Shown in pieces: positions 1 to 64,000 of a DNA stretch of 64,000 bases. The position numbers and the translations under genes are program-made. The notes beneath the pieces are model-generated. The model was not told where the DNA came from. It saw only the letters and a list, made by a program, of their open reading frames with translations, and ran no database searches. The stretch comes from Chryseobacterium sp. (lineage in GTDB: Bacteria; Bacteroidota; Bacteroidia; Flavobacteriales; Weeksellaceae): NCBI GenBank assembly GCA_027492795.1, contig JAPUEB010000017.1:1-64000 (forward strand). The letters are read 5' to 3'. The number at the start of each line of letters is the position of its first letter. Position 1 is the first letter of the stretch.

Positions 1-131
1 TCTTGTTTTCTTGAAAGGAATAAAGAATTCATGGTATCTAACCTATTTTTTAATGGGTTTGGTCTGGAAGTAACTCTTTTTCAAAATACTTTTAACAGAA
101 AATCACTACATTTATTTTCTAAATTTTTGAA

Positions 132-548
132 ATGATTGACAAAATCAACATTCGCGTTTACGCAGCAGCCGTAAAAGACAAAAAAGTCCTTGTATTGTAT
201 GAAGAATATGCAGGAGATCACCTGATGAAGCTTCCTGGAGGAGGTTTGGAGTTTGGTGAGGGAATTTTAGACTGTCTTCACCGCGAATTTGAGGAAGAAT
301 TGAACGCCAAAATAAAAATTGTTGAGCATCTTTACACGCAGGAAGAATTTTTGGTTTCAAGATTTCGTGAAAATGAGCAATTATTAACCATATATTATAT
401 CGTAGAAATTTTGGATGAAACTGAATTTATTATTTTGGATCCTTGCATTGAAAAAGTTGATTGGATTTCCATCGACACTCCCGAAAACCCTTTTCCTCTG
501 CCAATCGACAAAATTGCTTTTGAAAAACTGAAAGAAAAATTCCTGTAA
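132..548 (+). CDS. NUDIX hydrolase
   Basis: A 138-residue cytoplasmic NUDIX-fold pyrophosphohydrolase, expected to cleave nucleoside diphosphates linked to another moiety. The NUDIX box is visible at about residues 37-59: a GG-L-E-F-G-E start, seven residues, then R-E-F-E-E-E, with the usual Gly after the E-E pair replaced by Asn. The length is that of a stand-alone domain. The substrate cannot be read from the sequence; the LPGGG stretch just before the box is typical of small house-cleaning NUDIX enzymes. The start is the first ATG, in the only long frame. It converges on the DUF4294 gene, whose stop lies 12 bp away. The upstream 131 bp are cut by the window edge and hold only a weak hairpin (40-59). 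Confidence 0.9.
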   Translation: MIDKINIRVYAAAVKDKKVLVLYEEYAGDHLMKLPGGGLEFGEGILDCLHREFEEELNAKIKIVEHLYTQEEFLVSRFRENEQLLTIYYIVEILDETEFIILDPCIEKVDWISIDTPENPFPLPIDKIAFEKLKEKFL

Positions 549-560
549 ATTTTACAGGAA

Positions 561-1262
561 CTATTTTTTTATTTTGTATTCCGAAGCACCGGGATAAGGC
601 TGTAGATAACCGTAATTCCAGTTGGATTGCAATAAAGACTCCACAAAAAGATCGGTGCGGTTTCTATGCGGATCATAAGGTTCTTTAATATCAACATCTG
701 CAATATTTCCTTTTACATTCCACCAAAATGCGCTCCAACCGCCACGCAACTCTCTAATAATTTCATAAACTGTTTTTCCTGTTGCCCTATTCATTAATTT
801 CGCAAAAACACGTCCTTCACTTGTTGTAAGATCTCTTAATTGTGCTTCGTATTGGTTTGCTAAAGCGTTTTGACGTTGTTTTATATAACTTCTTTGATCA
901 TTTTTATCCAACTTTTGAAGATCATTTTGTATGCCTCTGTATTGTTCTAATGCTGTTAAAAACAATGGGTAAACTCTGTTTAGTTTCTTATTCAGAAAAT
1001 AATAATAATTTCTGTCGAGTTGGTTGTTAAAATGCGGATTCTTTTTTAAAACCAACTCATCCATTACGACGACAGTTTCGCCGTTAATTTCATAAATTTT
1101 AGCTTTTTGAGACTCGTCATAAAAATATTTTTGTCCATACTCATCCGTTTTCAGCTGATCTTTCGGGTACTGATATAGGGATTTTGCCACAATAGTATCT
1201 TGCGCATTCATCATAAAACTTAAAAACAATAAGAAGACAGATAAAAATTTATTTAATTTCAT
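561..1262 (-). CDS. DUF4294 family secreted protein
   Basis: A 233-residue protein with a Sec signal peptide (about residues 1-20, ending at NAQ). The body matches my memory of the Bacteroidota-restricted DUF4294 family: a V-V-V-M-D-E-L-V-L segment, an N-R-V-Y-P-L-F helix and a central E-L-R-G-G-W-S-A-F-W-W-N motif. The family has no known function. It is charged and helical with no catalytic signature that I recognise, and is expected in the periplasm. It points away from the divergent M42 peptidase gene, which starts 51 bp from its ATG. Confidence 0.8.
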   Translation of the reverse strand: MKLNKFLSVFLLFLSFMMNAQDTIVAKSLYQYPKDQLKTDEYGQKYFYDESQKAKIYEINGETVVVMDELVLKKNPHFNNQLDRNYYYFLNKKLNRVYPLFLTALEQYRGIQNDLQKLDKNDQRSYIKQRQNALANQYEAQLRDLTTSEGRVFAKLMNRATGKTVYEIIRELRGGWSAFWWNVKGNIADVDIKEPYDPHRNRTDLFVESLLQSNWNYGYLQPYPGASEYKIKK

Positions 1263-1312
1263 TAATTTTACTTTCTATAAACAAAATTAACACAAAAATT
1301 ATTCCTTTCTAG

Positions 1313-2389
1313 ATGAAATTCCCTAATAAATCTCTTAAATTTTTAGAACAATATCTAAACATATCATCTCCAACCGGTTACGAACACGAAGGACAAAAAG
1401 TTTGGATGAACTACATCAAGTCTTTTGTAGACAAAATAGAAGTGGACCATTATGGAACTTGCTACGGAATTATCAATCCTGAAGCCAACTTCAAGGTAGT
1501 GATAGAAGCTCACGCTGATGAAATTTCTTGGTATGTCAATTATATTACGGATGATGGATTAATTTATGTCATCAGAAACGGTGGTTCCGACCAAACAATT
1601 GCACCATCCAAAGTTGTGCATATTCATGGTGAAAAAGGGGTTGTAAAAGGGGTTTTCGGTTGGCCCGCAATTCATACTAGAAGTGCAAACCAAAACGAAC
1701 CAGTTCCAAAAATTGAAAATATTTTCATCGATTGCGGCGCTACCACAAAACAGGAAGTTTTGGATTTGGGAATTGATGTTGGCTGCATGATTACCTATCC
1801 CGACGAATTTTTTGAAATGAATGACCGCTATTTCGTTTGTCGCGCTTTGGACAACAGAATGGGCGGATTTATGATAGCAGAAGTTTCCCGACTTTTAAAA
1901 GAAAACAAGAAAAAACTTCCGTTTGGACTCTATATTACCAATTCTGTGCAGGAAGAAGTAGGACTTTATGGCGCAGATATGATTGCAGATACCATAAAAC
2001 CGAACATTGCAATTGTAACCGACGTAACTCATGACACGACGACTCCCATGATCGAAAAGAAAAAAGAAGGCGACCAAAAATGTGGAAAAGGACCTGTAAT
2101 TTTCTTCGCACCAAGCATTCATCACACGATTCGTGAACTGATAGTAGAAACTGCAAAAAACAAAAAAATCCCCTATCAAAGAGCTGCAGCAAGCCGAGCT
2201 ACAGGAACGGATACGGACGCTTTTGCACATTCCAACGGTGGCGTTCCGAGCGCGTTGATTTCTCTGCCACTGCGATATATGCATACAACGGTGGAAATGG
2301 TTTCCAAAGAAGACGTAGGGAATGTAATTCAGTTAATTTATGAAACATTGCTAAAAATAAAACCTACGATGAAGTTGAAGTATCATTAA
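1313..2389 (+). CDS. M42 family metallopeptidase (glutamyl aminopeptidase/endoglucanase-like)
   Basis: A 358-residue cytoplasmic zinc aminopeptidase of the M42 (TET/FrvX) family, which trims short peptides in large tetrahedral complexes. Metal and catalytic positions are visible in order: H-A-D in VIEAHADEIS, the bridging Asp in CRALDNRMGG, the E-E pair in SVQEEVGLYGA, Asp in IVTDVTHD, and the last His in YMHTTVEMV. Length is normal for the family. The ATG lies 51 bp from the divergent DUF4294 gene. Downstream it is followed by rpe after 95 bp that contain a 10-bp periodic repeat, so it is probably not tightly coupled to rpe. Confidence 0.92.
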   Translation: MKFPNKSLKFLEQYLNISSPTGYEHEGQKVWMNYIKSFVDKIEVDHYGTCYGIINPEANFKVVIEAHADEISWYVNYITDDGLIYVIRNGGSDQTIAPSKVVHIHGEKGVVKGVFGWPAIHTRSANQNEPVPKIENIFIDCGATTKQEVLDLGIDVGCMITYPDEFFEMNDRYFVCRALDNRMGGFMIAEVSRLLKENKKKLPFGLYITNSVQEEVGLYGADMIADTIKPNIAIVTDVTHDTTTPMIEKKKEGDQKCGKGPVIFFAPSIHHTIRELIVETAKNKKIPYQRAAASRATGTDTDAFAHSNGGVPSALISLPLRYMHTTVEMVSKEDVGNVIQLIYETLLKIKPTMKLKYH

Positions 2390-2425
2390 GTCCGAAGTTT
2401 GAAGTCAGAAGTCCGAAGATTTTTT

Positions 2426-2484
2426 TCAAACTAAATCAAACCAATTCAAACCTTATCAAACAAAAAGTAAAAGTAAAAGTAAAA
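2426..2484 (+). repeat. 10-bp periodic TCAAAC leader repeat before rpe
   Basis: TCAAAC recurs at 2426, 2436, 2446 and 2456, exactly 10 bp apart, followed by four copies of a 6-bp AGTAAA-type repeat that runs up to the rpe start codon. A related array lies before ppx at 61114-61168. The track is A/C-rich and likely unstructured when transcribed. Confidence 0.7.
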
Positions 2485-3135
2485 ATGAAAACAAAAATCA
2501 TCGCTCCTTCCCTACTATCGGCAGATTTTGGAAATCTGGAAAGAGATATAGAAATGCTGAACCGCAGTCAAGCCGACTGGATTCATGTGGATGTAATGGA
2601 CGGAAGATTTGTACCTAATATTTCTTTCGGATTTCCGGTGATGAAAACGGTGCAACAACATGCTAAAAAATTTGTAGATGTGCATTTAATGATTGTTGAG
2701 CCGGAAAAATATGTGGAAGAATTTATAGATTACGGAGCGGATTTGGTTTCTGTACATTATGAAGCCTGCGTTCATCTGCACCGAACTATCAATCTCATTC
2801 AGGATAAAGGTGCGAAAGCCGGTGTAGTTTTGAATCCTGCAACTCCGGTTCTACTATTGGAAGACATCATTGCGGACGTAGATTTAGTACTTTTAATGAG
2901 TGTAAACCCCGGATTTGGTGGGCAAAAATTCATTGAGAATACCTATAAAAAAATTGCTGAAACTAAAGATTTGATCATTTCAAACAATTCTACTGCGCTA
3001 ATTCAGGTTGATGGTGGCGTAAATTTAGAAAACGCATCCAAACTTTTTGAAGCCGGAGCAGATGTTTTGGTAGCCGGAAATGCCGTTTTCTCCACACAAA
3101 ATCCCGAAAGGACTATTGAACTTCTAAAAATTTAG
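2485..3135 (+). CDS. rpe: ribulose-phosphate 3-epimerase
   Basis: A 216-residue TIM-barrel enzyme interconverting ribulose 5-phosphate and xylulose 5-phosphate in the pentose phosphate pathway. Motifs follow the family in order: the N-terminal I-A-P-S-L-L-S-A-D-F, HVDVMDGRFVPNISFG with metal-binding His and Asp, VHLMI-EPEKY, the phosphate-binding LLMSVNPGFGGQKFI loop and QVDGGV with the second catalytic Asp. Full length; the ATG begins directly at the conserved N-terminus. Probably transcribed on its own, with a repetitive A/C-rich leader. Confidence 0.97.
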   Translation: MKTKIIAPSLLSADFGNLERDIEMLNRSQADWIHVDVMDGRFVPNISFGFPVMKTVQQHAKKFVDVHLMIVEPEKYVEEFIDYGADLVSVHYEACVHLHRTINLIQDKGAKAGVVLNPATPVLLLEDIIADVDLVLLMSVNPGFGGQKFIENTYKKIAETKDLIISNNSTALIQVDGGVNLENASKLFEAGADVLVAGNAVFSTQNPERTIELLKI

Positions 3136-3210
3136 AAAAAATAAAAATAAAATAAGGCAGTTCACATTTGAGCCGCCCTATTTCTTTGAAAAATATAATT
3201 TGAGTTTTGG

Positions 3211-3825
3211 TTATTCTATTCTTTGGAAGTTAAAGCTTAAATCTCCCGCATAATAATATGAAGATATACTTGTTGGAAATTTTGTTTCAGCTGTGGTTGA
3301 TGAAATCCATTGATAACTGTTGATGGTAATGTTTCCAGAAGTTATTGGATATATCGCAATAGAATTATCTGTTTTTGTGCGATCATACCAGTCGCCGCTG
3401 TTCATAGAGATAAAGTATTTTTTATCTTTTTCCAGCATAAGTGGTGTTATTGTTTTTGTAACTTCAGTATTAGCTGAAGCCACATTTACTATTTCAGTGG
3501 CTAAAACAGTTTTTGTTGTAAAATCCCAAACAGTAACTCGCAAATTAGCATTGGCGTCAGGAAGTTTTACCTTTAAGGAGTTAATTTTCCCTTTTACAGT
3601 AGGCGTAAAAGAAACTCCAAACTCATAGTTACCAGTATTTACAAAGTTCGTAACTTTTTGGCTAAACCCAGAAGAAGAAAGATAGCCATTCAAGAAATTT
3701 TCTTCAGGATACACTATTGGTTGCGGTTCAGGATCGTCTTTTCTGCAAGAAATATTTAACAATGATAGAGCAAAGAAAAGCATAATCATCTTTACGGTAC
3801 AATTAGAAAAAATTTTTGTTTTCAT
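3211..3825 (-). CDS. putative lipoprotein with DUF4082-like beta domain
   Basis: A 204-residue protein with a lipoprotein signal: hydrophobic stretch then L-N-I-S-C at about residue 27, followed by charged R-K-D-D. It is likely anchored in the envelope. The rest is beta-rich; the segment around G-V-S-F-T-P-T-V-K-G-K-I-N-S-L and T-P-L-M-L-E-K-D-K-K-Y-F-I-S-M resembles DUF4082-type jelly-roll domains that often sit in surface proteins, but I cannot confirm the family. The start could also be the Met at residue 13. A minus-7 box is at 3857-3864. No enzyme motif was seen. Confidence 0.65.
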   Translation of the reverse strand: MKTKIFSNCTVKMIMLFFALSLLNISCRKDDPEPQPIVYPEENFLNGYLSSSGFSQKVTNFVNTGNYEFGVSFTPTVKGKINSLKVKLPDANANLRVTVWDFTTKTVLATEIVNVASANTEVTKTITPLMLEKDKKYFISMNSGDWYDRTKTDNSIAIYPITSGNITINSYQWISSTTAETKFPTSISSYYYAGDLSFNFQRIE

Positions 3826-3856
3826 GTTTGGATAATTTTAGTTATTTTTAATTATC

Positions 3857-3864
3857 CAAATATA
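3857..3864 (-). promoter_or_regulatory. minus-7 promoter box (TATATTTG) for the 3211-3825 gene
   Basis: Reads TATATTTG on the minus strand, an exact fit to the Bacteroidota TAnnTTTG element, 32 bp before the ATG. No clear minus-33 TTG was seen. Confidence 0.5.
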
Positions 3865-3944
3865 TTTCACTTTTATTTATAAAAACATAGGTAAAAATAC
3901 TGATTTTTTCAAGGTGTTTTTCCTCTTTTAAAATTTCAAATTAT

Positions 3945-4244
3945 ATGGAATCCGAAAAAAAACTTTCTTCTTTTGATAAAGGAATTGAATGGGTTAATTG
4001 GTTGAAAATTGCACTATCACCAACAATCCTTCTTGCAGTTGTTGGTTTATTCATATATCTTTCAATGGAAAACAAGAACTCCGGAGCTTACCTTTTTGCA
4101 TTTCTTACAGCGTTGGGTTTTGGTTTGGGAATTCTTTGGGCAAACAACATCAAAAAGAAACACGGAACTACCCATTTTATAAGCAGAACCGATGCTTCAC
4201 CGGATATTGACGAAATACTTCAAAATACAGTGAACAAAAAATAA
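3945..4244 (+). CDS. small inner-membrane protein, two helices
   Basis: A 99-residue protein that I do not recognise. It has two hydrophobic segments (about residues 21-41 and 49-67) joined by a short charged loop with N-K-N-S-G, and a polar C-terminal tail that ends in several charged residues. This is the topology of a small inner-membrane protein with both ends inside. It stands alone between divergent and convergent genes and shares a bidirectional terminator (4243-4268) with the porin-like gene opposite. Composition is like its neighbours. Function unknown. Confidence 0.7.
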   Translation: MESEKKLSSFDKGIEWVNWLKIALSPTILLAVVGLFIYLSMENKNSGAYLFAFLTALGFGLGILWANNIKKKHGTTHFISRTDASPDIDEILQNTVNKK

Positions 4245-4274
4245 TTCCCGAAAGCAACCTCGGGAATTTATATT
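4243..4274. terminator. bidirectional terminator between convergent genes
   Basis: A perfect 9-bp stem, AATTCCCGA (4243-4251) with TCGGGAATT (4260-4268), 8-nt loop, flanked by T-rich sequence on the plus side. It lies between the ends of the genes at 3945-4244 and 4276-4815. Confidence 0.7.
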
Positions 4275-4275
4275 T

Positions 4276-4815
4276 TTAGAAACTGATGTTCACAAACGGA
4301 ACAAATGGACTGCTGTAAACACTTTTATTTTTGTTATAAAGCAAATTGTACTTTGCGCCAGCAGAAATTTTAGGTGTAATTTGATAACCTGCTCCTACAA
4401 AAAGCGCTGTATCCCAAAAATTATCTTTAATTCCTGAAAACTTCAAATCTCTGTTTACATACATTTCCGCAAATTCAGCTGTAGTGATTAATTTTTCAAT
4501 CGGTGTATAAAAATAGAGCACATTTGCGCCAACTGTAGTGGTAGTTTGTAGATTTTTAACCGCATTGTAGTTAAAGAGCAATCCCGCTCCTGCAGCCATT
4601 TTATCGTTAATTTTATAGGTGAGATTCGGTGATAAACTTAGGCTCGTTCCACCTACGAAATTCAGTCCGAAACCAAGACCAAGTTTTAATTTTTTTTCAG
4701 GATTTAAAGGATTATCAACGGTTTTTAGACTGTCGATTTGGGTTTGTGCTTTTACAGCACAGGTTGAAAACGCAGCTATAGCAAAAAGCGCAACTGTAAA
4801 AAATGGTTTTTTCAT
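4276..4815 (-). CDS. outer-membrane beta-barrel protein
   Basis: A 179-residue protein with a Sec signal peptide (cleavage near V-K-A-Q, residue 24). After it come alternating hydrophobic strands such as L-G-L-G-F-G-L-N-F-V-G-G and ending in F-V-P-F-V-N-I-S-F, a C-terminal Phe typical of BAM-inserted barrels. The length fits an 8-strand barrel of the outer-membrane-protein-beta-brl type. No ligand can be predicted. It lies downstream of ndk on the same strand but is separated by a terminator (4836-4863). Confidence 0.75.
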   Translation of the reverse strand: MKKPFFTVALFAIAAFSTCAVKAQTQIDSLKTVDNPLNPEKKLKLGLGFGLNFVGGTSLSLSPNLTYKINDKMAAGAGLLFNYNAVKNLQTTTTVGANVLYFYTPIEKLITTAEFAEMYVNRDLKFSGIKDNFWDTALFVGAGYQITPKISAGAKYNLLYNKNKSVYSSPFVPFVNISF

Positions 4816-4829
4816 AGATTAATTCTTTT

Positions 4830-4863
4830 AAAAACAAATGTCCGAGAAAATTCCCGAACATTT
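4830..4863 (-). terminator. terminator after ndk
   Basis: Minus-strand stem of 10 bp with two wobble pairs (4836-4845 with 4854-4863), followed by G-TTTTT. It lies between the ndk stop and the next minus-strand gene. Confidence 0.6.
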
Positions 4864-4893
4864 GCGATATTTTTCTGATAATTATTTCAAAAT

Positions 4894-5313
4894 TTAGAAA
4901 ATTTCTCTTCCGGAGAAGTGAAATTGTGCCTCTATCAAAGCATTCTCATCAGAATCTGAACCATGAACTGCATTTTCGCCCACGCTTCTTGCAAACATTT
5001 TTCTGATGGTTCCTTCAGCAGCATCCGCAGGATTGGTAGAACCTATCAAAGTTCTGAAATCCTCTACAGCATTATCTTTCTCCAAAACAGCTGCAACGAT
5101 AGGTCCTGAACTCATGAACTCTACTAATTCGCCGAAGAAAGGTCTTTCGCTATGAATAGCATAAAACTTTTTTGCATCATCTAAAGTGAGTTGGGTAAGC
5201 TTCATGGCTTTGAATTTGAAGCCTGCTGAAGCTATTTTACCGAGGATTGCTCCAATGTGTCCGTCTGCAACTGCATCCGGTTTAATCATCGTAAATGTGA
5301 TTTTTCCTGACAT
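4894..5313 (-). CDS. ndk: nucleoside-diphosphate kinase
   Basis: A 139-residue cytoplasmic enzyme that moves the gamma phosphate from ATP to NDPs through a phosphohistidine. The active-site His is in N-A-V-H-G-S-D-S near residue 116, and the N-terminal [10 protein letters not shown] motif is intact. The Kpn loop region and I-R-K-M-F-A segment are also present. Full length, ATG start at the conserved N-terminus. A divergent putative small transcript starts about 50 bp upstream. Confidence 0.97.
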
Positions 5314-5352
5314 ATATCTTTTTTTAGTGGCGCAAAATTACAAAAACTTTTA

Positions 5353-5360
5353 TATATTTG
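5353..5360 (+). promoter_or_regulatory. minus-7 box (TATATTTG) facing away from ndk
   Basis: Exact TAnnTTTG match. Transcription would start near 5365 and meet an intrinsic terminator at 5468-5500, with no annotated gene between. Confidence 0.5.
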
Positions 5361-5362
5361 TA

Positions 5363-5500
5363 ATGAAAATTCTAACAGAGATTTTCTTCGAAATTTTTGG
5401 CACGCAAGTTGCTAATTTTATTTCGATTCTCATGTTTAATTTGAGTTTTCATGGTTATTAGTTTTTACCTCCAATTGTGAAATTGGAGGTTTTTGTTTTT
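5363..5500 (+). ncRNA. candidate small RNA or leaderless mini-ORF between ndk and rsgA
   Basis: A minus-7 box (5353-5360) and a strong terminator (5468-5500) define a transcript of about 130 nt. It contains a 32-codon frame (ATG at 5363 to stop at 5461) whose ATG lies almost on the expected start site, so it would be leaderless. The peptide is hydrophobic and matches nothing I know. It could be a regulatory RNA or a tiny membrane peptide; both are inference. Confidence 0.35.
5468..5500 (+). terminator. intrinsic terminator
   Basis: Perfect 9-bp stem CCTCCAATT/AATTGGAGG, GTGA tetraloop, then runs of T. Faces the plus strand, where no annotated gene precedes it. Confidence 0.8.
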
Positions 5501-5564
5501 TTAAATGAATAATTAAAAATTAATAATGAATAATTGATGCAGTGCAGTGCGAGGATTCTATCTT

Positions 5565-5613
5565 CCTCAAGCGACAAGTCGCATGAGGTAAACAATGTGT
5601 CGCGCTCCGCGCG
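5565..5613. repeat. two adjacent hairpins before the rsgA stop
   Basis: The first is an 11-bp stem with one A/A mismatch (CCTCA, GCGAC / GTCGC, TGAGG; 5565-5588). The second is CGCGC-TCC-GCGCG (5601-5613). The stretch is more GC-rich than its surroundings and looks like a dispersed palindromic repeat. It could also terminate rsgA transcripts. Confidence 0.55.
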
Positions 5614-5637
5614 AGTGGAAGTTTTCTTTATTTTTTT

Positions 5638-6570
5638 TTAGAAATTGTTGGTAGCTATTTCTTCGGCTTCCTCCATTAATTTCAAGTAGGTAACATAGCG
5701 GCTTTCATCAATTTCACCGTTTTCTACCGCTTCAGTAACGGCACATTTTGGCTCGTTGATGTGGAGACAATTATGAAATCTGCAATTTCTGCCGGTTTTG
5801 AAAATTTCAGGAAAATAATGTTGGATTTCTTCTTTTTCTACGTCAATCATCGCAAACTCGCGAACTCCGGGTGTGTCGATGACGCTTCCGCCAAAACTCC
5901 AAAAATGCATCTGGGCAAATGTTGTGGTATGTTTACCTTTTAAATGAACACCTGAAATTTCTGCTGTTTTCAGGTTCAAATCTGGTTGAAGCGCATTTAC
6001 CAAAGTTGATTTTCCACAACCCGAATGACCAAAAAAAACGGAAACTTTATTTTGTATTTTTTCTTTTAATATTTCAAGATTTTTTTTGCTTACTGATGAT
6101 GTTTGAAGCGTTTCGTAGCCGATGTTTTCGTACATCGCCTGAATGTTTTCCACAATTTCCAATTCATCATCGTTCAAAACATCAGTTTTATTGAACAAAA
6201 TCAAAGGATGAATATTGTAGGCTTCGCAACACGCCAAGAAACGGTCAAGAAAACCAAGTGAAGTTTCAGGAAATTTTAAGGTAAAAATAAAACAAGCTAC
6301 ATCTATATTGGAAGCAATTATATGGGCTTCTTTGGATAAATTAACGGATTTTCTGATGAGATAATTTTTGCGAGGCTCAATTTTCGTAATCCAAGCAATA
6401 TCGTCCTGTTCCAACTGAAATTCTACAAAATCGCCTACAGCAAGCGGATTGGTAAGTCTGGTTTTAATCAGCTTAAACTTCCCGCGAATTCTTGCTTCGT
6501 AGTTTTTGTTGGTTTCTGTATCCAAAACCTGATACCAACTTCCCGTGGATTTTGTGATAAGGCCTTTCAT
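5638..6570 (-). CDS. rsgA: ribosome small subunit-dependent GTPase A
   Basis: A 310-residue circularly permuted GTPase that checks late 30S ribosome maturation. Order in the sequence: N-terminal OB domain, then NKTD (G4), G-H-S-G-C-G-K-S-T (P-loop G1), and D-T-P-G-V-R-E-F (G3), and last a C-terminal zinc finger with C-R-F-H-N-C-L-H and a later Cys. The permuted order is diagnostic. The ATG overlaps the stop of the upstream DAHP synthase gene by 4 bp, so the two are translationally coupled. Confidence 0.96.
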   Translation of the reverse strand: MKGLITKSTGSWYQVLDTETNKNYEARIRGKFKLIKTRLTNPLAVGDFVEFQLEQDDIAWITKIEPRKNYLIRKSVNLSKEAHIIASNIDVACFIFTLKFPETSLGFLDRFLACCEAYNIHPLILFNKTDVLNDDELEIVENIQAMYENIGYETLQTSSVSKKNLEILKEKIQNKVSVFFGHSGCGKSTLVNALQPDLNLKTAEISGVHLKGKHTTTFAQMHFWSFGGSVIDTPGVREFAMIDVEKEEIQHYFPEIFKTGRNCRFHNCLHINEPKCAVTEAVENGEIDESRYVTYLKLMEEAEEIATNNF

Positions 6571-7655
6571 TCTTTATCCAACATAATATTGTTCTGAATT
6601 TCGATGGACTGCTCGTGAATGGTTTTGAAAAGTTTTTCTATAAAATCTTTGGACATTGATGTTTCGTCCGCCTTTTTTGCTGCATATTCGGTGATGGTTT
6701 TCCAACGTTCGGGCTGAAAAATGGTGGCGTTGTTTTTCTTTTTCAAAACTCCTATTTTTTCAGAAATTTTCATTCTTTGCGAAAGAAGTTCTATCAACTG
6801 CATATCCAATTCGGAAATAAATGTTCGGTGAAGCTCTACCTCATCCTCAAATTCTATAATATCGCTGTTTCTTACTCTCAGGTTTTTTAAAATTTCTGCA
6901 AGTTTTTCGGGTGTAATCTGTTGTGAGGCATCGCTCCAAGCTTCATCGGGACTGCAATGAGTTTCCAGCATTATTCCGTCATAACCAAGATTCAGGGCTT
7001 CTTGCGCCACATCGAAAAGCCCGGTTCTGTTTCCGCAGATGTGCGATGGATCTACAATTAAAGGAATATTAGGAAACTGATTTTTGAAATCAATGGCAAT
7101 TTGCCAATTCGGTGTATTTCGATAGTCTGTTTTTTGATAGGTTGAAAAACCTCTGTGTATCGCTCCTAAATTTTCAATTCCGGCTCCGATAAGTCTTTCC
7201 AAAGCTCCGATCCATAAAGCTAAATCGGGATTTACAGGATTTTTTACCAAAACAGTTTTTTTGCTTCCCTTCAATGCATCAGCAATTTCTTGAACTGTAA
7301 AAGGGTTTGCTGTAGAACGCGCACCAATCCAAAAAATATCTACATCTGCTTCCAAGGCAGCCTGAACGTGATGTGCATTAGCCACTTCTACCGTGGTGAT
7401 GAATCCGAATTCTTCTTTTACTTTTTTTAGCCAATTTAAGCCAATAACTCCTACTCCTTCAAAACCATTAGGTTTGGTTCTCGGTTTCCAAATTCCGGCA
7501 CGAAAAACGGAAACGTTTGCATCAGATTTCCTAATTCTTTCGGCGGTTTCCAACATTTGTTTTTCGCTTTCGGCACTGCAAGGACCAGCAATGATGAGCG
7601 GTTTTGGAAATTCTTTTATCCACTCGTTTTTTAGATTTTTTAATTCTGTCTGCAT
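6567..7655 (-). CDS. bifunctional 3-deoxy-7-phosphoheptulonate synthase / chorismate mutase type II
   Basis: A 362-residue fusion for two steps of aromatic amino acid synthesis. Residues 1-260 are a KDOP-type DAHP synthase (I-I-A-G-P-C-S-A-E-S, then F-R-A-G-I-W-K-P-R-T, V-K-N-P-V-N, and the metal site region V-D-P-S-H-I-C-G and L-E-T-H-C). Residues about 275-355 are an AroQ-type chorismate mutase helix bundle with L-H-R-T and L-L-S-Q-R-M-K-I-S. This N-to-C order is the common Bacteroidota arrangement, where the mutase helps feedback control. It overlaps rsgA by 4 bp; dnaX ends 15 bp upstream. Confidence 0.94.
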   Translation of the reverse strand: MQTELKNLKNEWIKEFPKPLIIAGPCSAESEKQMLETAERIRKSDANVSVFRAGIWKPRTKPNGFEGVGVIGLNWLKKVKEEFGFITTVEVANAHHVQAALEADVDIFWIGARSTANPFTVQEIADALKGSKKTVLVKNPVNPDLALWIGALERLIGAGIENLGAIHRGFSTYQKTDYRNTPNWQIAIDFKNQFPNIPLIVDPSHICGNRTGLFDVAQEALNLGYDGIMLETHCSPDEAWSDASQQITPEKLAEILKNLRVRNSDIIEFEDEVELHRTFISELDMQLIELLSQRMKISEKIGVLKKKNNATIFQPERWKTITEYAAKKADETSMSKDFIEKLFKTIHEQSIEIQNNIMLDKE

Positions 7656-7670
7656 GTATTCTGCTTCTTT

Positions 7671-8282
7671 TTAATTAAAATCAAATTTAAACAAATCGTC
7701 CAAATCCTTTAGAACAGGGTTTATTTGCACATATTTTTCAAAAAGACCACGTTTAGTAACGATTTCTTTTTTCATGTTTACAGTATCCAATTTGAACTCC
7801 ACCTGTAAACGCTGATGATTCACTTTGTGTTTGAAAGCATTAAAAAAATCTGCACGAACTTTTTCAAATTCTGCTTTGGCAGTTTCTGAAGGATACTTAA
7901 CTTGTACCGTATCTTCATCCATTTTACGAAGCTTGAAACCACTGATCGCATTGTAAATCACCACATCTTTTTCTTGAATTTCGTTCAAAAATGCGTTCCA
8001 TTCGGTTTGTAAATCTGTTTCTGAAAAATGATTTGCCGGTAAATCTTCTTCGGCATTTTCGGTAAAAAGGGTGACTTGTTCCTCCGGTTGATCCTCCAGT
8101 TTTTTCTTGATGCTGAATTCCGAAATCTGCATTTCGCGGTTTGTAGCTAAAGGTTTTGAAGATTTTTCAATTTTTTGAACTTCAGGTTCCTCTATTTTTA
8201 TTTCTTTGATGGGTTCCGGCTGTATTAATTCCTGCTGAATCTGCTTAAGAAGTGGCGCAAGTATCAGGAACTTTTTTTTTTT
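7671..8282 (-). CDS. dnaX: DnaX tau-specific C-terminal part, read in the minus-1 frame
   Basis: This frame has no good start of its own but is open without a stop from the A11 tract at 8272-8282 to the stop at 7671. A minus-1 slip on the tract joins residues K-K-K-K-F-L-I-L-A-P-L-L to the ATPase part, giving a 559-residue tau protein. The segment has a proline/glutamate-rich linker and a C-terminal domain (F-Q-T-E-W-N-A-F-like region around residues 40-140 of the open part) as expected for the tau domain that binds DnaE. A plain sequencing error in the homopolymer is the alternative. Confidence 0.8.
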   Translation of the reverse strand, partial: KKKKFLILAPLLKQIQQELIQPEPIKEIKIEEPEVQKIEKSSKPLATNREMQISEFSIKKKLEDQPEEQVTLFTENAEEDLPANHFSETDLQTEWNAFLNEIQEKDVVIYNAISGFKLRKMDEDTVQVKYPSETAKAEFEKVRADFFNAFKHKVNHQRLQVEFKLDTVNMKKEIVTKRGLFEKYVQINPVLKDLDDLFKFDFN

Positions 8283-9349
8283 ACATCAGCTCCGTTTGCA
8301 GTAAGACTTGCCAACTGCATGAGCGCAATTTCCACCGTAAGACGCGGATTTTTAGAATTTTTATAGTTGATGTCGGCGTGGTTACAAATTTCAATGGCAT
8401 CAATCAATTGTTGCGGAGTCCATTTTTTACTTTGTTCGCCAAATTTTACTTTTGTTTTTTCGCCAACTTCTATTAAGTTTAAAGTAGACGGGTTTTGCGC
8501 CATCATCAAATCTCGGAAATGACTTCCCATTCCTGCAATGAAAATATGGGGATCGAAGCCTTTTTTTACAATTTCATTAAAAGCGGTCAAAACTTCAGGC
8601 AATTTGTTCTCATGAGCCAAATCCACAATATTGAGGTACTGATCATAATCCAGAATATTAAGAACTTCGGCTGCTTTCTGAAGGGTAATATTTTTTTGCG
8701 TAAAAGTAGAAAGCCTGTCGAAAATAGAAAGTGCGTCACGAAGAGCTCCATCAGCTTTTTGTGCGATTAAATACAATGCATCATCCTCATATTTCACGCC
8801 TTCTTTCTCGGCAATTTTTTGCAAATGCTGCTGAATGTCCTCAATCGTAATTCTTTTGAAATCGAAAATCTGACAGCGCGACAAAATCGTGGGAATAATT
8901 TTGTGTTTTTCTGTAGTTGCAAGGATGAAAATGGCATGAGCAGGAGGTTCTTCCAAAGTTTTCAAAAAAGCATTGAAAGCAGCTTGAGACAACATATGAA
9001 CCTCATCGATGATATAAACCTTATACTTCCCAACCTGCGGCGCAAAACGAACCTGATCCGTAAGGTCGCGAATATGTTCTACACCGTTATTAGAAGCGGC
9101 ATCCAACTCATAAATGTTGTACGCAAAACCATCTTCGGAAGTAGAGCCGTCTTTTTCGTTGATTTTTCTTGCTAAAATCCTTGCACAAGTGGTTTTTCCA
9201 ACACCTCTCGGCCCGCAAAAAAGTAAGGCTTGAGCCAATTGGTTTTCTTCAATGGCATGTTCCAGCGTATCCGTAATGTGGGATTGCCCTACAACAGTTT
9301 CAAACTCTTGCGGACGGTATTTTCGGGCGGATACGATGAAATTTTCCAT
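8264..9349 (-). CDS. dnaX: DNA polymerase III gamma/tau subunit (gamma-length zero-frame product)
   Basis: A 361-residue AAA+ clamp-loader ATPase. It carries the Walker A C-G-P-R-G-V-G-K-T-T, a D-E-V-H-M-L Walker B and sensor regions (T-T-E-K-H-K-I, S-R-C-Q-I-F), then domain III. The zinc-finger Cys4 module that follows Walker A in E. coli DnaX is missing; that stretch is short and acidic. The zero frame ends three codons after an 11-A tract, giving a gamma-like protein; the minus-1 frame continues as tau. The gene runs into the DAHP synthase operon. Confidence 0.93.
   Translation of the reverse strand: MENFIVSARKYRPQEFETVVGQSHITDTLEHAIEENQLAQALLFCGPRGVGKTTCARILARKINEKDGSTSEDGFAYNIYELDAASNNGVEHIRDLTDQVRFAPQVGKYKVYIIDEVHMLSQAAFNAFLKTLEEPPAHAIFILATTEKHKIIPTILSRCQIFDFKRITIEDIQQHLQKIAEKEGVKYEDDALYLIAQKADGALRDALSIFDRLSTFTQKNITLQKAAEVLNILDYDQYLNIVDLAHENKLPEVLTAFNEIVKKGFDPHIFIAGMGSHFRDLMMAQNPSTLNLIEVGEKTKVKFGEQSKKWTPQQLIDAIEICNHADINYKNSKNPRLTVEIALMQLASLTANGADVKKKSS
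8272..8282 (-). other. A11 slippage site in dnaX
   Basis: Eleven A residues on the coding strand, in frame as V-K-K-K then S-S-stop. One extra A, or a minus-1 ribosomal slip, opens the tau frame. Thermus dnaX uses transcriptional slippage on a similar A tract, and E. coli uses ribosomal frameshifting on A6G. Confidence 0.7.
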
Positions 9350-9416
9350 TGGTCAAAAATAAGGGAAATAATGCGAAAAACAAAACTTGTTTTTGCCAAA
9401 AAAGTAAAAACTTTTC

Positions 9417-9444
9417 AACAAAAAAGCAGCCGATAAAGCTGCTT
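9417..9444 (-). terminator. terminator after the YdcH-family gene
   Basis: Minus-strand stem AAGCAGC/GCTGCTT with a 7-nt loop followed by T residues; lies between the 9476-9712 gene and dnaX. Confidence 0.65.
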
Positions 9445-9475
9445 AAATTCCTTATTTTAAAAAAATTAAAAAAAA

Positions 9476-9712
9476 CTAACTCTTTTTCAGATAGCTGTAC
9501 AAATCGTCTTTCAGGTGCATTCGTTTTTTGCGCAAGTCCGTAAGATGTTCGTCTGTAGTATGGTTTTGTTCGCCTTCCTCGTAGTGCTGAATGAGGGCAT
9601 TTACCTCTTCATAATTCACATACATCTTCAAAAATGCTTGGTTATTAGTTTTTAGCTCTGCAATTTTGGCTTCAAATTCCGGAAATTCGTGGGTTAAAGT
9701 ATGGTTTTCCAT
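9476..9712 (-). CDS. YdcH/DUF465 family small coiled-coil protein
   Basis: A 78-residue helical protein. I start it at the ATG encoding M-E-N-H-T-L-T-H-E-F-P, since the family begins there, instead of at a Met 17 codons earlier. The H-E-F-P-E-F start, then F-x-x-x-Y-x-x-V-N-x-x-I, and R-K-K-R-M-H-L-K-D-D-L-Y are hallmarks of the YdcH family. Function is unknown; members are short cytoplasmic coiled coils. It has its own terminator and is separated from tRNA-Arg by about 100 bp. Confidence 0.85.
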   Translation of the reverse strand: MENHTLTHEFPEFEAKIAELKTNNQAFLKMYVNYEEVNALIQHYEEGEQNHTTDEHLTDLRKKRMHLKDDLYSYLKKS

Positions 9713-9793
9713 AATGTTGATTTTTATTCGTTTTTGATAGATTAAAGGTAGAAAAAATATCAAAACGTCACAATATGAAAATTGTCAGAAAAT

Positions 9794-9823
9794 AAAAAAG
9801 CAACCGAAAACCAGTTGCTTTTT
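9794..9823. terminator. bidirectional terminator next to tRNA-Arg
   Basis: GCAAC (9800-9804) pairs with GTTGC (9814-9818); A and T runs extend the stem and give U-tracts on both strands. On the minus strand it directly follows the tRNA 3 prime end. Confidence 0.7.
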
Positions 9824-9826
9824 CTG

Positions 9827-9898
9827 TGACCGCAGAAGGATTCGAACCCTCACTGTCGGAGCCGAAATCCGAAGTTCTATCCATTAAACTATGCAGCC
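9827..9898 (-). tRNA. tRNA-Arg (anticodon UCG)
   Basis: Folds as a cloverleaf of 72 nt without the encoded CCA. Acceptor GGCTGCA pairs with TGCGGTC (two wobbles), D stem GTTT/GAAC, anticodon stem TCGGA/TCCGA with loop TTTCGGC (anticodon TCG), T stem GAGGG/CCTTC with loop TTCGAAT. Discriminator base A. It would read CGA and by wobble other CGN codons. A minus-7 box lies 16 bp upstream (9914-9921). Confidence 0.93.
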
Positions 9899-10114
9899 AG
9901 TTTTGTGGGATTGCAAAAGTAAGGAATTCTAATTTAAAAATTTAACTGCTTATGAAATTAGGATAAAATTTAATCGCAAGGTTCGCAAAAATTTTAATTT
10001 ATTAATTGTTAAAACGTTACGTTCGCAAAGGCGCTTTGCTTAGCAAAAATGATAAAAAAACTGATAAAATATTTGCAAGCCCACTTTGCATCTTACGACA
10101 TTAATCACAAGTTC
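9899..10114. other. intergenic stretch with short GTTCGCAA repeats
   Basis: 216 bp without a gene. It holds two copies of GTTCGCAA (near 9986 and 10021) and a GCGCTTTGC palindrome-like word around 10030; no ORF or stable hairpin was seen apart from the tRNA promoter. Confidence 0.4.
9914..9921 (-). promoter_or_regulatory. minus-7 box (TACTTTTG) for tRNA-Arg(UCG)
   Basis: Fits TAnnTTTG on the minus strand, 16 bp before the mature tRNA 5 prime end. No obvious minus-33 TTG. Confidence 0.5.
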
Positions 10115-10687
10115 TTATTCTTTCCAACCCCAAGGTTTTTCGTTAAATTCTATTGGTTTTGTTAAATCAAAAGTTACGGTAAAAACTCTGTCGCTACCAA
10201 TTCTTCGTAGATTGTAGGTGAATGTTTTATCGTCCAAAGTAATCCACCAAAGATTGGTAGAAGCGTACGAAATTCGGTTTGCAGTTTCTTCATCCGCCGG
10301 AAACATTTGCAGATTCTGGAAGCCGACGTTTGTGGCTTGTCCGCCGTATTGTGTTACTTTATCTTCGCTACCGTCTTCGTGGCGGTGATCGTGTTTTAAT
10401 TTTAAAATATTTTTTTCATTTTTAAATAAAACCCACGTTCGGGATTTGTCGTCGCCCACATAAAATGGAATGCGGATTCTGTTCGGCTCACAACTTAAAA
10501 CCTGCATTACCAAACGTTTTCCGGTGAAGCCGTCGCCTTCTTTTCCACCTGCGGTTAAGATTCCTTCGTAGGATTTACCGCAATGTTTTTCAAGATTGTT
10601 CCAAAATTTTTGGCTTTCAGTTAATTTGGTTTGAGCGTAAAACAACGAATACGATGCGAGTAAAATCAATGCGAATATTTTCTTCAT
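10115..10687 (-). CDS. conserved secreted protein of unknown function
   Basis: A 190-residue protein starting at the ATG that gives M-K-K-I-F-A-L-I-L-L-A with cleavage after F-Y-A-Q; the frame opens 16 codons earlier but that start would bury the signal peptide. The mature part has F-W-x-N-L-E-K-H-C-G-K-S-Y-E-G and a central H-D-H-R-H-E-D-G-S-E-D cluster rich in His and acidic residues, plus P-F-Y-V-G-D-D-K-S-R-T-W. I know this as a hypothetical family in Flavobacteriia, with no assigned role. Metal or lipid binding is possible but unproven. Confidence 0.75.
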   Translation of the reverse strand: MKKIFALILLASYSLFYAQTKLTESQKFWNNLEKHCGKSYEGILTAGGKEGDGFTGKRLVMQVLSCEPNRIRIPFYVGDDKSRTWVLFKNEKNILKLKHDHRHEDGSEDKVTQYGGQATNVGFQNLQMFPADEETANRISYASTNLWWITLDDKTFTYNLRRIGSDRVFTVTFDLTKPIEFNEKPWGWKE

Positions 10688-10768
10688 GAATAATATTTTC
10701 TCTAAAGATATTGAAATCTTTGCTTTAAAAATCATTACTGCGAGAAATCAGTTCAAAACGCACAAATT

Positions 10769-10850
10769 CAACTCTTCGAGTTGATAAACCACCTATTCAT
10801 TTATTCCGTGGATTTCATCCACGGCTATTGAAATTGAATCCTTCGGATTC
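10769..10850. repeat. composite element of three TTC-loop hairpins
   Basis: CAACTC-TTC-GAGTTG (10769-10783), CCGTGGAT-TTC-ATCCACGG (10806-10824), linker CTATTGAAATT, GAATCC-TTC-GGATTC (10836-10850). The last two hairpins and linker recur in reverse orientation at 45962-46006 with different but still pairing stems. Confidence 0.75.
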
Positions 10851-10851
10851 C

Positions 10852-10887
10852 TAAAAAAAATTCCGCCCCAAAATCTAGAAGCGGAAT
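10852..10887 (-). terminator. terminator after the alpha-2-macroglobulin gene
   Basis: Minus-strand stem ATTCCGC/GCGGAAT (7 bp, long loop) followed by eight T; 27 bp beyond the stop codon. Confidence 0.65.
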
Positions 10888-10913
10888 CTCAATTATTCAT
10901 TATTAATTTTTAA

Positions 10914-13900
10914 TTATTCATTAATTGTAACCTTCGTTCCCTGTGTATGCGCATTCATCTGCGGTGCGTAATAGTTTTGCAAAGTGGTAATTCCATTGCT
11001 GAACGTTCCGGAAGCGTTGCACACATAATCGTATTCAAAAACATATTTTCCTTTCGGCATGTATTCAATATAGAAATTGGTTGAGGCATCTTTTGTGGAT
11101 TGGTAATATCCCAAATTGTTTTTCCATTCGTAGCCGGAAAGTACGTTTAGAGGCTCAAAACCTGCAGCTCGCATATCTTTCAGGTGAATAAATTCCATAT
11201 TTCTGTCGGTGTTCAAAATCATTCTTACCGTTACTTTATCGCCCACTTTCAATGGAGTTTGAGCAGTAATTTTCATCAACTCTTCTCCATTTTCAGTCTT
11301 GATTTTTTTGTACAGTTCTTTGGTAATGGAAATATAGCTTTCGGAAGATTTTATTTTGTCTAAATCCTCGTAATATTGCCAGAATAAACCACCCTGAACA
11401 ATTCCTGCTCCCGGTTTGGTAACGGTTACAGTTCCTAAATTTTTGTTGATTGCTTCTGGTTTCACAGTAGATTTTACGTAACCCGTCGCTATCCTCTCCC
11501 CAACCCTCTCCAAAGGAGAGGGAGTTATGGCTTTTCCGCCCCAAATAATGGTTGCTTTGTCGCTTTCATTGGAAGTCCAAGATTTTCCAGAATTCATGAT
11601 TGTGTAAATCACTTCGGCTGTTCCGCGCGAACTTCCCCAAGAATTCACCTCTTTTTGAGTGACGAGCCAAATTTTCATTTCCTCAATGAAATTGGTATCG
11701 TTTGGAGTCAATTTATTGAACGCTTCCAATGCTCCTGCATGATTGACGGTTTTTGAAGAATACCAACCCCAATCGTTCAGGTTTTGTTTCCAATAAACAC
11801 CTTGAGTTTCCGTGTTTGTCGAGGTTTCCTTTAGGTAAGTCATCAATTTTTTAGACAAATTAGTGAGTTTGAAATTATCAAATAACAACGCTGCACGATG
11901 AAGTCCGAAAAACGTGAAATCAGTAATTTTCGCAGTCGGTGCTTTTTTGATGACCAAGTTTTTCAAAGTTGCGCCTTTTCCTTTTAATGGATACTGATTT
12001 TCCCAGTAATGACGGGTATCGAGATAATCCAAAACAAAATTATTCCATATCTCTTTTGTCACGCTGAGCGAAGTCGAAGCGTCCCAATATTTGTTCACTT
12101 CATTATCCACATAAGAAATGAGTTTTGAAACCATTTCTTTTTGTTCACTTCCTTGATAATCAGAAACATTTCCTTTCAACCACTCATTAATTCTGCCTAA
12201 ATTTTTCAAAATATACAACGAGTTGTAATACGAACTCGGATAACCTTGATACCACGAAAATCCGCCATCAGGATTTTGCAGTTTTTTCAATTCTGCCCAA
12301 TCGTTTTGAATGGAATTTCTCATCGTGTTGGCATCGAAGAGCCGAGCCAGTTTCTGCATTTGTTCGGTTTCGTCTTTGCTTTCCAAAACCCATGGTGTTT
12401 CTTCTAAAAGCAGTTGTTTCAGTTCTTGATTTTTCTCCAAATTGGAAGTCAACAAACCTTTGCTTTGATATTCATCGAAAATGGTTTTCATTTTCGGATT
12501 GGCTTTAAATATTTCAGAAGCCAAAACATCGGCAAACCATTTGTTGAAGACCACATCCGCAGAATTATTTTGGTCATTTTTCAAACTTGGAAGTGCGAAC
12601 ATAATTTCCCAAATCGGATTGGTTGTGAGTTCCAATGTATTGGCAAAATTAGTGGCTGTTGTTGAATTATTTTTTGCCAAATTCTCCAAAGTGAAAGTTT
12701 TAGTTTGACCTTCTTTCACGAAAATCGGAACCGCATCCGTAACCAACATTCTGTTTGGAAGAACGGCGATTGCTTTTTGTTCACCATCGCTGAAATTTCC
12801 GCCCATACTGAGCGAAGTCGAAGTGGCAACAATTTTAACAATAATTGAAGAAACATCGTTTGGAACTTTCAATTTCCAGTTTACAACGGAATTTCCATTT
12901 TCTGCCAAACTGAAAGGTTTTTGAGTTTCATTCAAATCAAATTTTGAGGAAATATCTTTATTCGTGAACGCATCCAAAATCTGCAATTGTGCTGTTCCAC
13001 TCAATTTTTCATTCACCAAACTTGAGAGTTTCGACTGCAAGTTAAGTTCGTCGCCTTCACGCAAAAATCTTGGATAATTCGGCGTTACGGAAAACTCTTT
13101 TTGCGTTACCACTTCTTTTTCCAGCGTGGCAGCTTTTGCATCTTTGGTGTGTGCTAAAAACATCAATTTCCATTTGGTTAAAGCTTCTGGAGAAGTAAAT
13201 TCAAAGGAAACGTTTCCGTCTTTATCGGTCAATAAATTTGGATAGAAAAATGCGGTTTCGTTGAGGTTTTGGCGAAGTGCAACTTTATCTAAATTTTCTG
13301 TTTTAGGAATTTGAACTCCTGAAACTTTTCCTGCTAAACCACTTACAACAACTTCCTCCAAATTAGAGGCTTTTGCGGAATCTGCCATTGCATTTCCAGC
13401 AACTTCTGCTTTTGCCATTGGTGCAGCGGCTTCTACAGAATATGCTACAGAATTTAATCCTCTTATTCTTATTTGATTTCCATAAATCCCACCATCAAAC
13501 CAGTTAAACTGCGGAACATTCACACCATATTGCTGCAAATATTTCACTCTTTTTGAAAAATACTGTGCCGAAAGTCCTTTGCCAATTTCATAACCTACTA
13601 TAAAATAAGGCTTATTGTAAAGCGATTGCCAAGAATACTTGTTCACAGCAAACTGATCCAAAGACATATCATACATATTCGCCAAAACTTCGGCGTTGAT
13701 TTTTTCGCTTGCACTGAGCGAAGTCGAAGTGTCGCCCAAAATTTTCACGCTCCATTTTTCTTTGGAATTCGGCTCTATTTTATCTCGGAAGGTTACCGTT
13801 TCTATACGAAGATTTTTCTTTTCATTTTTAATTTTTACATCTACCGTTTTCGTCTGAACATCGTTAAATGCTACCATCTGAAACTGTACATTCAACTGCG

Positions 13901-16900
13901 AAACGCTTTCATCCGTTGGAACTGCAACTTCATACACCAAAACTCCGTTTTTCATTTTTAAAGTTTCGGTTTTGGTTTCGCCGTTTCCGGTTTGTACAAA
14001 AATATTAATCCTCACCCCATCCCTCTCCAAAGGAGAGGGAGCCGATTCGCCGTTAAATTTTTCATTTTCTGAAATTGCGGAATACACATAAATTTTTGCT
14101 TTTTCGCCTCTTTTTACCTCATCTTTTGGAGCAATGACTTCCAAGAAAGGTTTTTGGTTTTCTTTTAGCGACTTTTTATCCCAAACTTGGAAGTGTTGCA
14201 CCGATTTTATGGTGTCTTTTCCTTCGATGTTGAATAGTTCGAGTTTGTAGGTTCCGGCTGAAATCCCCCTTTCCCCCAAAGGGGAGAAAATCTCTAATAA
14301 ATTGCTGTCATTTGGTTGGACAACCTTTTCATAAACAATTTTTTCAACTTTCCAGTTTTCGATGTTGTCGTTCTTGTCATAAAAATCGTGCGGAAATTTT
14401 TGAACGAAATCATTTTTGGAAAGCTGCGGCAAATCCTGAACTTTGGATTTGAAATTATCCCTAAAGATTCTTTGCGGTTCCTGAAGTTTTTGCAATTTTA
14501 CATTATAGGATTTTTTCAGGTTCTGTTCGTTGTAATTTTTGGTTTCTACCTTTATTTTGGCATTTTCATCCGCGAAAACATTTCCTATAGCTTCTGCTTT
14601 AATATAATGCGTTACAGAAGCCACTTTCACGTTTTGTGTAGCACTTTGGGTTTCGCCGCTAATATCGGTTACGCTGGCTTCAATTTCATAATTATTCACC
14701 TGAATTCCGTCCAAAGTTTCGTCTTTTTTTAACTCAACCTTTATCGTAAATTCCCCTTTTTCATTGGTTTTTGCCGAACCTAAAATTGAATTTTCATTAT
14801 CGTTTCCGCGAGGATACCACCAATAATACATCCAACGAATATTTCGTTTTTTGATTTCGTAATTTACCGATGAATTACTCAAAGGAACTCCCGAAAACAT
14901 CACCGCTTTTCCTTTTACTTCAATGGTTTGTCCATATTTGTATTCATCTTTTATCGGCTCAAAACTCACTTCAAATTTCGGACGTTTATATTCCTCAACT
15001 CTGAAATTTTTATAACCATTAAAATCTAAATTCGAACCTTCGCTATCCACTTCTATTGAAAAACTTCCGTTTAATTTACCTTTTGGAAGCGTGAAACTGC
15101 CATTAACAGAGCCAAAATCATTGGTTGTTAAAGTTTGTTTGGAAATTTCTTCACCATTTGCATCATTAAGCGTGATATTCAGCTTCACTTTTTCAGCAAT
15201 TTTTTCTTTGGTGTCTTTTGCATTGAAAGCTGTCGCAATTACTTTAAAATAAACGGTTTGTGCAGGTCTGTAAATCGCGCGATCCAAGAAAATTTGCGCC
15301 GTTTCGTTGTCTTCTGGTTTATAATCGGAATTGTTGCGATTTCCGTAATGATTCACCAACTGATAGTTATTTCCGGAAGTTTTCAGCAAATAATATCTGT
15401 AGTAATCATTGTTTGCAGACTTTGGAAAAACAAAATTTCCCTTTTCATCGGTTTTTACAGAAGTTTTTACCAAAGGTTTCTGATGAACGTATTCATAAAA
15501 ATCAATGTTTTCATTGTTGATTTCCTTGCCATTTTCGCGATTTACCAAGCGTTCAATATCTTCTTTTGCGCTGTACGTATTTTTTTGAAAATCAATCACC
15601 CTATTTTCGGATGCAATGAAGTAAAAAGTCTTGTCAATAGAGCCTTCAACCACATATTCTACCATATAAATTCCCGAAGGAAGCGGCTTTATTTCATAAG
15701 AAGTTTCATAGGTTTTGTAATCTTTTTTGTTCTGAATTTCATAGTTTTCTTTTCTTACCAAAGTTTTTTTCACCGAAGCAAAATTATTTCGGTAACTGTC
15801 GTAAATATGGCTCAAAAATCCCTGCAAATCAGAAGTTTCGTAGATATTTAAAGAAAATTTATCCACGTTTTTATGTTCTGCAACGATGTGGATTGGTTTA
15901 TTGCTTTGCGTTTCAGCTTCGTAATGAATGCTTAATGAAGGATTTACAATCGAATTTTCCCTGTTTTTGATGTTGTTCAAAAATTTGGACTTATCAAACT
16001 GTTTTTTCACATTTTCAATAAGTGAAAGCGCTTCATTATGCTTGTTTTTTTGAACCAGTTCATCCACGATTTCACCAGCAATCATTACCTTGTAATCTCC
16101 TTCTGTTGATGAATTGTAAAGATTTTGAAGCTGCGCCAATTTGTCTTTGCAGTTGGTAAATTCGCAGTTGTAGTTCAGTTTTTGATGTTGAAAATATAAA
16201 TTAGAATTTCCTGAATTATTCTTGATTAATTCTGAATAAATTTCGTTGATTTTTGTGTGATTTACCTTCAGCTCATTTGGCGTAAAAAGTTGGCTGTTTT
16301 TAAGGAAATCAATCTGTTGAACGGCATTCCAGTCGGAAAGCGTTGGGAAATACTCCAAATTTTCCACATTGTTGAAAATTTCTTTGTATTTCGGCATTTT
16401 TATCTGTTTCAAAGCAAGATTTACCTTTTCTAATTCAAAATAATTTTTTGAAAGAAAATTTTTGAAATCCAATTTGCTCCAAGTCTCAATTTGGGAAAAA
16501 TCCTGATTGTTGATATTGGTTCTTTGGTTAATATCCCATGAATCGTTGTTATAATATTCACTAAAAAACTCGCCGAGAAGCACCTTAAAAATCAGCTTAT
16601 CCTCTCCTTTCAAATTGGCATCCATCTTTTGCAGTTTTGCGAAAAATTGTGACGCAGAATCGTTTTTTTCATCATCTCTGGTTTGGTTCACAATGCTGAA
16701 TTCGGCTTTCAGCGAGCGTATTAATTGAACGGCTTTGCTTTCTTTCATGGCGGTTTTTTGGATTTCTAAAATAATGGGAAGGTTAGATTTGTATAAACCC
16801 TGCTTGTAATTGGTTTCGATTTTTTTCCATTGGTCGTCGTAGTATTTCTGTCCAAAAACTGGAGCAAAAGCGATGAACAATAAGAAAACGGCGAAAATTT

Positions 16901-16916
16901 TCGTGAATTTTTTCAT
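10914..16916 (-). CDS. alpha-2-macroglobulin family protein (MG2-containing)
   Basis: A 2000-residue secreted protein with a Sec signal (residues 1-22, ending V-F-G-Q). Residues about 490-900 hold macroglobulin MG2/MG3-type domains (F-L-D-R-A-I-Y-R-P-A-Q-T-V-Y-F-K is the MG2 hallmark). About 1200-1300 is the A2M domain (F-F-Y-P-N-L-L-T-D ... L-T-K-W-K-L-M-F-L-A-H-T), and 1480-1760 is the terpenoid-toroid domain (P-D-G-G-F-S-W-Y). I see no C-G-E-Q thioester, so it should not trap proteases covalently. Residues about 1145-1215 contain TonB-plug-like words (I-R-I-R-G, E-E-V-V-V-S-G, G-K-V-S-G-V-Q-I). Six short palindromic repeats lie in frame inside it. It is a single gene divergent from the UbiA-like gene. 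Confidence 0.92.
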   Translation of the reverse strand: MKKFTKIFAVFLLFIAFAPVFGQKYYDDQWKKIETNYKQGLYKSNLPIILEIQKTAMKESKAVQLIRSLKAEFSIVNQTRDDEKNDSASQFFAKLQKMDANLKGEDKLIFKVLLGEFFSEYYNNDSWDINQRTNINNQDFSQIETWSKLDFKNFLSKNYFELEKVNLALKQIKMPKYKEIFNNVENLEYFPTLSDWNAVQQIDFLKNSQLFTPNELKVNHTKINEIYSELIKNNSGNSNLYFQHQKLNYNCEFTNCKDKLAQLQNLYNSSTEGDYKVMIAGEIVDELVQKNKHNEALSLIENVKKQFDKSKFLNNIKNRENSIVNPSLSIHYEAETQSNKPIHIVAEHKNVDKFSLNIYETSDLQGFLSHIYDSYRNNFASVKKTLVRKENYEIQNKKDYKTYETSYEIKPLPSGIYMVEYVVEGSIDKTFYFIASENRVIDFQKNTYSAKEDIERLVNRENGKEINNENIDFYEYVHQKPLVKTSVKTDEKGNFVFPKSANNDYYRYYLLKTSGNNYQLVNHYGNRNNSDYKPEDNETAQIFLDRAIYRPAQTVYFKVIATAFNAKDTKEKIAEKVKLNITLNDANGEEISKQTLTTNDFGSVNGSFTLPKGKLNGSFSIEVDSEGSNLDFNGYKNFRVEEYKRPKFEVSFEPIKDEYKYGQTIEVKGKAVMFSGVPLSNSSVNYEIKKRNIRWMYYWWYPRGNDNENSILGSAKTNEKGEFTIKVELKKDETLDGIQVNNYEIEASVTDISGETQSATQNVKVASVTHYIKAEAIGNVFADENAKIKVETKNYNEQNLKKSYNVKLQKLQEPQRIFRDNFKSKVQDLPQLSKNDFVQKFPHDFYDKNDNIENWKVEKIVYEKVVQPNDSNLLEIFSPLGERGISAGTYKLELFNIEGKDTIKSVQHFQVWDKKSLKENQKPFLEVIAPKDEVKRGEKAKIYVYSAISENEKFNGESAPSPLERDGVRINIFVQTGNGETKTETLKMKNGVLVYEVAVPTDESVSQLNVQFQMVAFNDVQTKTVDVKIKNEKKNLRIETVTFRDKIEPNSKEKWSVKILGDTSTSLSASEKINAEVLANMYDMSLDQFAVNKYSWQSLYNKPYFIVGYEIGKGLSAQYFSKRVKYLQQYGVNVPQFNWFDGGIYGNQIRIRGLNSVAYSVEAAAPMAKAEVAGNAMADSAKASNLEEVVVSGLAGKVSGVQIPKTENLDKVALRQNLNETAFFYPNLLTDKDGNVSFEFTSPEALTKWKLMFLAHTKDAKAATLEKEVVTQKEFSVTPNYPRFLREGDELNLQSKLSSLVNEKLSGTAQLQILDAFTNKDISSKFDLNETQKPFSLAENGNSVVNWKLKVPNDVSSIIVKIVATSTSLSMGGNFSDGEQKAIAVLPNRMLVTDAVPIFVKEGQTKTFTLENLAKNNSTTATNFANTLELTTNPIWEIMFALPSLKNDQNNSADVVFNKWFADVLASEIFKANPKMKTIFDEYQSKGLLTSNLEKNQELKQLLLEETPWVLESKDETEQMQKLARLFDANTMRNSIQNDWAELKKLQNPDGGFSWYQGYPSSYYNSLYILKNLGRINEWLKGNVSDYQGSEQKEMVSKLISYVDNEVNKYWDASTSLSVTKEIWNNFVLDYLDTRHYWENQYPLKGKGATLKNLVIKKAPTAKITDFTFFGLHRAALLFDNFKLTNLSKKLMTYLKETSTNTETQGVYWKQNLNDWGWYSSKTVNHAGALEAFNKLTPNDTNFIEEMKIWLVTQKEVNSWGSSRGTAEVIYTIMNSGKSWTSNESDKATIIWGGKAITPSPLERVGERIATGYVKSTVKPEAINKNLGTVTVTKPGAGIVQGGLFWQYYEDLDKIKSSESYISITKELYKKIKTENGEELMKITAQTPLKVGDKVTVRMILNTDRNMEFIHLKDMRAAGFEPLNVLSGYEWKNNLGYYQSTKDASTNFYIEYMPKGKYVFEYDYVCNASGTFSNGITTLQNYYAPQMNAHTQGTKVTINE
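11491..11524. repeat. in-frame palindromic element, SPLER family copy 1
   Basis: Core CCCTCTCC-AAA-GGAGAGGG. Read from the gene it encodes S-P-L-E-R-V-G-E-R-I near residues 1799-1810. About 32 of 35 bp are shared with the copy at 14009-14041, in the same frame. Confidence 0.8.
12058..12085. repeat. in-frame palindromic element, STSLS family copy 1
   Basis: Core TGAGCGAAGTCGAAG flanked by pairing arms ACGCT/AGCGT. Encodes A-S-T-S-L-S-V near residue 1612. Confidence 0.8.
12804..12827. repeat. in-frame palindromic element, STSLS family copy 2
   Basis: Same TGAGCGAAGTCGAAG core with ACT/AGT arms; encodes T-S-T-S-L-S-M near residue 1364, in the same frame as the other copies. Confidence 0.8.
13710..13733. 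repeat. in-frame palindromic element, STSLS family copy 3
   Basis: Same core with CACT/AGTG arms; encodes T-S-T-S-L-S-A near residue 1062. Confidence 0.8.
14009..14041. repeat. in-frame palindromic element, SPLER family copy 2
   Basis: CCCTCTCC-AAA-GGAGAGGG plus a shared left flank; encodes S-P-L-E-R-D-G-V-R-I near residues 960-970. Confidence 0.8.
14262..14290. repeat. in-frame palindromic element, CCCCC-AAA-GGGG family
   Basis: Encodes F-S-P-L-G-E-R-G-I near residues 877-885. The same nucleotide word recurs at the end of nosD (45008-45034) and, inverted, just before nosF (45173-45197). Confidence 0.8.
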
Positions 16917-17010
16917 AAAAAAATATTTTTATTTTTCGTGAAACGCTTTCAATCAGGTTTCTACAGAATTATGGATTTTAAAACGGTGATTTGGTTAAAT
17001 TTGTTGCTTG

Positions 17011-17772
17011 ATGCAGATTTTAAATTTACTAAAAAAATACCTTATCGACAGCCAGATTTTCGTTTCTTTAATGGGAACACTTTTGGCGACGTTTTTCATG
17101 CTGGAACAGAACACGTTCCGTTTTCCTACATTTTTACTCATATTGATCACGTATTTTAGCGGTTACCTTTACACAAAATACCAAAATCATCCATTGTTTT
17201 GGAAAATCTTGATTTTGAATGCTTTTTGTGGAGTTATTTCTGTAATATTAATTTTTGTTAACCACAATGAAATTCGGTTCTTCAAATGGCTTGTAATTGT
17301 AATTCTAGGATTGCTTTATAATTCTAAATTTTTAGAAAATTACATAAGAAAAATCCCATTGCTGAAAGTTTTTTACGTTGGTTTCGTTTGGGCATTGATA
17401 AATTCTTGGTTGAGTCTTTCAGAGTTTAATTTTCCTGTTTTTTTGATAAGTTTTCTGTTCGTAACGGCTTTGGTTTTGCCTTTTGATATTCGAGATATGA
17501 AGGACGATAAAGTAAGAACTTTTCCAAAAATTATTGGCGTACAAAACACCAAATTTTTGGCCTATTTTCTTGTTTTTGCTGCAAATATTCTCGCCATATT
17601 CTTTTTAAAAACAGAATTTTCCTTTGCCTTTACCTTAACCTCCGTCTTTACCTTTCTCGCCATCTATTTTTCTGAAAATTCCAATAAGGATTCTTATTTT
17701 TCTTTTTGGGTGGAGATTTGTTCCGGACTTCCTCTTGTTTTTTTGATTATTCTAAAATCGTTATCAAGATAG
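17011..17772 (+). CDS. UbiA-like prenyltransferase family membrane protein
   Basis: A 253-residue protein with seven to eight hydrophobic helices. The motif L-P-F-D-I-R-D-M-K-D-D-K followed by T-F-P-K-I-I-G matches the second Asp-rich motif of UbiA-type prenyltransferases. The first motif (N-D-x-x-D) is not recognisable; the corresponding place reads G-Y-L-Y-T-K-Y. So it may be a degenerate member, or the first site has diverged. I start at the second of two adjacent Met codons; either is possible. It is divergent from the alpha-2-macroglobulin gene; a palindromic repeat array follows it. Confidence 0.7.
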   Translation: MQILNLLKKYLIDSQIFVSLMGTLLATFFMLEQNTFRFPTFLLILITYFSGYLYTKYQNHPLFWKILILNAFCGVISVILIFVNHNEIRFFKWLVIVILGLLYNSKFLENYIRKIPLLKVFYVGFVWALINSWLSLSEFNFPVFLISFLFVTALVLPFDIRDMKDDKVRTFPKIIGVQNTKFLAYFLVFAANILAIFFLKTEFSFAFTLTSVFTFLAIYFSENSNKDSYFSFWVEICSGLPLVFLIILKSLSR

Positions 17773-17951
17773 CGTTCCTACGGAACGCCGTTGATGGACT
17801 AATAATTTCTACACATATATCGTTCCTACGGAACGAAAAAATTTGCTTGAAAATTAAATTCCCAAAAAAATCTTGAGCTTATATTAAAAATGATTGTATT
17901 GATTTGATTTTCTACACATATAAATCCTACGGAACGAAAAAAATCCTTATA
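17773..17951. repeat. CGTTCC-TAC-GGAACG palindromes with TTTCTACACATATA units
   Basis: Perfect hairpins CGTTCC-TAC-GGAACG at 17773-17787 and 17821-17835 and a degraded third at 17933-17946. The last two are each preceded by a TTTCTACACATATA word (17806 and 17920), making a direct repeat about 114 bp apart. It fills the 217 bp between the UbiA-like gene and recF; the rest shows nothing. Confidence 0.75.
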
Positions 17952-17989
17952 CAATTGGTTTCCCAAAAATCTTGTGGTATTTTTGAAAA

Positions 17990-19087
17990 ATGATAGTGAA
18001 GCAATTAAATATCATCAATTTCAAAAACCATCCGCAGAAATCCTTTGATTTTTCGCCACAAATCAATTGTTTTGTCGGCAATAACGGCGTTGGAAAAACC
18101 AATATTTTGGATGCGCTGCATTATCTTTCGGTAGGAAAAAGTTTTTTGGCAAATTCGGATGTAAGCAATATTAATTTCGATGCTTCCAGCTCAATTAATA
18201 ACGGTTTTTTCACCATAGAAGCGGAAGTTTTCGATAGCGAAAAAGATAATATCATCAAAATTCTTCAACAAAAAGAGGCTAAAAAAATCATTAAAAAAAA
18301 CGATAAAACCTACGAAAGAATTGCAGACCACATTGGTTTTTTGCCAAGCGTGATGATTTCTCCATACGATTCAAACTTGATTTCGGATTCGGGAGAAAGC
18401 CGTCGAAAATTTTTGGACGCGATGATTTCGCAAACGGATTCTGAATATCTATTTAATTTAATTCAGTACCAAAAAACGCTGCAACAAAGGAATGCGCTGC
18501 TGAAATATTTTGCAAAAAACCGAACCTACGACGAAAGCTCTCTTGAAATTTACGATGAGCCAATTTCCAGTTTTGGAACGAAAATTTTTGAAAAAAGAAA
18601 AGAATTTATCGAAAAGCTTTTGCCGATTGTGCAGCAATTTTACGATATTATTTCCGGCGGAAAAGAAAGAATTTCCATTGTGTATCAATCTGACCTCAAT
18701 ACTGAAGATTTTAAACTAATTTTAAAAGAAAACCTCGATCGCGACAGGCTCTTAACCTATACTTCCAAAGGAATCCACAAAGACGATTTGCTTTTTGAAA
18801 TGAACGTAAATCTCTTGAAAAAAACCGGAAGTCAGGGACAGCAAAAATCTTTTTTAATTTCTTTGAAACTCGCCCAAATAAAGAGAATTAAAGAGCTAAC
18901 CGGAAAAAATCCAATTCTCTTGCTCGACGATATTTTTGATAAGTTGGATGACACGAGAGTTTCGCAGCTCATAGAACTAGTGAATAAAGAAAACTTCGGA
19001 CAGATTTTTATAACCGATACTCATCGTGAGAGAACGGAAAGCGTGGTGAAGCGGATTAATGAGGAATCGAAAATTTTTGAGATTTAA
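17990..19087 (+). CDS. recF: DNA replication and repair protein RecF
   Basis: A 365-residue SMC-like ATPase that loads RecA at gapped DNA with RecO and RecR. Visible motifs: the N-terminal L-N-I-I-N-F-K-N-H, Walker A G-N-N-G-V-G-K-T-N, the signature S-x-G-Q-Q-K in G-S-Q-G-Q-Q-K-S, and Walker B I-L-L-L-D-D-I-F-D-K-L-D. Full length. It starts at the ATG giving M-I-V-K-Q-L. The DUF721 gene, a usual neighbour of replication genes, lies 640 bp downstream. Confidence 0.96.
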   Translation: MIVKQLNIINFKNHPQKSFDFSPQINCFVGNNGVGKTNILDALHYLSVGKSFLANSDVSNINFDASSSINNGFFTIEAEVFDSEKDNIIKILQQKEAKKIIKKNDKTYERIADHIGFLPSVMISPYDSNLISDSGESRRKFLDAMISQTDSEYLFNLIQYQKTLQQRNALLKYFAKNRTYDESSLEIYDEPISSFGTKIFEKRKEFIEKLLPIVQQFYDIISGGKERISIVYQSDLNTEDFKLILKENLDRDRLLTYTSKGIHKDDLLFEMNVNLLKKTGSQGQQKSFLISLKLAQIKRIKELTGKNPILLLDDIFDKLDDTRVSQLIELVNKENFGQIFITDTHRERTESVVKRINEESKIFEI

Positions 19088-19096
19088 TTTTTAGAT

Positions 19097-19534
19097 CTAC
19101 TGAATCGCCAAAACATTAAACGTAACGTTTCCTCCGGCGGTACTAAAACCCGTTATGAAGGCAACTGTAAGAGTATTATTAGCTGTTACATAGCAGTAAG
19201 CTATTCCAACTCCATTTGGTAAAACTGTAGTTGGATTTAGAATAATATTTGCACCTACTTTTATTGCAGTTGTTGCAGATTTGTTTAGCGTTACTGCTAC
19301 ATTTGTTACCGTTACTGTTCCGTTTGTTGCGTTATTATAAGCAAAAGCCGGTATTGCAACTGTAGCCGTTCCCGAAACCATTGAATTTAATACGGAAGCT
19401 CCTTGTCCTGCTTTAAAGGTGCCATTAATGTCTAAATTTGCTATGGGATTTGTTGTATTAATACCGACATTTCCCGTTTGAGATTTGGCTAAATGAAATA
19501 GCGCAAATAAAATAATAATGTAAATTTTTTTCAT
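19097..19534 (-). CDS. secreted protein with NVGINT motif
   Basis: A 145-residue protein with a signal peptide (cleaved near A-K-S-Q, residue 19) followed at once by G-N-V-G-I-N-T-T-N-P, the start motif of many Bacteroidota surface and tail-fibre-like proteins. The remainder is beta-rich, low in charge and high in Thr/Val/Asn, ending with G-G-N-V-T-F-N-V-L-A-I-Q. No C-terminal type IX sorting domain was recognised. It converges on recF with a 9-bp gap. A good promoter is at 19549-19577. Function unknown. Confidence 0.7.
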   Translation of the reverse strand: MKKIYIIILFALFHLAKSQTGNVGINTTNPIANLDINGTFKAGQGASVLNSMVSGTATVAIPAFAYNNATNGTVTVTNVAVTLNKSATTAIKVGANIILNPTTVLPNGVGIAYCYVTANNTLTVAFITGFSTAGGNVTFNVLAIQ

Positions 19535-19548
19535 TTTTCTTTTTTTTC

Positions 19549-19577
19549 CAAATATAAAATAAATTATTTATAAGCAA
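19549..19577 (-). promoter_or_regulatory. promoter TTG-N18-TATATTTG
   Basis: Both Bacteroidota promoter elements are present on the minus strand, the minus-7 box ending 15 bp before the 19534 ATG. Confidence 0.6.
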
Positions 19578-19730
19578 AAGAATTACTAAAAACTTTTTTA
19601 AACTTAAAATTCACAAAGTAAATAGCTTACAATAATAATTGTTCACTACAATTAATTTATCAAATTGATAAATCATTTGAAAAATGAGATATAAATTTTA
19701 TATTCACCAAACCTTTTCAAGATAGAGTAA

Positions 19731-20021
19731 ATGAAAAAAAAACGCGAATACCAAAGCTCCGAACTCGTGAAATCCTTTGCCAAAATCTATGGCTTTGAGG
19801 ATAAATTATTGGCTTTCGAGGTAAAATATTTTTTGGAAGATTACCTAGACGAAGCGCTTTTTCAGGAAATTGGCGATGTGAATTTGAAAAACAAAGTTCT
19901 TACTATAAAAATACAATCTCCGCTGCTGAAAAACGATTTCAGACTTCGGAAAACATTTTTTCTTAATAAGTTTAAGGAGAAATTTGGCGAAGAGCAATTT
20001 AGTGACCTTCAGATTCTTTAG
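19731..20021 (+). CDS. DUF721 (DciA-like) protein
   Basis: A 96-residue protein of the DUF721 family, whose DciA members load the replicative helicase in bacteria without DnaC/DnaI. The N-terminal helical part and the beta segment N-K-V-L-T-I-K-I-Q-S-P-L-L-K-N-D-F-R-L-R-K are typical. Short Bacteroidota members have the KH-like domain only. It lies close to recF, as is common. Stop codons of this gene and the opposite mtgA are 2 bp apart. Confidence 0.85.
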   Translation: MKKKREYQSSELVKSFAKIYGFEDKLLAFEVKYFLEDYLDEALFQEIGDVNLKNKVLTIKIQSPLLKNDFRLRKTFFLNKFKEKFGEEQFSDLQIL

Positions 20022-20023
20022 TC

Positions 20024-20668
20024 TTATTTAAGAGAAACATTATTCATCTGTCTCATTATCCAATTGTGTTTATTTTGAAGGTATTTTGAAGGATTATGCG
20101 GATCGTATTTTTGTGGATTCGGGAGAATGGTTGCAATCCACGCTGCTTCACTTTTGGTAAGATCTTTAGACCTTTTCTTGAAATAATATTGTGCTGCAGC
20201 TTCCACGCCAAAAACTCCTCTTCCCATTTCTATAGAATTCAGGTAACGTTCAAGGATAACGTCTTTTCCCCAAATTAATTCGATGATAAAGGTATAAACG
20301 GTTTCCAAGCCTTTCCGAAACCAGCTTCTTCCCTGCCACAAAAACACATTTTTCGCAGTTTGCTGGGAAATCGTACTTCCGCCCCGAAGTTTTTTGCCTG
20401 CATTGTTTTTTTCGTAGGCTTTTTGAATGGCTTTATAATCAAAACCATTATGGTCGAAAAACTTTTGATCTTCTGCCGCAATAACAGCCTTTTTCACGTT
20501 ATTTCCCATCTCATCACTCGAAATGTAGTCTCTCTGAAGCTTTCCGTACTGCAAAACACCTCCAATTTGGGTAAAAGTAATAGGCGGATTGAAAAACTTG
20601 CCCCAAAAAATAAATAGAATATTGGCGAGAATAAGTATGTAAATGGTTTTTCTAATTTTTTTCCACAT
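20024..20668 (-). CDS. mtgA: monofunctional biosynthetic peptidoglycan transglycosylase
   Basis: A 214-residue GT51 enzyme that polymerises lipid II glycan strands without a transpeptidase domain. One N-terminal membrane helix (residues 8-26) is followed by E-D-Q-K-F-F-D-H-N-G-F-D (catalytic Glu), R-G-G-S-T-I-S-Q-Q-T-A-K-N and I-L-E-R-Y-L-N-S-I-E-M-G with the second Glu, all GT51 hallmarks. Periplasmic catalytic domain. Full length for the family. Confidence 0.95.
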   Translation of the reverse strand: MWKKIRKTIYILILANILFIFWGKFFNPPITFTQIGGVLQYGKLQRDYISSDEMGNNVKKAVIAAEDQKFFDHNGFDYKAIQKAYEKNNAGKKLRGGSTISQQTAKNVFLWQGRSWFRKGLETVYTFIIELIWGKDVILERYLNSIEMGRGVFGVEAAAQYYFKKRSKDLTKSEAAWIATILPNPQKYDPHNPSKYLQNKHNWIMRQMNNVSLK

Positions 20669-20839
20669 CGTTATAAATGATGATTGATAAGTGATGAATG
20701 ATTTTTACTTTCGCAAAGATAATAGTTTCATGGAAAATCCTTTCTGCGCTTCATTTGAAAATCCACAAAAAAAAATCACATCCTTGGAAAATCTCTAACC
20801 ACTTAAAGCCTGTTTAATTTTGTTTCAAAAAAAAATATT

Positions 20840-20964
20840 AACCACATAGTCACATAGATTTTAATTTAAATTGAATCTTCAAAAAGGGAAAATAGGGACA
20901 ATTTTGGCTATTTTATCTTAAAAAAATACTTAAATTTCAAATTTATCTATGTGTCTATGTGGTT
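20840..20964. repeat. MITE-like element with 20-bp terminal inverted repeats
   Basis: AACCACATAGTCACATAGAT at 20840-20859 is mirrored by ATCTATGTGTCTATGTGGTT at 20945-20964 with one mismatch. The 85-bp interior has no ORF. It lies in the 318-bp gap between mtgA and the substrate-binding lipoprotein; the rest of that gap is AT-rich and featureless. Confidence 0.7.
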
Positions 20965-20986
20965 TTTTAAATTTTTAAACTGGCTC

Positions 20987-22030
20987 TTATTCTAATTCTT
21001 TCATGTAGGTAAGTTGGTATTCCGGGAAAATTTTAGGATGAAATATCTTGATATAATCTTTCAGCACAAGATCGGCACGAACGATTCCGCTTTCAAAAAA
21101 ATCGTTGGCTTTTCCGGTTTCTTTCCCGTTCACACCATAAATTTTGCCGCTTTTATAAACGTTCATCTTTGCATAATTCGGGTTGATTTGCAAAAGCTCC
21201 TTTTTGGACTGATGGTTTCCTACGTTTACCCAAAATTCTGCATGTTCAGATTTTACAAAAACTTCTTCAAAACTCATGGGAACTGCCTTCGAATCAATAT
21301 TGTCTTTCAAAATATAATTTCCGGAAGCATCACTTATATACTTTGCTACAAACGTTTTTCCGCCAGGTAGAAACCATTGATTTCCATACATTTCATTGGC
21401 TAAAACAGCGGGGGGTTTTGTTTGTTTTATTGCCAATTCTTTGTAGGAATTGTAGTTTTTTTCAATTTCTTTGTAAATTTCGGAGGATTTTTCTTTCTCG
21501 CCCAAAAGTCGTCCAAAAATTTCAATGATTTTTGCTTTATTTAAAGGAGTTTCTTCCGCAAAATCATCAATGAAAATAACTTCGATTCCATTTTTCTTCA
21601 GCAAATCATACGTGTTTTCAAAACTTGCGATATAGTTGGTAAAAATAGCATCGGGTTTCAGGGAAAGTATCTTTTCCACATCGTATTTTTGCTCGTTTCC
21701 GATATTTTCAATTTTTTTGGATTTTATCAATTGATTTATTTTATCGGAAAAAATGTATTCCGGACTGGAAACTCCAATTATTTTATCTTCCACTCTCAAT
21801 TCGGTGAAATAGCCTACCAAACTTGCATTCAGAAGAATTACTTTATTGAAGGGTAATTTGGAATTTGAGATATTATAGGTGAATTTTCCAGATTTTAGAA
21901 TAAGTTCAGAACCATTCTCTAAATAGTTGATTTTGTGCGTTCCGTAGGAACTGGTGGTGATTTTCGAAACTTCTTTTTTGCAGGAAAAGACGAAAAACAG
22001 AATTAAAATAGAAAAAAAATAGGTTTTCAT
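20987..22030 (-). CDS. ABC transporter substrate-binding lipoprotein (BtuF/FepB type)
   Basis: A 347-residue periplasmic-binding protein of the helical-backbone metal/cobalamin/siderophore class. It has a lipobox F-V-F-S-C at residue 17 and a two-lobe pattern: V-G-V-S-S-P near 85, S-L-K-P-D-A-I-F-T-N near 130, G-I-E-V-I-F-I-D, then a long linker helix K-I-I-E-I-F-G-R-L-L. No permease or ATPase gene lies near, so it is an orphan here. A 13-bp palindrome (21938-21952) in the N-terminal coding part also occurs in the repeat array at 17.8 kb. Confidence 0.82.
   Translation of the reverse strand: MKTYFFSILILFFVFSCKKEVSKITTSSYGTHKINYLENGSELILKSGKFTYNISNSKLPFNKVILLNASLVGYFTELRVEDKIIGVSSPEYIFSDKINQLIKSKKIENIGNEQKYDVEKILSLKPDAIFTNYIASFENTYDLLKKNGIEVIFIDDFAEETPLNKAKIIEIFGRLLGEKEKSSEIYKEIEKNYNSYKELAIKQTKPPAVLANEMYGNQWFLPGGKTFVAKYISDASGNYILKDNIDSKAVPMSFEEVFVKSEHAEFWVNVGNHQSKKELLQINPNYAKMNVYKSGKIYGVNGKETGKANDFFESGIVRADLVLKDYIKIFHPKIFPEYQLTYMKELE
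21938..21952. repeat. GTTCC-TAC-GGAAC palindrome inside the lipoprotein gene
   Basis: The 13-bp word matches the hairpins at 17773 and 17821 and encodes S-S-Y-G-T near residue 27-31, between lipid anchor and folded part. Confidence 0.5.
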
Positions 22031-22054
22031 TTTTCAAAGAACGTAAAAATGTGC

Positions 22055-22062
22055 TATATTTG
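22055..22062 (+). promoter_or_regulatory. minus-7 box (TATATTTG) for tRNA-Arg(ACG)
   Basis: Exact TAnnTTTG element 13 bp before the mature tRNA 5 prime end. Confidence 0.65.
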
Positions 22063-22075
22063 CAAACCAAAAATC

Positions 22076-22149
22076 GGCCTCGTGGCGCAACTGAATAGCG
22101 CATCTGATTACGGCTCAGAAGGTTACAGGTTTGAATCCTGTCGAGGTCA
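22076..22149 (+). tRNA. tRNA-Arg (anticodon ACG)
   Basis: A 74-nt cloverleaf without encoded CCA. Acceptor GGCCTCG/CGAGGTC, D stem GCGC/GCGC, anticodon stem TCTGA/TCAGA with loop TTACGGC (anticodon ACG, to be deaminated to ICG), T stem ACAGG/CCTGT, discriminator A. Followed by a terminator at 22158-22187. Confidence 0.96.
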
Positions 22150-22157
22150 CTAAAATT

Positions 22158-22187
22158 CCCGCGAGTAATCTACTTGTGGGTTTTTTT
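22158..22187 (+). terminator. terminator after tRNA-Arg(ACG)
   Basis: 10-bp stem CCCGCGAGTA/TACTTGTGGG with two wobbles and a 3-nt loop, then seven T. Confidence 0.75.
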
Positions 22188-22295
22188 ATAAATTGTTTAA
22201 TTAAGAAAAGCTTTTTTTATAAAAAAAACATTACTTTTGTTCCAAATTTTCTAACACAAATGACTTGTTTTACAACAAACTTTAACCGGACTACA

Positions 22296-22790
22296 ATGAA
22301 AAAAATAATATTTTTATTAGCCTTTTTGATAACCAATTTTGCTTTTTCACAAATTAAGGTGTTGAAAAACGAAAGTCTTACATTGGTAGGAAAAGACAAT
22401 AATGTAGAACTTTACAAAAAGAAAAATAAATACACCATTAGCTATCAAGATACTAATGTGAGCCAGCTCAATACGTTTCGCTCCTTTTATTTTCATGATT
22501 TGAACAAAGATTTTGATACCTTATACAAGCTGATTTCTGATGGATTTATAGATACACCGTCAAGCGAAATACAGATGGAACTTCCCAATGACATTATTGG
22601 GCTGAATTTCAGAAAAAACTATGGACAAACGACGGTTCAGTTCATCCATTACATCAATAAAAATAAAAAAAATATTGGCAAAAGCCAGTTTCTTACAAGA
22701 GTGCAGGTAGATAAAATTTTTGGAAAGAAAAACGCAGCTAACATTTCAAAACCTGCAAAAAAGAAAGATGCGGAAGCAGCCAACAATTAA
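22296..22790 (+). CDS. secreted protein of unknown function
   Basis: A 164-residue protein. I start at the ATG giving M-K-K-I-I-F-L-L-A-F-L; the frame opens 55 codons earlier inside the tRNA, which cannot be coding. The signal peptide ends at A-F-S-Q (residue 20). The body has F-R-S-F-Y-F-H-D-L-N-K-D-F-D-T-L-Y and an L-P-N-D-I-I-G-L-N-F segment; it ends in a Lys/Ala-rich tail. I recognise it only as a Flavobacteriia hypothetical family. It has its own terminator (22818-22846). Confidence 0.75.
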   Translation: MKKIIFLLAFLITNFAFSQIKVLKNESLTLVGKDNNVELYKKKNKYTISYQDTNVSQLNTFRSFYFHDLNKDFDTLYKLISDGFIDTPSSEIQMELPNDIIGLNFRKNYGQTTVQFIHYINKNKKNIGKSQFLTRVQVDKIFGKKNAANISKPAKKKDAEAANN

Positions 22791-22817
22791 GAATTATGGC
22801 CATAAATAAACATTTTG

Positions 22818-22846
22818 AAAACTCATCTTCGAAGGTGAGTTTTTTA
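22818..22846 (+). terminator. terminator before gldA-like gene
   Basis: Stem ACTCATC/GGTGAGT (one wobble) with a TTCGAA loop, extended by A and T runs. Confidence 0.7.
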
Positions 22847-22851
22847 TTTTA

Positions 22852-22859
22852 TATTTTTG
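22852..22859 (+). promoter_or_regulatory. minus-7 box (TATTTTTG) for the GldA-like ATPase
   Basis: Fits TAnnTTTG; 17 bp before the ATG and just after the upstream terminator. Confidence 0.5.
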
Positions 22860-22876
22860 CACAAATTTCATAAAAA

Positions 22877-23572
22877 ATGTCTTTAGAAATCATCAATCTT
22901 ACCAAAAAATTCAGCGAACAAACCGCGCTGAATAACGTAAATATCACCATCGGGAAAAACGAAATCATCGGACTTTTAGGACCAAACGGCGCCGGAAAAT
23001 CCACATTGATGAAATCTGTTGTAGGTTCACTAAAAATTGATGAAGGACAGATTCTTTACAATGGAAAAGACATTGTGGGAAACGAAATTGAAAGCAAGAA
23101 AAATATAGGTTTCCTGCCAGAAAACAATCCGCTTTATCTGGAAATGTATGTAAAGGAATACCTGAATTTTGTGGCAAATCTGCATAAAATCTCATCATCT
23201 AGAGTAGATGAAGTTATTGAATTGGTAGGAATAACGCCAGAAAAATCTAAAAAAATATCGCAACTTTCCAAAGGTTACAAACAAAGAGTCGGTTTAGCGC
23301 AAGCAATTCTGCATTCGCCTGATTTATTGATACTTGATGAACCAACGAATGGTTTGGATCCTAACCAAATCATAGAAATCCGAAACGTCATCAAGGAAAT
23401 TGGAAAAGAAAAAACCGTCATACTTTCTACGCACATTATGCAGGAAGTGGAAGCACTTTGTTCACGCGTAATCCTCATCCACAAAGGAAATATCTTGATG
23501 GATTCGCCAATTGATGAATTTAAAGGAAAATTCGAGAGTTTGGAAGAAGCTTTTGCGAGTTACACAGCTTGA
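22877..23572 (+). CDS. gldA: ABC transporter ATP-binding protein, GldA-like
   Basis: A 231-residue ABC ATPase. Walker A is G-P-N-G-A-G-K-S-T, the signature is Q-L-S-K-G-Y-K-Q-R, Walker B is L-L-I-L-D-E-P-T-N-G-L-D, with the H-loop S-T-H. The closest match I know is GldA, which works with the GldF/GldG permease in gliding and type IX secretion of Bacteroidota, but GldA is usually about 300 residues, so this copy lacks the C-terminal extension. No gldF/G gene is adjacent. A generic ABC ATPase is the alternative. Confidence 0.72.
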   Translation: MSLEIINLTKKFSEQTALNNVNITIGKNEIIGLLGPNGAGKSTLMKSVVGSLKIDEGQILYNGKDIVGNEIESKKNIGFLPENNPLYLEMYVKEYLNFVANLHKISSSRVDEVIELVGITPEKSKKISQLSKGYKQRVGLAQAILHSPDLLILDEPTNGLDPNQIIEIRNVIKEIGKEKTVILSTHIMQEVEALCSRVILIHKGNILMDSPIDEFKGKFESLEEAFASYTA

Positions 23573-23616
23573 AGTTTCAATTTTGAGGTTTGAGGTTTGA
23601 ATTTTGAAGTCTTTTT

Positions 23617-24405
23617 TCACGAAAACACAGATTCTTCAAAACCATCTCTTGCGGCATTGTAGCCAATATCAAAAATTTCCTGCAAACGTTCCTGTTTTCG
23701 CTCAAAAGTTCCGTAATGAGCCAATTTTTTTGAGGTGATAAACCAATCGCAATACGAAAATTTATGAAGTTCTGTTCTATAAGAAAGCAAATCGTAGGAG
23801 CGGGAAACCACAGCTTTTATGGAATTTAGGTCTTTCAATTCAATATCCTGAGGTGGGGAAACAAAAACGCCAATCATTTTTTCGCATTCATGCTGAATAA
23901 TATCTGCCGGAAAATTGTTTAAAACTCCGCCATCACTGTATAGTTCCTCGCCAACAATATATGGTGTCGTTACTCCCGGAATGGAACACGAAGCAATAAT
24001 GGCATCAATAACTCCGAAATCTTTATCAAAAATCTTTTGAGTTCCCGAAACCAATTCTGTCGCCACAATTCGCACATCTATCTGTAAATCACCAATTTTC
24101 ATATCATCAAAAATGGGCGTCAAATAATTTCTAAAAATCTTTGAAGAAACCAATCCCGGTTTATTAAAAGCAAAATGCCGCCAATTGAAAAAATACACAG
24201 ACTTGAAAAAATCTAAAATTTCCTGAGGCGATTTTCCAAACGCGTACAAAGTTCCCACGATGGAACCTGCACTGCAACACGCCAAAATTTCCGTTTGAAT
24301 GTTTTTTTCTTCCAAAAATTTTAAAACTCCGGCGTGAGCCAGACCTTTCGTTCCGCCTCCTGACAAAACGATGCCGAGTTGATGCTTTTTTTCCATTTTT
24401 TTCAA
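23617..24405 (-). CDS. patatin-like phospholipase
   Basis: A 262-residue serine lipid acyl hydrolase of the RssA/YchK type. The oxyanion loop is L-S-G-G-G-T-K-G-L-A-H, the nucleophile lies in C-C-S-A-G-S and the catalytic Asp in Y-S-D-G-G-V. The usual Gly two places before the Ser is Cys here. No signal peptide, so cytoplasmic. The start could be the Met at residue 1 or 4. It converges on the GldA-like gene; the 44 bp between hold only short GAGGTTT-type repeats. Confidence 0.88.
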   Translation of the reverse strand: MKKMEKKHQLGIVLSGGGTKGLAHAGVLKFLEEKNIQTEILACCSAGSIVGTLYAFGKSPQEILDFFKSVYFFNWRHFAFNKPGLVSSKIFRNYLTPIFDDMKIGDLQIDVRIVATELVSGTQKIFDKDFGVIDAIIASCSIPGVTTPYIVGEELYSDGGVLNNFPADIIQHECEKMIGVFVSPPQDIELKDLNSIKAVVSRSYDLLSYRTELHKFSYCDWFITSKKLAHYGTFERKQERLQEIFDIGYNAARDGFEESVFS

Positions 24406-24480
24406 AAATAAGAAAGGTTTTGGAAAAATGTCGCCAAAAACTCGTGAAGCTGTATGTTTAGGATATATCTTGGATTTAAG

Positions 24481-24645
24481 TACATGACAAAAAAATTAAA
24501 TTTCAACCACAAAAGTCACAATAGTACTTGATTATTAAAGGCATAATTAATTGTTCATAAAGTTATAATAAGTCTTCACTGAAATCTTATTTTCCCTTTA
24601 ACAAACTGATATTTAAACTTTAAAACTTTTGTGATTTTTGTGGTT
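24481..24645. repeat. MITE-like element, copy 1 (inverted copy at 60.7-60.9 kb)
   Basis: About 140-165 bp. Inner ends AACCACAAAAGTCACAA (24505-) and TTGTGATTTTTGTGGTT (-24645) are inverted repeats. The whole stretch matches the reverse complement of 60747-60912, including the outside word TACATGACAAAAAA. It fills most of the 342-bp gap between the patatin and dihydrolipoyl dehydrogenase genes; no ORF. Confidence 0.8.
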
Positions 24646-24684
24646 TTAAAAATTTTCATTTATTGAAATCTTGGATATAAAATC

Positions 24685-24715
24685 AAAAAAAAAAGACGCG
24701 AAAAATCGCGCCTTT
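24685..24715 (-). terminator. terminator after lpdA
   Basis: 10-bp stem (24692-24701 with 24706-24715, one wobble), 4-nt loop, followed by a long T run on the minus strand. Confidence 0.75.
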
Positions 24716-24747
24716 AATATCAAATTTCGAATATCGAATTTCAAATT

Positions 24748-26139
24748 TTAGATGTGAATCACCTCGCCATAAGCCGCTGCAACAGCTTCCATCACCGCTT
24801 CGGAAATTGTTGGATGCGGGTGAATAGATTTTAAAACTTCGTGACCTGTTGTTTCCAGTTTTCTGGCAACAACCGCTTCAGCAATCATATCGGTAACGCC
24901 GTCTCCAACCATGTGACAACCGAGCCATTCTCCGTATTTTGCATCAAAAATTACTTTGATAAAACCGTCGGTATCGCCGTTTGCAGTTGCTTTTCCACTT
25001 GCAGAAAATGGAAATTTACCTACTTTTATTTCGTAACCTTTTTCTTTCGCCTGTTTTTCGGTTAAACCAACGGAAGCAATTTCTGGATGACAATAGGTAC
25101 AACCAGGAATATTTCCGTAATCAATCGCTTCTGTATGAAGACCCTTGATTTTTTCAACACAAGTAATTCCCTCTGCAGAAGCAACGTGAGCCAAAGCTTG
25201 AGTCGGCAAAATATCGCCAATTGCGTAATAACCCGGAACTGAAGTTTCGTACCATTCGTTCACCAAAACTCTTCCTTTATCAGTTTTAATTCCCACTTCT
25301 TCAAAACCTTGACCTTCAATGTTTGCAGCAATTCCCACTGCGGAAAGAAGAATATCGGCTTCCAAAGTAATTTCTCCGGTTGCGGTTTTCACTTTTGCTT
25401 TCACGCCTTCTCCCGAAGTATCTACAGATTCTACAGAAGAATTGGTCATGATTTCAATTCCTGATTTTTTCAGAGATTTTTCAACGTGTTTTGAAACTTC
25501 TTCGTCTTCCAAAGGAACGATATTTGGCAAAAATTCTACAATCGTCACTTTTGTTCCCATAGAATTATAAAAATCGGCAAACTCAACACCAATTGCTCCG
25601 GAACCTACCACAATCATAGATTTTGGCTGTTCTGGAAGTGAAAGCGCTTGTCGATAGCCAATTACTTTTTTACCATCTTGAGGGAGATTTGGAAGTTCGC
25701 GAGAACGAGCTCCAGTTGCGATAATAATATGATTTGCAGTATATTCCGTTACTTTTCCATCATTATCGGTAACGTCAATTTTTTTGCCGGGTTTTACTTT
25801 TGCCGTTCCCATAATGACGTCGATTTTATTTTTCTTCATCAAAAATGAGATTCCGCCGCTCATTTTTTGGGCAACTCCTCTACTTCTTTGTATCACTTTA
25901 GAAAAATCAAAACTTGGATTTTCAACTTTATTCAGTCCGAATTCTTCGGCTTTTTGCAAATATTTGAAAACGTGAGCCGACTTCAACAATGCTTTCGTAG
26001 GAATACAACCCCAATTGAGGCAAATTCCGCCCAAATTTTCTTTTTCGATAATAGCGGTTTTGAAACCTAATTGTGCCGCGCGAATCGCAGTAACGTAACC
26101 ACCGGGACCACTTCCGATGACAATGATATCGTAGTTCAT
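24748..26139 (-). CDS. lpdA: dihydrolipoyl dehydrogenase (E3)
   Basis: A 463-residue FAD enzyme that reoxidises the lipoyl group of 2-oxoacid dehydrogenase complexes. It has the FAD-binding G-S-G-P-G-G-Y, the redox disulfide in G-G-I-C-L-N-W-G-C-I-P-T-K, the NAD-binding G-S-G-A-I-G-V-E-F, the G-D-I-L-P segment and the C-terminal H-P-H-P-T-I-S-E catalytic His-Glu. Full length. It lies 540 bp from the fused E1 gene on the same strand, so the two may serve the same complex. Confidence 0.97.
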   Translation of the reverse strand: MNYDIIVIGSGPGGYVTAIRAAQLGFKTAIIEKENLGGICLNWGCIPTKALLKSAHVFKYLQKAEEFGLNKVENPSFDFSKVIQRSRGVAQKMSGGISFLMKKNKIDVIMGTAKVKPGKKIDVTDNDGKVTEYTANHIIIATGARSRELPNLPQDGKKVIGYRQALSLPEQPKSMIVVGSGAIGVEFADFYNSMGTKVTIVEFLPNIVPLEDEEVSKHVEKSLKKSGIEIMTNSSVESVDTSGEGVKAKVKTATGEITLEADILLSAVGIAANIEGQGFEEVGIKTDKGRVLVNEWYETSVPGYYAIGDILPTQALAHVASAEGITCVEKIKGLHTEAIDYGNIPGCTYCHPEIASVGLTEKQAKEKGYEIKVGKFPFSASGKATANGDTDGFIKVIFDAKYGEWLGCHMVGDGVTDMIAEAVVARKLETTGHEVLKSIHPHPTISEAVMEAVAAAYGEVIHI

Positions 26140-26316
26140 TCGATTAATAATTTGCCTGTAAAATTAAGGAAAAATTATCAATTTTCGATTGCTCACTTTT
26201 AGTTGATATTCACTATTAAATACGTTTTAAAACTATAAAATTATAAATTATGATATAAAATTAAAGAATTTATAAAAAATTAATAAAATTTTAAATCATT
26301 ATAAAAATATAGTTTT

Positions 26317-26324
26317 TAACTTTG
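26317..26324 (+). promoter_or_regulatory. minus-7 box (TAACTTTG)
   Basis: Fits TAnnTTTG 24 bp before the small ORF at 26349. The 208 bp between lpdA and this ORF otherwise show only AT-rich sequence. Confidence 0.5.
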
Positions 26325-26348
26325 TCTTGAAAAAATCACTTATTAAAT

Positions 26349-26609
26349 ATGAAATATACACTCATAAATAGAAATAAAAGCACTTCTGCTAACGATCATT
26401 CGGAATTTGTGAGATGGATGAGAAAAAATGATATTCAACATTTCAGTGAAAATAATGAATTTATGGAAGCCTATTCTTTCAGAAAGTCAACGTTTGAGAA
26501 TATACATTTAAGGTTTGAAAGTGAAGAAACTTTCGTTGAAGATTTGGTAAAAAATGAATTACTCTCGATTGAAGATCAAAAGAAAACTTGGAATTTTTTT
26601 AAGAAATAA
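26349..26609 (+). CDS. small protein of unknown function
   Basis: An 86-residue cytoplasmic protein, charged, with no signal peptide. It has F-V-R-W-M-R-K-N-D-I-Q-H-F-S-E-N-N-E-F and ends W-N-F-F-K-K. I do not recognise the family. A promoter box before it and a strong terminator after it (26633-26658) argue that it is a real single gene. It converges on the E1 gene. Confidence 0.65.
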   Translation: MKYTLINRNKSTSANDHSEFVRWMRKNDIQHFSENNEFMEAYSFRKSTFENIHLRFESEETFVEDLVKNELLSIEDQKKTWNFFKK

Positions 26610-26632
26610 AACATTTATGATAGATAATAGGA

Positions 26633-26658
26633 AAGCGGGTTTCAGAACCCGCTTTTTT
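26633..26658 (+). terminator. terminator between convergent genes
   Basis: Perfect 9-bp stem AAGCGGGTT/AACCCGCTT, TCAG loop, then TTTT. Confidence 0.85.
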
Positions 26659-26679
26659 AGTATTAATGAAAATCGATTT

Positions 26680-29109
26680 CTAAATCTTTGGAAATTTTTC
26701 CGGATTACTCTCGTGGAACATTCCATAAATTTTTTCTACCATATCATCTGCAGACGGTTTGCTGAAATAATCACCGTCACTTGCATAAGCTGGTCTGTGA
26801 TTTTCTGCAGTAATGGTTAAAGGATCGCTGTCGAGATATCTGAAAGCTTTCTGTTTTTCTAAAATCTGTTGCAAAATAAACGCTGATGTTCCGCCTTCTA
26901 CATCTTCATCAATCACAACAAGACGATTGGTTTTCTTCACACTTTCTGCAATTTCATTGGTTAAATCAAACGGAATTAAGGACTGTACATCAATCACTTC
27001 CGCAGAAATTCCTAATTTTTCGAGTTCTAAAGCGGCTTCCATAACAATTCTCCAAGTAGAACCGTAAGTTACTAAAGTAACGTCTGAACCTTCTTTTGTA
27101 ATTTCAATTTTTCCGACAGGAACTGTAAATTCTCCAATATTATCTGGCTGTCTTTCTTTTAAACGATAACCGTTCAAACATTCTACAATAACGCAAGGTT
27201 CGTCGCTTTGAAGCATCGTATTATAAAAACCTGCAGCTTTTGTTAAATTTCTCGGAACCAAAACCAAAATTCCTTTCGATAAATTGAGAATTCCCGCCAT
27301 TGGTGATCCGGAATGCCAAATTCCTTCCAATCTGTGACCACGAGTTCTGATGATAACCGGCGCTTTTTGTCCGCCTTTTGTTCGGTATTGAACAGTTGCT
27401 AAGTCATCACTCATTCCTTGTAAACAATATAAAATATAGTCAAGATATTGGATTTCTGCAATTGGTCTTAAACCTCTCATCGCCATTCCAATTCCTTGTC
27501 CAAGAATCGTAGCTTCGCGAATTCCGGTGTCTGCAACGCGCATTTCGCCGTATTTTTCCTGCATTCCTTCCAAACCTTGGTTTACGTCGCCAATATTTCC
27601 GGCATCTTCACCAAACACCAATGTTTCGGGATATTTTTCAAAAATTTTATCGAAATTATTACGTACTACTACTCTTCCGTCCAATTCTTCTGAATTTTCG
27701 GAGAAAATTGGTGCAACTTCTTTCACATTCGTTGCCTTCCATTGCGATTGTGAGTATAAATGAGAAGAATAATTGTCTTTTTCAGTTTTATAAATTTCGT
27801 CGAATTTATTTTGAAGTTGTTGTCTTTCAGTAGATTGAGTTCCACGGGTTGCAAGCAAAGCTTTTCTTACCAAATGGAAAATATCTTTTTTCGCAACAGA
27901 AATTATTTTGTTGAATTTCTCAATTTCAGTAGCAACTTCTACATTTTGAGATTTTAAATTTTCTACTAAAGGAAGAACGGAGTTTTTAATGGTAGAAATA
28001 GAATTCTGATAATTTTCCCACGCTTTTTTCTGTCCGTCTTTCACGATTTTTTTAGCTTCAGAATCGATTGCATCTAACTCTTCGGATGTTGCCAAAATTT
28101 CTTCTTTTCCTTCAATTTCTACGGAATAATTCAAAATCCACTCTCGGAGTTTTATCAAACCGTCAAATTCGCCTTCCCAAGTCAAACGTTCTTCAGATTT
28201 ATATCTTTCGTGCGAACCAGAAGTAGAGTGACCTTGTGGTTGCGTAACTTCGATAACGTGAACGACAACCGGAACACTTTCCGTTCTTGCAAAATGTTCT
28301 GCTCTTGCATAAGCATCCAACAATGCAGGATAATCCCAAGCTTTTACCTGAATAATTTCGCAACCTTGATTTTCGCCTTCTTTTCTTTGAAAACCGGAAA
28401 GCATTTCCGCAATATCAGCTTTTGCACGCTGATTGTGAGTTGGAACAGAAATACCGTAACCATCGTCCCAAATGGAAACAATCATCGGAACTTGCAATGC
28501 ACAAGCTGCGTTCAAAGTTTCCCAAAAATGTCCTTCCGCAGTGGATGCATCACCAATTGTTCCGAAAGCAACTTCATTTCCGTTGTTTGAGAATTTTTCT
28601 GAACCTTCAAACTTTATGTTTTTGAAAATTTTGGAAGCTTGTGCTAAACCTAATAAACGCGGCATTTGTCCTGCTGTTGGAGAAATATCGGAGGAAATAT
28701 TTTTCTGCTCCATCAAGTTTTTCCAACTTCCATCTTCATTTAAACTTCTTGTAGCGTAATGACCGTTCATTTGTCGTCCACCAGAAGCTGGTTCGCGTTC
28801 TACACTTGTATCTGCATATAATTGTGCAAAAAAACTTTCTACGGAAACTGCATCAATCGCCAAAGAAAAAGTTTGGTCGCGGTAGTAACCAGAACGCCAA
28901 TCTCCATTTCGGAAAACTTTCGCCATCGCTAATTGAGGCAACTCTTTTCCATCGCCAAAAATTCCGAATTTTGCCTTTCCTGTAAGTACCTCACGACGAC
29001 CGAGATAAGACATTTCACGAGAAATTCTTCCTAATTTATAGTCTTCTAAAATATTTTTTTTGAAATCTTCAAACGAAAGTTGCTGAGTTTCGATGTAGGT
29101 AGTTTGCAT
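26680..29109 (-). CDS. 2-oxoacid dehydrogenase E1, fused alpha and beta subunits
   Basis: An 809-residue thiamine-diphosphate enzyme. I start at M-Q-T-T-Y-I-E-T-Q, since a minus-7 box lies at 29129-29136 and the frame upstream does not look coding. The N-terminal half is the alpha part: a TPP motif G-D-A-S-T-A-E-G-H-F-W-E-T-L-N and S-I-W-D-D-G-Y-G-I-S. The C-terminal half is the beta part: V-F-G-E-D-A-G, G-I-R-E-A-T-I-L-G-Q-G-I-G-M-A, and the last domain V-T-L-V-T-Y-G-S-T. This fused form is common in Bacteroidota and is usually annotated as branched-chain or pyruvate type; the substrate is not settled by sequence. E2 is not in the window. Confidence 0.92.
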   Translation of the reverse strand: MQTTYIETQQLSFEDFKKNILEDYKLGRISREMSYLGRREVLTGKAKFGIFGDGKELPQLAMAKVFRNGDWRSGYYRDQTFSLAIDAVSVESFFAQLYADTSVEREPASGGRQMNGHYATRSLNEDGSWKNLMEQKNISSDISPTAGQMPRLLGLAQASKIFKNIKFEGSEKFSNNGNEVAFGTIGDASTAEGHFWETLNAACALQVPMIVSIWDDGYGISVPTHNQRAKADIAEMLSGFQRKEGENQGCEIIQVKAWDYPALLDAYARAEHFARTESVPVVVHVIEVTQPQGHSTSGSHERYKSEERLTWEGEFDGLIKLREWILNYSVEIEGKEEILATSEELDAIDSEAKKIVKDGQKKAWENYQNSISTIKNSVLPLVENLKSQNVEVATEIEKFNKIISVAKKDIFHLVRKALLATRGTQSTERQQLQNKFDEIYKTEKDNYSSHLYSQSQWKATNVKEVAPIFSENSEELDGRVVVRNNFDKIFEKYPETLVFGEDAGNIGDVNQGLEGMQEKYGEMRVADTGIREATILGQGIGMAMRGLRPIAEIQYLDYILYCLQGMSDDLATVQYRTKGGQKAPVIIRTRGHRLEGIWHSGSPMAGILNLSKGILVLVPRNLTKAAGFYNTMLQSDEPCVIVECLNGYRLKERQPDNIGEFTVPVGKIEITKEGSDVTLVTYGSTWRIVMEAALELEKLGISAEVIDVQSLIPFDLTNEIAESVKKTNRLVVIDEDVEGGTSAFILQQILEKQKAFRYLDSDPLTITAENHRPAYASDGDYFSKPSADDMVEKIYGMFHESNPEKFPKI

Positions 29110-29128
29110 GCTGAAAATTTGATTTCTA

Positions 29129-29136
29129 CAAATATA
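29129..29136 (-). promoter_or_regulatory. minus-7 box (TATATTTG) for the E1 gene
   Basis: Exact TAnnTTTG on the minus strand, 20 bp before the chosen ATG; it excludes the longer upstream frame as the N-terminus. Confidence 0.55.
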
Positions 29137-29280
29137 CGGAAAAAGAGAAATATTGAACTGATTTTGATTTTCGATAAAAAGAAAACTCTTCCGGGGTTTC
29201 ACAACTGCGGAAGAGCAAAAACACAAATGATGAAAAAAAATTATTTACAATATAAAATGGTTATTAGTTATACCCTTTTA

Positions 29281-29529
29281 TTATTTTTTTGGTGGTGGAA
29301 CGGGATCTCCATCAACTTCTCTACTATACCATCCTATGGAATCTTTTTTAGAAGCTGTAGAATCGTTGCTCGCTCTGGAATATGATTTCTGAGATTCTCT
29401 ATATTTATTAAGTATTAGTAAATTTGCGTTGTCTTCTTTGCTGATAACTTCATCTTCCTGTCGGCAAGAAACAAGCGCAACCGATACTATTGCTGAACAT
29501 GCAAAAACGTTTAATAAAAACTTTTTCAT
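29281..29529 (-). CDS. small lipoprotein
   Basis: An 82-residue protein with a lipoprotein signal, V-A-L-V-S-C at residue 22, then acidic residues and a Ser/Lys-rich tail ending P-V-P-P-P-K-K. No domain. It faces away from the TPR-AraC regulator gene; the 177 bp between hold three 21-bp spaced direct repeats, so the two may be co-regulated. Small secreted peptides next to such regulators are common in Chryseobacterium, but the link is inference. Confidence 0.65.
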   Translation of the reverse strand: MKKFLLNVFACSAIVSVALVSCRQEDEVISKEDNANLLILNKYRESQKSYSRASNDSTASKKDSIGWYSREVDGDPVPPPKK

Positions 29530-29596
29530 TTGGATAAATTTTATGTGTCAAAACTACATCAAAACACAATCGCTAACAAATTTTACAACCGTGAGT

Positions 29597-29653
29597 TTAT
29601 AAAAATTAACACGGTATTTATAAAAAACAGCCCCAATCTTATAAAAAATAACA
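29597..29653. promoter_or_regulatory. three TTATAAAAA direct repeats, 21-bp period
   Basis: TTATAAAAA starts at 29597, 29618 and 29639; copies 1 and 3 are also followed by a T-A-A-C-A-C word. The 21-bp period equals two helical turns, as expected for stacked binding of a dimeric or oligomeric regulator. Confidence 0.55.
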
Positions 29654-29706
29654 CTAATATTGTAAACTGAATAAAAATAGAAAGTTTTAGTCATTTTTTG
29701 TCTCCA

Positions 29707-31461
29707 ATGAAGTTAATTCTCAAATTGGTTTTATGTTTTTCCATGCTTTTTTGCGGGTCGAAATTCTACGCCCAAAATTTTAACCCAGAAACTATAAAAT
29801 ACGAAGAAATTGAAAAAAAGATTGATGAGGTTACCAACCGTCCGGAAGAGGCATGGAAGTACATCAAACTTTACATCAAAAAATCTAAAGCTGAAAAAAA
29901 CCCTGAAACTTTAGTCTATGCTTACAGATATGCGAGCAACTTCGCCTCAGCTCCTGATAATTTGAAATATGCAGATAGCGCTCTTGCAGTAGGAAAAGGG
30001 ACTAACAGTAAGAAACTTCTTGCACATGCTTACATCAACCGGGGAATTATCTATATGAATGGGGAATTTTATCAAAAGGCGCTGGATGATATTTTAGTTG
30101 CAAATAAGTATTCTGAAGAAACTGGTGACGAGTATAATTACAACAAAACCATTTACTTTATTGCTCAAAATAAAATTTATCTCGGTCTCTATGAGGATGC
30201 TAATAAGGAACTCACCGAATGCATTAAATATTTTAAAAACAATACCGATAAATCAAAATCTTTGGGAAAAGACTATCAAACTTATTATTTGTATTCATTA
30301 ATGAGCTTAATTGATTCCAACACCAAACTGGGAAAACGAGAAGAAAATAAAAAACTTTTGCAAGAAGCGTTCAACTATATCGATCAAGAAAAATTGCCGC
30401 AATATCTACCCTATTTTATCTCTTCTGAAGGTACTGATGCGTATTATTCAAAAGATTATAACATAGCAATTTCAAAACTTTCAGAAGCATTAAGACTATA
30501 CAACGATAAATATCCACATCTTACAGAAATACATTACCTAGGCTTATCATACTGGAAATTGGGTAAACATAATGTGGCCATAAAATATTTTGAAGAAATA
30601 GACCACGAATACGACCGCACCAAAAAACTAGATCCGCAATTTCGCTCCGCCTACGAATACCTTATTAAATACAGCGCAGATAATAATGATACTGGTTTGC
30701 AATTGGAATACATCAACAAACTAATGGGTTTGGATAATTCCTATGAAAAAAACTTCAAATATCTTTACACAAAAATCAATAAAGAATACGATACCCAAAA
30801 ACTTATTTCTGAAAAAGTGCGTATCGAAAATTCATTAAAATCCCAAAAACAGGCGGTCGCAATTATAGTTTCCATCAGTTTATCGGTTTTTGCATTTGCC
30901 GGTTATCGTTTTTACCGTTTGAATAAGTTTTACAAGCAAAGATTTAACGAGATTATTGCCGAAAATAAAATTACGGACAAAAAAGAAGCTCCAAAATTTG
31001 TTTCTACCACTAACTCTTCCTTTGAAAATGAGAAGCCACAACAAAAATTTGATATGGAGTTCTACAACAGAATTCCTGGGCTGAATCCTCTTTTTGTACA
31101 AAATATCCTAGAAAAACTAAGTGAGTTTGAGGCAGAAAAAATGTTTCTTGACACACAGGTTACCCAAAAACAACTGAGCGAAGAGTTTGGCACCAATTCA
31201 ACCTATCTCTCCAGAATTGTAAATACCTATAAAGAGAAAAATTTTACTCTTTATATTAATGATTTGCGTCTGGATTACCTCTTAGAAGAATTGAAACACG
31301 ACAGCAAACTCGTGAATCTGGACGTTAAAGAACTCGCAATAATGGCGGGATTTACCAATACAGAGAGTTTTTCAGATAATTTTCAGCGCAAATTCCAGAT
31401 AAAGCCTTCCTATTTTGTAAAGAAGATGAAGGAAAATTTGAGCTCTGGAACTTCAGTTTAG
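29707..31461 (+). CDS. TPR sensor with membrane helix and AraC-type DNA-binding domain
   Basis: A 584-residue regulator. Order: signal peptide (to about residue 24), periplasmic TPR repeats (about 30-370), one membrane helix (about 383-403), cytoplasmic linker and a C-terminal AraC-type double HTH (about 480-580: Q-V-T-Q-K-Q-L-S-E-E-F-G-T-N-S-T-Y-L-S-R and I-A-M-A-G-F-T-N-T-E-S-F-S-D-N-F). I use the ATG at 29707, not the TTG three codons earlier. This architecture is frequent in Chryseobacterium; the ligand is unknown. Its stop overlaps the stop of the convergent polyprenyl synthase. Confidence 0.9.
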   Translation: MKLILKLVLCFSMLFCGSKFYAQNFNPETIKYEEIEKKIDEVTNRPEEAWKYIKLYIKKSKAEKNPETLVYAYRYASNFASAPDNLKYADSALAVGKGTNSKKLLAHAYINRGIIYMNGEFYQKALDDILVANKYSEETGDEYNYNKTIYFIAQNKIYLGLYEDANKELTECIKYFKNNTDKSKSLGKDYQTYYLYSLMSLIDSNTKLGKREENKKLLQEAFNYIDQEKLPQYLPYFISSEGTDAYYSKDYNIAISKLSEALRLYNDKYPHLTEIHYLGLSYWKLGKHNVAIKYFEEIDHEYDRTKKLDPQFRSAYEYLIKYSADNNDTGLQLEYINKLMGLDNSYEKNFKYLYTKINKEYDTQKLISEKVRIENSLKSQKQAVAIIVSISLSVFAFAGYRFYRLNKFYKQRFNEIIAENKITDKKEAPKFVSTTNSSFENEKPQQKFDMEFYNRIPGLNPLFVQNILEKLSEFEAEKMFLDTQVTQKQLSEEFGTNSTYLSRIVNTYKEKNFTLYINDLRLDYLLEELKHDSKLVNLDVKELAIMAGFTNTESFSDNFQRKFQIKPSYFVKKMKENLSSGTSV

Positions 31462-32435
31462 AATTTTCTTTCAATCACGTAATCGAGCATTAAATGAAGA
31501 GAAGATTTCGCTTCGGATTCGGGAAAATCGTTGAGGATATTTTTTGCTTTTTGCTGAAAGTCCTTCATCACGCCAACTGCATAATCCAAACCGCCTGATT
31601 TTTTCACAAACTCTATCAGTTCTTTTACCCTTTTCTGGTCGTTGTTGTAACGCTTTATCGTGTTGAAATAATATTTTCTGTCTGTTTCGTTGGCAATTTT
31701 TAGCGTGTGAATGAGCGGAAGGGTCATTTTTTGTTCCTTAATGTCGATTCCCACAGGTTTTCCGATGACGTTTTTGGATAAATAATCGAATAAATCATCC
31801 TTTATCTGAAAAGCCATTCCCGTTAAAGTTCCAAATTCCTGCATTTTTTTAGCCAAATTTTCATCAGCATTATTCGATAGAACGCCGATTTCACAACACG
31901 CCGCAATTAAAGTGGCAGTTTTTTGGCGGATAATTTCGTAGTAAACATCTTCTATGATGTCCAGTTTTCGAGCTTTTTCCAACTGAAGAAGTTCGCCTTC
32001 ACTCATTTCGCGAATGGTTCTTGCAATTACAGAAAGCAAATCAAAATCTTTATGGTCTGTAGAAAGCAAAACCGATTTTGATAGCAGGTAATCTCCTACC
32101 AAAACTGCAATTTTATTTTTCCATAAAGCATTAATGGAGAAAAAGTTACGCCTTTTAAAGCTTTCATCCACTACATCATCATGAACCAAAGTTGCGGTAT
32201 GAATCAGCTCTATCATCGAAGCGCCGCGAAACGTTTTTTCATTGATGTCTCCAATAAGTTTTGCACACAGAAAAACAAACATCGGACGCATTTGCTTGCC
32301 TTTCGTCGTAACGATAAAACGCGTTACCTTGTCCAAAAGCGGAACATTACTCTGCATCGATTCATAAAACTTTTGCTCGAAAAGTTTCATTTCTGCATTA
32401 ATAGGACGTTTGATTTCTTCTACGATTTTCGACAC
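31458..32435 (-). CDS. polyprenyl synthetase (octaprenyl/nonaprenyl diphosphate synthase type)
   Basis: A trans-isoprenyl diphosphate synthase of 325 residues, making the side chain of menaquinone or a related polyprenyl diphosphate. The two Asp-rich motifs are L-V-H-D-D-V-V-D-E and Q-I-K-D-D-L-F-D-Y. I propose the GTG start giving (M)-S-K-I-V-E-E-I-K-R-P, because the minus-7 box at 32486-32493 puts the transcript start downstream of the first ATG (32498). An ATG 15 codons further in is another option. Confidence 0.9.
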   Translation of the reverse strand: MSKIVEEIKRPINAEMKLFEQKFYESMQSNVPLLDKVTRFIVTTKGKQMRPMFVFLCAKLIGDINEKTFRGASMIELIHTATLVHDDVVDESFKRRNFFSINALWKNKIAVLVGDYLLSKSVLLSTDHKDFDLLSVIARTIREMSEGELLQLEKARKLDIIEDVYYEIIRQKTATLIAACCEIGVLSNNADENLAKKMQEFGTLTGMAFQIKDDLFDYLSKNVIGKPVGIDIKEQKMTLPLIHTLKIANETDRKYYFNTIKRYNNDQKRVKELIEFVKKSGGLDYAVGVMKDFQQKAKNILNDFPESEAKSSLHLMLDYVIERKF

Positions 32436-32485
32436 CTTGATATAAATGATGGATGATGAACGATAAATGATAATCTGTATCACTG

Positions 32486-32493
32486 CAAATATA
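32486..32493 (-). promoter_or_regulatory. minus-7 box (TATATTTG) for the polyprenyl synthetase
   Basis: Exact TAnnTTTG; predicts a leader of about 45 nt to the proposed GTG start. Confidence 0.55.
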
Positions 32494-32518
32494 ACCAAAA
32501 ATCACGGAAACAGACAGG

Positions 32519-32551
32519 AAACCTTATAGGTTTCGGAAACCTATAAGGTTT
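32519..32551. repeat. 15-bp stem palindrome AAACCTTATAGGTTT
   Basis: AAACCTTATAGGTTT, loop CGG, then its exact complement. It overlaps the stop codon of the 32550 gene and lies behind the polyprenyl synthetase promoter. Looks like a dispersed palindrome; may also end transcripts of the gene at 32550. Confidence 0.75.
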
Positions 32552-33437
32552 ACCAAGGAAATTTTTCTTTAGGGATAAAATACATTTTTGGTGGAACGTT
32601 GAAAGGCTTTATTTTGAATCGTTCACCGGAAATGTAAATTCCTTTTCTATTTACTGCAATTCCTTCAATTTGTCCAAGTGTAGAACTCATTCCGAGGTAA
32701 AATTTTCTTGGTTTTTTGTTGAAAAAATTGCCGTTTTCATCTTCTTCAAAAACAGTTAGGTAAACTTCCATTTTCTTGGTATAACCGATGATGTAGAGCT
32801 TTTTTTCAAAATAAGCGGCATCTGTCGCGACATAACATAGATTGAAATCTTCAATTTTTTGCGCGGGTCGAGCTTCATTTGAAGTTTCTGTCGAAATTAT
32901 ATAATTTGTCGTTTTATAGGAGTTCCATTCTTTGGTAAAAAGGTGCAGATTTCCGTTGATGAAAACCAGTGATTCTGCATCGTAATCATTGTTTTGAGGT
33001 TTTCTTACAAACTCTTTTTGTTCTGGATAAAAGAATTTTATTGCTCCTAAATTTTTCAGGGAATCAGCAGAAAGTTTATAGATTTTCAAATCTTTTCTCG
33101 TTCCTGAATTATTTCCGATATCTCCGATATAAAAGTGCGTTCCATCATTAGTAAGAGCTTCCCAATCAAGGTTTTTGGAATTTGGGATGGGATAAGTTTG
33201 AAGAATTTTTCCGTTTTCGGGATTCAGTTCGTATAATGCTTCTGGATTTCCGCTGTCGTTTAAGGTAAAAAGGCGATTTCCAAGGAAATTAAGGGCAGAA
33301 GTTTCATCGATTTTGTCTTCAAGTTCAGCAACTTTGTATTTTTTGATTTTCAGCCATTCTAGGTTTTGCTGGGCAGAAAAGTTGAAGAAAATTAAGAAAG
33401 AGAAAAAAGAAAGGAAGTTTTTCCATTTACTTATCAT
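32550..33437 (-). CDS. secreted beta-propeller-like protein of unknown function
   Basis: About 295 residues, with a signal peptide ending F-S-A-Q-Q. The start is one of three close Met codons, all overlapping the 3 prime end of the toxin gene. The body alternates strands with Asp/Gly turns: L-N-D-S-G-N-P-E, D-W-E-A-L-T, I-G-D-I-G-N-N-S-G, Y-D-A-E-S-L, and Q-I-E-G-I-A-V-N, the pattern of a beta-propeller similar to SdiA-regulated/phytase-like proteins. E-A and D-A-E-S sites suggest Ca binding (inference). It is transcribed after the toxin-antitoxin genes. Confidence 0.7.
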   Translation of the reverse strand: MISKWKNFLSFFSFLIFFNFSAQQNLEWLKIKKYKVAELEDKIDETSALNFLGNRLFTLNDSGNPEALYELNPENGKILQTYPIPNSKNLDWEALTNDGTHFYIGDIGNNSGTRKDLKIYKLSADSLKNLGAIKFFYPEQKEFVRKPQNNDYDAESLVFINGNLHLFTKEWNSYKTTNYIISTETSNEARPAQKIEDFNLCYVATDAAYFEKKLYIIGYTKKMEVYLTVFEEDENGNFFNKKPRKFYLGMSSTLGQIEGIAVNRKGIYISGERFKIKPFNVPPKMYFIPKEKFPW

Positions 33438-33705
33438 CATAATGTCCATATGCAGAAATGACTTGTACTAAAACCTCATCTTCTAAAACTTGGTAAATTA
33501 GTCGGTGTTTTTTATCAATTTTTCGAGACCACTGTCCTGTTCTACCATATTTCAAAGGTTCAGGATTACCAATTCCTTCATATGGATTTTCTCGAAGTTC
33601 GTTAAGTATCCTATCAATTTTTTGTAAAATAATTTTTTGACCGGACTTTCTATGCAATTCCAAATGTTTTTTTGCCTCATTAGAAATAATCAACAAAAAA
33701 CTCAT
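33427..33705 (-). CDS. Txe/YoeB family toxin
   Basis: A 92-residue ribosome-dependent mRNA endonuclease toxin of the RelE superfamily. The fold and key residues are visible: G-I-G-N-P-E-P-L-K (Glu), W-S-R-K-I-D-K-K-H-R-L-I-Y (Arg) and the C-terminal Y-G-H-Y with catalytic His and Tyr, as in YoeB. It starts 4 bp inside the antitoxin stop (coupled), and its end overlaps the next gene. Confidence 0.93.
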   Translation of the reverse strand: MSFLLIISNEAKKHLELHRKSGQKIILQKIDRILNELRENPYEGIGNPEPLKYGRTGQWSRKIDKKHRLIYQVLEDEVLVQVISAYGHYDDK

Positions 33706-33941
33706 AGTCCTAGAAGTTCTTTTTGCATTTCTTTTGTCAAAACCGTTTTTCTTCCAGCTTTCAAATCTTCAATTCCTTTATCAATTAATTTTATATTCTT
33801 TGGATTATCGAACCAATCATCACCACTCGGACTTGGATTTTTGGTTTCTTCTTCATCAAATTCAAAATCCAATGCAACAAGGACTTTCTTTAATGTGGAA
33901 AGCTGTTTTTTATTTCTGTATTTTACTTTTATTGTTCCCAT
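33702..33941 (-). CDS. antitoxin of the YoeB-type toxin (DUF2683-like)
   Basis: A 79-residue protein starting at M-G-T-I-K-V-K-Y-R-N-K-K; the frame is open 19 codons further but the shorter form fits. It has a basic N-terminus with a beta strand, an acidic middle (F-D-E-E-E-T) and a C-terminal helix that ends in L-L-G-L, where RelE-type antitoxins wrap their toxin. I recall this as a DUF2683-type antitoxin. The stop overlaps the toxin ATG by 4 bp. It likely represses the operon. Confidence 0.8.
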   Translation of the reverse strand: MGTIKVKYRNKKQLSTLKKVLVALDFEFDEEETKNPSPSGDDWFDNPKNIKLIDKGIEDLKAGRKTVLTKEMQKELLGL

Positions 33942-33994
33942 TTTGTTGTGAATTGCTTTCAAAAATACAAAAATTTGTGAAGTAATTTTCGAAA

Positions 33995-35029
33995 TCATTC
34001 AGCATTTTTATTCGCCAACTGTCCGCAAGCCGCGTCAATATCGCCACCTCTGCTTCGGCGAACCATTACGGTAATTCCGGCTTTTGTCAATTCACGAACG
34101 TATTTTTCTTCTGCAGCAACGCTTCTATGGTCGAATTTCCCTTCGCCAATTGGATTGTATTGAATTAAATTGACTTTGCTCGGAACTTGTCTGCAATATT
34201 TAATTAAAGCTTTGATGTCTTCGTCTTTATCATTAATTCCGCCCCAAACACAGTATTCAAAAGTGATTACATTTCCAGTTTTTTCATACCAATATTTCAG
34301 AGAATCCATAATTTCTGTTAAGGGAAATTTTTCTGAAAAAGGCATGATTTCGTTGCGTTTTTCTTCGATTGCAGTGTGAAGAGATAATGCCAATTTTACC
34401 TTTAAATCTTCATCTGCCAACATTTTAATCATTTTTGGAATTCCGGATGTGGAAACGGTAATTCTTCGTGGCGACATTCCCAAACCTTCCGGTTTTGTAA
34501 TTTTTCGGATGGCTTCTACCACGTTTTTGTAGTTCATCATCGGTTCGCCCATTCCCATAAAAACAATGTTAGAAAGGGGTCTGTCGAAATACAATTTACT
34601 TTGTCTGTCGATTAATGCAACCTGATCCACAATTTCCGCAACTTCCAAATTGCGCATCCTTTTCAATTTTGCCGTTGCACAAAATTCACAATTCAGCGAA
34701 CAGCCAACTTGCGATGAAACACAAGCTGTGGTTCTGGTTTCTGTAGGAATTAAAACCGATTCTACAAGAAGTCCGTCGTGAAGTTTTACGCCATTTTTTA
34801 TAGTTCCGTCGGTAGATTTTTGCAATTGATCGACAGAAACCGGATTGATGATGAATTCTTTGGAAATTTTATCCCTTAAATCTTTAGAAAGATTGGTCAT
34901 TTCGTCGATGGAATGCAGGTTTTTGCTCCACAACCAATCGTAAACCTGTTTTGCACGAAAAGGCTTTTCGCCAAGCGTGACGAAATAGTCTTTTAGTTGT
35001 TCTAAACTTAAGGTTCTAATGTCTTTCAT
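33995..35029 (-). CDS. rlmN: 23S rRNA (adenine2503-C2)-methyltransferase / tRNA m2A37
   Basis: A 344-residue radical SAM enzyme methylating A2503 of 23S rRNA and A37 of some tRNAs. It has the radical SAM motif C-x3-C-x2-C in Q-V-G-C-S-L-N-C-E-F-C, the first methyl-carrier Cys region T-A-C-V-S-S, G-M-G-E-P-M-M-N-Y, and the second conserved Cys in A-A-C-G-Q-L-A near the C-terminus. Full length. It lies just before the toxin-antitoxin genes on the same strand, 54 bp from the antitoxin ATG. Confidence 0.97.
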   Translation of the reverse strand: MKDIRTLSLEQLKDYFVTLGEKPFRAKQVYDWLWSKNLHSIDEMTNLSKDLRDKISKEFIINPVSVDQLQKSTDGTIKNGVKLHDGLLVESVLIPTETRTTACVSSQVGCSLNCEFCATAKLKRMRNLEVAEIVDQVALIDRQSKLYFDRPLSNIVFMGMGEPMMNYKNVVEAIRKITKPEGLGMSPRRITVSTSGIPKMIKMLADEDLKVKLALSLHTAIEEKRNEIMPFSEKFPLTEIMDSLKYWYEKTGNVITFEYCVWGGINDKDEDIKALIKYCRQVPSKVNLIQYNPIGEGKFDHRSVAAEEKYVRELTKAGITVMVRRSRGGDIDAACGQLANKNAE

Positions 35030-35038
35030 AATAAAACT

Positions 35039-35098
35039 CTCGCAGATTTAGCAAATTTAGCAGATTTTTTCATCTGCGTAATCAGCAAAATCTGCGAG
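35039..35098. repeat. CTCGCAGATTT inverted-repeat element
   Basis: The ends CTCGCAGATTTAGC and GCAAAATCTGCGAG pair. The right half matches the words at 45920-45950 and 46039-46068. It lies in the rlmN leader region. Confidence 0.7.
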
Positions 35099-35152
35099 TA
35101 AGATATTTTTCTGTAATATAATTATAAAATATGCTAAATTATATTTTTAAGA

Positions 35153-35196
35153 ATGCCACGAATGCACGAATAAATTTATTAGTGCATTCGTGGCAT
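35153..35196. repeat. 44-nt near-perfect palindrome
   Basis: ATGCCACGAATGCAC pairs exactly with GTGCATTCGTGGCAT; the AATAAATTTATT loop is itself palindromic. With 35039-35098 it is the content of the 342-bp gap between queA and rlmN; no gene was found there. Confidence 0.75.
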
Positions 35197-35371
35197 AAAT
35201 TATCATTCAGCTTGCTGAAAAGAAAGTGCGTTTTAATTAAGTTTCCAAACACAAAAATATTTGTAAATAGCATAATCTATTTTTCAAAAATATTTGAAGA
35301 CGTAAAAATAGAAGAAAAAATTGGGTGCCGAATTGCAAAAACTTCCAGCACCCAACTTCCATCTTCCAGCT

Positions 35372-36421
35372 TTACAAAATCAGCATTGCGTCGCCGTAAG
35401 AATAAAATTTATAATTTTCCTTGATGGCTTCTTCGTAGGCTCTCATGATGAAATCTTTGTTGGCAAAGGCAGCAATCATCATTAAAAGCGTAGATTTTGG
35501 TGTGTGAAAATTGGTAATCATCGCATTCGCAACCCCGAAATCGTGCGGTGGGAAAATAAATTTGTTGGTCCAACCGTGATAAGGTCCAATTTTTTTATTG
35601 GAGGAAACCGATGTTTCCAAAGTTCTCATCGTAGTAGTTCCTACAGCAACTACTCTTCTGCCTTCATCAACGGCTTTGTTGATGATGTCGGCATTTTTTT
35701 GGTCGATGATGGCTTCTTCGGATTCCATTTTGTGTTTGCTTAAATCTTCCACTTCGATTGGGTTAAACGTTCCCAAACCAACGTGAAGCGTAACTTCCGC
35801 GAAATCAATTCCTTTGATTTCCATTCTCTTCATCAAATGCTTTGAAAAGTGAAGACCTGCAGTTGGAGCGGCAACGGCACCTTCGTGTTTTGCATAAATC
35901 GTTTGATAACGTTCTGCATCTTCAGGTTCTACGGCTCTTTTGATGTATTTTGGAAGTGGAGTTTCGCCCAATTCCTTCAATTTTGCACGGAATTCCTCGT
36001 AGGATCCGTCATATAAAAATCTCAAAGTTCTACCTCTGGAAGTGGTATTATCAATAACTTCCGCTACCAAAGATTCGTCTTCGGTGAAGAAAAGTTTGTT
36101 ACCGATACGTATTTTTCTCGCAGGATCTACCAAAACGTCCCAAACACGGGTTTCTTTATCCAGTTCTCTCAAAAGGAAAACCTCAATTTTAGCACCGGTT
36201 TTTTCTTTATTTCCGTAAAGTCTTGCTGGGAAAACTTTGGTATTATTGAAAATAAAAAGGTCGCCTTCATCGAAATAATCTACAACGTCTTTGAATAATT
36301 TATGCTCGATGGTTTCTGTTTTACGGTCGAGAACCATTAGCCTGGCTTCGTCTCTGTGTTCGGATGGATGTTCTGCAAGAAGTTCTTCGGGCAAAACGAA
36401 ATTGAAATCGGATGTTTTCAT
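35372..36421 (-). CDS. queA: S-adenosylmethionine:tRNA ribosyltransferase-isomerase
   Basis: A 349-residue enzyme that moves the ribosyl group of SAM to preQ1 in tRNA to give epoxyqueuosine. Motifs: [43 protein letters not shown] and [11 protein letters not shown]. Full length. A good promoter lies at 36483-36513. Confidence 0.97.
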
Positions 36422-36451
36422 TAAAGATTTTTTAAATTACGGTTTAAAAAT

Positions 36452-36481
36452 AAAGTCCGAAAACCAAAAAATTTTCGGACT
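36452..36481 (-). terminator. terminator of the 36517-37149 gene, overlapping the queA promoter
   Basis: Perfect 10-bp stem AGTCCGAAAA/TTTTCGGACT with 10-nt loop, then TTATTTTT on the minus strand. Confidence 0.7.
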
Positions 36482-36482
36482 G

Positions 36483-36513
36483 CAAATATACGGTTTTAAA
36501 AAGGGGAAGTCAA
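36483..36513 (-). promoter_or_regulatory. queA promoter TTG-N20-TATATTTG
   Basis: Both promoter elements present on the minus strand. The start would lie near 36476, in the upstream gene terminator stem. Confidence 0.6.
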
Positions 36514-36516
36514 GTG

Positions 36517-37149
36517 TTATGATTCGAACCTCAAATTCAACTTGTTTTCTTCACACTGGCTAAAATCAAAAAGAAATTTATATCCATTTCTGTAATCAAC
36601 TTCCGCTTTTTCAATCCAAAAATTTTCATTTTTTATCGATTCAAGCAAAGATTCATATATTTTTTGATGAATTGATGGGCTTAAATCCATAAACCTTATT
36701 TGAACCAAAGGTGATTCAGATTTTTTTAATTTAAATTTTACTTCAAGATTTGACCGTTTTGCTTTTTGATTTGGAAAAACTTTCACGAGATATTCATTTT
36801 CGCCCACCTTTTCTGAAGTTACTTTTTCAATTTCTCTTTCACTATATCCGAAATCCAATTTTCTATGATTACTTAACGCATAATAAGGATTAGTGCTTTT
36901 AATTAAAGACAATTGAAAAACCTCTTTCAACTCATTATCTTGAAGAATCCTTGATCCGTTAGTTGATTCTGTTAAGTAATATTTATTATGTGATGTATTA
37001 AAGTAAATATAACTTCTCCAAGAATTTTCATTCCCTATTTTAGGTTTCAATCTTACCGAATTCTCCACACATTTCATATTGAAATCATAAGATTGTGCAG
37101 TTGCGAAAACCGAAAACAAAATTAAGGAAAATACAATCTTTATTTTCAT
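36517..37149 (-). CDS. secreted protein of unknown function
   Basis: A 210-residue protein with a signal peptide ending A-T-A-Q (residue 19). The mature chain is rich in charged and aromatic residues: Y-D-F-N-M-K-C, Y-F-N-T-S-H-N-K-Y-Y-L-T, L-D-F-G-Y-S-E-R-E-I and a final F-D-F-S-Q-C. Two Cys could form a disulfide. I recall no family. It lies 40 bp after the S9 peptidase stop is reached on the other side (peptidase upstream), so it may be in one transcript with it. Confidence 0.65.
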   Translation of the reverse strand: MKIKIVFSLILFSVFATAQSYDFNMKCVENSVRLKPKIGNENSWRSYIYFNTSHNKYYLTESTNGSRILQDNELKEVFQLSLIKSTNPYYALSNHRKLDFGYSEREIEKVTSEKVGENEYLVKVFPNQKAKRSNLEVKFKLKKSESPLVQIRFMDLSPSIHQKIYESLLESIKNENFWIEKAEVDYRNGYKFLFDFSQCEENKLNLRFES

Positions 37150-37189
37150 AAACTCAAATTTCGTAATTCAAATTTCGTATTTCGCACTT

Positions 37190-39184
37190 CTAAAGCGTCT
37201 CCTTCAACCAACCAAAAAACTCCCTTTGCCAAACCAAGCCATTATGCGGATGCAAAACCCAGTGATTTTCGTTCGGAAAATATAAAAATTTTGATTTCAA
37301 ACCTTTTAATTGCGCAGTTTGGAAGGCTTCCTGTCCCTGTTCTATTGGAACACGGTAGTCAATTCCACCCTGAATAATCATGATTGGACGGTTCCATTTA
37401 TCTGTATGTTTGCTCGGATCGAAATCGGTGTAAGCTTTTGGCGTTGGCTTATCCCACGGTTTTCCCAAATCCCAGTTGGCAAACCACAATTCTTCTGTAT
37501 TTCCATACCAACTCTGCATATTGAAAAGTCCGTCGTGTGCAATAAAAGTTTTGAAGCGGTTTTGATGAATCCCAGCTAACATAAAAACGCTGTAACCACC
37601 GTAACTTGCACCAACTGCGCCCATTCTTTCGGCATCAACTCCAGCTTGAGTTTTTGCAAAATCTGCCGCCGAAAGATAATCCTGCATTACTTGTCCGCCC
37701 CAATCTTTTGAAATTTGCTCGTTCCATTTTGTTCCCCAACCCGGCATTCCTCTACGGTTTGGAGCTACTACGATATATCCGTTTGCCGCCATCAATCCCA
37801 AATTCCATCTTGTGGAAAAAAACTGTGTGAGTGCAGATTGCGGTCCTCCCTGACAATATAAAAGTGTAGGATATTTTTTATTGGGATCGAAATTAGGCGG
37901 ATAAATAAACCAAACTCCCATTTCTTTTCCGTCGGTAGTTTTTACCATTTTCAGTTCGGTTTTTGCGGGAGAAAGTTTGGCGTAAGTTTCTTTATTAACG
38001 TCGGTAATCTGTACCATTCCGCCATTTTTTAAATTTACGGAAAATAGATCGGCGTTGTGGTTCATATCGGTTCGCGTTACCAAAAGTCCATTTTTACTGT
38101 CTGCGAAAATATCGTTCACATCAAAATTTCCTTTGGTAATTTGAGAAATTTTTGAATTTTTGGGATCTACAGAAAAAAGTTGCTTGGTTCCACGAAAAGC
38201 AGCCGTGAAATAAACATTTTTCGAATCTTTGCTCCAGAAAACATCTCCGGTAACACTTTCGTCCCAGTTTTTGGTAAGATTGGTTTTTGATCCGGTTTTC
38301 CAGTTCATGATAACCAAATCATTCTTATCCGCTTCGTAGCCGTCTCTCGCCATACTTTGCCAAGAGAGAAAATTTCCATCCGGTGAAAATTTCGGGTTTA
38401 CATCATAACCTTTCATTCCTTCGGTGATATTTTTTGTAATTCCGGAAGCTACATCATAGGCGAAAATATCTGTGTTTGTGGACTCAGCATATTCCTTTCC
38501 GCTCAAAGGTTTTACCACATAAAGCAGTTTTGAAGAATCTGGACTCCAAATAAAATCTTCTGCCCCGCCAAAAGGGCGTTGTGGTGAATCCCACGCTTTT
38601 CCTTCCAATAAATCTTTAGCATTTTCCGCCTTTTCAGAAGTATTGGCTACGAAAACGTGGTTGTATTTGCCTTCGTTCCAGTAATCCCAATGTCTATGGT
38701 TCAAATCTTCATAAATTTGCGCGGTAGATTTCGGAACATCGGAATATTTATCTTTTCCTAAGAGTTTTTCTACTAAAACCTGCTTGCTAAACGCTATTTT
38801 CTTTCCATCGGGGGAAATTACAATGTTGTCAACTTCGCCAATGGTGAAAAACTCTGCCCAAGTTTTTCCGGCATCTTTTGAAAGGTAAATTTTGTCACCT
38901 TCTGTAGCGTAAAGTCCGTTTTTATCCCATTGAACGATGGATTTTTTTCCTAAATCTATTTTTGAAGACTGTCCGTTCAGAATATTCAATAAAAATTTCT
39001 CGTTTTTGGATTTTTCTGTCTTCAAATCGGTTTGTCCCACATTGTAGATCAACGAAGACTGATCCGGAGACACCGCTTGAACGCCAATTTTCTTCAGCGT
39101 CCACAAAATTTCTGGCGTCATCAATTGCTGTGCGTTCATAAGGAAGGGCGCTGCAAGAGCGATTAAAGTATGTTTTAGTTTCAT
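37190..39184 (-). CDS. S9 family prolyl-oligopeptidase-like peptidase
   Basis: A 664-residue secreted serine peptidase of the dipeptidyl-peptidase/acylaminoacyl-peptidase group. I start at M-K-L-K-H-T-L, which gives a signal peptide ending M-N-A-Q; the upstream frame adds 17 residues with no signal. An N-terminal beta-propeller (WD40-like repeats such as F-S-P-D-G, W-S-P-D-S-S-K) precedes the alpha/beta-hydrolase. Triad: Ser in G-A-S-Y-G-G-Y, Asp in G-I-D-Y-R-V, His in N-E-N-H-W-V. It acts on peptides in the periplasm. Confidence 0.95.
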   Translation of the reverse strand: MKLKHTLIALAAPFLMNAQQLMTPEILWTLKKIGVQAVSPDQSSLIYNVGQTDLKTEKSKNEKFLLNILNGQSSKIDLGKKSIVQWDKNGLYATEGDKIYLSKDAGKTWAEFFTIGEVDNIVISPDGKKIAFSKQVLVEKLLGKDKYSDVPKSTAQIYEDLNHRHWDYWNEGKYNHVFVANTSEKAENAKDLLEGKAWDSPQRPFGGAEDFIWSPDSSKLLYVVKPLSGKEYAESTNTDIFAYDVASGITKNITEGMKGYDVNPKFSPDGNFLSWQSMARDGYEADKNDLVIMNWKTGSKTNLTKNWDESVTGDVFWSKDSKNVYFTAAFRGTKQLFSVDPKNSKISQITKGNFDVNDIFADSKNGLLVTRTDMNHNADLFSVNLKNGGMVQITDVNKETYAKLSPAKTELKMVKTTDGKEMGVWFIYPPNFDPNKKYPTLLYCQGGPQSALTQFFSTRWNLGLMAANGYIVVAPNRRGMPGWGTKWNEQISKDWGGQVMQDYLSAADFAKTQAGVDAERMGAVGASYGGYSVFMLAGIHQNRFKTFIAHDGLFNMQSWYGNTEELWFANWDLGKPWDKPTPKAYTDFDPSKHTDKWNRPIMIIQGGIDYRVPIEQGQEAFQTAQLKGLKSKFLYFPNENHWVLHPHNGLVWQREFFGWLKETL

Positions 39185-39225
39185 AAAAAATTTGTAAACG
39201 ATAAATTTAATTAAAAAATAACAAT

Positions 39226-39257
39226 AAAAAAACACCCTGAAATTCCAGAGTGTTTTT
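39226..39257 (-). terminator. terminator after the cytochrome c gene
   Basis: Minus-strand stem AAAAACAC...GTGTTTTT with an inner CTG/CAG part; ends in T run; 18 bp after the stop. Confidence 0.65.
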
Positions 39258-39274
39258 AAACTTTATAAAAAAGA

Positions 39275-39670
39275 TTATTTTTTTAGCGTAAGAATGTATT
39301 CTACCATTTTTTTCGCATTCTCCTTGCTCATTCCGGCGTGAGGAGTCATCGGAATTTCACCCCAATTTCCTTTTCCGCCATTAATGATTTTATCTGCAAG
39401 CATATCAATATCTGCTTCAGTATATTTTGCGGCAACATCTTGATAAGACGGCCCTACCAATTTTGCATCTTCTTTATGGCAAGTTAGGCAATCCATACCT
39501 GCAATAAGCTGTTTCCCTTCTGCACCAAGAGTTCCGGCGTCAGCAGCAGTTGCATTAGTAGCAACAGGCTCTTCCATCATTACGTTGGTTTCAACATTGG
39601 GATCTACTTCTTTTTTAGAACATGATATCACGGCTGCGCAAATAAAAAATGCAATTACTACTTGTTTCAT
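39275..39670 (-). CDS. c-type cytochrome lipoprotein
   Basis: A 131-residue protein with a lipobox (A-A-V-I-S-C at residue 17), a low-complexity linker rich in Thr/Ala/Glu, then one heme site C-L-T-C-H and a distal Met in I-P-M-T-P-H. A class I monoheme cytochrome c, membrane-anchored in the periplasm. It is divergent from the nos genes and shares with them the palindrome at 39754-39775, so it may carry electrons in nitrous oxide respiration. Confidence 0.92.
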   Translation of the reverse strand: MKQVVIAFFICAAVISCSKKEVDPNVETNVMMEEPVATNATAADAGTLGAEGKQLIAGMDCLTCHKEDAKLVGPSYQDVAAKYTEADIDMLADKIINGGKGNWGEIPMTPHAGMSKENAKKMVEYILTLKK

Positions 39671-39703
39671 ATTTTTTGTAATTTTGATTTAATGACGTTG
39701 ATG

Positions 39704-39711
39704 CAAATATA
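39704..39711 (-). promoter_or_regulatory. minus-7 box (TATATTTG) for the cytochrome c gene
   Basis: Exact TAnnTTTG. Its centre is 57 bp from the centre of the shared Crp/Fnr-like palindrome, a class I-like distance. Confidence 0.55.
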
Positions 39712-39753
39712 AAAATTTTCTTTTGCAAAAATACCTAATAAAAGTCATAATTG

Positions 39754-39775
39754 CTTTATGATTGCAGTCATAAAG
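39754..39775. promoter_or_regulatory. Crp/Fnr-type operator in the nos divergent promoter
   Basis: Perfect inverted repeat CTTTATGA-N6-TCATAAAG, core TGA-N6-TCA. Centred 34 bp from the minus-7 box of the plus-strand cytochrome gene, near position minus 42 (class II activator distance). Confidence 0.65.
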
Positions 39776-39794
39776 TTTCAGAACTAATCAACCG

Positions 39795-39802
39795 TAAATT
39801 TG
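39795..39802 (+). promoter_or_regulatory. minus-7 box (TAAATTTG) for the nos operon
   Basis: Fits TAnnTTTG, 31 bp before the ATG of the cytochrome c gene. A canonical minus-33 TTG is missing, as for an activator-dependent promoter. Confidence 0.6.
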
Positions 39803-39833
39803 TTTCAAATATTATAACTAAAATTTTATCATT

Positions 39834-40331
39834 ATGAGAAGTTTAAAATTCATCGCTTTATCAGCATTCACATTCGCACTTTTCTCGTGCGGCGGCGACA
39901 AAAAAGAAAGTTCAATTCCTTCAGCAGACGGTTCTGCACCAGCAGCAACTGAAACTCCTGCAGCATCAAACGCATCAGATTACGACCCTAAAAGAGGTTT
40001 GGGAAAACATGACGAATCAAATGTCGATATTTCTAAATTTGATCCTGCAATGGCAGCGGAAGGAAAGAAAATTGCCGATGTAAAATGTACTTCTTGCCAC
40101 AAACCAACAGACGAAAAATTGGTAGGACCAGGCTGGAAAGGCGTTACACAAAGACAAACTGCTCATTGGATTATGAACTTTATCTCTAACCCAGACCCGA
40201 TGATTGATGTGGATCCTGAACTTCAAAAACAATTGGAACTTTGCTTGGTAAGAATGCCAAACCAAGGACTTACAGATAAAGAAGCAAGAGACGTTCTCGA
40301 GTACATGAGAGAAATCGACGGTGCTAAATAA
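39834..40331 (+). CDS. c-type cytochrome lipoprotein of the nos cluster
   Basis: A 165-residue protein: lipobox (L-F-S-C at residue 19), Ala/Thr/Pro-rich linker, then a monoheme domain with C-T-S-C-H and distal Met in V-R-M-P-N-Q-G-L. It lies 82 bp before nosZ, and a cytochrome c at this place is usual in clade II nos clusters, where it probably donates electrons to NosZ. The start ATG follows an activator-type promoter. A terminator-like hairpin (40335-40386) follows it and may lower readthrough to nosZ. Confidence 0.93.
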   Translation: MRSLKFIALSAFTFALFSCGGDKKESSIPSADGSAPAATETPAASNASDYDPKRGLGKHDESNVDISKFDPAMAAEGKKIADVKCTSCHKPTDEKLVGPGWKGVTQRQTAHWIMNFISNPDPMIDVDPELQKQLELCLVRMPNQGLTDKEARDVLEYMREIDGAK

Positions 40332-40334
40332 AAC

Positions 40335-40386
40335 AAATGATGAATGGTATTGATATGAAAATATCATTCATCATTTTTCTTTTTAA
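40335..40386 (+). terminator. hairpin/attenuator between cytochrome c and nosZ
   Basis: 12-bp stem (40335-40346 with 40365-40376), followed by TTTTCTTTTT. If it works as a terminator, nosZ would need partial readthrough or its own promoter. Confidence 0.6.
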
Positions 40387-40413
40387 CAAGGCATAAATTA
40401 ATCAATTATATAT

Positions 40414-42408
40414 ATGAAAACATACAAACATTTAGGACTTGCCGCAATTGCTGCGATTTCTATGATTGCCTGCAAACCGAAAGGTACGGATACTGCCGTA
40501 AGCGGTGATGCAGCAGAAAAAGTGTACGTTGCGCCAGGTAAACACGACGAGGTTTATAATTTCGTGAGTGGTGGTTTCAACGGACAGATTTCAGTAGTAG
40601 GTTTACCGAGCGGAAGAACCTTGAAAATTGTTCCTGTATTCTCTGTAAACCCTGAAAACGGTTATGGATATAGCGAAGAAACAAAACCAATGCTTGAAAC
40701 TTCTCACGGATTCGTTCCTTGGGATGACCAACATCACCTTGCACTTTCGCAAACCAATGGTGAAATTGACGGAAGATGGATTTTTGCAAACGCCAATAAT
40801 ACACCGCGTGTTGCAAGAGTAGATTTAAAAACTTTCAGAACTACAGAAATTATCGAAATTCCGAACTCTGCAGGTAACCACTCTTCTCCTTTCCTTACAG
40901 AAAATACGGAATATGTAGTTGCAGGAACACGTTTCGCAGTTCCTGCTGATGGACAAGGCGACGTTCCGATTGAATCTTTTAAACAAAACTTTAAAGGATA
41001 TCTTTCTTTCATCGGTATCAATAAAGATAATGGAGAAATGGATATTACATTCCAAATTGAGGCTCCAGGATTCAACTTTGACCTTTCTCACGCAGGGAAA
41101 AACAAATCACACGGTTGGTTCTTCTTCTCTTGCTACAATTCTGAACAAGCCAACACTTTATTAGAAGTAAATGCGTCTCAAAACGATAAAGACTTCATCA
41201 TGGCTGTAAACTGGAAAAAAGCAGAAGAATATTTGAAAGCCGGAAAAGGTAAAAAAATGGCAGTAGAATATGCTCACAACAAATTTGATGAGGCTACACA
41301 AACTGCAAAGTCTGAAATTAAAAAAGAAGTAATGGTACTTTCTGCTAAAGAATTGAAAGACATTTGCTACTTGATTCCTTGTCCAAAATCTCCTCACGGA
41401 TGCGACGTTGACCCAACTGGTGAATACATCGTAGGTTCCGGAAAATTGGCTGCTTTAATTCCAGTTTTCTCATTTGATAAAATTCAAAAAGCGATTGCTG
41501 CTAAAGATTTCGCAGGAGAATTTGACGGTATTCCAATCATTAAATACGAATCCGCACTTCACGGTGAAGTTCAAAAACCAGGTTTAGGACCTCTCCATAC
41601 CGAATTTGACGGCAAAGGAAACGCTTACACTTCTCACTTCGTATCTTCTGAAGTGGTGAAATGGGACATCAAAACTTTGAAAGTTTTAGACAGACAACCA
41701 ACTTTCTACTCTGTAGGTCACTTAATGGTAGTAGGTGGAGACTCCAAAAAACCTTACGGAAAATATCTTGTGGCTTACAACAAAATTACAAAAGACAGAT
41801 ATTTACCAACCGGTCCTGAATTGACACAATCTGCGCAATTATTCGACATAAGCGGAGATAAAATGAAACTTTTACTCGATTTCCCAACTATTGGTGAACC
41901 GCATTACGCACAGGCTGCTCCTGCCGATATCATCAAAAAAGACCAAGTGAAATTCTACAAAATCGGTGAAAACAAACACCCTTACGTTACAAAAGGTGAA
42001 GCCGAAAGCAAAGTTGTTCGTCAAGGAAATCAGGTTCACGTTTATATGACGTCTATTCGTTCTCACTTTGCTCCAGACAACATTGAAGGTGTAAGAGTTG
42101 GCGACGAAGTTTATTTCCACGTTACGAATCTTGAACAAGATTGGGACGTTCCTCACGGATTTGCAGTAAAGGGCAACCAAAACGCAGAATTACTCATTAT
42201 GCCGGGTGAAACATCTACATTGAAATGGGTTCCTAAAAAAGCAGGAATGTATCCAATGTACTGTACCGACTTCTGTTCTGCGCTGCACCAAGAAATGCAA
42301 GGTTATGTGAGAGTTTCTCCAGCCGGAAGCAACACACCTTTGATTTATTCTTTGAATAATAAGAAAGACAACGCTCAAAGCCCTGTAAAACAAGGTGAAA
42401 CAAAATAA
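40414..42408 (+). CDS. nosZ: nitrous oxide reductase, clade II, lipoprotein form
   Basis: A 664-residue copper enzyme that reduces N2O to N2 in the periplasm. A Sec-type signal ends in a lipobox-like S-M-I-A-C at about residue 20, without a twin-arginine, as for clade II (atypical) NosZ. The N-terminal beta-propeller carries His ligands of the CuZ centre (D-D-Q-H-H-L, D-L-S-H-A-G, S-P-H-G-C-D, G-P-L-H-T-E-F, T-S-H-F, G-E-P-H-Y). The C-terminal cupredoxin has the CuA site: P-H-G-F, then C-T-D-F-C and downstream H and M. Full length. Confidence 0.97.
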   Translation: MKTYKHLGLAAIAAISMIACKPKGTDTAVSGDAAEKVYVAPGKHDEVYNFVSGGFNGQISVVGLPSGRTLKIVPVFSVNPENGYGYSEETKPMLETSHGFVPWDDQHHLALSQTNGEIDGRWIFANANNTPRVARVDLKTFRTTEIIEIPNSAGNHSSPFLTENTEYVVAGTRFAVPADGQGDVPIESFKQNFKGYLSFIGINKDNGEMDITFQIEAPGFNFDLSHAGKNKSHGWFFFSCYNSEQANTLLEVNASQNDKDFIMAVNWKKAEEYLKAGKGKKMAVEYAHNKFDEATQTAKSEIKKEVMVLSAKELKDICYLIPCPKSPHGCDVDPTGEYIVGSGKLAALIPVFSFDKIQKAIAAKDFAGEFDGIPIIKYESALHGEVQKPGLGPLHTEFDGKGNAYTSHFVSSEVVKWDIKTLKVLDRQPTFYSVGHLMVVGGDSKKPYGKYLVAYNKITKDRYLPTGPELTQSAQLFDISGDKMKLLLDFPTIGEPHYAQAAPADIIKKDQVKFYKIGENKHPYVTKGEAESKVVRQGNQVHVYMTSIRSHFAPDNIEGVRVGDEVYFHVTNLEQDWDVPHGFAVKGNQNAELLIMPGETSTLKWVPKKAGMYPMYCTDFCSALHQEMQGYVRVSPAGSNTPLIYSLNNKKDNAQSPVKQGETK

Positions 42409-42414
42409 CAAACG

Positions 42415-42442
42415 AAGGGCAGTGAAAACTGCCCTTTTTTAC
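42415..42442 (+). terminator. terminator after nosZ
   Basis: Perfect 9-bp stem AAGGGCAGT/ACTGCCCTT with GAAA loop and six T. Confidence 0.85.
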
Positions 42443-42445
42443 TTC

Positions 42446-42461
42446 TGTAACATAGGTTACA
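42446..42461. promoter_or_regulatory. palindrome TGTAAC-N4-GTTACA
   Basis: Perfect 6-bp arms between the nosZ terminator and the next gene. A similar GTGTAAC-N4-GTTACAC site lies at 48547-48564 before the fasciclin gene. Likely a second regulator site. Confidence 0.45.
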
Positions 42462-42494
42462 AAACACACTTCTGAAAGTGTAAAAAATAAAACA

Positions 42495-43082
42495 ATGAAA
42501 AATTATTCATTATCAAATATCAGCCGCATTTTATTGATTGTTTGCGGTGTAGCGTTAGTTATCAGCATTTTTGTTCCGCTTTGGGCAATTTATTTGGAAG
42601 CACCACAATATCCGGAAGGTTTGGGAATGTTTCTATGGACAAGCAAAATTACCGGCGATTATGAAATCATCAACGGACTGAACCATTACATCGGTATGAA
42701 AACCATTCATCAGGAAGATTTTTGGGAATTCAAAGTTCTTCCTTATGCATTAGGATTTTTCGCAATTTTATGTTTTTTGGCAGCGTTTCTGAACAAAAGA
42801 AGATGGCTTTATATTCTCGCTGCATTATTTATTATTTTCGGGGTTGCTTTTATGGTAGATTTCTGGCTTTGGGAATACGATTACGGACATAATCTCGACC
42901 CAAATGCTGCTATCGTAGTTCCGGGAATGAGTTATCAGCCGCCACTTATCGGCTTTAAACAATTATTGAATTTCGGCGCCTATTCTTATCCTGATATTGG
43001 AGGTTGGATTATGTTTGGGGTTGCTATTATTTTGCTTATCTTAGCATTTCTTGAAATAAAAAATTCAAAAAAAACAGTTTAA
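42495..43082 (+). CDS. four-helix membrane protein of the nos cluster
   Basis: A 195-residue inner-membrane protein with four hydrophobic helices (about residues 10-32, 80-98, 103-123 and 164-188) and two periplasmic loops with conserved-looking motifs Y-P-E-G-L-G-M-F-L-W, L-N-H-Y-I-G-M and Y-Q-P-P-L-I-G-F. A protein of this kind commonly sits between nosZ and nosL in Bacteroidota nos clusters; no function has been shown that I know. The His/Met in N-H-Y-I-G-M-K could bind copper or heme (inference). Confidence 0.85.
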   Translation: MKNYSLSNISRILLIVCGVALVISIFVPLWAIYLEAPQYPEGLGMFLWTSKITGDYEIINGLNHYIGMKTIHQEDFWEFKVLPYALGFFAILCFLAAFLNKRRWLYILAALFIIFGVAFMVDFWLWEYDYGHNLDPNAAIVVPGMSYQPPLIGFKQLLNFGAYSYPDIGGWIMFGVAIILLILAFLEIKNSKKTV

Positions 43083-43106
43083 ATTATATTAAAAACTGAA
43101 ATTTTC

Positions 43107-43198
43107 TTTCCCCTACCCTAAAGGGAGGAAAATTTCTAAAAAATTCATCAAAATTACACCCTTTAGGGATTGGGGAAATTAATTTTGATGAATTTTTT
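43107..43198. repeat. CCCTAAAGGG-core inverted-repeat element, copy 1
   Basis: Two core palindromes (CCCCTACCCTAAAGGGAG near 43109 and CACCCTTTAGGGATTGGGG near 43157) separated by an arm AAAAAATTCATCAAAATTA (43138-43156), whose exact complement is at 43180-43198. The same plan is found at 61018-61078. Confidence 0.75.
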
Positions 43199-43238
43199 AC
43201 ATCATTTAAAATCATTAATTATTTAAAAAATTGGAAAT

Positions 43239-43652
43239 ATGAAAATCATTAAATCTTTAATTGTCGCCATAGCAATGCTTGCACTTGCAGCCTGTTCAAA
43301 ATCGGGACCTACCGAAATTTCCACAGGAAAAGACCAATGCGAAAACTGCAAAATGACCATCACAGAAGCGAAATACGCCACACAATTGGTAACAGAAAAA
43401 GGCAGAAATTATAAATTTGATGATATTAAATGTATGCAGGATTACGCCACATCCAATACTGATGCTTCTAAAAATGCCAAAACCTACGTTGCAGATTTTC
43501 CAAGCGGACAGTTTTTTGACAGTTCAACAGCAACTTTTATTTCTGGAGGAAGTATAAAAAGTCCAATGGGCGGAAATATGCAGGCTTATAAAGACAAAGC
43601 AGCAGCAGAAAAAGCGGCTGGAGAATTAGGCGCGACAGTAACTCAAAAATAA
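43239..43652 (+). CDS. nosL: nitrous oxide reductase accessory lipoprotein NosL
   Basis: A 137-residue copper chaperone for NosZ. Lipobox (L-A-A-C at residue 19), then D-Q-C-E-N-C-K-M-T-I with the Cu(I)-binding Cys and Met, and the typical F-D-D-I-K-C-M-Q-D-Y and S-P-M-G-G-N-M segments. Envelope-anchored. Between the membrane protein and nosD, as usual. Confidence 0.93.
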   Translation: MKIIKSLIVAIAMLALAACSKSGPTEISTGKDQCENCKMTITEAKYATQLVTEKGRNYKFDDIKCMQDYATSNTDASKNAKTYVADFPSGQFFDSSTATFISGGSIKSPMGGNMQAYKDKAAAEKAAGELGATVTQK

Positions 43653-43660
43653 ACGGGCGT

Positions 43661-43770
43661 CATTGCGAGCATTGACTGCAGGTCAACGAACGAAGTTCAG
43701 AGGTGAAGCGCGGCAATCTCTTTGAATTTTCAAAATAATACAAACAGATTGCTTCGCTTTGCTCGCAATG
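43661..43770. repeat. CATTGCGAGC/GCTCGCAATG dispersed inverted repeat
   Basis: Outer arms of 10 bp and inner GGCAATCT/AGATTGCT arms; GC-rich compared with surroundings. It fills the nosL-nosD gap. Such CATTGCGAG elements are widespread in bacterial genomes. Confidence 0.75.
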
Positions 43771-43792
43771 AAGTTTCATTAAAACTAAAAAA

Positions 43793-45055
43793 ATGTACAA
43801 ACTACTGCTCTTGCTTTTTCCTTTTTTTGTGTTTTCGAAAACCTTAAAAGTCGGGAAAAACGAACAGTTCAAAACCATAAAACAAGCAGTCGCCGCAGCA
43901 CAACGCGGCGACACTATTTTAGTGGAAAAAGGCATCTACAGCGAAGGCACCATCGATATTGAAAAACCACTTACTTTAATCGGTATCGACCGACCAATTC
44001 TGGACGGAAAACTGAAAGACGAAATTGTCACATTTCGAGCCGACCACATCACTTTGAAAGGTTTTAAACTGATAAATTCCGGTAGAGATGAAATAAAAAG
44101 TGTCGCCGCAGTTCACATTTACAACAGCGGTTACGGTGTTATCGAAAATAATATTTTTGAAAATAACTATTTTGGAATTTACGTTCAAAGAGGTTATAAA
44201 ACATTAATTCAAAACAATAAAATTACTACAAATCGTGGTGTTTCGCAGGAAACTGTTGGCGACGGCATCCACAATCTCGGCAGCGAAGAAATTTGGATAA
44301 AACACAACTACATCAGCGGTCATAAAGACGGAATTTACCTCGAAAAAACCAAAAAATCCTACATCTACAAAAATCTTTCCCGCGAAAACCGTCGTTACGG
44401 ACTGCATTTTATGTTCGCGAACGATTGTGTTTACAGCGGAAACGTTTTCGATAACAACGCTGCAGGTGTCGCCGTAATGTACGCGATGAACGTGGGAATG
44501 TACGCCAATAAATTCCTCAACAATTGGGGCGACAGTGTTTATGGCGTTCTCTTAAAAGACATTTCCTACAGCAAAATAAAAAACAACATTTTCAACAATA
44601 ATACGACTGCTATTTTTGCTGACGGCGCCACAAAAATTGATTTTTATTACAACCAATTCGAAAATAACGGTTGGGCAATGAAAGTAAACGCCAACTGCAT
44701 GGAAAACAGAGTCTTAAAAAACAATTTTATCAACAACACCTTTGATGTCAGCACCAGCGGAAGTATTGTAATGAACGATTTTCGTGAAAATTATTGGGAC
44801 AAATACGACGGTTACGACCTCGATAAAGACAAAATCGGTGACGTTCCTTTTCATCCTTTAAGTATGTATTCAGTTCTGGTGGAGCAGAATCCTTCCGTAA
44901 TGTTGCTTTTCCGAACATTTTTTGTGGATTTACTCGATAAAACCGAAAAAGTGATTCCAAGTTTAACCCCCGAAAGTTTTGTGGATGAGAAGCCGATGAT
45001 GAAAGAAATCCCCCTTTCCCCCAAAGGGGAGAAAAACCCTAATACTAAACGTTAA
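43793..45055 (+). CDS. nosD: nitrous oxide reductase maturation protein NosD
   Basis: A 420-residue periplasmic right-handed beta-helix of the CASH/NosD type, needed with NosF and NosY to build the CuZ site. Signal peptide ends F-V-F-S-K. Repeats with N-N-x-F/I-x-N pattern run from about residue 90 to 320 (I-E-N-N-I-F-E-N-N-Y-F-G-I-Y). The last roughly 15 residues, after about residue 405, are encoded by a dispersed palindromic element (45008-45034), so the natural end of the protein was probably different. Confidence 0.95.
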   Translation: MYKLLLLLFPFFVFSKTLKVGKNEQFKTIKQAVAAAQRGDTILVEKGIYSEGTIDIEKPLTLIGIDRPILDGKLKDEIVTFRADHITLKGFKLINSGRDEIKSVAAVHIYNSGYGVIENNIFENNYFGIYVQRGYKTLIQNNKITTNRGVSQETVGDGIHNLGSEEIWIKHNYISGHKDGIYLEKTKKSYIYKNLSRENRRYGLHFMFANDCVYSGNVFDNNAAGVAVMYAMNVGMYANKFLNNWGDSVYGVLLKDISYSKIKNNIFNNNTTAIFADGATKIDFYYNQFENNGWAMKVNANCMENRVLKNNFINNTFDVSTSGSIVMNDFRENYWDKYDGYDLDKDKIGDVPFHPLSMYSVLVEQNPSVMLLFRTFFVDLLDKTEKVIPSLTPESFVDEKPMMKEIPLSPKGEKNPNTKR

Positions 45056-45197
45056 AATTATATTGTTTGATATCATAGAAATTACATTTAAAAAAGAATC
45101 ACAGTTATTAAACTGATGAATTTCAGTAAATTACATAAAAAGCATTTATTAACCACTAAAAACTACCAGTGTTCCCCCTTTGGGGGAAAGGGGGATT
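45008..45197. repeat. 190-bp MITE-like element spanning the nosD 3 prime end to the nosF start
   Basis: The left end is AATCCCCCTTTCCCCC-AAA (45008-) and the right end is its inverted copy (45173-45197); the internal 135 bp are AT-rich without an ORF. The left end codes for the NosD tail, and the right end touches the nosF ATG. The same word is inside the alpha-2-macroglobulin gene at 14262. Confidence 0.7.
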
Positions 45198-45914
45198 ATG
45201 ATTGAAGTAAAAAACCTTACCAAAAAATTCCAAAAATTCACAGCGTTGGACGCGATAAACCTGAATTTTACAGACGGACACTCCATCGCATTGATTGGAC
45301 CGAACGGTTGTGGAAAAACAACTCTGATTAAATGTATTTTGGGATTGAACGTTGTGGAAGACGGCGATATTTTGGTCAACGAAGAAAGTGTGAAAGACCA
45401 CTACAAATACCGCGAAAACATCGGTTATATGCCACAAATCGGGCGTTATCCGGAGAATATGACCATCGGCGAAACCATAAAAATGATTCAGGAAACGCGC
45501 GCAAAACGTACAGATTACGATACTGAACTTTTGGAAGCCTTCGAACTGGAAAAAATGTACGACAAAAAAATGCGCACACTTTCCGGCGGAACTACGCAGA
45601 AAGTGAGTGCGGTTTTGGCGTTTATGTTTAATCCGAATACCATTATTTTGGATGAACCAACTGCCGGTCTCGACCCTTTGGCTTCCGAAATTTTGAAAAA
45701 TAAAATCATTAAAGAAAAAAATAAAGGTAAACTCATCGTTATCACTTCCCATTTGTTGAGTGAATTGGATGATATTGTGAGCGAAATTGTTTTTATGAAC
45801 GAAGGAAAAATTTTGGTGCATCAATCTGTAGAAGATTTGAAAAAAGATACTGATACTGAAAAAATTTCGGACGGAATTGTTTCGATTTTGAAGAAAATGA
45901 AGGCTGAAAATTAA
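45198..45914 (+). CDS. nosF: ABC transporter ATP-binding protein NosF
   Basis: A 238-residue ATPase for the NosDFY complex that serves NosZ maturation. Walker A G-P-N-G-C-G-K-T-T, signature T-L-S-G-G-T-T-Q-K, Walker B I-I-L-D-E-P-T-A-G-L-D and the T-S-H loop are intact. The start is the ATG at 45198; an upstream TTG lies in the palindromic repeat. It would share transcripts with nosY. Confidence 0.95.
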   Translation: MIEVKNLTKKFQKFTALDAINLNFTDGHSIALIGPNGCGKTTLIKCILGLNVVEDGDILVNEESVKDHYKYRENIGYMPQIGRYPENMTIGETIKMIQETRAKRTDYDTELLEAFELEKMYDKKMRTLSGGTTQKVSAVLAFMFNPNTIILDEPTAGLDPLASEILKNKIIKEKNKGKLIVITSHLLSELDDIVSEIVFMNEGKILVHQSVEDLKKDTDTEKISDGIVSILKKMKAEN

Positions 45915-45919
45915 AATCT

Positions 45920-45950
45920 CTCGCAGATTTTGGTGATTACGCAGATTTTT
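45920..45950. repeat. CTCGCAGATTT repeat word
   Basis: Matches the right half of the 35039-35098 palindrome (CTCGCAGATTTTGnTGATTACG). Confidence 0.6.
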
Positions 45951-45961
45951 GAAAAACAAAA

Positions 45962-46006
45962 GAACCTGAAAGGTTCAATATCAATAGCCGTATGTGAAAC
46001 TTACGG
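45962..46006. repeat. composite TTC-loop hairpins, second copy (reverse orientation)
   Basis: In reverse complement it is CCGTAAGT-TTC-ACATACGG (one mismatch), linker CTATTGATATT, GAACCT-TTC-AGGTTC. It has the same plan as 10806-10850 but with different pairing stems. Confidence 0.75.
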
Positions 46007-46038
46007 AAGAGAATAAGTGAAAAATGAGAAAAAAATTC

Positions 46039-46068
46039 TCGCAGATTTTGCTGAATTAGCAGATTTTA
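46039..46068. repeat. CTCGCAGATTT repeat word
   Basis: Third relative of the same family, 90 bp after the one at 45920. Confidence 0.6.
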
Positions 46069-46210
46069 AATTTTGTAATTGTATTTTAAATGGTATTTCA
46101 TTGATAAGCATCTTCGATGCGCCTTTGTCTAACTTAAAAATATTTTCAAAATACTTCAAAAGCCTTTGTTTTGCTTTGCGTTTAATATTTTGAATCAACA
46201 AAAAGAAAAA

Positions 46211-46978
46211 ATGAACAAAATAGCCCGTTTTATATTATTTGATATTTTAAAAAACAAAATCGTCATTCTTTATACGGTTTTGCTCTTCATCATCTCGTGG
46301 TCGGTACTCGGTTTGGAAGGAAATTATACCAAAGCGACTTTAAGTTTACTGAACATTGTTTTGCTCGTTGTTCCGTTGGTAAGTATTATATTTTCAACAA
46401 TTTACGTGTATAATAGTGGTCAGTTTGTAGAATTACTTTTAAGTCAGCCCGTTCCGAGAAGCAAAGTTTGGTTCAATATTTTTCTTGGACTTTCCACGGC
46501 GTTGGTTTTGGCGTTTTTATTGGGTTGCGGCGTTCCGATTTTGCTGTATTCTTCTATCTCAATTGGTGCTTCATTGATTTTGGTTGGAATTTTTCTTTCG
46601 GTAATTTTCACGTCATTGGCAATGTTGGCGGCAATTTTTAGTCGCGACCGTGCGAAAGGAATCGGAATTTCCATTTTTGTTTGGCTGTTTTTCGCCATTA
46701 TTTATGATGGAATTTTATTGGTTTTGATGTTCCAATTTGCAGATTATCCAATTGAAGGAATTATGGCGTCACTTGCAGCCATCAATCCAATCGGACTTTC
46801 AAGAATTTTTGTGTTACTTCAACTCGATGTAGCAGCGATGCTTGGACAAGCGGGAGCGATTTTCAAGCAGGTTTTCGGTTCCGGCGGAGGTTTGGGAATA
46901 TCTTTGGTAATCCTTACGATTTGGGCGTTTGTGCCGTTTCTTTGGTCTTTAATAAAATTTAATAAAAAGGATTTGTAG
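46211..46978 (+). CDS. nosY: ABC transporter permease NosY
   Basis: A 255-residue permease with six membrane helices (about 18-38, 50-72, 97-120, 133-157, 170-190 and 226-248), working with NosD and NosF. I start at M-N-K-I-A-R-F-I-L-F-D-I-L-K-N-K, the usual N-terminus; the frame is open 15 codons further without a good start. It is the last gene of the nos cluster; a convergent HxlR gene follows after 17 bp. Confidence 0.9.
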   Translation: MNKIARFILFDILKNKIVILYTVLLFIISWSVLGLEGNYTKATLSLLNIVLLVVPLVSIIFSTIYVYNSGQFVELLLSQPVPRSKVWFNIFLGLSTALVLAFLLGCGVPILLYSSISIGASLILVGIFLSVIFTSLAMLAAIFSRDRAKGIGISIFVWLFFAIIYDGILLVLMFQFADYPIEGIMASLAAINPIGLSRIFVLLQLDVAAMLGQAGAIFKQVFGSGGGLGISLVILTIWAFVPFLWSLIKFNKKDL

Positions 46979-46995
46979 ATAGCAAAACAGTTTGT

Positions 46996-47406
46996 TTAAG
47001 ATTTAATTTCTTGCTTCAACTTTTTTTTACGTGTTTTTACAAATTGTTCCTTATTTTTAGAAATCTCTTTTAAAGCCAATTTTTTAGACTTCTCAATATC
47101 GTAATATTGATTTGCCCAAAACCCAATTTCTACAATAATTGGGAGTAAATCTATTCCTTTTTCTGTCAATCGATATAGAACTTTTGCTTTACTTTCTGGA
47201 TGTTCAGATTTGGTAATAATTCCGTTTTCTTCAAGCATTTGAAGTCTATTTGCTAAAATATTGGAAGCAATTTTTTCTTCTGATTTTTGAAAATCGCCAT
47301 AGGTACATTTTTGTTTTTCCAATAAATCTCTTACGATAAGCAACGACCATTTATCGCCCCAAACATCAAGGGAACAACTTACAGGACAATTCGACCTTTT
47401 TTCCAT
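46996..47406 (-). CDS. HxlR family transcriptional regulator
   Basis: A 136-residue winged-helix regulator. I start at M-E-K-R-S-N-C-P-V-S, the conserved N-terminus with the Cys-Pro motif, then L-D-V-W-G-D-K-W-S-L-L-I-V-R-D-L, the HxlR hallmark. The Cys may be redox- or aldehyde-sensitive as in known members. It is divergent from the oxidoreductase gene, and direct repeats at 47428 and 47461 lie in the shared promoter. Confidence 0.93.
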   Translation of the reverse strand: MEKRSNCPVSCSLDVWGDKWSLLIVRDLLEKQKCTYGDFQKSEEKIASNILANRLQMLEENGIITKSEHPESKAKVLYRLTEKGIDLLPIIVEIGFWANQYYDIEKSKKLALKEISKNKEQFVKTRKKKLKQEIKS

Positions 47407-47427
47407 ATTTATTTTCTTCAAAAAAAC

Positions 47428-47477
47428 CACTTGCAATATGAAAGATGTTTTTTATCTTTGCACTTGCAATTTGAAAG
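47428..47477. promoter_or_regulatory. two HxlR-type operator repeats overlapping a promoter
   Basis: CACTTGCAATATGAAAG (47428-47444) and CACTTGCAATTTGAAAG (47461-47477), 33 bp apart, one difference. The first carries the minus-33 TTG and the second directly follows the minus-7 box. Confidence 0.7.
47431..47460 (+). promoter_or_regulatory. promoter TTG-N19-TATCTTTG of the oxidoreductase gene
   Basis: Complete Bacteroidota promoter, 45 bp before the ATG and enclosed by the direct repeats. Confidence 0.7.
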
Positions 47478-47504
47478 CAAATTTATAAATTTTAATTGAA
47501 TTTT

Positions 47505-48506
47505 ATGAAAGCATTTACTTTAAAAAAATACAGCAAAACCGAGAAACTCGAATTGGCAGAAGTTCCAGAACCAAATATTAAAGATGATGAAGTTTTGGTA
47601 GAAATTCACGCTGCAAGTATCAATCAATTAGATGTGAAATTGATGAAAGGGGAATTTAAAATGATTTTGCCTTACAAACTCCCTCAAATTTTGGGACATG
47701 ATGTTGCAGGAATTGTAACTAAAGTTGGGACTAAAGTTAGCCGTTTCAAAATAGGCGACGAAATTTACGCTCGTGCTTCAGATTTTCACATTGGAACTTT
47801 TGCAGAGAAAATTGCCATTAACGAAAATGATATTGCACTAAAACCCCAAAACATTTCTATGGAAGAAGCAGCATCTCTTCCATTGGTAGCATTGACGGTT
47901 TGGCAAGCGTTTGTGGATATTGCAAAACTTCAGAAAGGGCAAAAAGTTTTTATTCAGGCAGGTTCTGGAGGTGTTGGAACTATTGCAATTCAGTTGGCAA
48001 AATATTTGGGAGCAACTGTCGCTACCACTACAAGTGCTCAAAATTTTGAATTGGTAAAAAATTTAGGTGCAGATATCGTCATAGATTACAAAACACAAGA
48101 TTTTGAAACCATTTTGAAAGATTACGATTTGGTATTGAACAGTCAAGATGAAAAAACACTATTAAAATCTTTAAAAATATTAAGAAAAGGCGGTCAAGTT
48201 ATTTCTATTTCAGGACCTCCGGATTCTACTTTTGCAAAAGAATTTAAACTAAACTGGTTGATGAAAACAGTTATTTCATTAATAAGTAGAAAAGTCATCA
48301 ATCAAGCGAAAAAACTGGGAATTAACTACTCTTTTTTATTTATGAAAGCGAATGGAAAGCAATTAACCGAGATTTCTAAACTGGTTGAAGAAAACAAAAT
48401 AAGACCTGTGATTGACAAGGTTTTTGATTTTCATCAAACAAATGAAGCCATGTCTTTTGTGGAAAGTGGTCGCGCTAAAGGTAAAATTGTCATCAAAATG
48501 AAATAA
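47505..48506 (+). CDS. NADP-dependent quinone/alcohol oxidoreductase (MDR family)
   Basis: A 333-residue zinc-free medium-chain dehydrogenase/reductase of the quinone reductase type. It has an N-terminal GroES-like domain (L-G-H-D-V-A-G-I-V) and the Rossmann motif A-G-S-G-G-V-G. The Cys/His zinc ligands of alcohol dehydrogenases are not conserved. I use the ATG at 47505 instead of the TTG three codons earlier. It probably reduces an electrophilic quinone or enone and is under HxlR control. Confidence 0.9.
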   Translation: MKAFTLKKYSKTEKLELAEVPEPNIKDDEVLVEIHAASINQLDVKLMKGEFKMILPYKLPQILGHDVAGIVTKVGTKVSRFKIGDEIYARASDFHIGTFAEKIAINENDIALKPQNISMEEAASLPLVALTVWQAFVDIAKLQKGQKVFIQAGSGGVGTIAIQLAKYLGATVATTTSAQNFELVKNLGADIVIDYKTQDFETILKDYDLVLNSQDEKTLLKSLKILRKGGQVISISGPPDSTFAKEFKLNWLMKTVISLISRKVINQAKKLGINYSFLFMKANGKQLTEISKLVEENKIRPVIDKVFDFHQTNEAMSFVESGRAKGKIVIKMK

Positions 48507-48546
48507 AATTCAAATCCTAAGTTATAATTTAGACCATAATTTTATT

Positions 48547-48564
48547 GTGTAACCAATGTTACAC
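48547..48564. promoter_or_regulatory. palindrome GTGTAAC-N4-GTTACAC
   Basis: Perfect 7-bp arms; same GTAAC-N4-GTTAC core as 42446-42461. Centred 52 bp upstream of the TGA-N6-TCA site. Confidence 0.5.
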
Positions 48565-48598
48565 CAACTGATAAAACTCACACAATCAGAAGCGTAAA

Positions 48599-48616
48599 AT
48601 ATGATTTGAGTCATAT
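48599..48616. promoter_or_regulatory. Crp/Fnr-type operator before the fasciclin gene
   Basis: ATATGA-N6-TCATAT, core TGA-N6-TCA; centre 33 bp upstream of the minus-7-like box TAACTTTA at 48637-48644. Confidence 0.6.
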
Positions 48617-48636
48617 CCACATCTGTATTTTCATCC

Positions 48637-48644
48637 TAACTTTA
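48637..48644 (+). promoter_or_regulatory. minus-7-like box (TAACTTTA)
   Basis: One mismatch to TAnnTTTG, 41 bp before the fasciclin ATG. Confidence 0.4.
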
Positions 48645-48684
48645 TATCAAATTAAAGTGGGAACTTCAAAAAAATAATAGTTAT

Positions 48685-49248
48685 ATGAAAAAATCAGTTT
48701 TTATTCTTGCATTGGCTTCACTTGCCTTATTTTCCTGCAAAAAAAATGAAACCGTTACCACAACAGAAGGTGCTTCTACAACTGCCACAACCGAAAATAG
48801 CGGTGGCGGACAAGAAGCAGTAGTGGACGAAGAATCTGCACCAACCATTGTAAAATTGGCAGCCGGAAACAAAGATTTGTCAACTTTGGTAACCGCAGTT
48901 CAAGCAGCAGGACTTACCACTTCATTGAGTAACGCAGGTCCTTTCACGGTTTTTGCACCTGTAAATGCTGCGTTCGACAAACTTCCGAAAGGAACCGTAG
49001 AAGATTTGCTAAAACCTGAAAATAACGGAAAATTAACCGACATTTTAGGACACCACACTTACGTTGGCGTTATCAAAACCGAGCAAATGACCGACGGACA
49101 AAATCTTGGAATGGTGGACGGAAAATCCATCACAATCAAAATGGTCAACGGAAAACCAACCGTAAACGGAACCGTAAACATCGTAGCATCTGTTCCCGCT
49201 TCTAATGGAATGGTTCACGTTGTTGACGGCGTTATTTTACCGCAATAA
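48685..49248 (+). CDS. fasciclin domain lipoprotein
   Basis: A 187-residue protein: lipobox L-F-S-C (residue 18), Thr/Glu-rich linker, one FAS1 domain (about 50-187) with V-N-A-A-F-D-K-L-P and the H-x-Y-V-G segment. FAS1 domains mediate adhesion or binding in the envelope. The link to nitrogen-oxide respiration is inferred from its promoter palindromes and neighbours. A terminator follows at 49283-49314. Confidence 0.93.
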   Translation: MKKSVFILALASLALFSCKKNETVTTTEGASTTATTENSGGGQEAVVDEESAPTIVKLAAGNKDLSTLVTAVQAAGLTTSLSNAGPFTVFAPVNAAFDKLPKGTVEDLLKPENNGKLTDILGHHTYVGVIKTEQMTDGQNLGMVDGKSITIKMVNGKPTVNGTVNIVASVPASNGMVHVVDGVILPQ

Positions 49249-49282
49249 AAGATAATAGTTTAAATTAAATTTAATGTTTGAA

Positions 49283-49315
49283 AATGCTTTTCGAGAAATT
49301 GGAAGGCATTTTTTG
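49283..49315 (+). terminator. terminator after the fasciclin gene
   Basis: 10-bp stem with two wobbles (49283-49292 / 49301-49310), then TTTTT. Confidence 0.65.
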
Positions 49316-49318
49316 ATT

Positions 49319-49480
49319 GGTTTACTTCACAAAGTCCTCAAAGTTTTTTACACAAAAGTCACAAAGATTTTTCAAGATAAAGCCTCAAAAAAAAGCAAAG
49401 CGTCTTTGTGAAAAAAACCAAAAAATCTTTAGTGAACTTTGTGCATTCTCTGTGCTCTTTGTGTTCCAAAAAATCAAATT
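49319..49480. repeat. CACAAAGTC/TTTGTG-type repeat region
   Basis: Dense in CACAAAG and its complement CTTTGTG, for example TCACAAAGATTTTT (near 49358) against the later CTTTGTG words. Low-quality inverted repeats, related in wording to the AACCACAAAAGTCACAA elements. No ORF is credible here. Confidence 0.5.
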
Positions 49481-50688
49481 TCCTTTTTTCGCAAACTAAA
49501 AAACATCATCAACAATCCCAACAACATCATGATTGAAACCAACAAAAGAATCTGCGGAGAATACGGAACCGAAATATATTTTATTGAAAAAATTCCCATA
49601 ATTCCAAGTACCAGTTCATTCAGAAAAATGCCTGTAATTAATATTTTTAATCCGTTCAGAACAGGTTTTGTCATTTTAAAAACATTGGTTGCCAATAATT
49701 GATTGACGAGAAATACCGAAACGCACATCAACAAAATAAGGTGCAAATAAGCAATCACAATATTTCTAAAACCAAACGCAAACTGACTGACCGCCGGAAT
49801 ATTAGAACCCAACTGCAACGCAATTTTTGCAAAAAAAGCCAAACCAACATACAATAAAACAAAACGTTGCAAAGGCGAAAAATTTAGAATTAAATACTTC
49901 CAGTTTCGTTTTACCAACAAATAAAGTTTTACAGCACCAAACGTTTGCGCCAAAGTTGCAATCACAATCAGCACGAAAAACCACATCGGAAGTTTCATCC
50001 AGAGCAACGAAAGTCCAACACCGGTGAGACAACCAAAAAACATTAGCCAAAAAATACTTTGATTTTCATTTTCTGAAATTTCAGCATTAATATTTTTTAA
50101 TGAATTGATTAACAAACCAATACAACTGAACATAAAAAATCCATTGTACTGAAAATGAAGGTAATAATACGTTGCTCCCAAATACAATTCCTGCGTCATA
50201 TTTCCCGACATCATCATATAACTCAACCCAAAAACACCGACAGAAGATACAACCGCAAAGAAAAATCCGGCTAAAAACCAAGATTTTGAAAGGTCTTTTA
50301 CATTTTTTAAATCCTTAATCAAGAAAAAGAAAAACACAAAAGTCACGAGCAACGCAACAGTTGAGGCCGCAATCGAAAGCCAAAAATAACCATTATACAA
50401 AAACGCCGGAATCATCACATACGAAGCAATCGCATTGGTTATCAAAAGAATATCATATTTTTTCAACTGATTCCCGTGAACAAATTTGCTTAAATATTGG
50501 ATGATTAAAACGTAAATAATCTGCGTAATCCAACCGTAAAATGCAAAATGCGAATGTGCCTCCTGCGTAAATTTCTGGTCGATAATTGGAAGTGAATACG
50601 CAATTTTATAACGCATCAGAACGCCCAAAACTGCTACAACAAAAAAATTGAAAATGGAAAATTTTAACCAAAAAGCGAGATTTTTCAT
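49474..50688 (-). CDS. heme-copper-oxidase/NnrS-like polytopic membrane protein
   Basis: A 404-residue protein with about 12 membrane helices. The motif E-A-H-S-H-F-A-F-Y-G-W near residue 44 and Y-L-H-F-Q-Y-N-G-F-F near 180, plus a third conserved-looking His in Y-L-H-L-I-L-L, resemble heme-ligating His of NnrS and of the CcoN/NorB oxidase superfamily. The CuB His cluster of true oxidases is missing. A nitrogen-oxide or stress role is supported by the upstream TGA-N6-TCA site and the adjacent Crp/Fnr gene. Exact function unknown. Confidence 0.75.
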   Translation of the reverse strand: MKNLAFWLKFSIFNFFVVAVLGVLMRYKIAYSLPIIDQKFTQEAHSHFAFYGWITQIIYVLIIQYLSKFVHGNQLKKYDILLITNAIASYVMIPAFLYNGYFWLSIAASTVALLVTFVFFFFLIKDLKNVKDLSKSWFLAGFFFAVVSSVGVFGLSYMMMSGNMTQELYLGATYYYLHFQYNGFFMFSCIGLLINSLKNINAEISENENQSIFWLMFFGCLTGVGLSLLWMKLPMWFFVLIVIATLAQTFGAVKLYLLVKRNWKYLILNFSPLQRFVLLYVGLAFFAKIALQLGSNIPAVSQFAFGFRNIVIAYLHLILLMCVSVFLVNQLLATNVFKMTKPVLNGLKILITGIFLNELVLGIMGIFSIKYISVPYSPQILLLVSIMMLLGLLMMFFSLRKKEI

Positions 50689-50692
50689 ATTA

Positions 50693-50700
50693 CAAAATTA
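50693..50700 (-). promoter_or_regulatory. minus-7 box (TAATTTTG) of the heme-copper-like gene
   Basis: Fits TAnnTTTG; its 5 prime end lies almost on the ATG, so the transcript is leaderless or nearly so. Confidence 0.55.
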
Positions 50701-50722
50701 GTATGTAAAAACCGAAAAATTT

Positions 50723-50736
50723 ATGACCACAGTCAT
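50723..50736. promoter_or_regulatory. Crp/Fnr-type operator before the heme-copper-like gene
   Basis: ATGA-N6-TCAT, core TGA-N6-TCA, centred 33 bp upstream of the minus-7 box; the inner AGTCAT matches the nos and fasciclin sites. Confidence 0.65.
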
Positions 50737-50742
50737 CGTCTT

Positions 50743-51345
50743 TTAAATATGAATTTTCCCGTTGATGATTTCGAGTTTGCCTTCTTTCTCCATCTTTTTC
50801 ACGGTTCGGATGATGGTTTCGATGCGCAGTCCGGTCATATTTGACAGTTCTTTTCTGGTTAAATTAATCACCACTTTTTCCGAATCTTTCCCGTGTTCAC
50901 GCTTATAATCGCGCAACTGATGAATCACGCGGTCTTCCGGATTTAGGAAAACAATATTTTTCAGCGAAAGGCTTTTCCTGATGGATTTTTCGGCAACAGA
51001 TTTTGTAAACTCAAACATTTGCTCTGGATACTTCATCATATAATCCACAAAATTATCTCTACGAAATTTTATGATGACGGCTTTATCGCTTGCAACTTCC
51101 ACATTTCCGGGGAAAGGTTTTCCAAGCAAAACAGCGGGTTCTCCAAAAAAATTTCCAGGTTTTACCTTGTGCTGCAAAAATTCCTTCCCTTCTTCAGTAA
51201 AATTAAAAACAGAAAGTTCCCCTTCGTACAAAAAATAAAAATATTGTGAATGGTCGCCTTCATTCACAATAATTTCGCCTTTGTTGTAGGTTTTTCTGTC
51301 GGGTTTTACTTCGTCTAATAACGTTTCATTAATCAGGAAAGGCAT
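50743..51345 (-). CDS. Crp/Fnr family transcriptional regulator
   Basis: A 200-residue regulator with an N-terminal cyclic-nucleotide-binding-like sensor domain (about 20-120) and a C-terminal winged helix (about 150-200) with recognition helix T-G-L-R-I-E-T-I-I-R-T-V-K-K-M. It has no Cys, so it cannot be an iron-sulfur FNR; it may sense NO by heme or another ligand, as DNR/NnrR types do. The heme-copper-like gene follows on the same strand. A TGA-N6-TCA site lies just upstream, over its own start. Confidence 0.92.
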   Translation of the reverse strand: MPFLINETLLDEVKPDRKTYNKGEIIVNEGDHSQYFYFLYEGELSVFNFTEEGKEFLQHKVKPGNFFGEPAVLLGKPFPGNVEVASDKAVIIKFRRDNFVDYMMKYPEQMFEFTKSVAEKSIRKSLSLKNIVFLNPEDRVIHQLRDYKREHGKDSEKVVINLTRKELSNMTGLRIETIIRTVKKMEKEGKLEIINGKIHI

Positions 51346-51350
51346 TCAAA

Positions 51351-51369
51351 ATGATTTTCATCAAATATA
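51351..51369 (-). promoter_or_regulatory. regulator promoter (TATATTTG) with overlapping TGAT-N4-ATCA site
   Basis: Minus-7 box at 51362-51369 and the Fnr-box-like ATGAT-N4-ATCAA at 51351-51364 overlap it and the start site, as for autorepression. Confidence 0.5.
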
Positions 51370-51440
51370 GTAAAGATTTTTTTAGCGAAAATTTAACATT
51401 AAATCCGGTTATTAACCATTATAAAACCGCATAAATTCTA

Positions 51441-51448
51441 TATTTTTG
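51441..51448 (+). promoter_or_regulatory. minus-7 box (TATTTTTG) for ppk1
   Basis: Fits TAnnTTTG, 16 bp before the ATG. Confidence 0.5.
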
Positions 51449-51464
51449 AAAAAATACTTTTTTT

Positions 51465-53531
51465 ATGTCCCATCAATTTAATCCCAGAGATGTTACTTGG
51501 CTTGCGTTCAACGAGCGTGTGATGCAGGAAGCAATGGACGAAACTGTTCCATTACCTTTGAGAATCAGATTTTTAGGAATTTTTTCCAATAATTTGGACG
51601 AATTTTTTCGTGTTCGTGTTGCCGGTTTGAAGCGTGCGATGGATTTTAAGGATAAATTCATAACCGAATCTTTTTATCAGCCGCCATCCAAAATTCTACA
51701 AAGAATTAATGAAATCGTCATCAAGCAACAGCAGGATTTCGATAAAACTTGGAAGAAAATTCAGGTGGAAATGGCGGAACAGAAAGTATTCATCAAAACC
51801 GCTAAAAACCTCACACCCGAACAGAAAGTTTTCGTAAAAAAATATTTTGATGAAGTGGTGGAGTCGCACGTTGTTCCTATTATTCTTCAGGAAAATAAAC
51901 CGATGCCTTATTTGAGGGACAAAAGTTTGTACCTCGGTGTAGCAATGAGGAAAAAGGAATGGCAATACGAAAGTAATTTTGCGATTATCGAAATGCCGTC
52001 GCGTTTTATCGGAAGATTTTTGCTAATTCCTTCGGAAAATGGCGAAAAAAATGTGATGCTTTTGGAAGATGTTGTCACATTTATGTTGCCCGAAATATTC
52101 AATTTTTTTGGATTTGATGATTTCGAGGCGCACTCTTTTAAAGTGACGAAAGATGCAGAATTTGATTTGGACAATGACATCAAAACCACACTCGCCGATA
52201 AGATAGAAAAAGGCATCAAAAGCCGACGCAAAGGGAAACCAACCCGTTTTGTCTTTGATAAAAATATGGATAAGGCTTTGCTGGAATTCCTCATCAGAAA
52301 ACTGAATTTATCCAAAAAAGACAGCATCATTCCCGGAGGAAAAATCCACAATTTCCGACATTTTATGGATTTTCCGGATGTTTTCGCGGCGTATCACCGT
52401 CCCGAAGAACGCACCACTTTTCTGCACCCAAAATTTCCGAATGACCACCGCGTTACAGAAACCATTTTGAAGGAAGATGTGATGCTCACTTTTCCCTATC
52501 ACGATTATCGTCCTGTTATAGACCTTTTGCGAGAATCAGCAATGGATCCGAACGTGAAATCCATACAAATTACTGCGTATCGTTTGGCAAGTAACTCCAA
52601 GATTATCAATGCATTAATCGGTGCTGCGAGAAACGGAAAAGAAGTAACGGTAATGCTCGAACTTCGCGCAAGATTCGATGAAGAAAGCAATTTGATTTGG
52701 AAGGAAATTCTGGAACAGGAAGGCATCAAAGTTTTAACCGGAATTCCGAACAAAAAAGTTCACGCCAAACTGTGCGTCATTAAGAAAAGAATTCACAATA
52801 AAACCATTCAGTACGGATTTGTAAGCACCGGAAATTTTAACGAAAAAACCGCGAAAATCTACGGCGACCATCTTCTATTGACTTCGGACAGAGCGATAAT
52901 GGCGGATATCAATAAAATTTTTAATGTTTTACGAAAACCAAAAGACGACATTATTCCAGTTTTGAAAACTTGCAAAAAACTGTTGGTTTGTCCGCAGTTT
53001 ATGCGCGAAAAAATCGTTCAACACATCGATAAAGAAATTGAGGAAGCCAAAGCCGGAAGAAAAGCCGAAATGATCATCAAAGCCAACTCTTTGAGCGACC
53101 GCGAACTCATCAAAAAACTTTACGAAGCAGCAAAAGCAGGTGTAACTGTGAAAATGATTGTCCGAGGAATTTACTGCGCCGTCAATCAGAAGGAATTTAA
53201 GCAAAAAATTCAGGCAATTTCTATTGTTGACGAGTATTTGGAACACGCGAGAGTAATGTATTTCCACAACAAAGGTTCAGAAGATTTATACATTTCGTCT
53301 GCCGATTGGATGACGCGAAACTTGGATTACAGAATAGAGGCAGCCGCAAAAATCACCGATAAAAACTTAAAAAAAGAACTAAAAGACATCCTCGAAATTC
53401 AGTTGAAAGACAATGTGAAAGCCCGAATTTTAGACAAAAATCTTCGCAACGAATATGTGAAAGAAGGCAAAAAAGGAGAAGAATTCCGCTCACAGATTGA
53501 GACTTGGAAATATTTGAAAGGAAAAATGTAA
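51465..53531 (+). CDS. ppk1: polyphosphate kinase 1
   Basis: A 688-residue enzyme that extends polyphosphate from ATP through a phosphohistidine. Order: N-terminal domain (F-N-P-R-D-V-T-W-L-A-F-N-E-R-V), head domain, and two phospholipase-D-like catalytic domains: K-V-H-A-K-L-C carries the phospho-His, with later D-L-Y-I-S-S-A-D-W-M-T-R-N-L-D-Y-R. Full length. Membrane-associated cytoplasmic. ppx lies 7.6 kb downstream on the same strand. Confidence 0.97.
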   Translation: MSHQFNPRDVTWLAFNERVMQEAMDETVPLPLRIRFLGIFSNNLDEFFRVRVAGLKRAMDFKDKFITESFYQPPSKILQRINEIVIKQQQDFDKTWKKIQVEMAEQKVFIKTAKNLTPEQKVFVKKYFDEVVESHVVPIILQENKPMPYLRDKSLYLGVAMRKKEWQYESNFAIIEMPSRFIGRFLLIPSENGEKNVMLLEDVVTFMLPEIFNFFGFDDFEAHSFKVTKDAEFDLDNDIKTTLADKIEKGIKSRRKGKPTRFVFDKNMDKALLEFLIRKLNLSKKDSIIPGGKIHNFRHFMDFPDVFAAYHRPEERTTFLHPKFPNDHRVTETILKEDVMLTFPYHDYRPVIDLLRESAMDPNVKSIQITAYRLASNSKIINALIGAARNGKEVTVMLELRARFDEESNLIWKEILEQEGIKVLTGIPNKKVHAKLCVIKKRIHNKTIQYGFVSTGNFNEKTAKIYGDHLLLTSDRAIMADINKIFNVLRKPKDDIIPVLKTCKKLLVCPQFMREKIVQHIDKEIEEAKAGRKAEMIIKANSLSDRELIKKLYEAAKAGVTVKMIVRGIYCAVNQKEFKQKIQAISIVDEYLEHARVMYFHNKGSEDLYISSADWMTRNLDYRIEAAAKITDKNLKKELKDILEIQLKDNVKARILDKNLRNEYVKEGKKGEEFRSQIETWKYLKGKM

Positions 53532-53587
53532 AATAGTTTTTTGCGGTTGCTTTTTTTATTAAATTAGCAAAACCAGCAACTCTGTTT

Positions 53588-56500
53588 ATGAAAAAAATTT
53601 ACATCTCAGCTTTCCTTCTTAGCGCTCTGTTTATCAGCGCACAAAAGTACAAATCTACCAACGATTCCATCTACCAAAAAGCGGTAGAATTTCTCAACAA
53701 AGACGAATTTGATAAAGGAATTGGACTTCTGAACACCATCAGCAAATACAGTCCTGAAGCCCATGAAGCCAATTTTGAAAGAATTCGGGCTTTGTACGGC
53801 AAGAAGAAACACAGTGAAGTTATAGGTGAACTAAAAAAAATAGACCTTCAAACGCTTGATAGAGAGCAGTTAATCAATTACTACTATCTTCTCGGAAACG
53901 CTTACGATGATTCCGGAAACGGCGAAAAATCTATTGAAACCTATAATGAAGGGCTAAAATCTTTTCCCAACGCTTATCTGCTCTACTACAACCGAGGAGT
54001 TACCCTCGTGAAACAGAAAAAGAACAAGGAAGCTTTGGAAGATTTTCAAAAATCCATTCAAATTTACCCTAACTATCCTAAATCACACTATTTTGCAGGA
54101 CTCATCGCATTGGAAAACGGAAATCTTGCAGAGGGAACTTTAGCGGTAGCCACGTCAATTCTTTTTGACGGAAGAGGAGTAATTACTACAGAAGCCATCA
54201 AGTCTCTTAACGAGATTGTATCACAAAAATACAACGAGCCGGAAGACAGTTTCGCAATAGAAGGCTCCGATGCGTTCAGCAGTATAGAGACAGTTCTTCG
54301 GAAGCAATATGCGCTTAACAAAGATTACAAACTAAATTCGCAAATGGATTTTCCTGTAGTAAGGCAACTTCAGGCAATTATCTCTGAAGTGCCAAAAATA
54401 AAGGAAAGAAAAGGATTTTTCGCAAAACAATATCTTGATTTCTACACCCAACTTTGGAACAATAACCAGTTTGAAAACTTTTCCTACGCTCTGTTTAATA
54501 ATTTTGATAACAAAGACATTAAAAATCTGGTTTCAAAAAAGAGCAAAGATGTAAAATCCTTTAGCGAATGGCTAGTTCCTACAGCATTCAAAACCATTAT
54601 TACTACAGAAAAAAATGGTGAGCGCGTATATGTAGTAAGCGAAGGCGAATACATTGGCTATGGTAAAAATGTAAACGACAAAAAAAACGGACCTTGGCTC
54701 TACAACTACAGCTTCGGCGACAAAGCAGTGGATGTAAATTTCGTGAACGGACAAAAAACCTCATCCACTTTTTATCATAAAAACGGAAAAATTGCCAATA
54801 AATTAACCTACAAAAACGATGTTCTGAACGGAACAGTAGAATATTTTTACGATAACGGAAATCCGGAAATAAAGAAAGTATTCATTAATGATAAACAAGT
54901 AGATAAGCAGGAAACCTATTATTATTTGGGAGGAACAAAATGTACAACCGGAGTAAAAGACGATAAAAAAGAAGGCTATGAAACCTGTTTTTACAGCAAT
55001 GGAAACAAAAAATCTTCCTACAACTACCAAAGCGGAAATGCAGAAGGAAACGGACAGGAGTTTTATCCGGATGGAGCGGTAAAAAGCACAGCCATCTTCG
55101 TAAAAAACTATTACAACGGCGAAAGAAAAACCTTTTTCCCAGATAAAAAACCTGAAAATATTGAAACCTACACCAATGGAAAGGCAAGCGGAGAACACAA
55201 ATCGTTCTCGGCAAACGGAGATGTAGCTTCCGTAGTTACATTGGATAAAAATAAAGATGTTTCGTACATCGTAAAGTATATCGGGAAATATAAATCTGAA
55301 GAACGCTTCTTTGAAAACGGCAGACAAACAAAACAGATAGATTATCTCATGAATAAACCTTTCCTTGAATATCTGTTTGAAGGAAAAGCCGGTGAAGAAT
55401 ACATTTCTTTCTACAAAACTTACGACGAAAACGGAAAATCTTCGCCCGAAATAAAAATTGAAAAAAACAAGCCTTTCGAAATAAAAACACCTTACGGAAA
55501 CACCCATTTTTCCGGTATGTACAACAAAAACGGAAAAAAACAGGGCGAATGGAAAATCTATAATATGGTAAGTGGAATTTATGAAAACCACACCTATTAT
55601 GAAGACGGAAAACAGGTAAATAAGTACGAAGAATTTTTTGCAAACGGAAACCCAAAACTGTTAATCACCATTGCTAATGAAAAGAAAAACGGACCATACA
55701 TTACCTATTACGAAAACGGTAAAAAAAGTTCGGAATACACCTTTGTAAATGACGTAGAAAACGGCGAAATAAAACTATATTACAACAATGGAAAACTAAA
55801 AAGTGCCTATTTTCTGAACGATGGAGATATCGAAGGTACCATAGAAAATTATGATTTGGACGGAAAACTCTCCAAAAAATCAATCTTCGTGAACGGAGAA
55901 TCTGTAAAAGATGACTTTTATTATAACGACAAACTAGTAAACTCCATTGATTACAACAAACAGGGAAAAGCGAAATATGCTTCAAAAACCGACAACGAAT
56001 TTACCGAAGGAACCATAAAAAACGGCAGTTTTGAAGGCTCTTACACATTAGTTTCAAAGAAAAACGAAAAAATTTTTGAAACGAGTGTTACCGGTGGCAA
56101 AAAATACGGCGAAGGCATCAACTACAACCCGAACGGAAGCAAATATATCGTTACGAGCTACCTGAACAACGAAACTTACGGAGATTATACTTCTTATGAT
56201 TTGTATGGCAGAATCTACTCAAAATCAAAATATTATCACGATTTAGAGTACGGTCCTTTTGAAAAATACCTTCCAAGCGGAAAAAAATATATAGAATCAC
56301 AATATTTTGAAGATAAAAGACACGGACAGGAAAAAATAATTGGCAGCAATGGCGAAATACTGGTAACGCTAAATTATGACAATGGAAATTTGGTTTCTTA
56401 TCAGCAACAGGGTGAAGCTGCACCTACATTGGTGAAAAATGGAAACGCCTCCATAAAGGCAAATTATAAAAACGGAAAACTTGGGATAGAATACAATATT

Positions 56501-56818
56501 GTAGCTTCCAACATCGATGGCGATTACAACTTATATTCTGAAGCCGGAACTCCACTCATTAAAGCAAAATATAAAAAAGGCTTTATAGAGGGTGAGAGAC
56601 AGATTTTTTTGGATAACGGAAAAATATACTTATCGGAAACGCTGATTAATGGCAACTACGAAGGAAAAAGAAAAATTTTCTACGAAAACGGAAAAGTAAA
56701 AATAGAAGCCGACTATGTGCACGATTATCTGCACGGAAACTATGTAGAATACGATGCTAATGGGAAAATTATACTCAATAAAAAGTATGATTATGACGTT
56801 TTGGTAGGGTACAACTAA
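53588..56818 (+). CDS. TPR and MORN-repeat secreted protein
   Basis: A 1076-residue protein with a signal peptide (ending F-I-S-A-Q). Residues about 25-200 form TPR repeats (N-A-Y-L-L-Y-Y-N-R-G, S-H-Y-F-A-G-L). From about residue 390 to the end runs a long array of MORN-type repeats, unit about 23-25 residues with core Y-Y-E-N-G-K-x-x-x-E-x-x-x-x-x-x-x-G, of the YwqK type. Such arrays form elongated beta sheets. It opens a three-gene operon with two DUF3857 proteins (gaps 9 and 16 bp). No enzyme motif seen; envelope or outer-membrane-associated role is a guess. Confidence 0.85.
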   Translation: MKKIYISAFLLSALFISAQKYKSTNDSIYQKAVEFLNKDEFDKGIGLLNTISKYSPEAHEANFERIRALYGKKKHSEVIGELKKIDLQTLDREQLINYYYLLGNAYDDSGNGEKSIETYNEGLKSFPNAYLLYYNRGVTLVKQKKNKEALEDFQKSIQIYPNYPKSHYFAGLIALENGNLAEGTLAVATSILFDGRGVITTEAIKSLNEIVSQKYNEPEDSFAIEGSDAFSSIETVLRKQYALNKDYKLNSQMDFPVVRQLQAIISEVPKIKERKGFFAKQYLDFYTQLWNNNQFENFSYALFNNFDNKDIKNLVSKKSKDVKSFSEWLVPTAFKTIITTEKNGERVYVVSEGEYIGYGKNVNDKKNGPWLYNYSFGDKAVDVNFVNGQKTSSTFYHKNGKIANKLTYKNDVLNGTVEYFYDNGNPEIKKVFINDKQVDKQETYYYLGGTKCTTGVKDDKKEGYETCFYSNGNKKSSYNYQSGNAEGNGQEFYPDGAVKSTAIFVKNYYNGERKTFFPDKKPENIETYTNGKASGEHKSFSANGDVASVVTLDKNKDVSYIVKYIGKYKSEERFFENGRQTKQIDYLMNKPFLEYLFEGKAGEEYISFYKTYDENGKSSPEIKIEKNKPFEIKTPYGNTHFSGMYNKNGKKQGEWKIYNMVSGIYENHTYYEDGKQVNKYEEFFANGNPKLLITIANEKKNGPYITYYENGKKSSEYTFVNDVENGEIKLYYNNGKLKSAYFLNDGDIEGTIENYDLDGKLSKKSIFVNGESVKDDFYYNDKLVNSIDYNKQGKAKYASKTDNEFTEGTIKNGSFEGSYTLVSKKNEKIFETSVTGGKKYGEGINYNPNGSKYIVTSYLNNETYGDYTSYDLYGRIYSKSKYYHDLEYGPFEKYLPSGKKYIESQYFEDKRHGQEKIIGSNGEILVTLNYDNGNLVSYQQQGEAAPTLVKNGNASIKANYKNGKLGIEYNIVASNIDGDYNLYSEAGTPLIKAKYKKGFIEGERQIFLDNGKIYLSETLINGNYEGKRKIFYENGKVKIEADYVHDYLHGNYVEYDANGKIILNKKYDYDVLVGYN

Positions 56819-56827
56819 CAATACAAG

Positions 56828-58774
56828 ATGAAAAAAATACAAATAATTTCCAAAATTTTCCAAGCTTCTTTGGTGATGCTTACCGGAAGTGTTCTTCTGG
56901 CGCAAAACCAAAATTTGGAATTTTACAAAAAAAAATATCCCAACATTGGGGAAATCATTCTCAGTCAGTCTGAAACCCTATTTATTACGGTAAAGGACGA
57001 TAAACTGGATATTTCTTCAAACAGCTTCGAGGAATCTTATATTATTGATGAGGATGTACAGAAACGCAGGTCAATAGGGGGCGTTCCCTACTCCACTTTT
57101 CAGGAAATAAAGGAAATTCAGGCATTCACATTAGTTCCGAGTGGCAACAATAAATTCAAAAAAATTGAAATAAAAGATTTCAAAATTGTTCCCGACAGGA
57201 ATTCCCGAACATTTCATGATGATTATAAACTGAAACAGTTCGATTATCCGCAGCTTTCTTTGGGCGCAAAAAAAACGCTCGCGGTTACCAAAAATTTTCC
57301 GGAACCCCGCTTAATTTCGGGTGAAATGTTTATGGCGGGATTTCCTGTGGAACATAAAGAGTTTTCGGTGATGGCGGATAAAAGTGTGGATTTAGGATAC
57401 AAAGTCTTCAACAACGAAAAACAAAAAATCCAGTTCTCGAAAGAAGAAAAAAACGGAAAAATACTTTACAAATGGACTGCGAAGGACATTCCGAAGTTTG
57501 CATACGAAGAAAAAACGCCAAGTCCGCTCTACTACGCTCCGATGGTGGAAGTTTACATAAAAAGCTACACCACAAAAAAAGGAGATAAAAAAATGATTTT
57601 GAATTCTTTGGAAGATTTGCACCGCCTTTATACCCACTACATAAAAGATGTAGGCGTAAATCCGGACAAAGAAATGGTGAATCTTGCCAACACGCTGAAA
57701 CAAAAGCATACCAATGAGCTGGACCAAGTGAAAGAAATATATTATTGGGTAAAAAACAACATCAAATACATTGCTTTCGAGGACGGTTACGGCGGTTTTA
57801 TCCCAAGAAACTCAAACGATGTTTTCACGAAAAGATACGGCGACTGCAAAGATATGTCTGCAATTATCTATACCATGATGAAATCTGCAGGAATAAAAAA
57901 CGTTTACCTCACTTGGATTGGTTCTCGCGATAAACCCTTTAAATATGATGACATCCCTACGCAAATGGTAGATGACCACATGATTGTAACCTACCAAAAT
58001 AACGGAAAAAACTATTTTCTGGATGGCACAAGTCGAGAAACTCCTTTTGGTTATCCCACTTCGTTCATCCAAGGAAAACAGGCGCTTCTGCATAAAGATG
58101 CCGATAAATATGAACTGGTAACCGTTCCTGTTTTTGGCGCAGAAAAAAGTGTGCGCGAAGATAAAATAAACCTTGTTTTGCAAGAAAGCAAAATCGTTGG
58201 AAAAGCCGTTACAGAACTTACCGGATATGAAAGAGATAACTTTCTTTATACCTTGCAGGACAAATCGGGGTTCCAGCGAACCAGCTTCCTGAAAGAATAT
58301 TTAGAATTGGGAAGCAACAAATTTATTATCGAAAAAAGCGACATCGAAAACCGAGAAAACCGAGAATCCCCTTTAAAAATAAACTACGATTTCTCTTTGG
58401 ATAATTATGCCATAACAGCAGGAAATGAAATTTACATCAATCTCGCCCTGAACAAATTGGATGACATAAAAACCTTGGACGAAAAGCGACAGTACGACTA
58501 TGAAATTGATAATACCTATACCTACAGTTCTGTAACAAAAATAGACGTTCCGAAAGGATATAAAGTAACTTCCCTACCAAAAAATACAAAAATGGAATCG
58601 CCGGAATTTTCTTACCAAATAGAATATTCTAAAAAACCTGAATCTGTAGAAATGATGATGAAAGTAAGCATTAATTACCTTATTTTGAAAAAGGAAAATA
58701 TAAGCAAATGGAATACTTTTGTGAACAGCCTTAATGAAAGCATGAGCGAATCCATCTCCATTCAAAAAAATTAA
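56828..58774 (+). CDS. DUF3857 protein with transglutaminase-like domain, active-site intact
   Basis: A 648-residue secreted protein (signal ends L-L-A-Q). It has an N-terminal DUF3857 domain (about 50-220), a transglutaminase core (about 270-400) and a C-terminal DUF3858-like part. The Cys-His-Asp triad is visible: Y-G-D-C-K-D, D-D-H-M-I and F-L-D-G-T. Transglutaminase-fold enzymes of this kind may act as peptidases or amidases; the substrate is unknown. It is the middle gene of the operon. Confidence 0.88.
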   Translation: MKKIQIISKIFQASLVMLTGSVLLAQNQNLEFYKKKYPNIGEIILSQSETLFITVKDDKLDISSNSFEESYIIDEDVQKRRSIGGVPYSTFQEIKEIQAFTLVPSGNNKFKKIEIKDFKIVPDRNSRTFHDDYKLKQFDYPQLSLGAKKTLAVTKNFPEPRLISGEMFMAGFPVEHKEFSVMADKSVDLGYKVFNNEKQKIQFSKEEKNGKILYKWTAKDIPKFAYEEKTPSPLYYAPMVEVYIKSYTTKKGDKKMILNSLEDLHRLYTHYIKDVGVNPDKEMVNLANTLKQKHTNELDQVKEIYYWVKNNIKYIAFEDGYGGFIPRNSNDVFTKRYGDCKDMSAIIYTMMKSAGIKNVYLTWIGSRDKPFKYDDIPTQMVDDHMIVTYQNNGKNYFLDGTSRETPFGYPTSFIQGKQALLHKDADKYELVTVPVFGAEKSVREDKINLVLQESKIVGKAVTELTGYERDNFLYTLQDKSGFQRTSFLKEYLELGSNKFIIEKSDIENRENRESPLKINYDFSLDNYAITAGNEIYINLALNKLDDIKTLDEKRQYDYEIDNTYTYSSVTKIDVPKGYKVTSLPKNTKMESPEFSYQIEYSKKPESVEMMMKVSINYLILKKENISKWNTFVNSLNESMSESISIQKN

Positions 58775-58790
58775 AAAAAAATAAAAAAAT

Positions 58791-60734
58791 ATGAAAAAAG
58801 CATCAATACTTTTGTTCTCGGTGATGTGTTTTCTGATGGATGCACAGGAATACAAAAACTACGACTGGGGAAAACCTGAAACCTATAAACCTGCTGAAAA
58901 TGAGAAAGATTTAGGAAAAATTGTGTTTTTCAACAAAACCATTTCCGAATTTACCATCGATGGCAAGGAAAACTATGATTACCTTATCCGCCACATCAAA
59001 ACGTTTGTAAACTCCGACGAGGCTATCGAAAAAAACAACAAAGTCTATATTCCTTTGAGAAGCCAAAACGAAGAAATTGTAAAGCAGAAAATTCGGGTAA
59101 TAAAACCAAACGGCACCACGGTGGAAATGAAGGACAGCGACGTTATGGAATCTGTGGACGAAAGAACCCGTACAAAAATGAAGTATTTCGCACTAAAAGG
59201 TCTTGAAAAAAACGCTGTTATAGAACAACTTGTGGTAACAAAACTTGTCCCAAGGCTCTCCGGAACTACCATTCTTTTACAAGATGAAGATTTGAATAAA
59301 AACATTTCTTATGAGCTTATTTATCCAAAACATTTAGAATTTGCAGTAAAATCTTACAGCAATTTACCGGAATTTACCACCTCTACAACTGCCTACAAAG
59401 ATAAAATCAGCAAAAAACTGGAAGTAGCTTCTATACCTGCTCTTCATGATGAGGAATATGCCAATTACAACGCAAATGCGCAAAAATTTTCCTATAAATT
59501 GGCGGCAAACTATTACACCGGAAAAAAAGATTTGTTCGGCTACAAGCAATACACCGAAGACATTTTTAAAATAATTGATGAAAAACCCGACTCCAAAACC
59601 GACCGCGAAGTGGAGAAGTTTGTAAAATTAATTCCTACCGGAAATTCCGTTCAGGAAAAAATTTACAACGTGGAAAAATACATCAAAAAGAACATCAATT
59701 ACGACGAACACGCCGATGAAATAGACATTGCGACTACGCTGAAAAATAAATCTGCCAATTCTTTGGGAATGTATCGCCTTTACGATGCGGTATTCAACAA
59801 AATGAACATCAAACATCAGCCGATTTTGGTTTCAGACCGTTTTAAAACTCCGATTGACCCAAAGTTTGAGCTGTATAAAAGTTTGGACGATTTTGCGATT
59901 TATTTCCCTGAAACGAAAGGTTACATCGCACCATCGGAAATTGATGTAAGATATCCGAATTTGCCTTTCAGATGGACCAATTCTAACGCATTGTTCCTTT
60001 CAAAAACAGAATTTGGCGGCGCTTCCATTCCCGATTACGACATTAGAAAAATACCAACTCCCAGTGTAGAATTTACGCACGATGAAATGGATATCAATAT
60101 TGATTTCACCAAAAATGCTGTAAAACCGAGCGTTAAAACAAGAATTCAGTTCAACGGATATTCTGCGATGGGAATTCAGCCTTACTACGATTTTGTTCCT
60201 ACGGAAAACATTCCGATGTTCGAGAAAGACCTTGCCGAAAACTATACCGGACAAAAAGAAAACGTAAAAATTACCGCCGAAAACAAAGGCTTGGAAAACG
60301 CTTCAAAACCTTTCATCTTCAATGCAGAATTTGAAGGAAACAGCCTTGTAGAAAAAGTGGGCGACAAAATTTTGTTCAAACTGGGACAAACTATCGGAAG
60401 ACAGACCGAACTTTACCAAAAAGACAAAAGACAAATGCCACTGGAAATCCGTTATCCTCACGCTTACAAAAGAACGATTACCATTAAGCTTCCGGCAGGA
60501 TATTCAGCGAAAAATATAGACCAAATCGACTCCAATTTTGTAGTAAATAATAACGGAACAGAATCTGCAAAATTTTCTACCAATTACGAAGTAAAAGGCA
60601 GTGAAATAGTAATTAACAACGTAGAATTTTACAAAGATGTGGAACTACCGATCACCGCTTATGACAACTATGTAAAAGTAATCAATGCAGCGGCAGATTT
60701 CAATAAAATTGTGCTGGTTTTGGAGAAAAAATAA
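58791..60734 (+). CDS. DUF3857 protein with degenerate transglutaminase domain
   Basis: A 647-residue paralog of the upstream gene with signal peptide (ending M-D-A-Q). DUF3857 is at about 60-220 and a transglutaminase-like core at about 290-390. The catalytic Cys place reads A-N-S-L-G-M and the His place S-L-D-D-F-A, so the triad is lost. It is probably a non-catalytic partner, as in other DUF3857 pairs. Last gene of the operon; a repeat region follows. Confidence 0.86.
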   Translation: MKKASILLFSVMCFLMDAQEYKNYDWGKPETYKPAENEKDLGKIVFFNKTISEFTIDGKENYDYLIRHIKTFVNSDEAIEKNNKVYIPLRSQNEEIVKQKIRVIKPNGTTVEMKDSDVMESVDERTRTKMKYFALKGLEKNAVIEQLVVTKLVPRLSGTTILLQDEDLNKNISYELIYPKHLEFAVKSYSNLPEFTTSTTAYKDKISKKLEVASIPALHDEEYANYNANAQKFSYKLAANYYTGKKDLFGYKQYTEDIFKIIDEKPDSKTDREVEKFVKLIPTGNSVQEKIYNVEKYIKKNINYDEHADEIDIATTLKNKSANSLGMYRLYDAVFNKMNIKHQPILVSDRFKTPIDPKFELYKSLDDFAIYFPETKGYIAPSEIDVRYPNLPFRWTNSNALFLSKTEFGGASIPDYDIRKIPTPSVEFTHDEMDINIDFTKNAVKPSVKTRIQFNGYSAMGIQPYYDFVPTENIPMFEKDLAENYTGQKENVKITAENKGLENASKPFIFNAEFEGNSLVEKVGDKILFKLGQTIGRQTELYQKDKRQMPLEIRYPHAYKRTITIKLPAGYSAKNIDQIDSNFVVNNNGTESAKFSTNYEVKGSEIVINNVEFYKDVELPITAYDNYVKVINAAADFNKIVLVLEKK

Positions 60735-60746
60735 TTAAAAAAAAAT

Positions 60747-60912
60747 AACCACAAAAGACACAAACGTTTAAAAGTTTAAAAATCAACTTGTTAAAGGAAA
60801 AATAAGATTTCTGTGCAGACTTATTTTAACTTTTAAAAAAAATTAATTACATCTTTGATAATCAAGTACTTTTGTGACTTTTGTGGTTAAAAATTAATTT
60901 TTTGTCATGTAA
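60747..60912. repeat. MITE-like element, copy 2
   Basis: Reverse-complement homolog of 24481-24645, with inner ends AACCACAAAAGACACAA and TTGTGACTTTTGTGGTT. No coding capacity. The two copies are 36 kb apart in opposite orientation. Confidence 0.8.
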
Positions 60913-61017
60913 TAAAAGAGATTATATTTAACTTAAATATTTATTACCTCAAAAGGCACAAAAGTTTTTATGATTATCATTTTTCATTGTCTCTCGGAAA
61001 CTAATTTTCTTCATTTT

Positions 61018-61079
61018 CCCCAGCCCTAAAGGGAGTGAAGAAAATCAATTTCCTCCCTTTAGGGCTGGGGAAAAAAAAT
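61018..61079. repeat. CCCTAAAGGG-core inverted-repeat element, copy 2
   Basis: CCCCAGCCCTAAAGGGAG (61018-61035) and its exact 18-bp complement (61053-61070); an AAAATCAATTT arm lies between, and its complement follows. Same plan as 43107-43198. Confidence 0.8.
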
Positions 61080-61113
61080 TGATTTTTCAAAATGTTGATA
61101 ATTACCTCAAAAA

Positions 61114-61168
61114 TCAAATATTTTCAAACAATTTCAAACAATTTCAAACAAAATCAAACAACTCAAAC
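61114..61168 (+). repeat. 10-bp periodic TCAAAC repeat before ppx
   Basis: TCAAAT/TCAAAC at 61114, 61124, 61134, 61144, 61154 and 61163, mostly 10 bp apart. The first units lie within the frame that opens at 61079, so that upstream frame is not used. Confidence 0.7.
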
Positions 61169-61180
61169 CAAAAGAACCAG

Positions 61181-62068
61181 ATGAAAATCGCAGCAATAGA
61201 CATAGGAAGTAACGCAGCAAGACTGCTGATTACAGAAGTGAAGGAAGAAAAAAAAGGAAAACCGGAATATACAAAACTGAATCTTCTGAGGATTCCGCTG
61301 CGACTGGGAATGGACGTTTTTACCAAAGGAGAAATTGGTCCCGAAAGAGAAAAAATGGTGATAGATTCCATGAAAGTTTTTTCGGATTTGATGAAAATTT
61401 ACCAAGTGGAACATTACCGCGCTTGTGCAACTTCCGCGATGCGTGATGCGAAAAACGGCAATAAAATCCGCGAAGCCGTGAAAAAAACTTCCGGAATTGA
61501 TATTGAAATTATTACCGGCGACGAAGAAGCCACTTTAATTTACGAAAACCATGTTGCAGAAGGACTCGACAAAGATTTTGCCTATCTTTATGTAGATGTT
61601 GGCGGTGGTTCTACGGAACTCACTTTCTACGAAAACGGAAAAATGAAGTATGAAAAATCTTTTAATATCGGAACCATTCGTTTGCTGAATAATCTCGTTA
61701 CAGAAGACCATTGGAAAGATTTGAAAGAGGAAATCCGAAAAAATATTAACAGCAAAAAACCAATTGTCGCGATTGGTTCCGGCGGAAACATCAACAAAGT
61801 GTTCTCGATGAGCAAAACGAAGGACGGAAAACCCCTCTTTTTATCCGGTTTAAAGACTTCCTACAAAGAATTAAGCGCACTCACCGTTCCCGAAAGAATG
61901 GCAAAACACAACCTTCGCGAAGACCGCGCCGATGTTTTGGTTCCCGCCCTTGAAATATTTGTAAAAGTGATGACTTGGAGCGACATCAATAAAATTTTTG
62001 TGCCGAAAATTTCCGTTGCCGATGGTTTGGTGCATAATATTTATGATAATTTGAAAAAGAAAAAGTGA
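61181..62068 (+). CDS. ppx: exopolyphosphatase / Ppx-GppA family phosphatase
   Basis: A 295-residue actin-fold phosphatase acting on polyphosphate ends or on pppGpp. I start at the ATG giving M-K-I-A-A-I-D-I-G-S-N-A-A-R-L, since the earlier frame is a repeat. Motifs: D-I-G-S-N phosphate loop, Y-R-A-C-A-T-S-A-M-R-D, E-E-A catalytic Glu region and V-D-V-G-G-G-S-T-E-L. The short form has only the two N-terminal domains, common in Bacteroidota. With ppk1 it sets polyphosphate levels. Confidence 0.93.
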   Translation: MKIAAIDIGSNAARLLITEVKEEKKGKPEYTKLNLLRIPLRLGMDVFTKGEIGPEREKMVIDSMKVFSDLMKIYQVEHYRACATSAMRDAKNGNKIREAVKKTSGIDIEIITGDEEATLIYENHVAEGLDKDFAYLYVDVGGGSTELTFYENGKMKYEKSFNIGTIRLLNNLVTEDHWKDLKEEIRKNINSKKPIVAIGSGGNINKVFSMSKTKDGKPLFLSGLKTSYKELSALTVPERMAKHNLREDRADVLVPALEIFVKVMTWSDINKIFVPKISVADGLVHNIYDNLKKKK

Positions 62069-62082
62069 AATAATCTGCATTA

Positions 62083-63267
62083 TTGAAATCTTTACAAAGC
62101 GAGTTTAAAACCATTTCCACATCCGAAAAATTATTATTGGGATGTTTTTTCTTGTTTTATTTTGGGATTGGATTTTTGTTTGCGCACAAAACAACACTCG
62201 TTTATCATCCAAAATACATTCACGATTTATATTTGGGATTCGACAATACGTTGCACAATACAAGTTTTGTTCGACACCCTTTGCTGAAAATAATTGCAAT
62301 ATTTATCAATACCGTTTTCTCTTTTTTAAAAGACAAATCTTATCTTATTATTCTAATTTGCAGCACTTTATTCAGTTTTCATTTGCTGATCATCTTCCGT
62401 TATTTGAAGAACATTATTGGTTTAAGCAGTATCAATTCTGTATTAGTTTTAGCACTTTATTCAGTTTTTAGCACTTGTTTGATTCTCAGTTTTACATTTG
62501 AATCTTATGTTTTTTCTTTGTTTTTTCTATCTTTTTACATCTATGTTACAAGTTGGTTTAGACGAAGAAAAGAAACAGTGCCAAATTCAGTTTTTTATGG
62601 TTCTGCAATTTTGGTAGGCGGAATTACGGTGACGAATGTTGTGAAGGTTTTTGCGGGAATTTTTGATGCTGATAAAAAAGTGATATTAAAGAGAATAGCA
62701 GTCTTAATAATATTTTCTGTAATAATTTTCTTGTTATTTAGGAATCAAATCATTCAATCACTGCAACATACATCAAATTATATCGCAAAATCGGATGATT
62801 TTTTACGTGAAAGTTTTTACTACTTTTTTGGAGGGCAAATTTTATTTCCAGATTTGGTGATTGTAGATATTGATTATGAAAATTTGGGACTTATAAAAAC
62901 AGTCTCTGCGATTTTCCCAAAAGGAATTTTAAAAACATTGGTTATTTTCAATTTTTTGATTTTAATGCTGATTTCATTGATTGTCAATCGCAAAAACCGT
63001 AATGTTCAAATGATATTTTTGATGTTTTTAGTTGATATTGTGATTCATTTAATTGTAAAATTAGGAATTAATGAAGCCTATATTTTTGGTGGGAACTTCA
63101 TTTTTATTATTCCACTACTTTTAGGGTTTTTGGTGAAATCTGTTTCTCAAAAATTTAGAAAAGTCTTAATTATCAATATTTTAACATTAATTCCGATTGT
63201 TTTTTTCTTAAATTTTTCAGAATTGAAATTCTTGTTTGAATTTGGACAGAATTTTTATTCAAAATAA
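62083..63267 (+). CDS. multi-helix membrane protein (DUF6080-like)
   Basis: A 394-residue inner-membrane protein with about 10 helices. The start is taken as a TTG 14 bp after ppx; there is no ATG near, and a stop lies 12 bp before it. The region L-S-F-T-F-E-S-Y-V-F-S-L-F-F-L and the periplasmic loop H-N-T-S-F-V-R-H-P-L-L-K resemble what I recall as DUF6080 and, distantly, GT-C type glycosyltransferases. No catalytic Asp pair is convincing. It ends directly next to the convergent gene. Confidence 0.65.
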   Translation: MKSLQSEFKTISTSEKLLLGCFFLFYFGIGFLFAHKTTLVYHPKYIHDLYLGFDNTLHNTSFVRHPLLKIIAIFINTVFSFLKDKSYLIILICSTLFSFHLLIIFRYLKNIIGLSSINSVLVLALYSVFSTCLILSFTFESYVFSLFFLSFYIYVTSWFRRRKETVPNSVFYGSAILVGGITVTNVVKVFAGIFDADKKVILKRIAVLIIFSVIIFLLFRNQIIQSLQHTSNYIAKSDDFLRESFYYFFGGQILFPDLVIVDIDYENLGLIKTVSAIFPKGILKTLVIFNFLILMLISLIVNRKNRNVQMIFLMFLVDIVIHLIVKLGINEAYIFGGNFIFIIPLLLGFLVKSVSQKFRKVLIINILTLIPIVFFLNFSELKFLFEFGQNFYSK

Positions 63268-63810
63268 TCAATCGCTTTCTTCATCAAAAGGATTTGCATC
63301 GTCATCATCAAAATCCTCAAAATCCTCTGGATTGAAAGGAAAATCATTGTCATCATCTCCATCTAAAAAGTTAAGTTCATCATCACGCTGAACATAATCT
63401 TGTGGAATTCCCGGCGGATTGAAAAGCCCCCATTCATCAACAATGAATTTTTTCGGGTCAAAACTTGCAACCCATTCTCTAAAAAGCAAGCGAAATTCCT
63501 CTAATTGCTGTCGCACAATTTTATAATAATCCGCTTCCTCGAAACCAAACATCCGCAAACTGTGGTACAAAACCATCAGTTCTCTCGCACATTTTCTAAT
63601 GATGGCGGCATTTTCCATTCTAATATCCCACAAATCCGCACCGTGTGCTCCCGCCAATTTTGCCTGAATGACCATCGCATTTTCCATAATGTGCGATTTG
63701 GTGTGTTGCAAATATTCGTTTTCATCTGGAATTAAATCGCAGATGGTTTTTACGGTTTTGTAAATTTCTTCGGATTTTTTGAAAATTGGGGTGTCGCGGT
63801 ATTTGTCCAT
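63268..63810 (-). CDS. four-helix protein with acidic tail
   Basis: A 180-residue cytoplasmic protein with a helical first part (M-V-I-Q-A-K-L-A-G-A, E-N-A-A-I-I-R-K-C-A-R-E-L, F-R-L-L-F-R-E-W-V) that resembles the four-helix-bundle family of 23S rRNA intervening-sequence-like proteins. The last 35 residues are very rich in Asp and Glu. The role is unknown. Its stop touches the stop of the convergent membrane protein gene. Confidence 0.7.
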   Translation of the reverse strand: MDKYRDTPIFKKSEEIYKTVKTICDLIPDENEYLQHTKSHIMENAMVIQAKLAGAHGADLWDIRMENAAIIRKCARELMVLYHSLRMFGFEEADYYKIVRQQLEEFRLLFREWVASFDPKKFIVDEWGLFNPPGIPQDYVQRDDELNFLDGDDDNDFPFNPEDFEDFDDDDANPFDEESD

Positions 63811-63923
63811 GTATTTTTAATTTTTGGGAATTTAAAAATACGAATATTTTGGAGAGAAAGGTTTTAGATTATTTCAATTTTTTTTGTTTTTTTGTGATAG
63901 AGTGAGTGATAGAATGGTGTAAT

Positions 63924-63994
63924 GATGGAATGATGGAGTGATGGAGTGATGGAGTGATGGAGTGATGGAGTGATGGAGTGATGGAGTGATGGAG
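63924..63994. repeat. 8-bp tandem repeat GATGGAGT, about nine copies
   Basis: Units run nearly perfectly up to the window end; the first are variants (GATGGAAT). The array is outside any coding frame seen and is likely unstable in length. Confidence 0.85.
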
Positions 63995-64000
63995 AATTTA

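Follow-up and report, generated by a model that had tools for sequence, protein, structure and literature searches.

The window, which is the whole 64,000-nucleotide stretch of Chryseobacterium DNA that was analysed, encodes on its reverse strand (10914..16916) a 2000-aa alpha-2-macroglobulin family protein (A2M) with recognisable bMG10, MG2 and A2M domains. This gene hosts six short repeats, every one of them in frame, that represent three families. Family A (CACTGAGCGAAGTCGAAGTG) is present three times, at 12062, 12806 and 13712, and encodes the peptide STSLS at residues 1612, 1364 and 1062. Family B (CCCTCTCCTTTGGAGAGGG followed by a tail) occurs at 11504 and 14021, where it is translated as SPLER at residues 1799 and 960, and a single family C copy (CCCCTTTGGGGGAAAGGGGG) at 14265 contributes FSPLGERG at residue 876.

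The complete elements are somewhat longer than these motifs. Both family B elements lie on the reverse strand and combine a palindromic core with a tail, the first at 11491..11524 (core 11504-11522, tail GGGGAGAGGAT, translated as SPLERVGER around residue 1799) and the other at 14008..14041 (core 14021-14039, tail GGGGTGAGGAT, translated as SPLERDGVR around residue 960). The family A elements are on the forward strand at 12058..12081 (residues ~1612), 12806..12825 (residues ~1364) and 13712..13731 (residues ~1062); the first of these includes a GTCA tag, and STSLS is read on the coding strand. The family C element (14262..14298, reverse strand, residues ~876) is of a right-end type consisting of ATTAGAGATTTTCT and the palindrome, and encodes LEIFSPLGERGI. 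Six in-frame copies of three families had been proposed by the initial annotation of this gene, and all were found at their coordinates and residues. Dinucleotide shuffles of the window gave 0 matches to families A and B, and at ~99 copies per 2.96-Mb genome only ~0.2 copies would be expected in the A2M gene, compared with the six observed. In an AlphaFold model of residues 821-2000, which is too poor (mean pLDDT 48) for firm placement, the six sites appear mainly at the margins of predicted elements or in the stretches that separate them, a weakly supportive observation only.

Genome-wide distribution of the repeats

A mismatch-limited motif search of the 2.96-Mb Weeksellaceae genome (G000) recovered 25 copies of family A, 40 of family B and 34 of family C, compared with 0-3 matches for the reversed-pattern controls. 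Elements of the three families are 20-39 nt long. Gene context was computed on separate genome stretches with a simple codon-usage gene caller, and approximately 25 of the ~98 copies examined lie well inside long reading frames. The three families had all been described as palindromic, which fits family B (a strong hairpin, z -2.8) and to an intermediate or moderate degree family C. Family A folds weakly, with a 5-bp stem and a 12-nt interior that score no better than shuffles, and the label of palindrome suits it only loosely. A GTCA tag (mostly TGTCA) adjoins the core in 17 of the 25 family A copies and in none of family B or C.

A single reading frame per family had also been proposed. This is true within the A2M gene; across the genome, family A is read in three frames in different genes, giving STSLS, FDFAQDD or LSEVE. 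Random frames genome-wide had been named as an argument against insertion, and this measure was half informative: frames vary, yet no stop-containing frame is used by any copy inside a gene, as required. As the element ends are largely free of stops, in-frame landings would give viable proteins. The related words noted at 45.0-45.2 kb are family C copies at 45010..45029 (reverse strand) and 45175..45194 (forward strand), the left and right members of an inverted pair. They are located at gene ends (the 3' end of a 420-aa reading frame and the start of the next gene) and not, as first thought, wholly outside genes. Tails point outward in 13 of the 14 close family C pairs of the genome, the same arrangement as in the leucyl-tRNA synthetase (LeuRS) element described below. 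The interiors of the short pairs are not alike, unlike those of a simple MITE, and a search for target-site duplications at the elements recognised none.

Comparison with orthologous proteins

The A2M orthologue set comprised 102 rows drawn from genome contigs and relatives, and a FastTree phylogeny was built on 101 orthologues. Across the ~100 orthologues, the six sites are either empty or occupied by other repeats. No other full-length orthologue has the complete set of six words, and all six copies are missing from the closest relative, Chryseobacterium lacus (G023; 76% identical). The words are lineage-specific; in the alignment some stand opposite gaps in the other proteins and others in place of ordinary sequence. 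The expectation of clean gaps was borne out in most orthologues, and does not extend to several events in which host sequence was replaced. Orthologues that have the peptide words have the repeat DNA too, and those without the DNA have no words; homologues sharing the words without the repeat, the finding named beforehand as fatal to the idea, were not seen. The copies are therefore tolerated insertions, as originally suggested.

The same repeat families occupy the same A2M places in other genera. Family A is also found at site 1062, displaced by a few codons, in Epilithonimonas and relatives. At site 1364 it occurs in several lineages, Kaistella and C. edaphi among them, and at site 1612 in Chryseobacterium and Epilithonimonas. 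Site 1799 holds family B in three settings of frame and orientation, with another frame in G003 and another orientation in L175. Site 876 is occupied by family C in this genome and by a D-type element (GGGGTGGC...GACGGGGTAGTT) in C. lacus, the latter matching repeats beside DUF559 genes of C. lacus and its relatives; other orthologues have family A there, on one strand or the other. The A2M tree requires 26 state changes in total (2, 3, 7, 5, 6 and 3 over the six sites). Different families and orientations at one site do not represent a single inherited event, and we conclude that they result from independent landings in tolerated places.

At least ten further core genes carry interior in-frame copies, namely those for LeuRS, IleRS, PurL, ClpB, CopA, SucB, MurG, MurE, FtsK and Uup. 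We checked 22 copies against orthologues (six in A2M, three in LeuRS, two each in PurL, CopA, SucB and MurG, and one each in IleRS, ClpB, MurE, FtsK and Uup), and all 22 are absent from the relatives compared. The ten proteins other than A2M were aligned with up to four relatives each, which show other sequence at these sites. Several events swap out host sequence, with a net gain of only 1 to 6 codons for elements of 20-39 nt (1 codon in IleRS, 3 in MurE and 3 at the second LeuRS site).

A DUF559 nuclease domain between palindromes

The LeuRS of G000 is 1216 aa in length versus 938-943 aa in four relatives. The extra ~200 aa constitute an in-frame DUF559 (Vsr-like) nuclease domain located between an inverted pair of family C elements. 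The same site has the same arrangement with a variant of family C in G018 and G030, holds DUF559 bracketed by family B in G003 and by a related palindrome in G007, and by comparison is empty in four close relatives (G023, G025, G034 and G008). A second LeuRS site contains a solo family B copy in G000, and a full DUF559 element is positioned exactly there in G104, from another family of the class. The family C copy in A2M is of the subterminal type ATTAGAGATTTTCT that is common to one end of the LeuRS element. The motif scan found no family B or C copies flanking the second DUF559 gene of G000 (C7), and within G000 family B has no DUF559 partner.

Of 296 Bacteroidota genomes surveyed, 126 contain DUF559. 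At 107 loci the 220 bp to either side of the gene were scanned for GC-rich, pyrimidine-first palindromes. The left flank has one at 83 loci, the right flank at 81 and both flanks at 70, compared with 0, 1 and 0 in 105 control windows placed 900 bp away. Palindromes of this class average 6.9 in DUF559-positive genomes and 1.4 in those without (Mann-Whitney p 4e-10), an excess that persists under within-family permutation (p 5e-5) and is not seen for the reversed pattern (0.26 in DUF559-positive genomes versus 0.68 in the others). DUF559 is thus associated with palindromes of the B/C type. Family A is near DUF559 in only 3 of 111 loci. Some DUF559 genes have no palindromes, and where copies do flank the gene both orientations, direct and inverted, occur. 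A model-free alignment of left with right flanks exceeded the threshold in inverted orientation at 43 and in direct orientation at 51 of 111 loci; its cross-locus control was inflated by the common motif, and the motif test with within-locus controls was used instead.

DUF559 lies within frames of at least 300 aa at 42 loci. It is internal in LeuRS (11 loci, at two sites), HsdR (six), MetH (five) and, two each, IcmF, a RecB-like helicase, a type ISP methylase, an Eco57I-type methylase and HsdM, and it is found at an end of HemF, HisF and a PurL-type amidotransferase protein; several of these host names are based on sequence and clusters, with one representative scanned per cluster. Seven residues (E14, Q33, D42, E53, D55, H59 and D68 in the numbering of the LeuRS copy) are invariant in the 42 in-frame copies, whose selection by strong family scores favours conserved copies. 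The nearest solved structures by sequence are 3hrl ('endonuclease-like') and 3r3p ('mobile intron protein'), and the Caulobacter DUF559 protein VsrA has been described as a Vsr-like PD-(D/E)XK endonuclease (PMC12907096).

C/T-rich repeats also adjoin DUF559 in Pseudanabaena, Azospirillum, Neisseria and E. coli. The E. coli DUF559 gene ycjD is located beside sapF, where 3362 of 5426 genomes have a match that spans 80% or more of the ycjD query at a single place. This locus was set aside as a strain-level test for an empty site, since the two ycjD-less strains examined carry a different gene island and offer no clean junction; the ycjD comparison yielded no nucleotide-level empty site. Junctions between near-identical strains were found nowhere in the analysis, and no element was seen to move.

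Discussion

We consider the peptide words to be translated mobile repeats, with families B and C representing the ends of palindrome-DUF559-palindrome elements that are moved by means of DUF559, and family A a separate group; we assign this reading a probability of approximately 0.62. The interpretation of family B and C copies as solo ends or short derivatives is based on the subterminal type shared by the A2M family C copy and the end of the LeuRS element, and on the outward tails of the close family C pairs. The full element would consist of a palindrome, the DUF559 nuclease gene and a second palindrome with tails directed outward, from which solo copies and short inverted pairs of B and C would derive as non-autonomous forms. 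The DUF559 protein, as a Vsr-like endonuclease, may nick either the target or the hairpin ends and the DNA close to them. Repair of the break could then copy in a single end or the complete element, often at the cost of a few host codons, which would explain the replacement events. Such short repeats would land in tolerant protein stretches and be kept since the reading frame stays open. Family A is regarded as a separate GTCA-tagged, REP-like family that the DUF559 model does not account for.

Three other explanations were weighed against this reading. In one, RAYT (Y1/HUH) transposases move families A, B and C, which are then nothing more than ordinary REPs, and DUF559 is a mere passenger; we judge this quite unlikely. 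The genome has seven Y1_Tnp-domain matches, and RAYT subclass 2.4, whose REPs insert in frame into tnpAREP genes, is abundant in Bacteroidetes (PMC6006769). However, none of the seven matches is flanked by family A, B or C (the nearest is a family A copy ~0.9 kb away), six RAYT loci from five relatives and G000 contain none of the three families, and the GTAG/GTGG tag is absent from all of their elements. RAYT was rejected as the mobiliser because its neighbourhoods hold other hairpins. Another idea, hardly credible, is that the words are not mobile DNA and instead serve as functional linkers that the proteins have conserved or reached by convergence: they are short and hydrophilic and lie at recurrent sites, but identical DNA is found between genes and in other frames of other genes, so that the nucleotide-level copies already refute this idea, as does the absence of words from orthologues that lack the DNA.

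A more serious, though still doubtful, alternative is that the palindromes are spread by a general process such as gene conversion, break repair or template switching at hairpins, and that DUF559 was captured between them or homed beside them later. Many events replace host sequence instead of inserting into it, CGTC REPs have no known transposase (PMC3733652), and REPs are known targets of insertion sequences (PMC1525189). A general process does not, however, predict that DUF559 specifically would be bracketed (70/107 versus 0/105), that its conserved acidic residues would stay intact inside host proteins, or that DUF559-bearing genomes would have more palindromes. On the broader proposition we see slightly better than an even chance that Vsr-like DUF559 nucleases define a novel type of mobile element with palindromic ends, which is widely distributed in Bacteroidota and also occurs in other phyla. 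Such an element would insert in frame into core proteins (LeuRS, MetH, HsdR, IcmF), stay there as a permanent additional domain, and leave solo ends elsewhere as in-frame peptide scars such as SPLER and SPLGERG in A2M.

In-frame palindromic repeats are already known from Rickettsia, as REPs inside ORFs of many species and as REPs inside RAYT genes. The initial annotation knew of no such case in Bacteroidota; earlier work had described in-frame REPs in organisms other than Rickettsia, and CGTC REPs among Bacteroidetes (PMC3733652), and the idea is accordingly less new than it seemed. As far as the literature shows, three aspects are new: the verification of at least 22 in-frame events, some of them in essential enzymes, within one Bacteroidota genome; the recurrent landing of unrelated families in identical loops; and the systematic association with an in-frame DUF559 nuclease domain. 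The open-licence PMC papers searched contained nothing relevant on the repeat sequences themselves or on a connection of DUF559 with LeuRS or palindromes; a description elsewhere is possible. The movement of tag-less and CGTC-type repeats has been an open question. DUF559, which is systematically bracketed by such palindromes and in some cases keeps its conserved active-site-type residues while embedded in an essential tRNA synthetase, provides a concrete and testable candidate mobiliser. If this is correct, a selfish element can persist as a permanent domain in core enzymes without splicing, and many lineage-specific linker peptides of Bacteroidota proteins would be DNA scars and not adaptations.

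Relation to known systems

Rickettsia palindromic elements (RPE) are short palindromic repeats that occur in frame inside conserved proteins and are apparently tolerated (PMC2229807, PMC3733652). Copies of families A, B and C are likewise in frame inside conserved protein genes. RPE measure 105-146 bp, and no mobiliser is named for them in that account (PMC2229807); the elements described here are 20-39 nt, without the RPE-type length and long terminal inverted repeats, and they differ further in their unrelated sequence, their Bacteroidota host and the bracketing of a nuclease gene by two families. The CGTC-tagged REPs of Di Nocera et al. (2013) are reported to lack a transposase, lie inside genes and have Bacteroidetes among their hosts; they include two intragenic elements of R. 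conorii, RPE-4 and RPE-6 (PMC3733652). Family A resembles these REPs in its TGTC-type tag (17/25), its intragenic copies and the lack of a linked transposase, but has a 5-bp stem with a large interior loop in place of a stem of 8-9 bp and a loop of 4-5 nt; families B and C have no tag.

As in the GTAG REP/RAYT system (PMC6006769), hairpin repeats flank an enzyme gene and insert in frame into protein. The linked enzyme is, however, DUF559, which is Vsr-like and of the PD-(D/E)XK superfamily (PMC12907096), and not an HUH transposase, and the insertions are in unrelated host proteins, unlike those of subclass 2.4 REPs in tnpAREP genes. Homing endonuclease elements (inteins and mobile introns, e.g. 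3r3p) share with DUF559 a sequence-related nuclease domain (E 6e-4), residence inside essential host genes, recurrent sites and a patchy distribution. They differ in that the DUF559 insert has no sign of splicing and appears to be retained as a domain between palindrome-encoded linkers. Two features expected of the proposed DUF559-palindrome element are observed here: bracketing at 70 of 107 loci versus 0 of 105 controls, as in the G000 LeuRS insert, and, by comparison of genomes, orthologous sites in both filled and empty states.

In-frame DUF559 insertions and associated palindromes

The LeuRS gene of the source genome (L098, contig C35, 76373-80020, minus strand) carries an in-frame insert of approximately 200 amino acids that encodes the Vsr-like nuclease domain DUF559 and is flanked on both sides by inverted palindromes of repeat family C. 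A second site in this gene holds a solo copy of family B, and the same site is occupied by DUF559 in other genomes. In-frame DUF559 insertions were also identified within methionine synthase MetH in five genomes (L225, L302, L326, L329 and L341; L225, from G041, was assigned by model match and the other four by clustering with it), HsdR (L209, G027), the fused isobutyryl-CoA mutase IcmF (L337, G316) and a RecB-like helicase (L333, G273).

Pairs of family C or B palindromes also flank intergenic regions (window 45010-45194; L103, L118, L079 and L072), with one copy just within the end of a gene and the other just within the start of the next, such that the protein termini are changed. Numerous inverted palindrome pairs spaced by approximately 100 bp, CCTTCCCGGTGGGAAGG / CCTTCCCACCGGGAAGG, occur in L367 and G088:C1 and match the ends of the DUF559 gene of the same genome; these pairs appear to be MITE-like derivatives.

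Hairpins of other kinds, such as GCGTTCCTACGGAACGC, flank the RAYT-like genes of the source genome (L106, L100, L073, L096, L119 and L086) and constitute an additional, separate repeat set.

Comparison with known systems

The E. coli DUF559 gene ycjD has CCCTCACCCC-type repeats downstream (L385, L388) and is present in 3362 of 5426 genomes, counted where at least 80% of the query is covered by one place beside sapF; in the two strains without ycjD that were examined, an MFS transporter island occupies the site. The source-genome guanylate kinase holds a family C element near its N-terminus (L120, contig C34, 10589-11224), and gmk likewise serves as a host of the palindromic element RPE in Rickettsia (PMC2229807).
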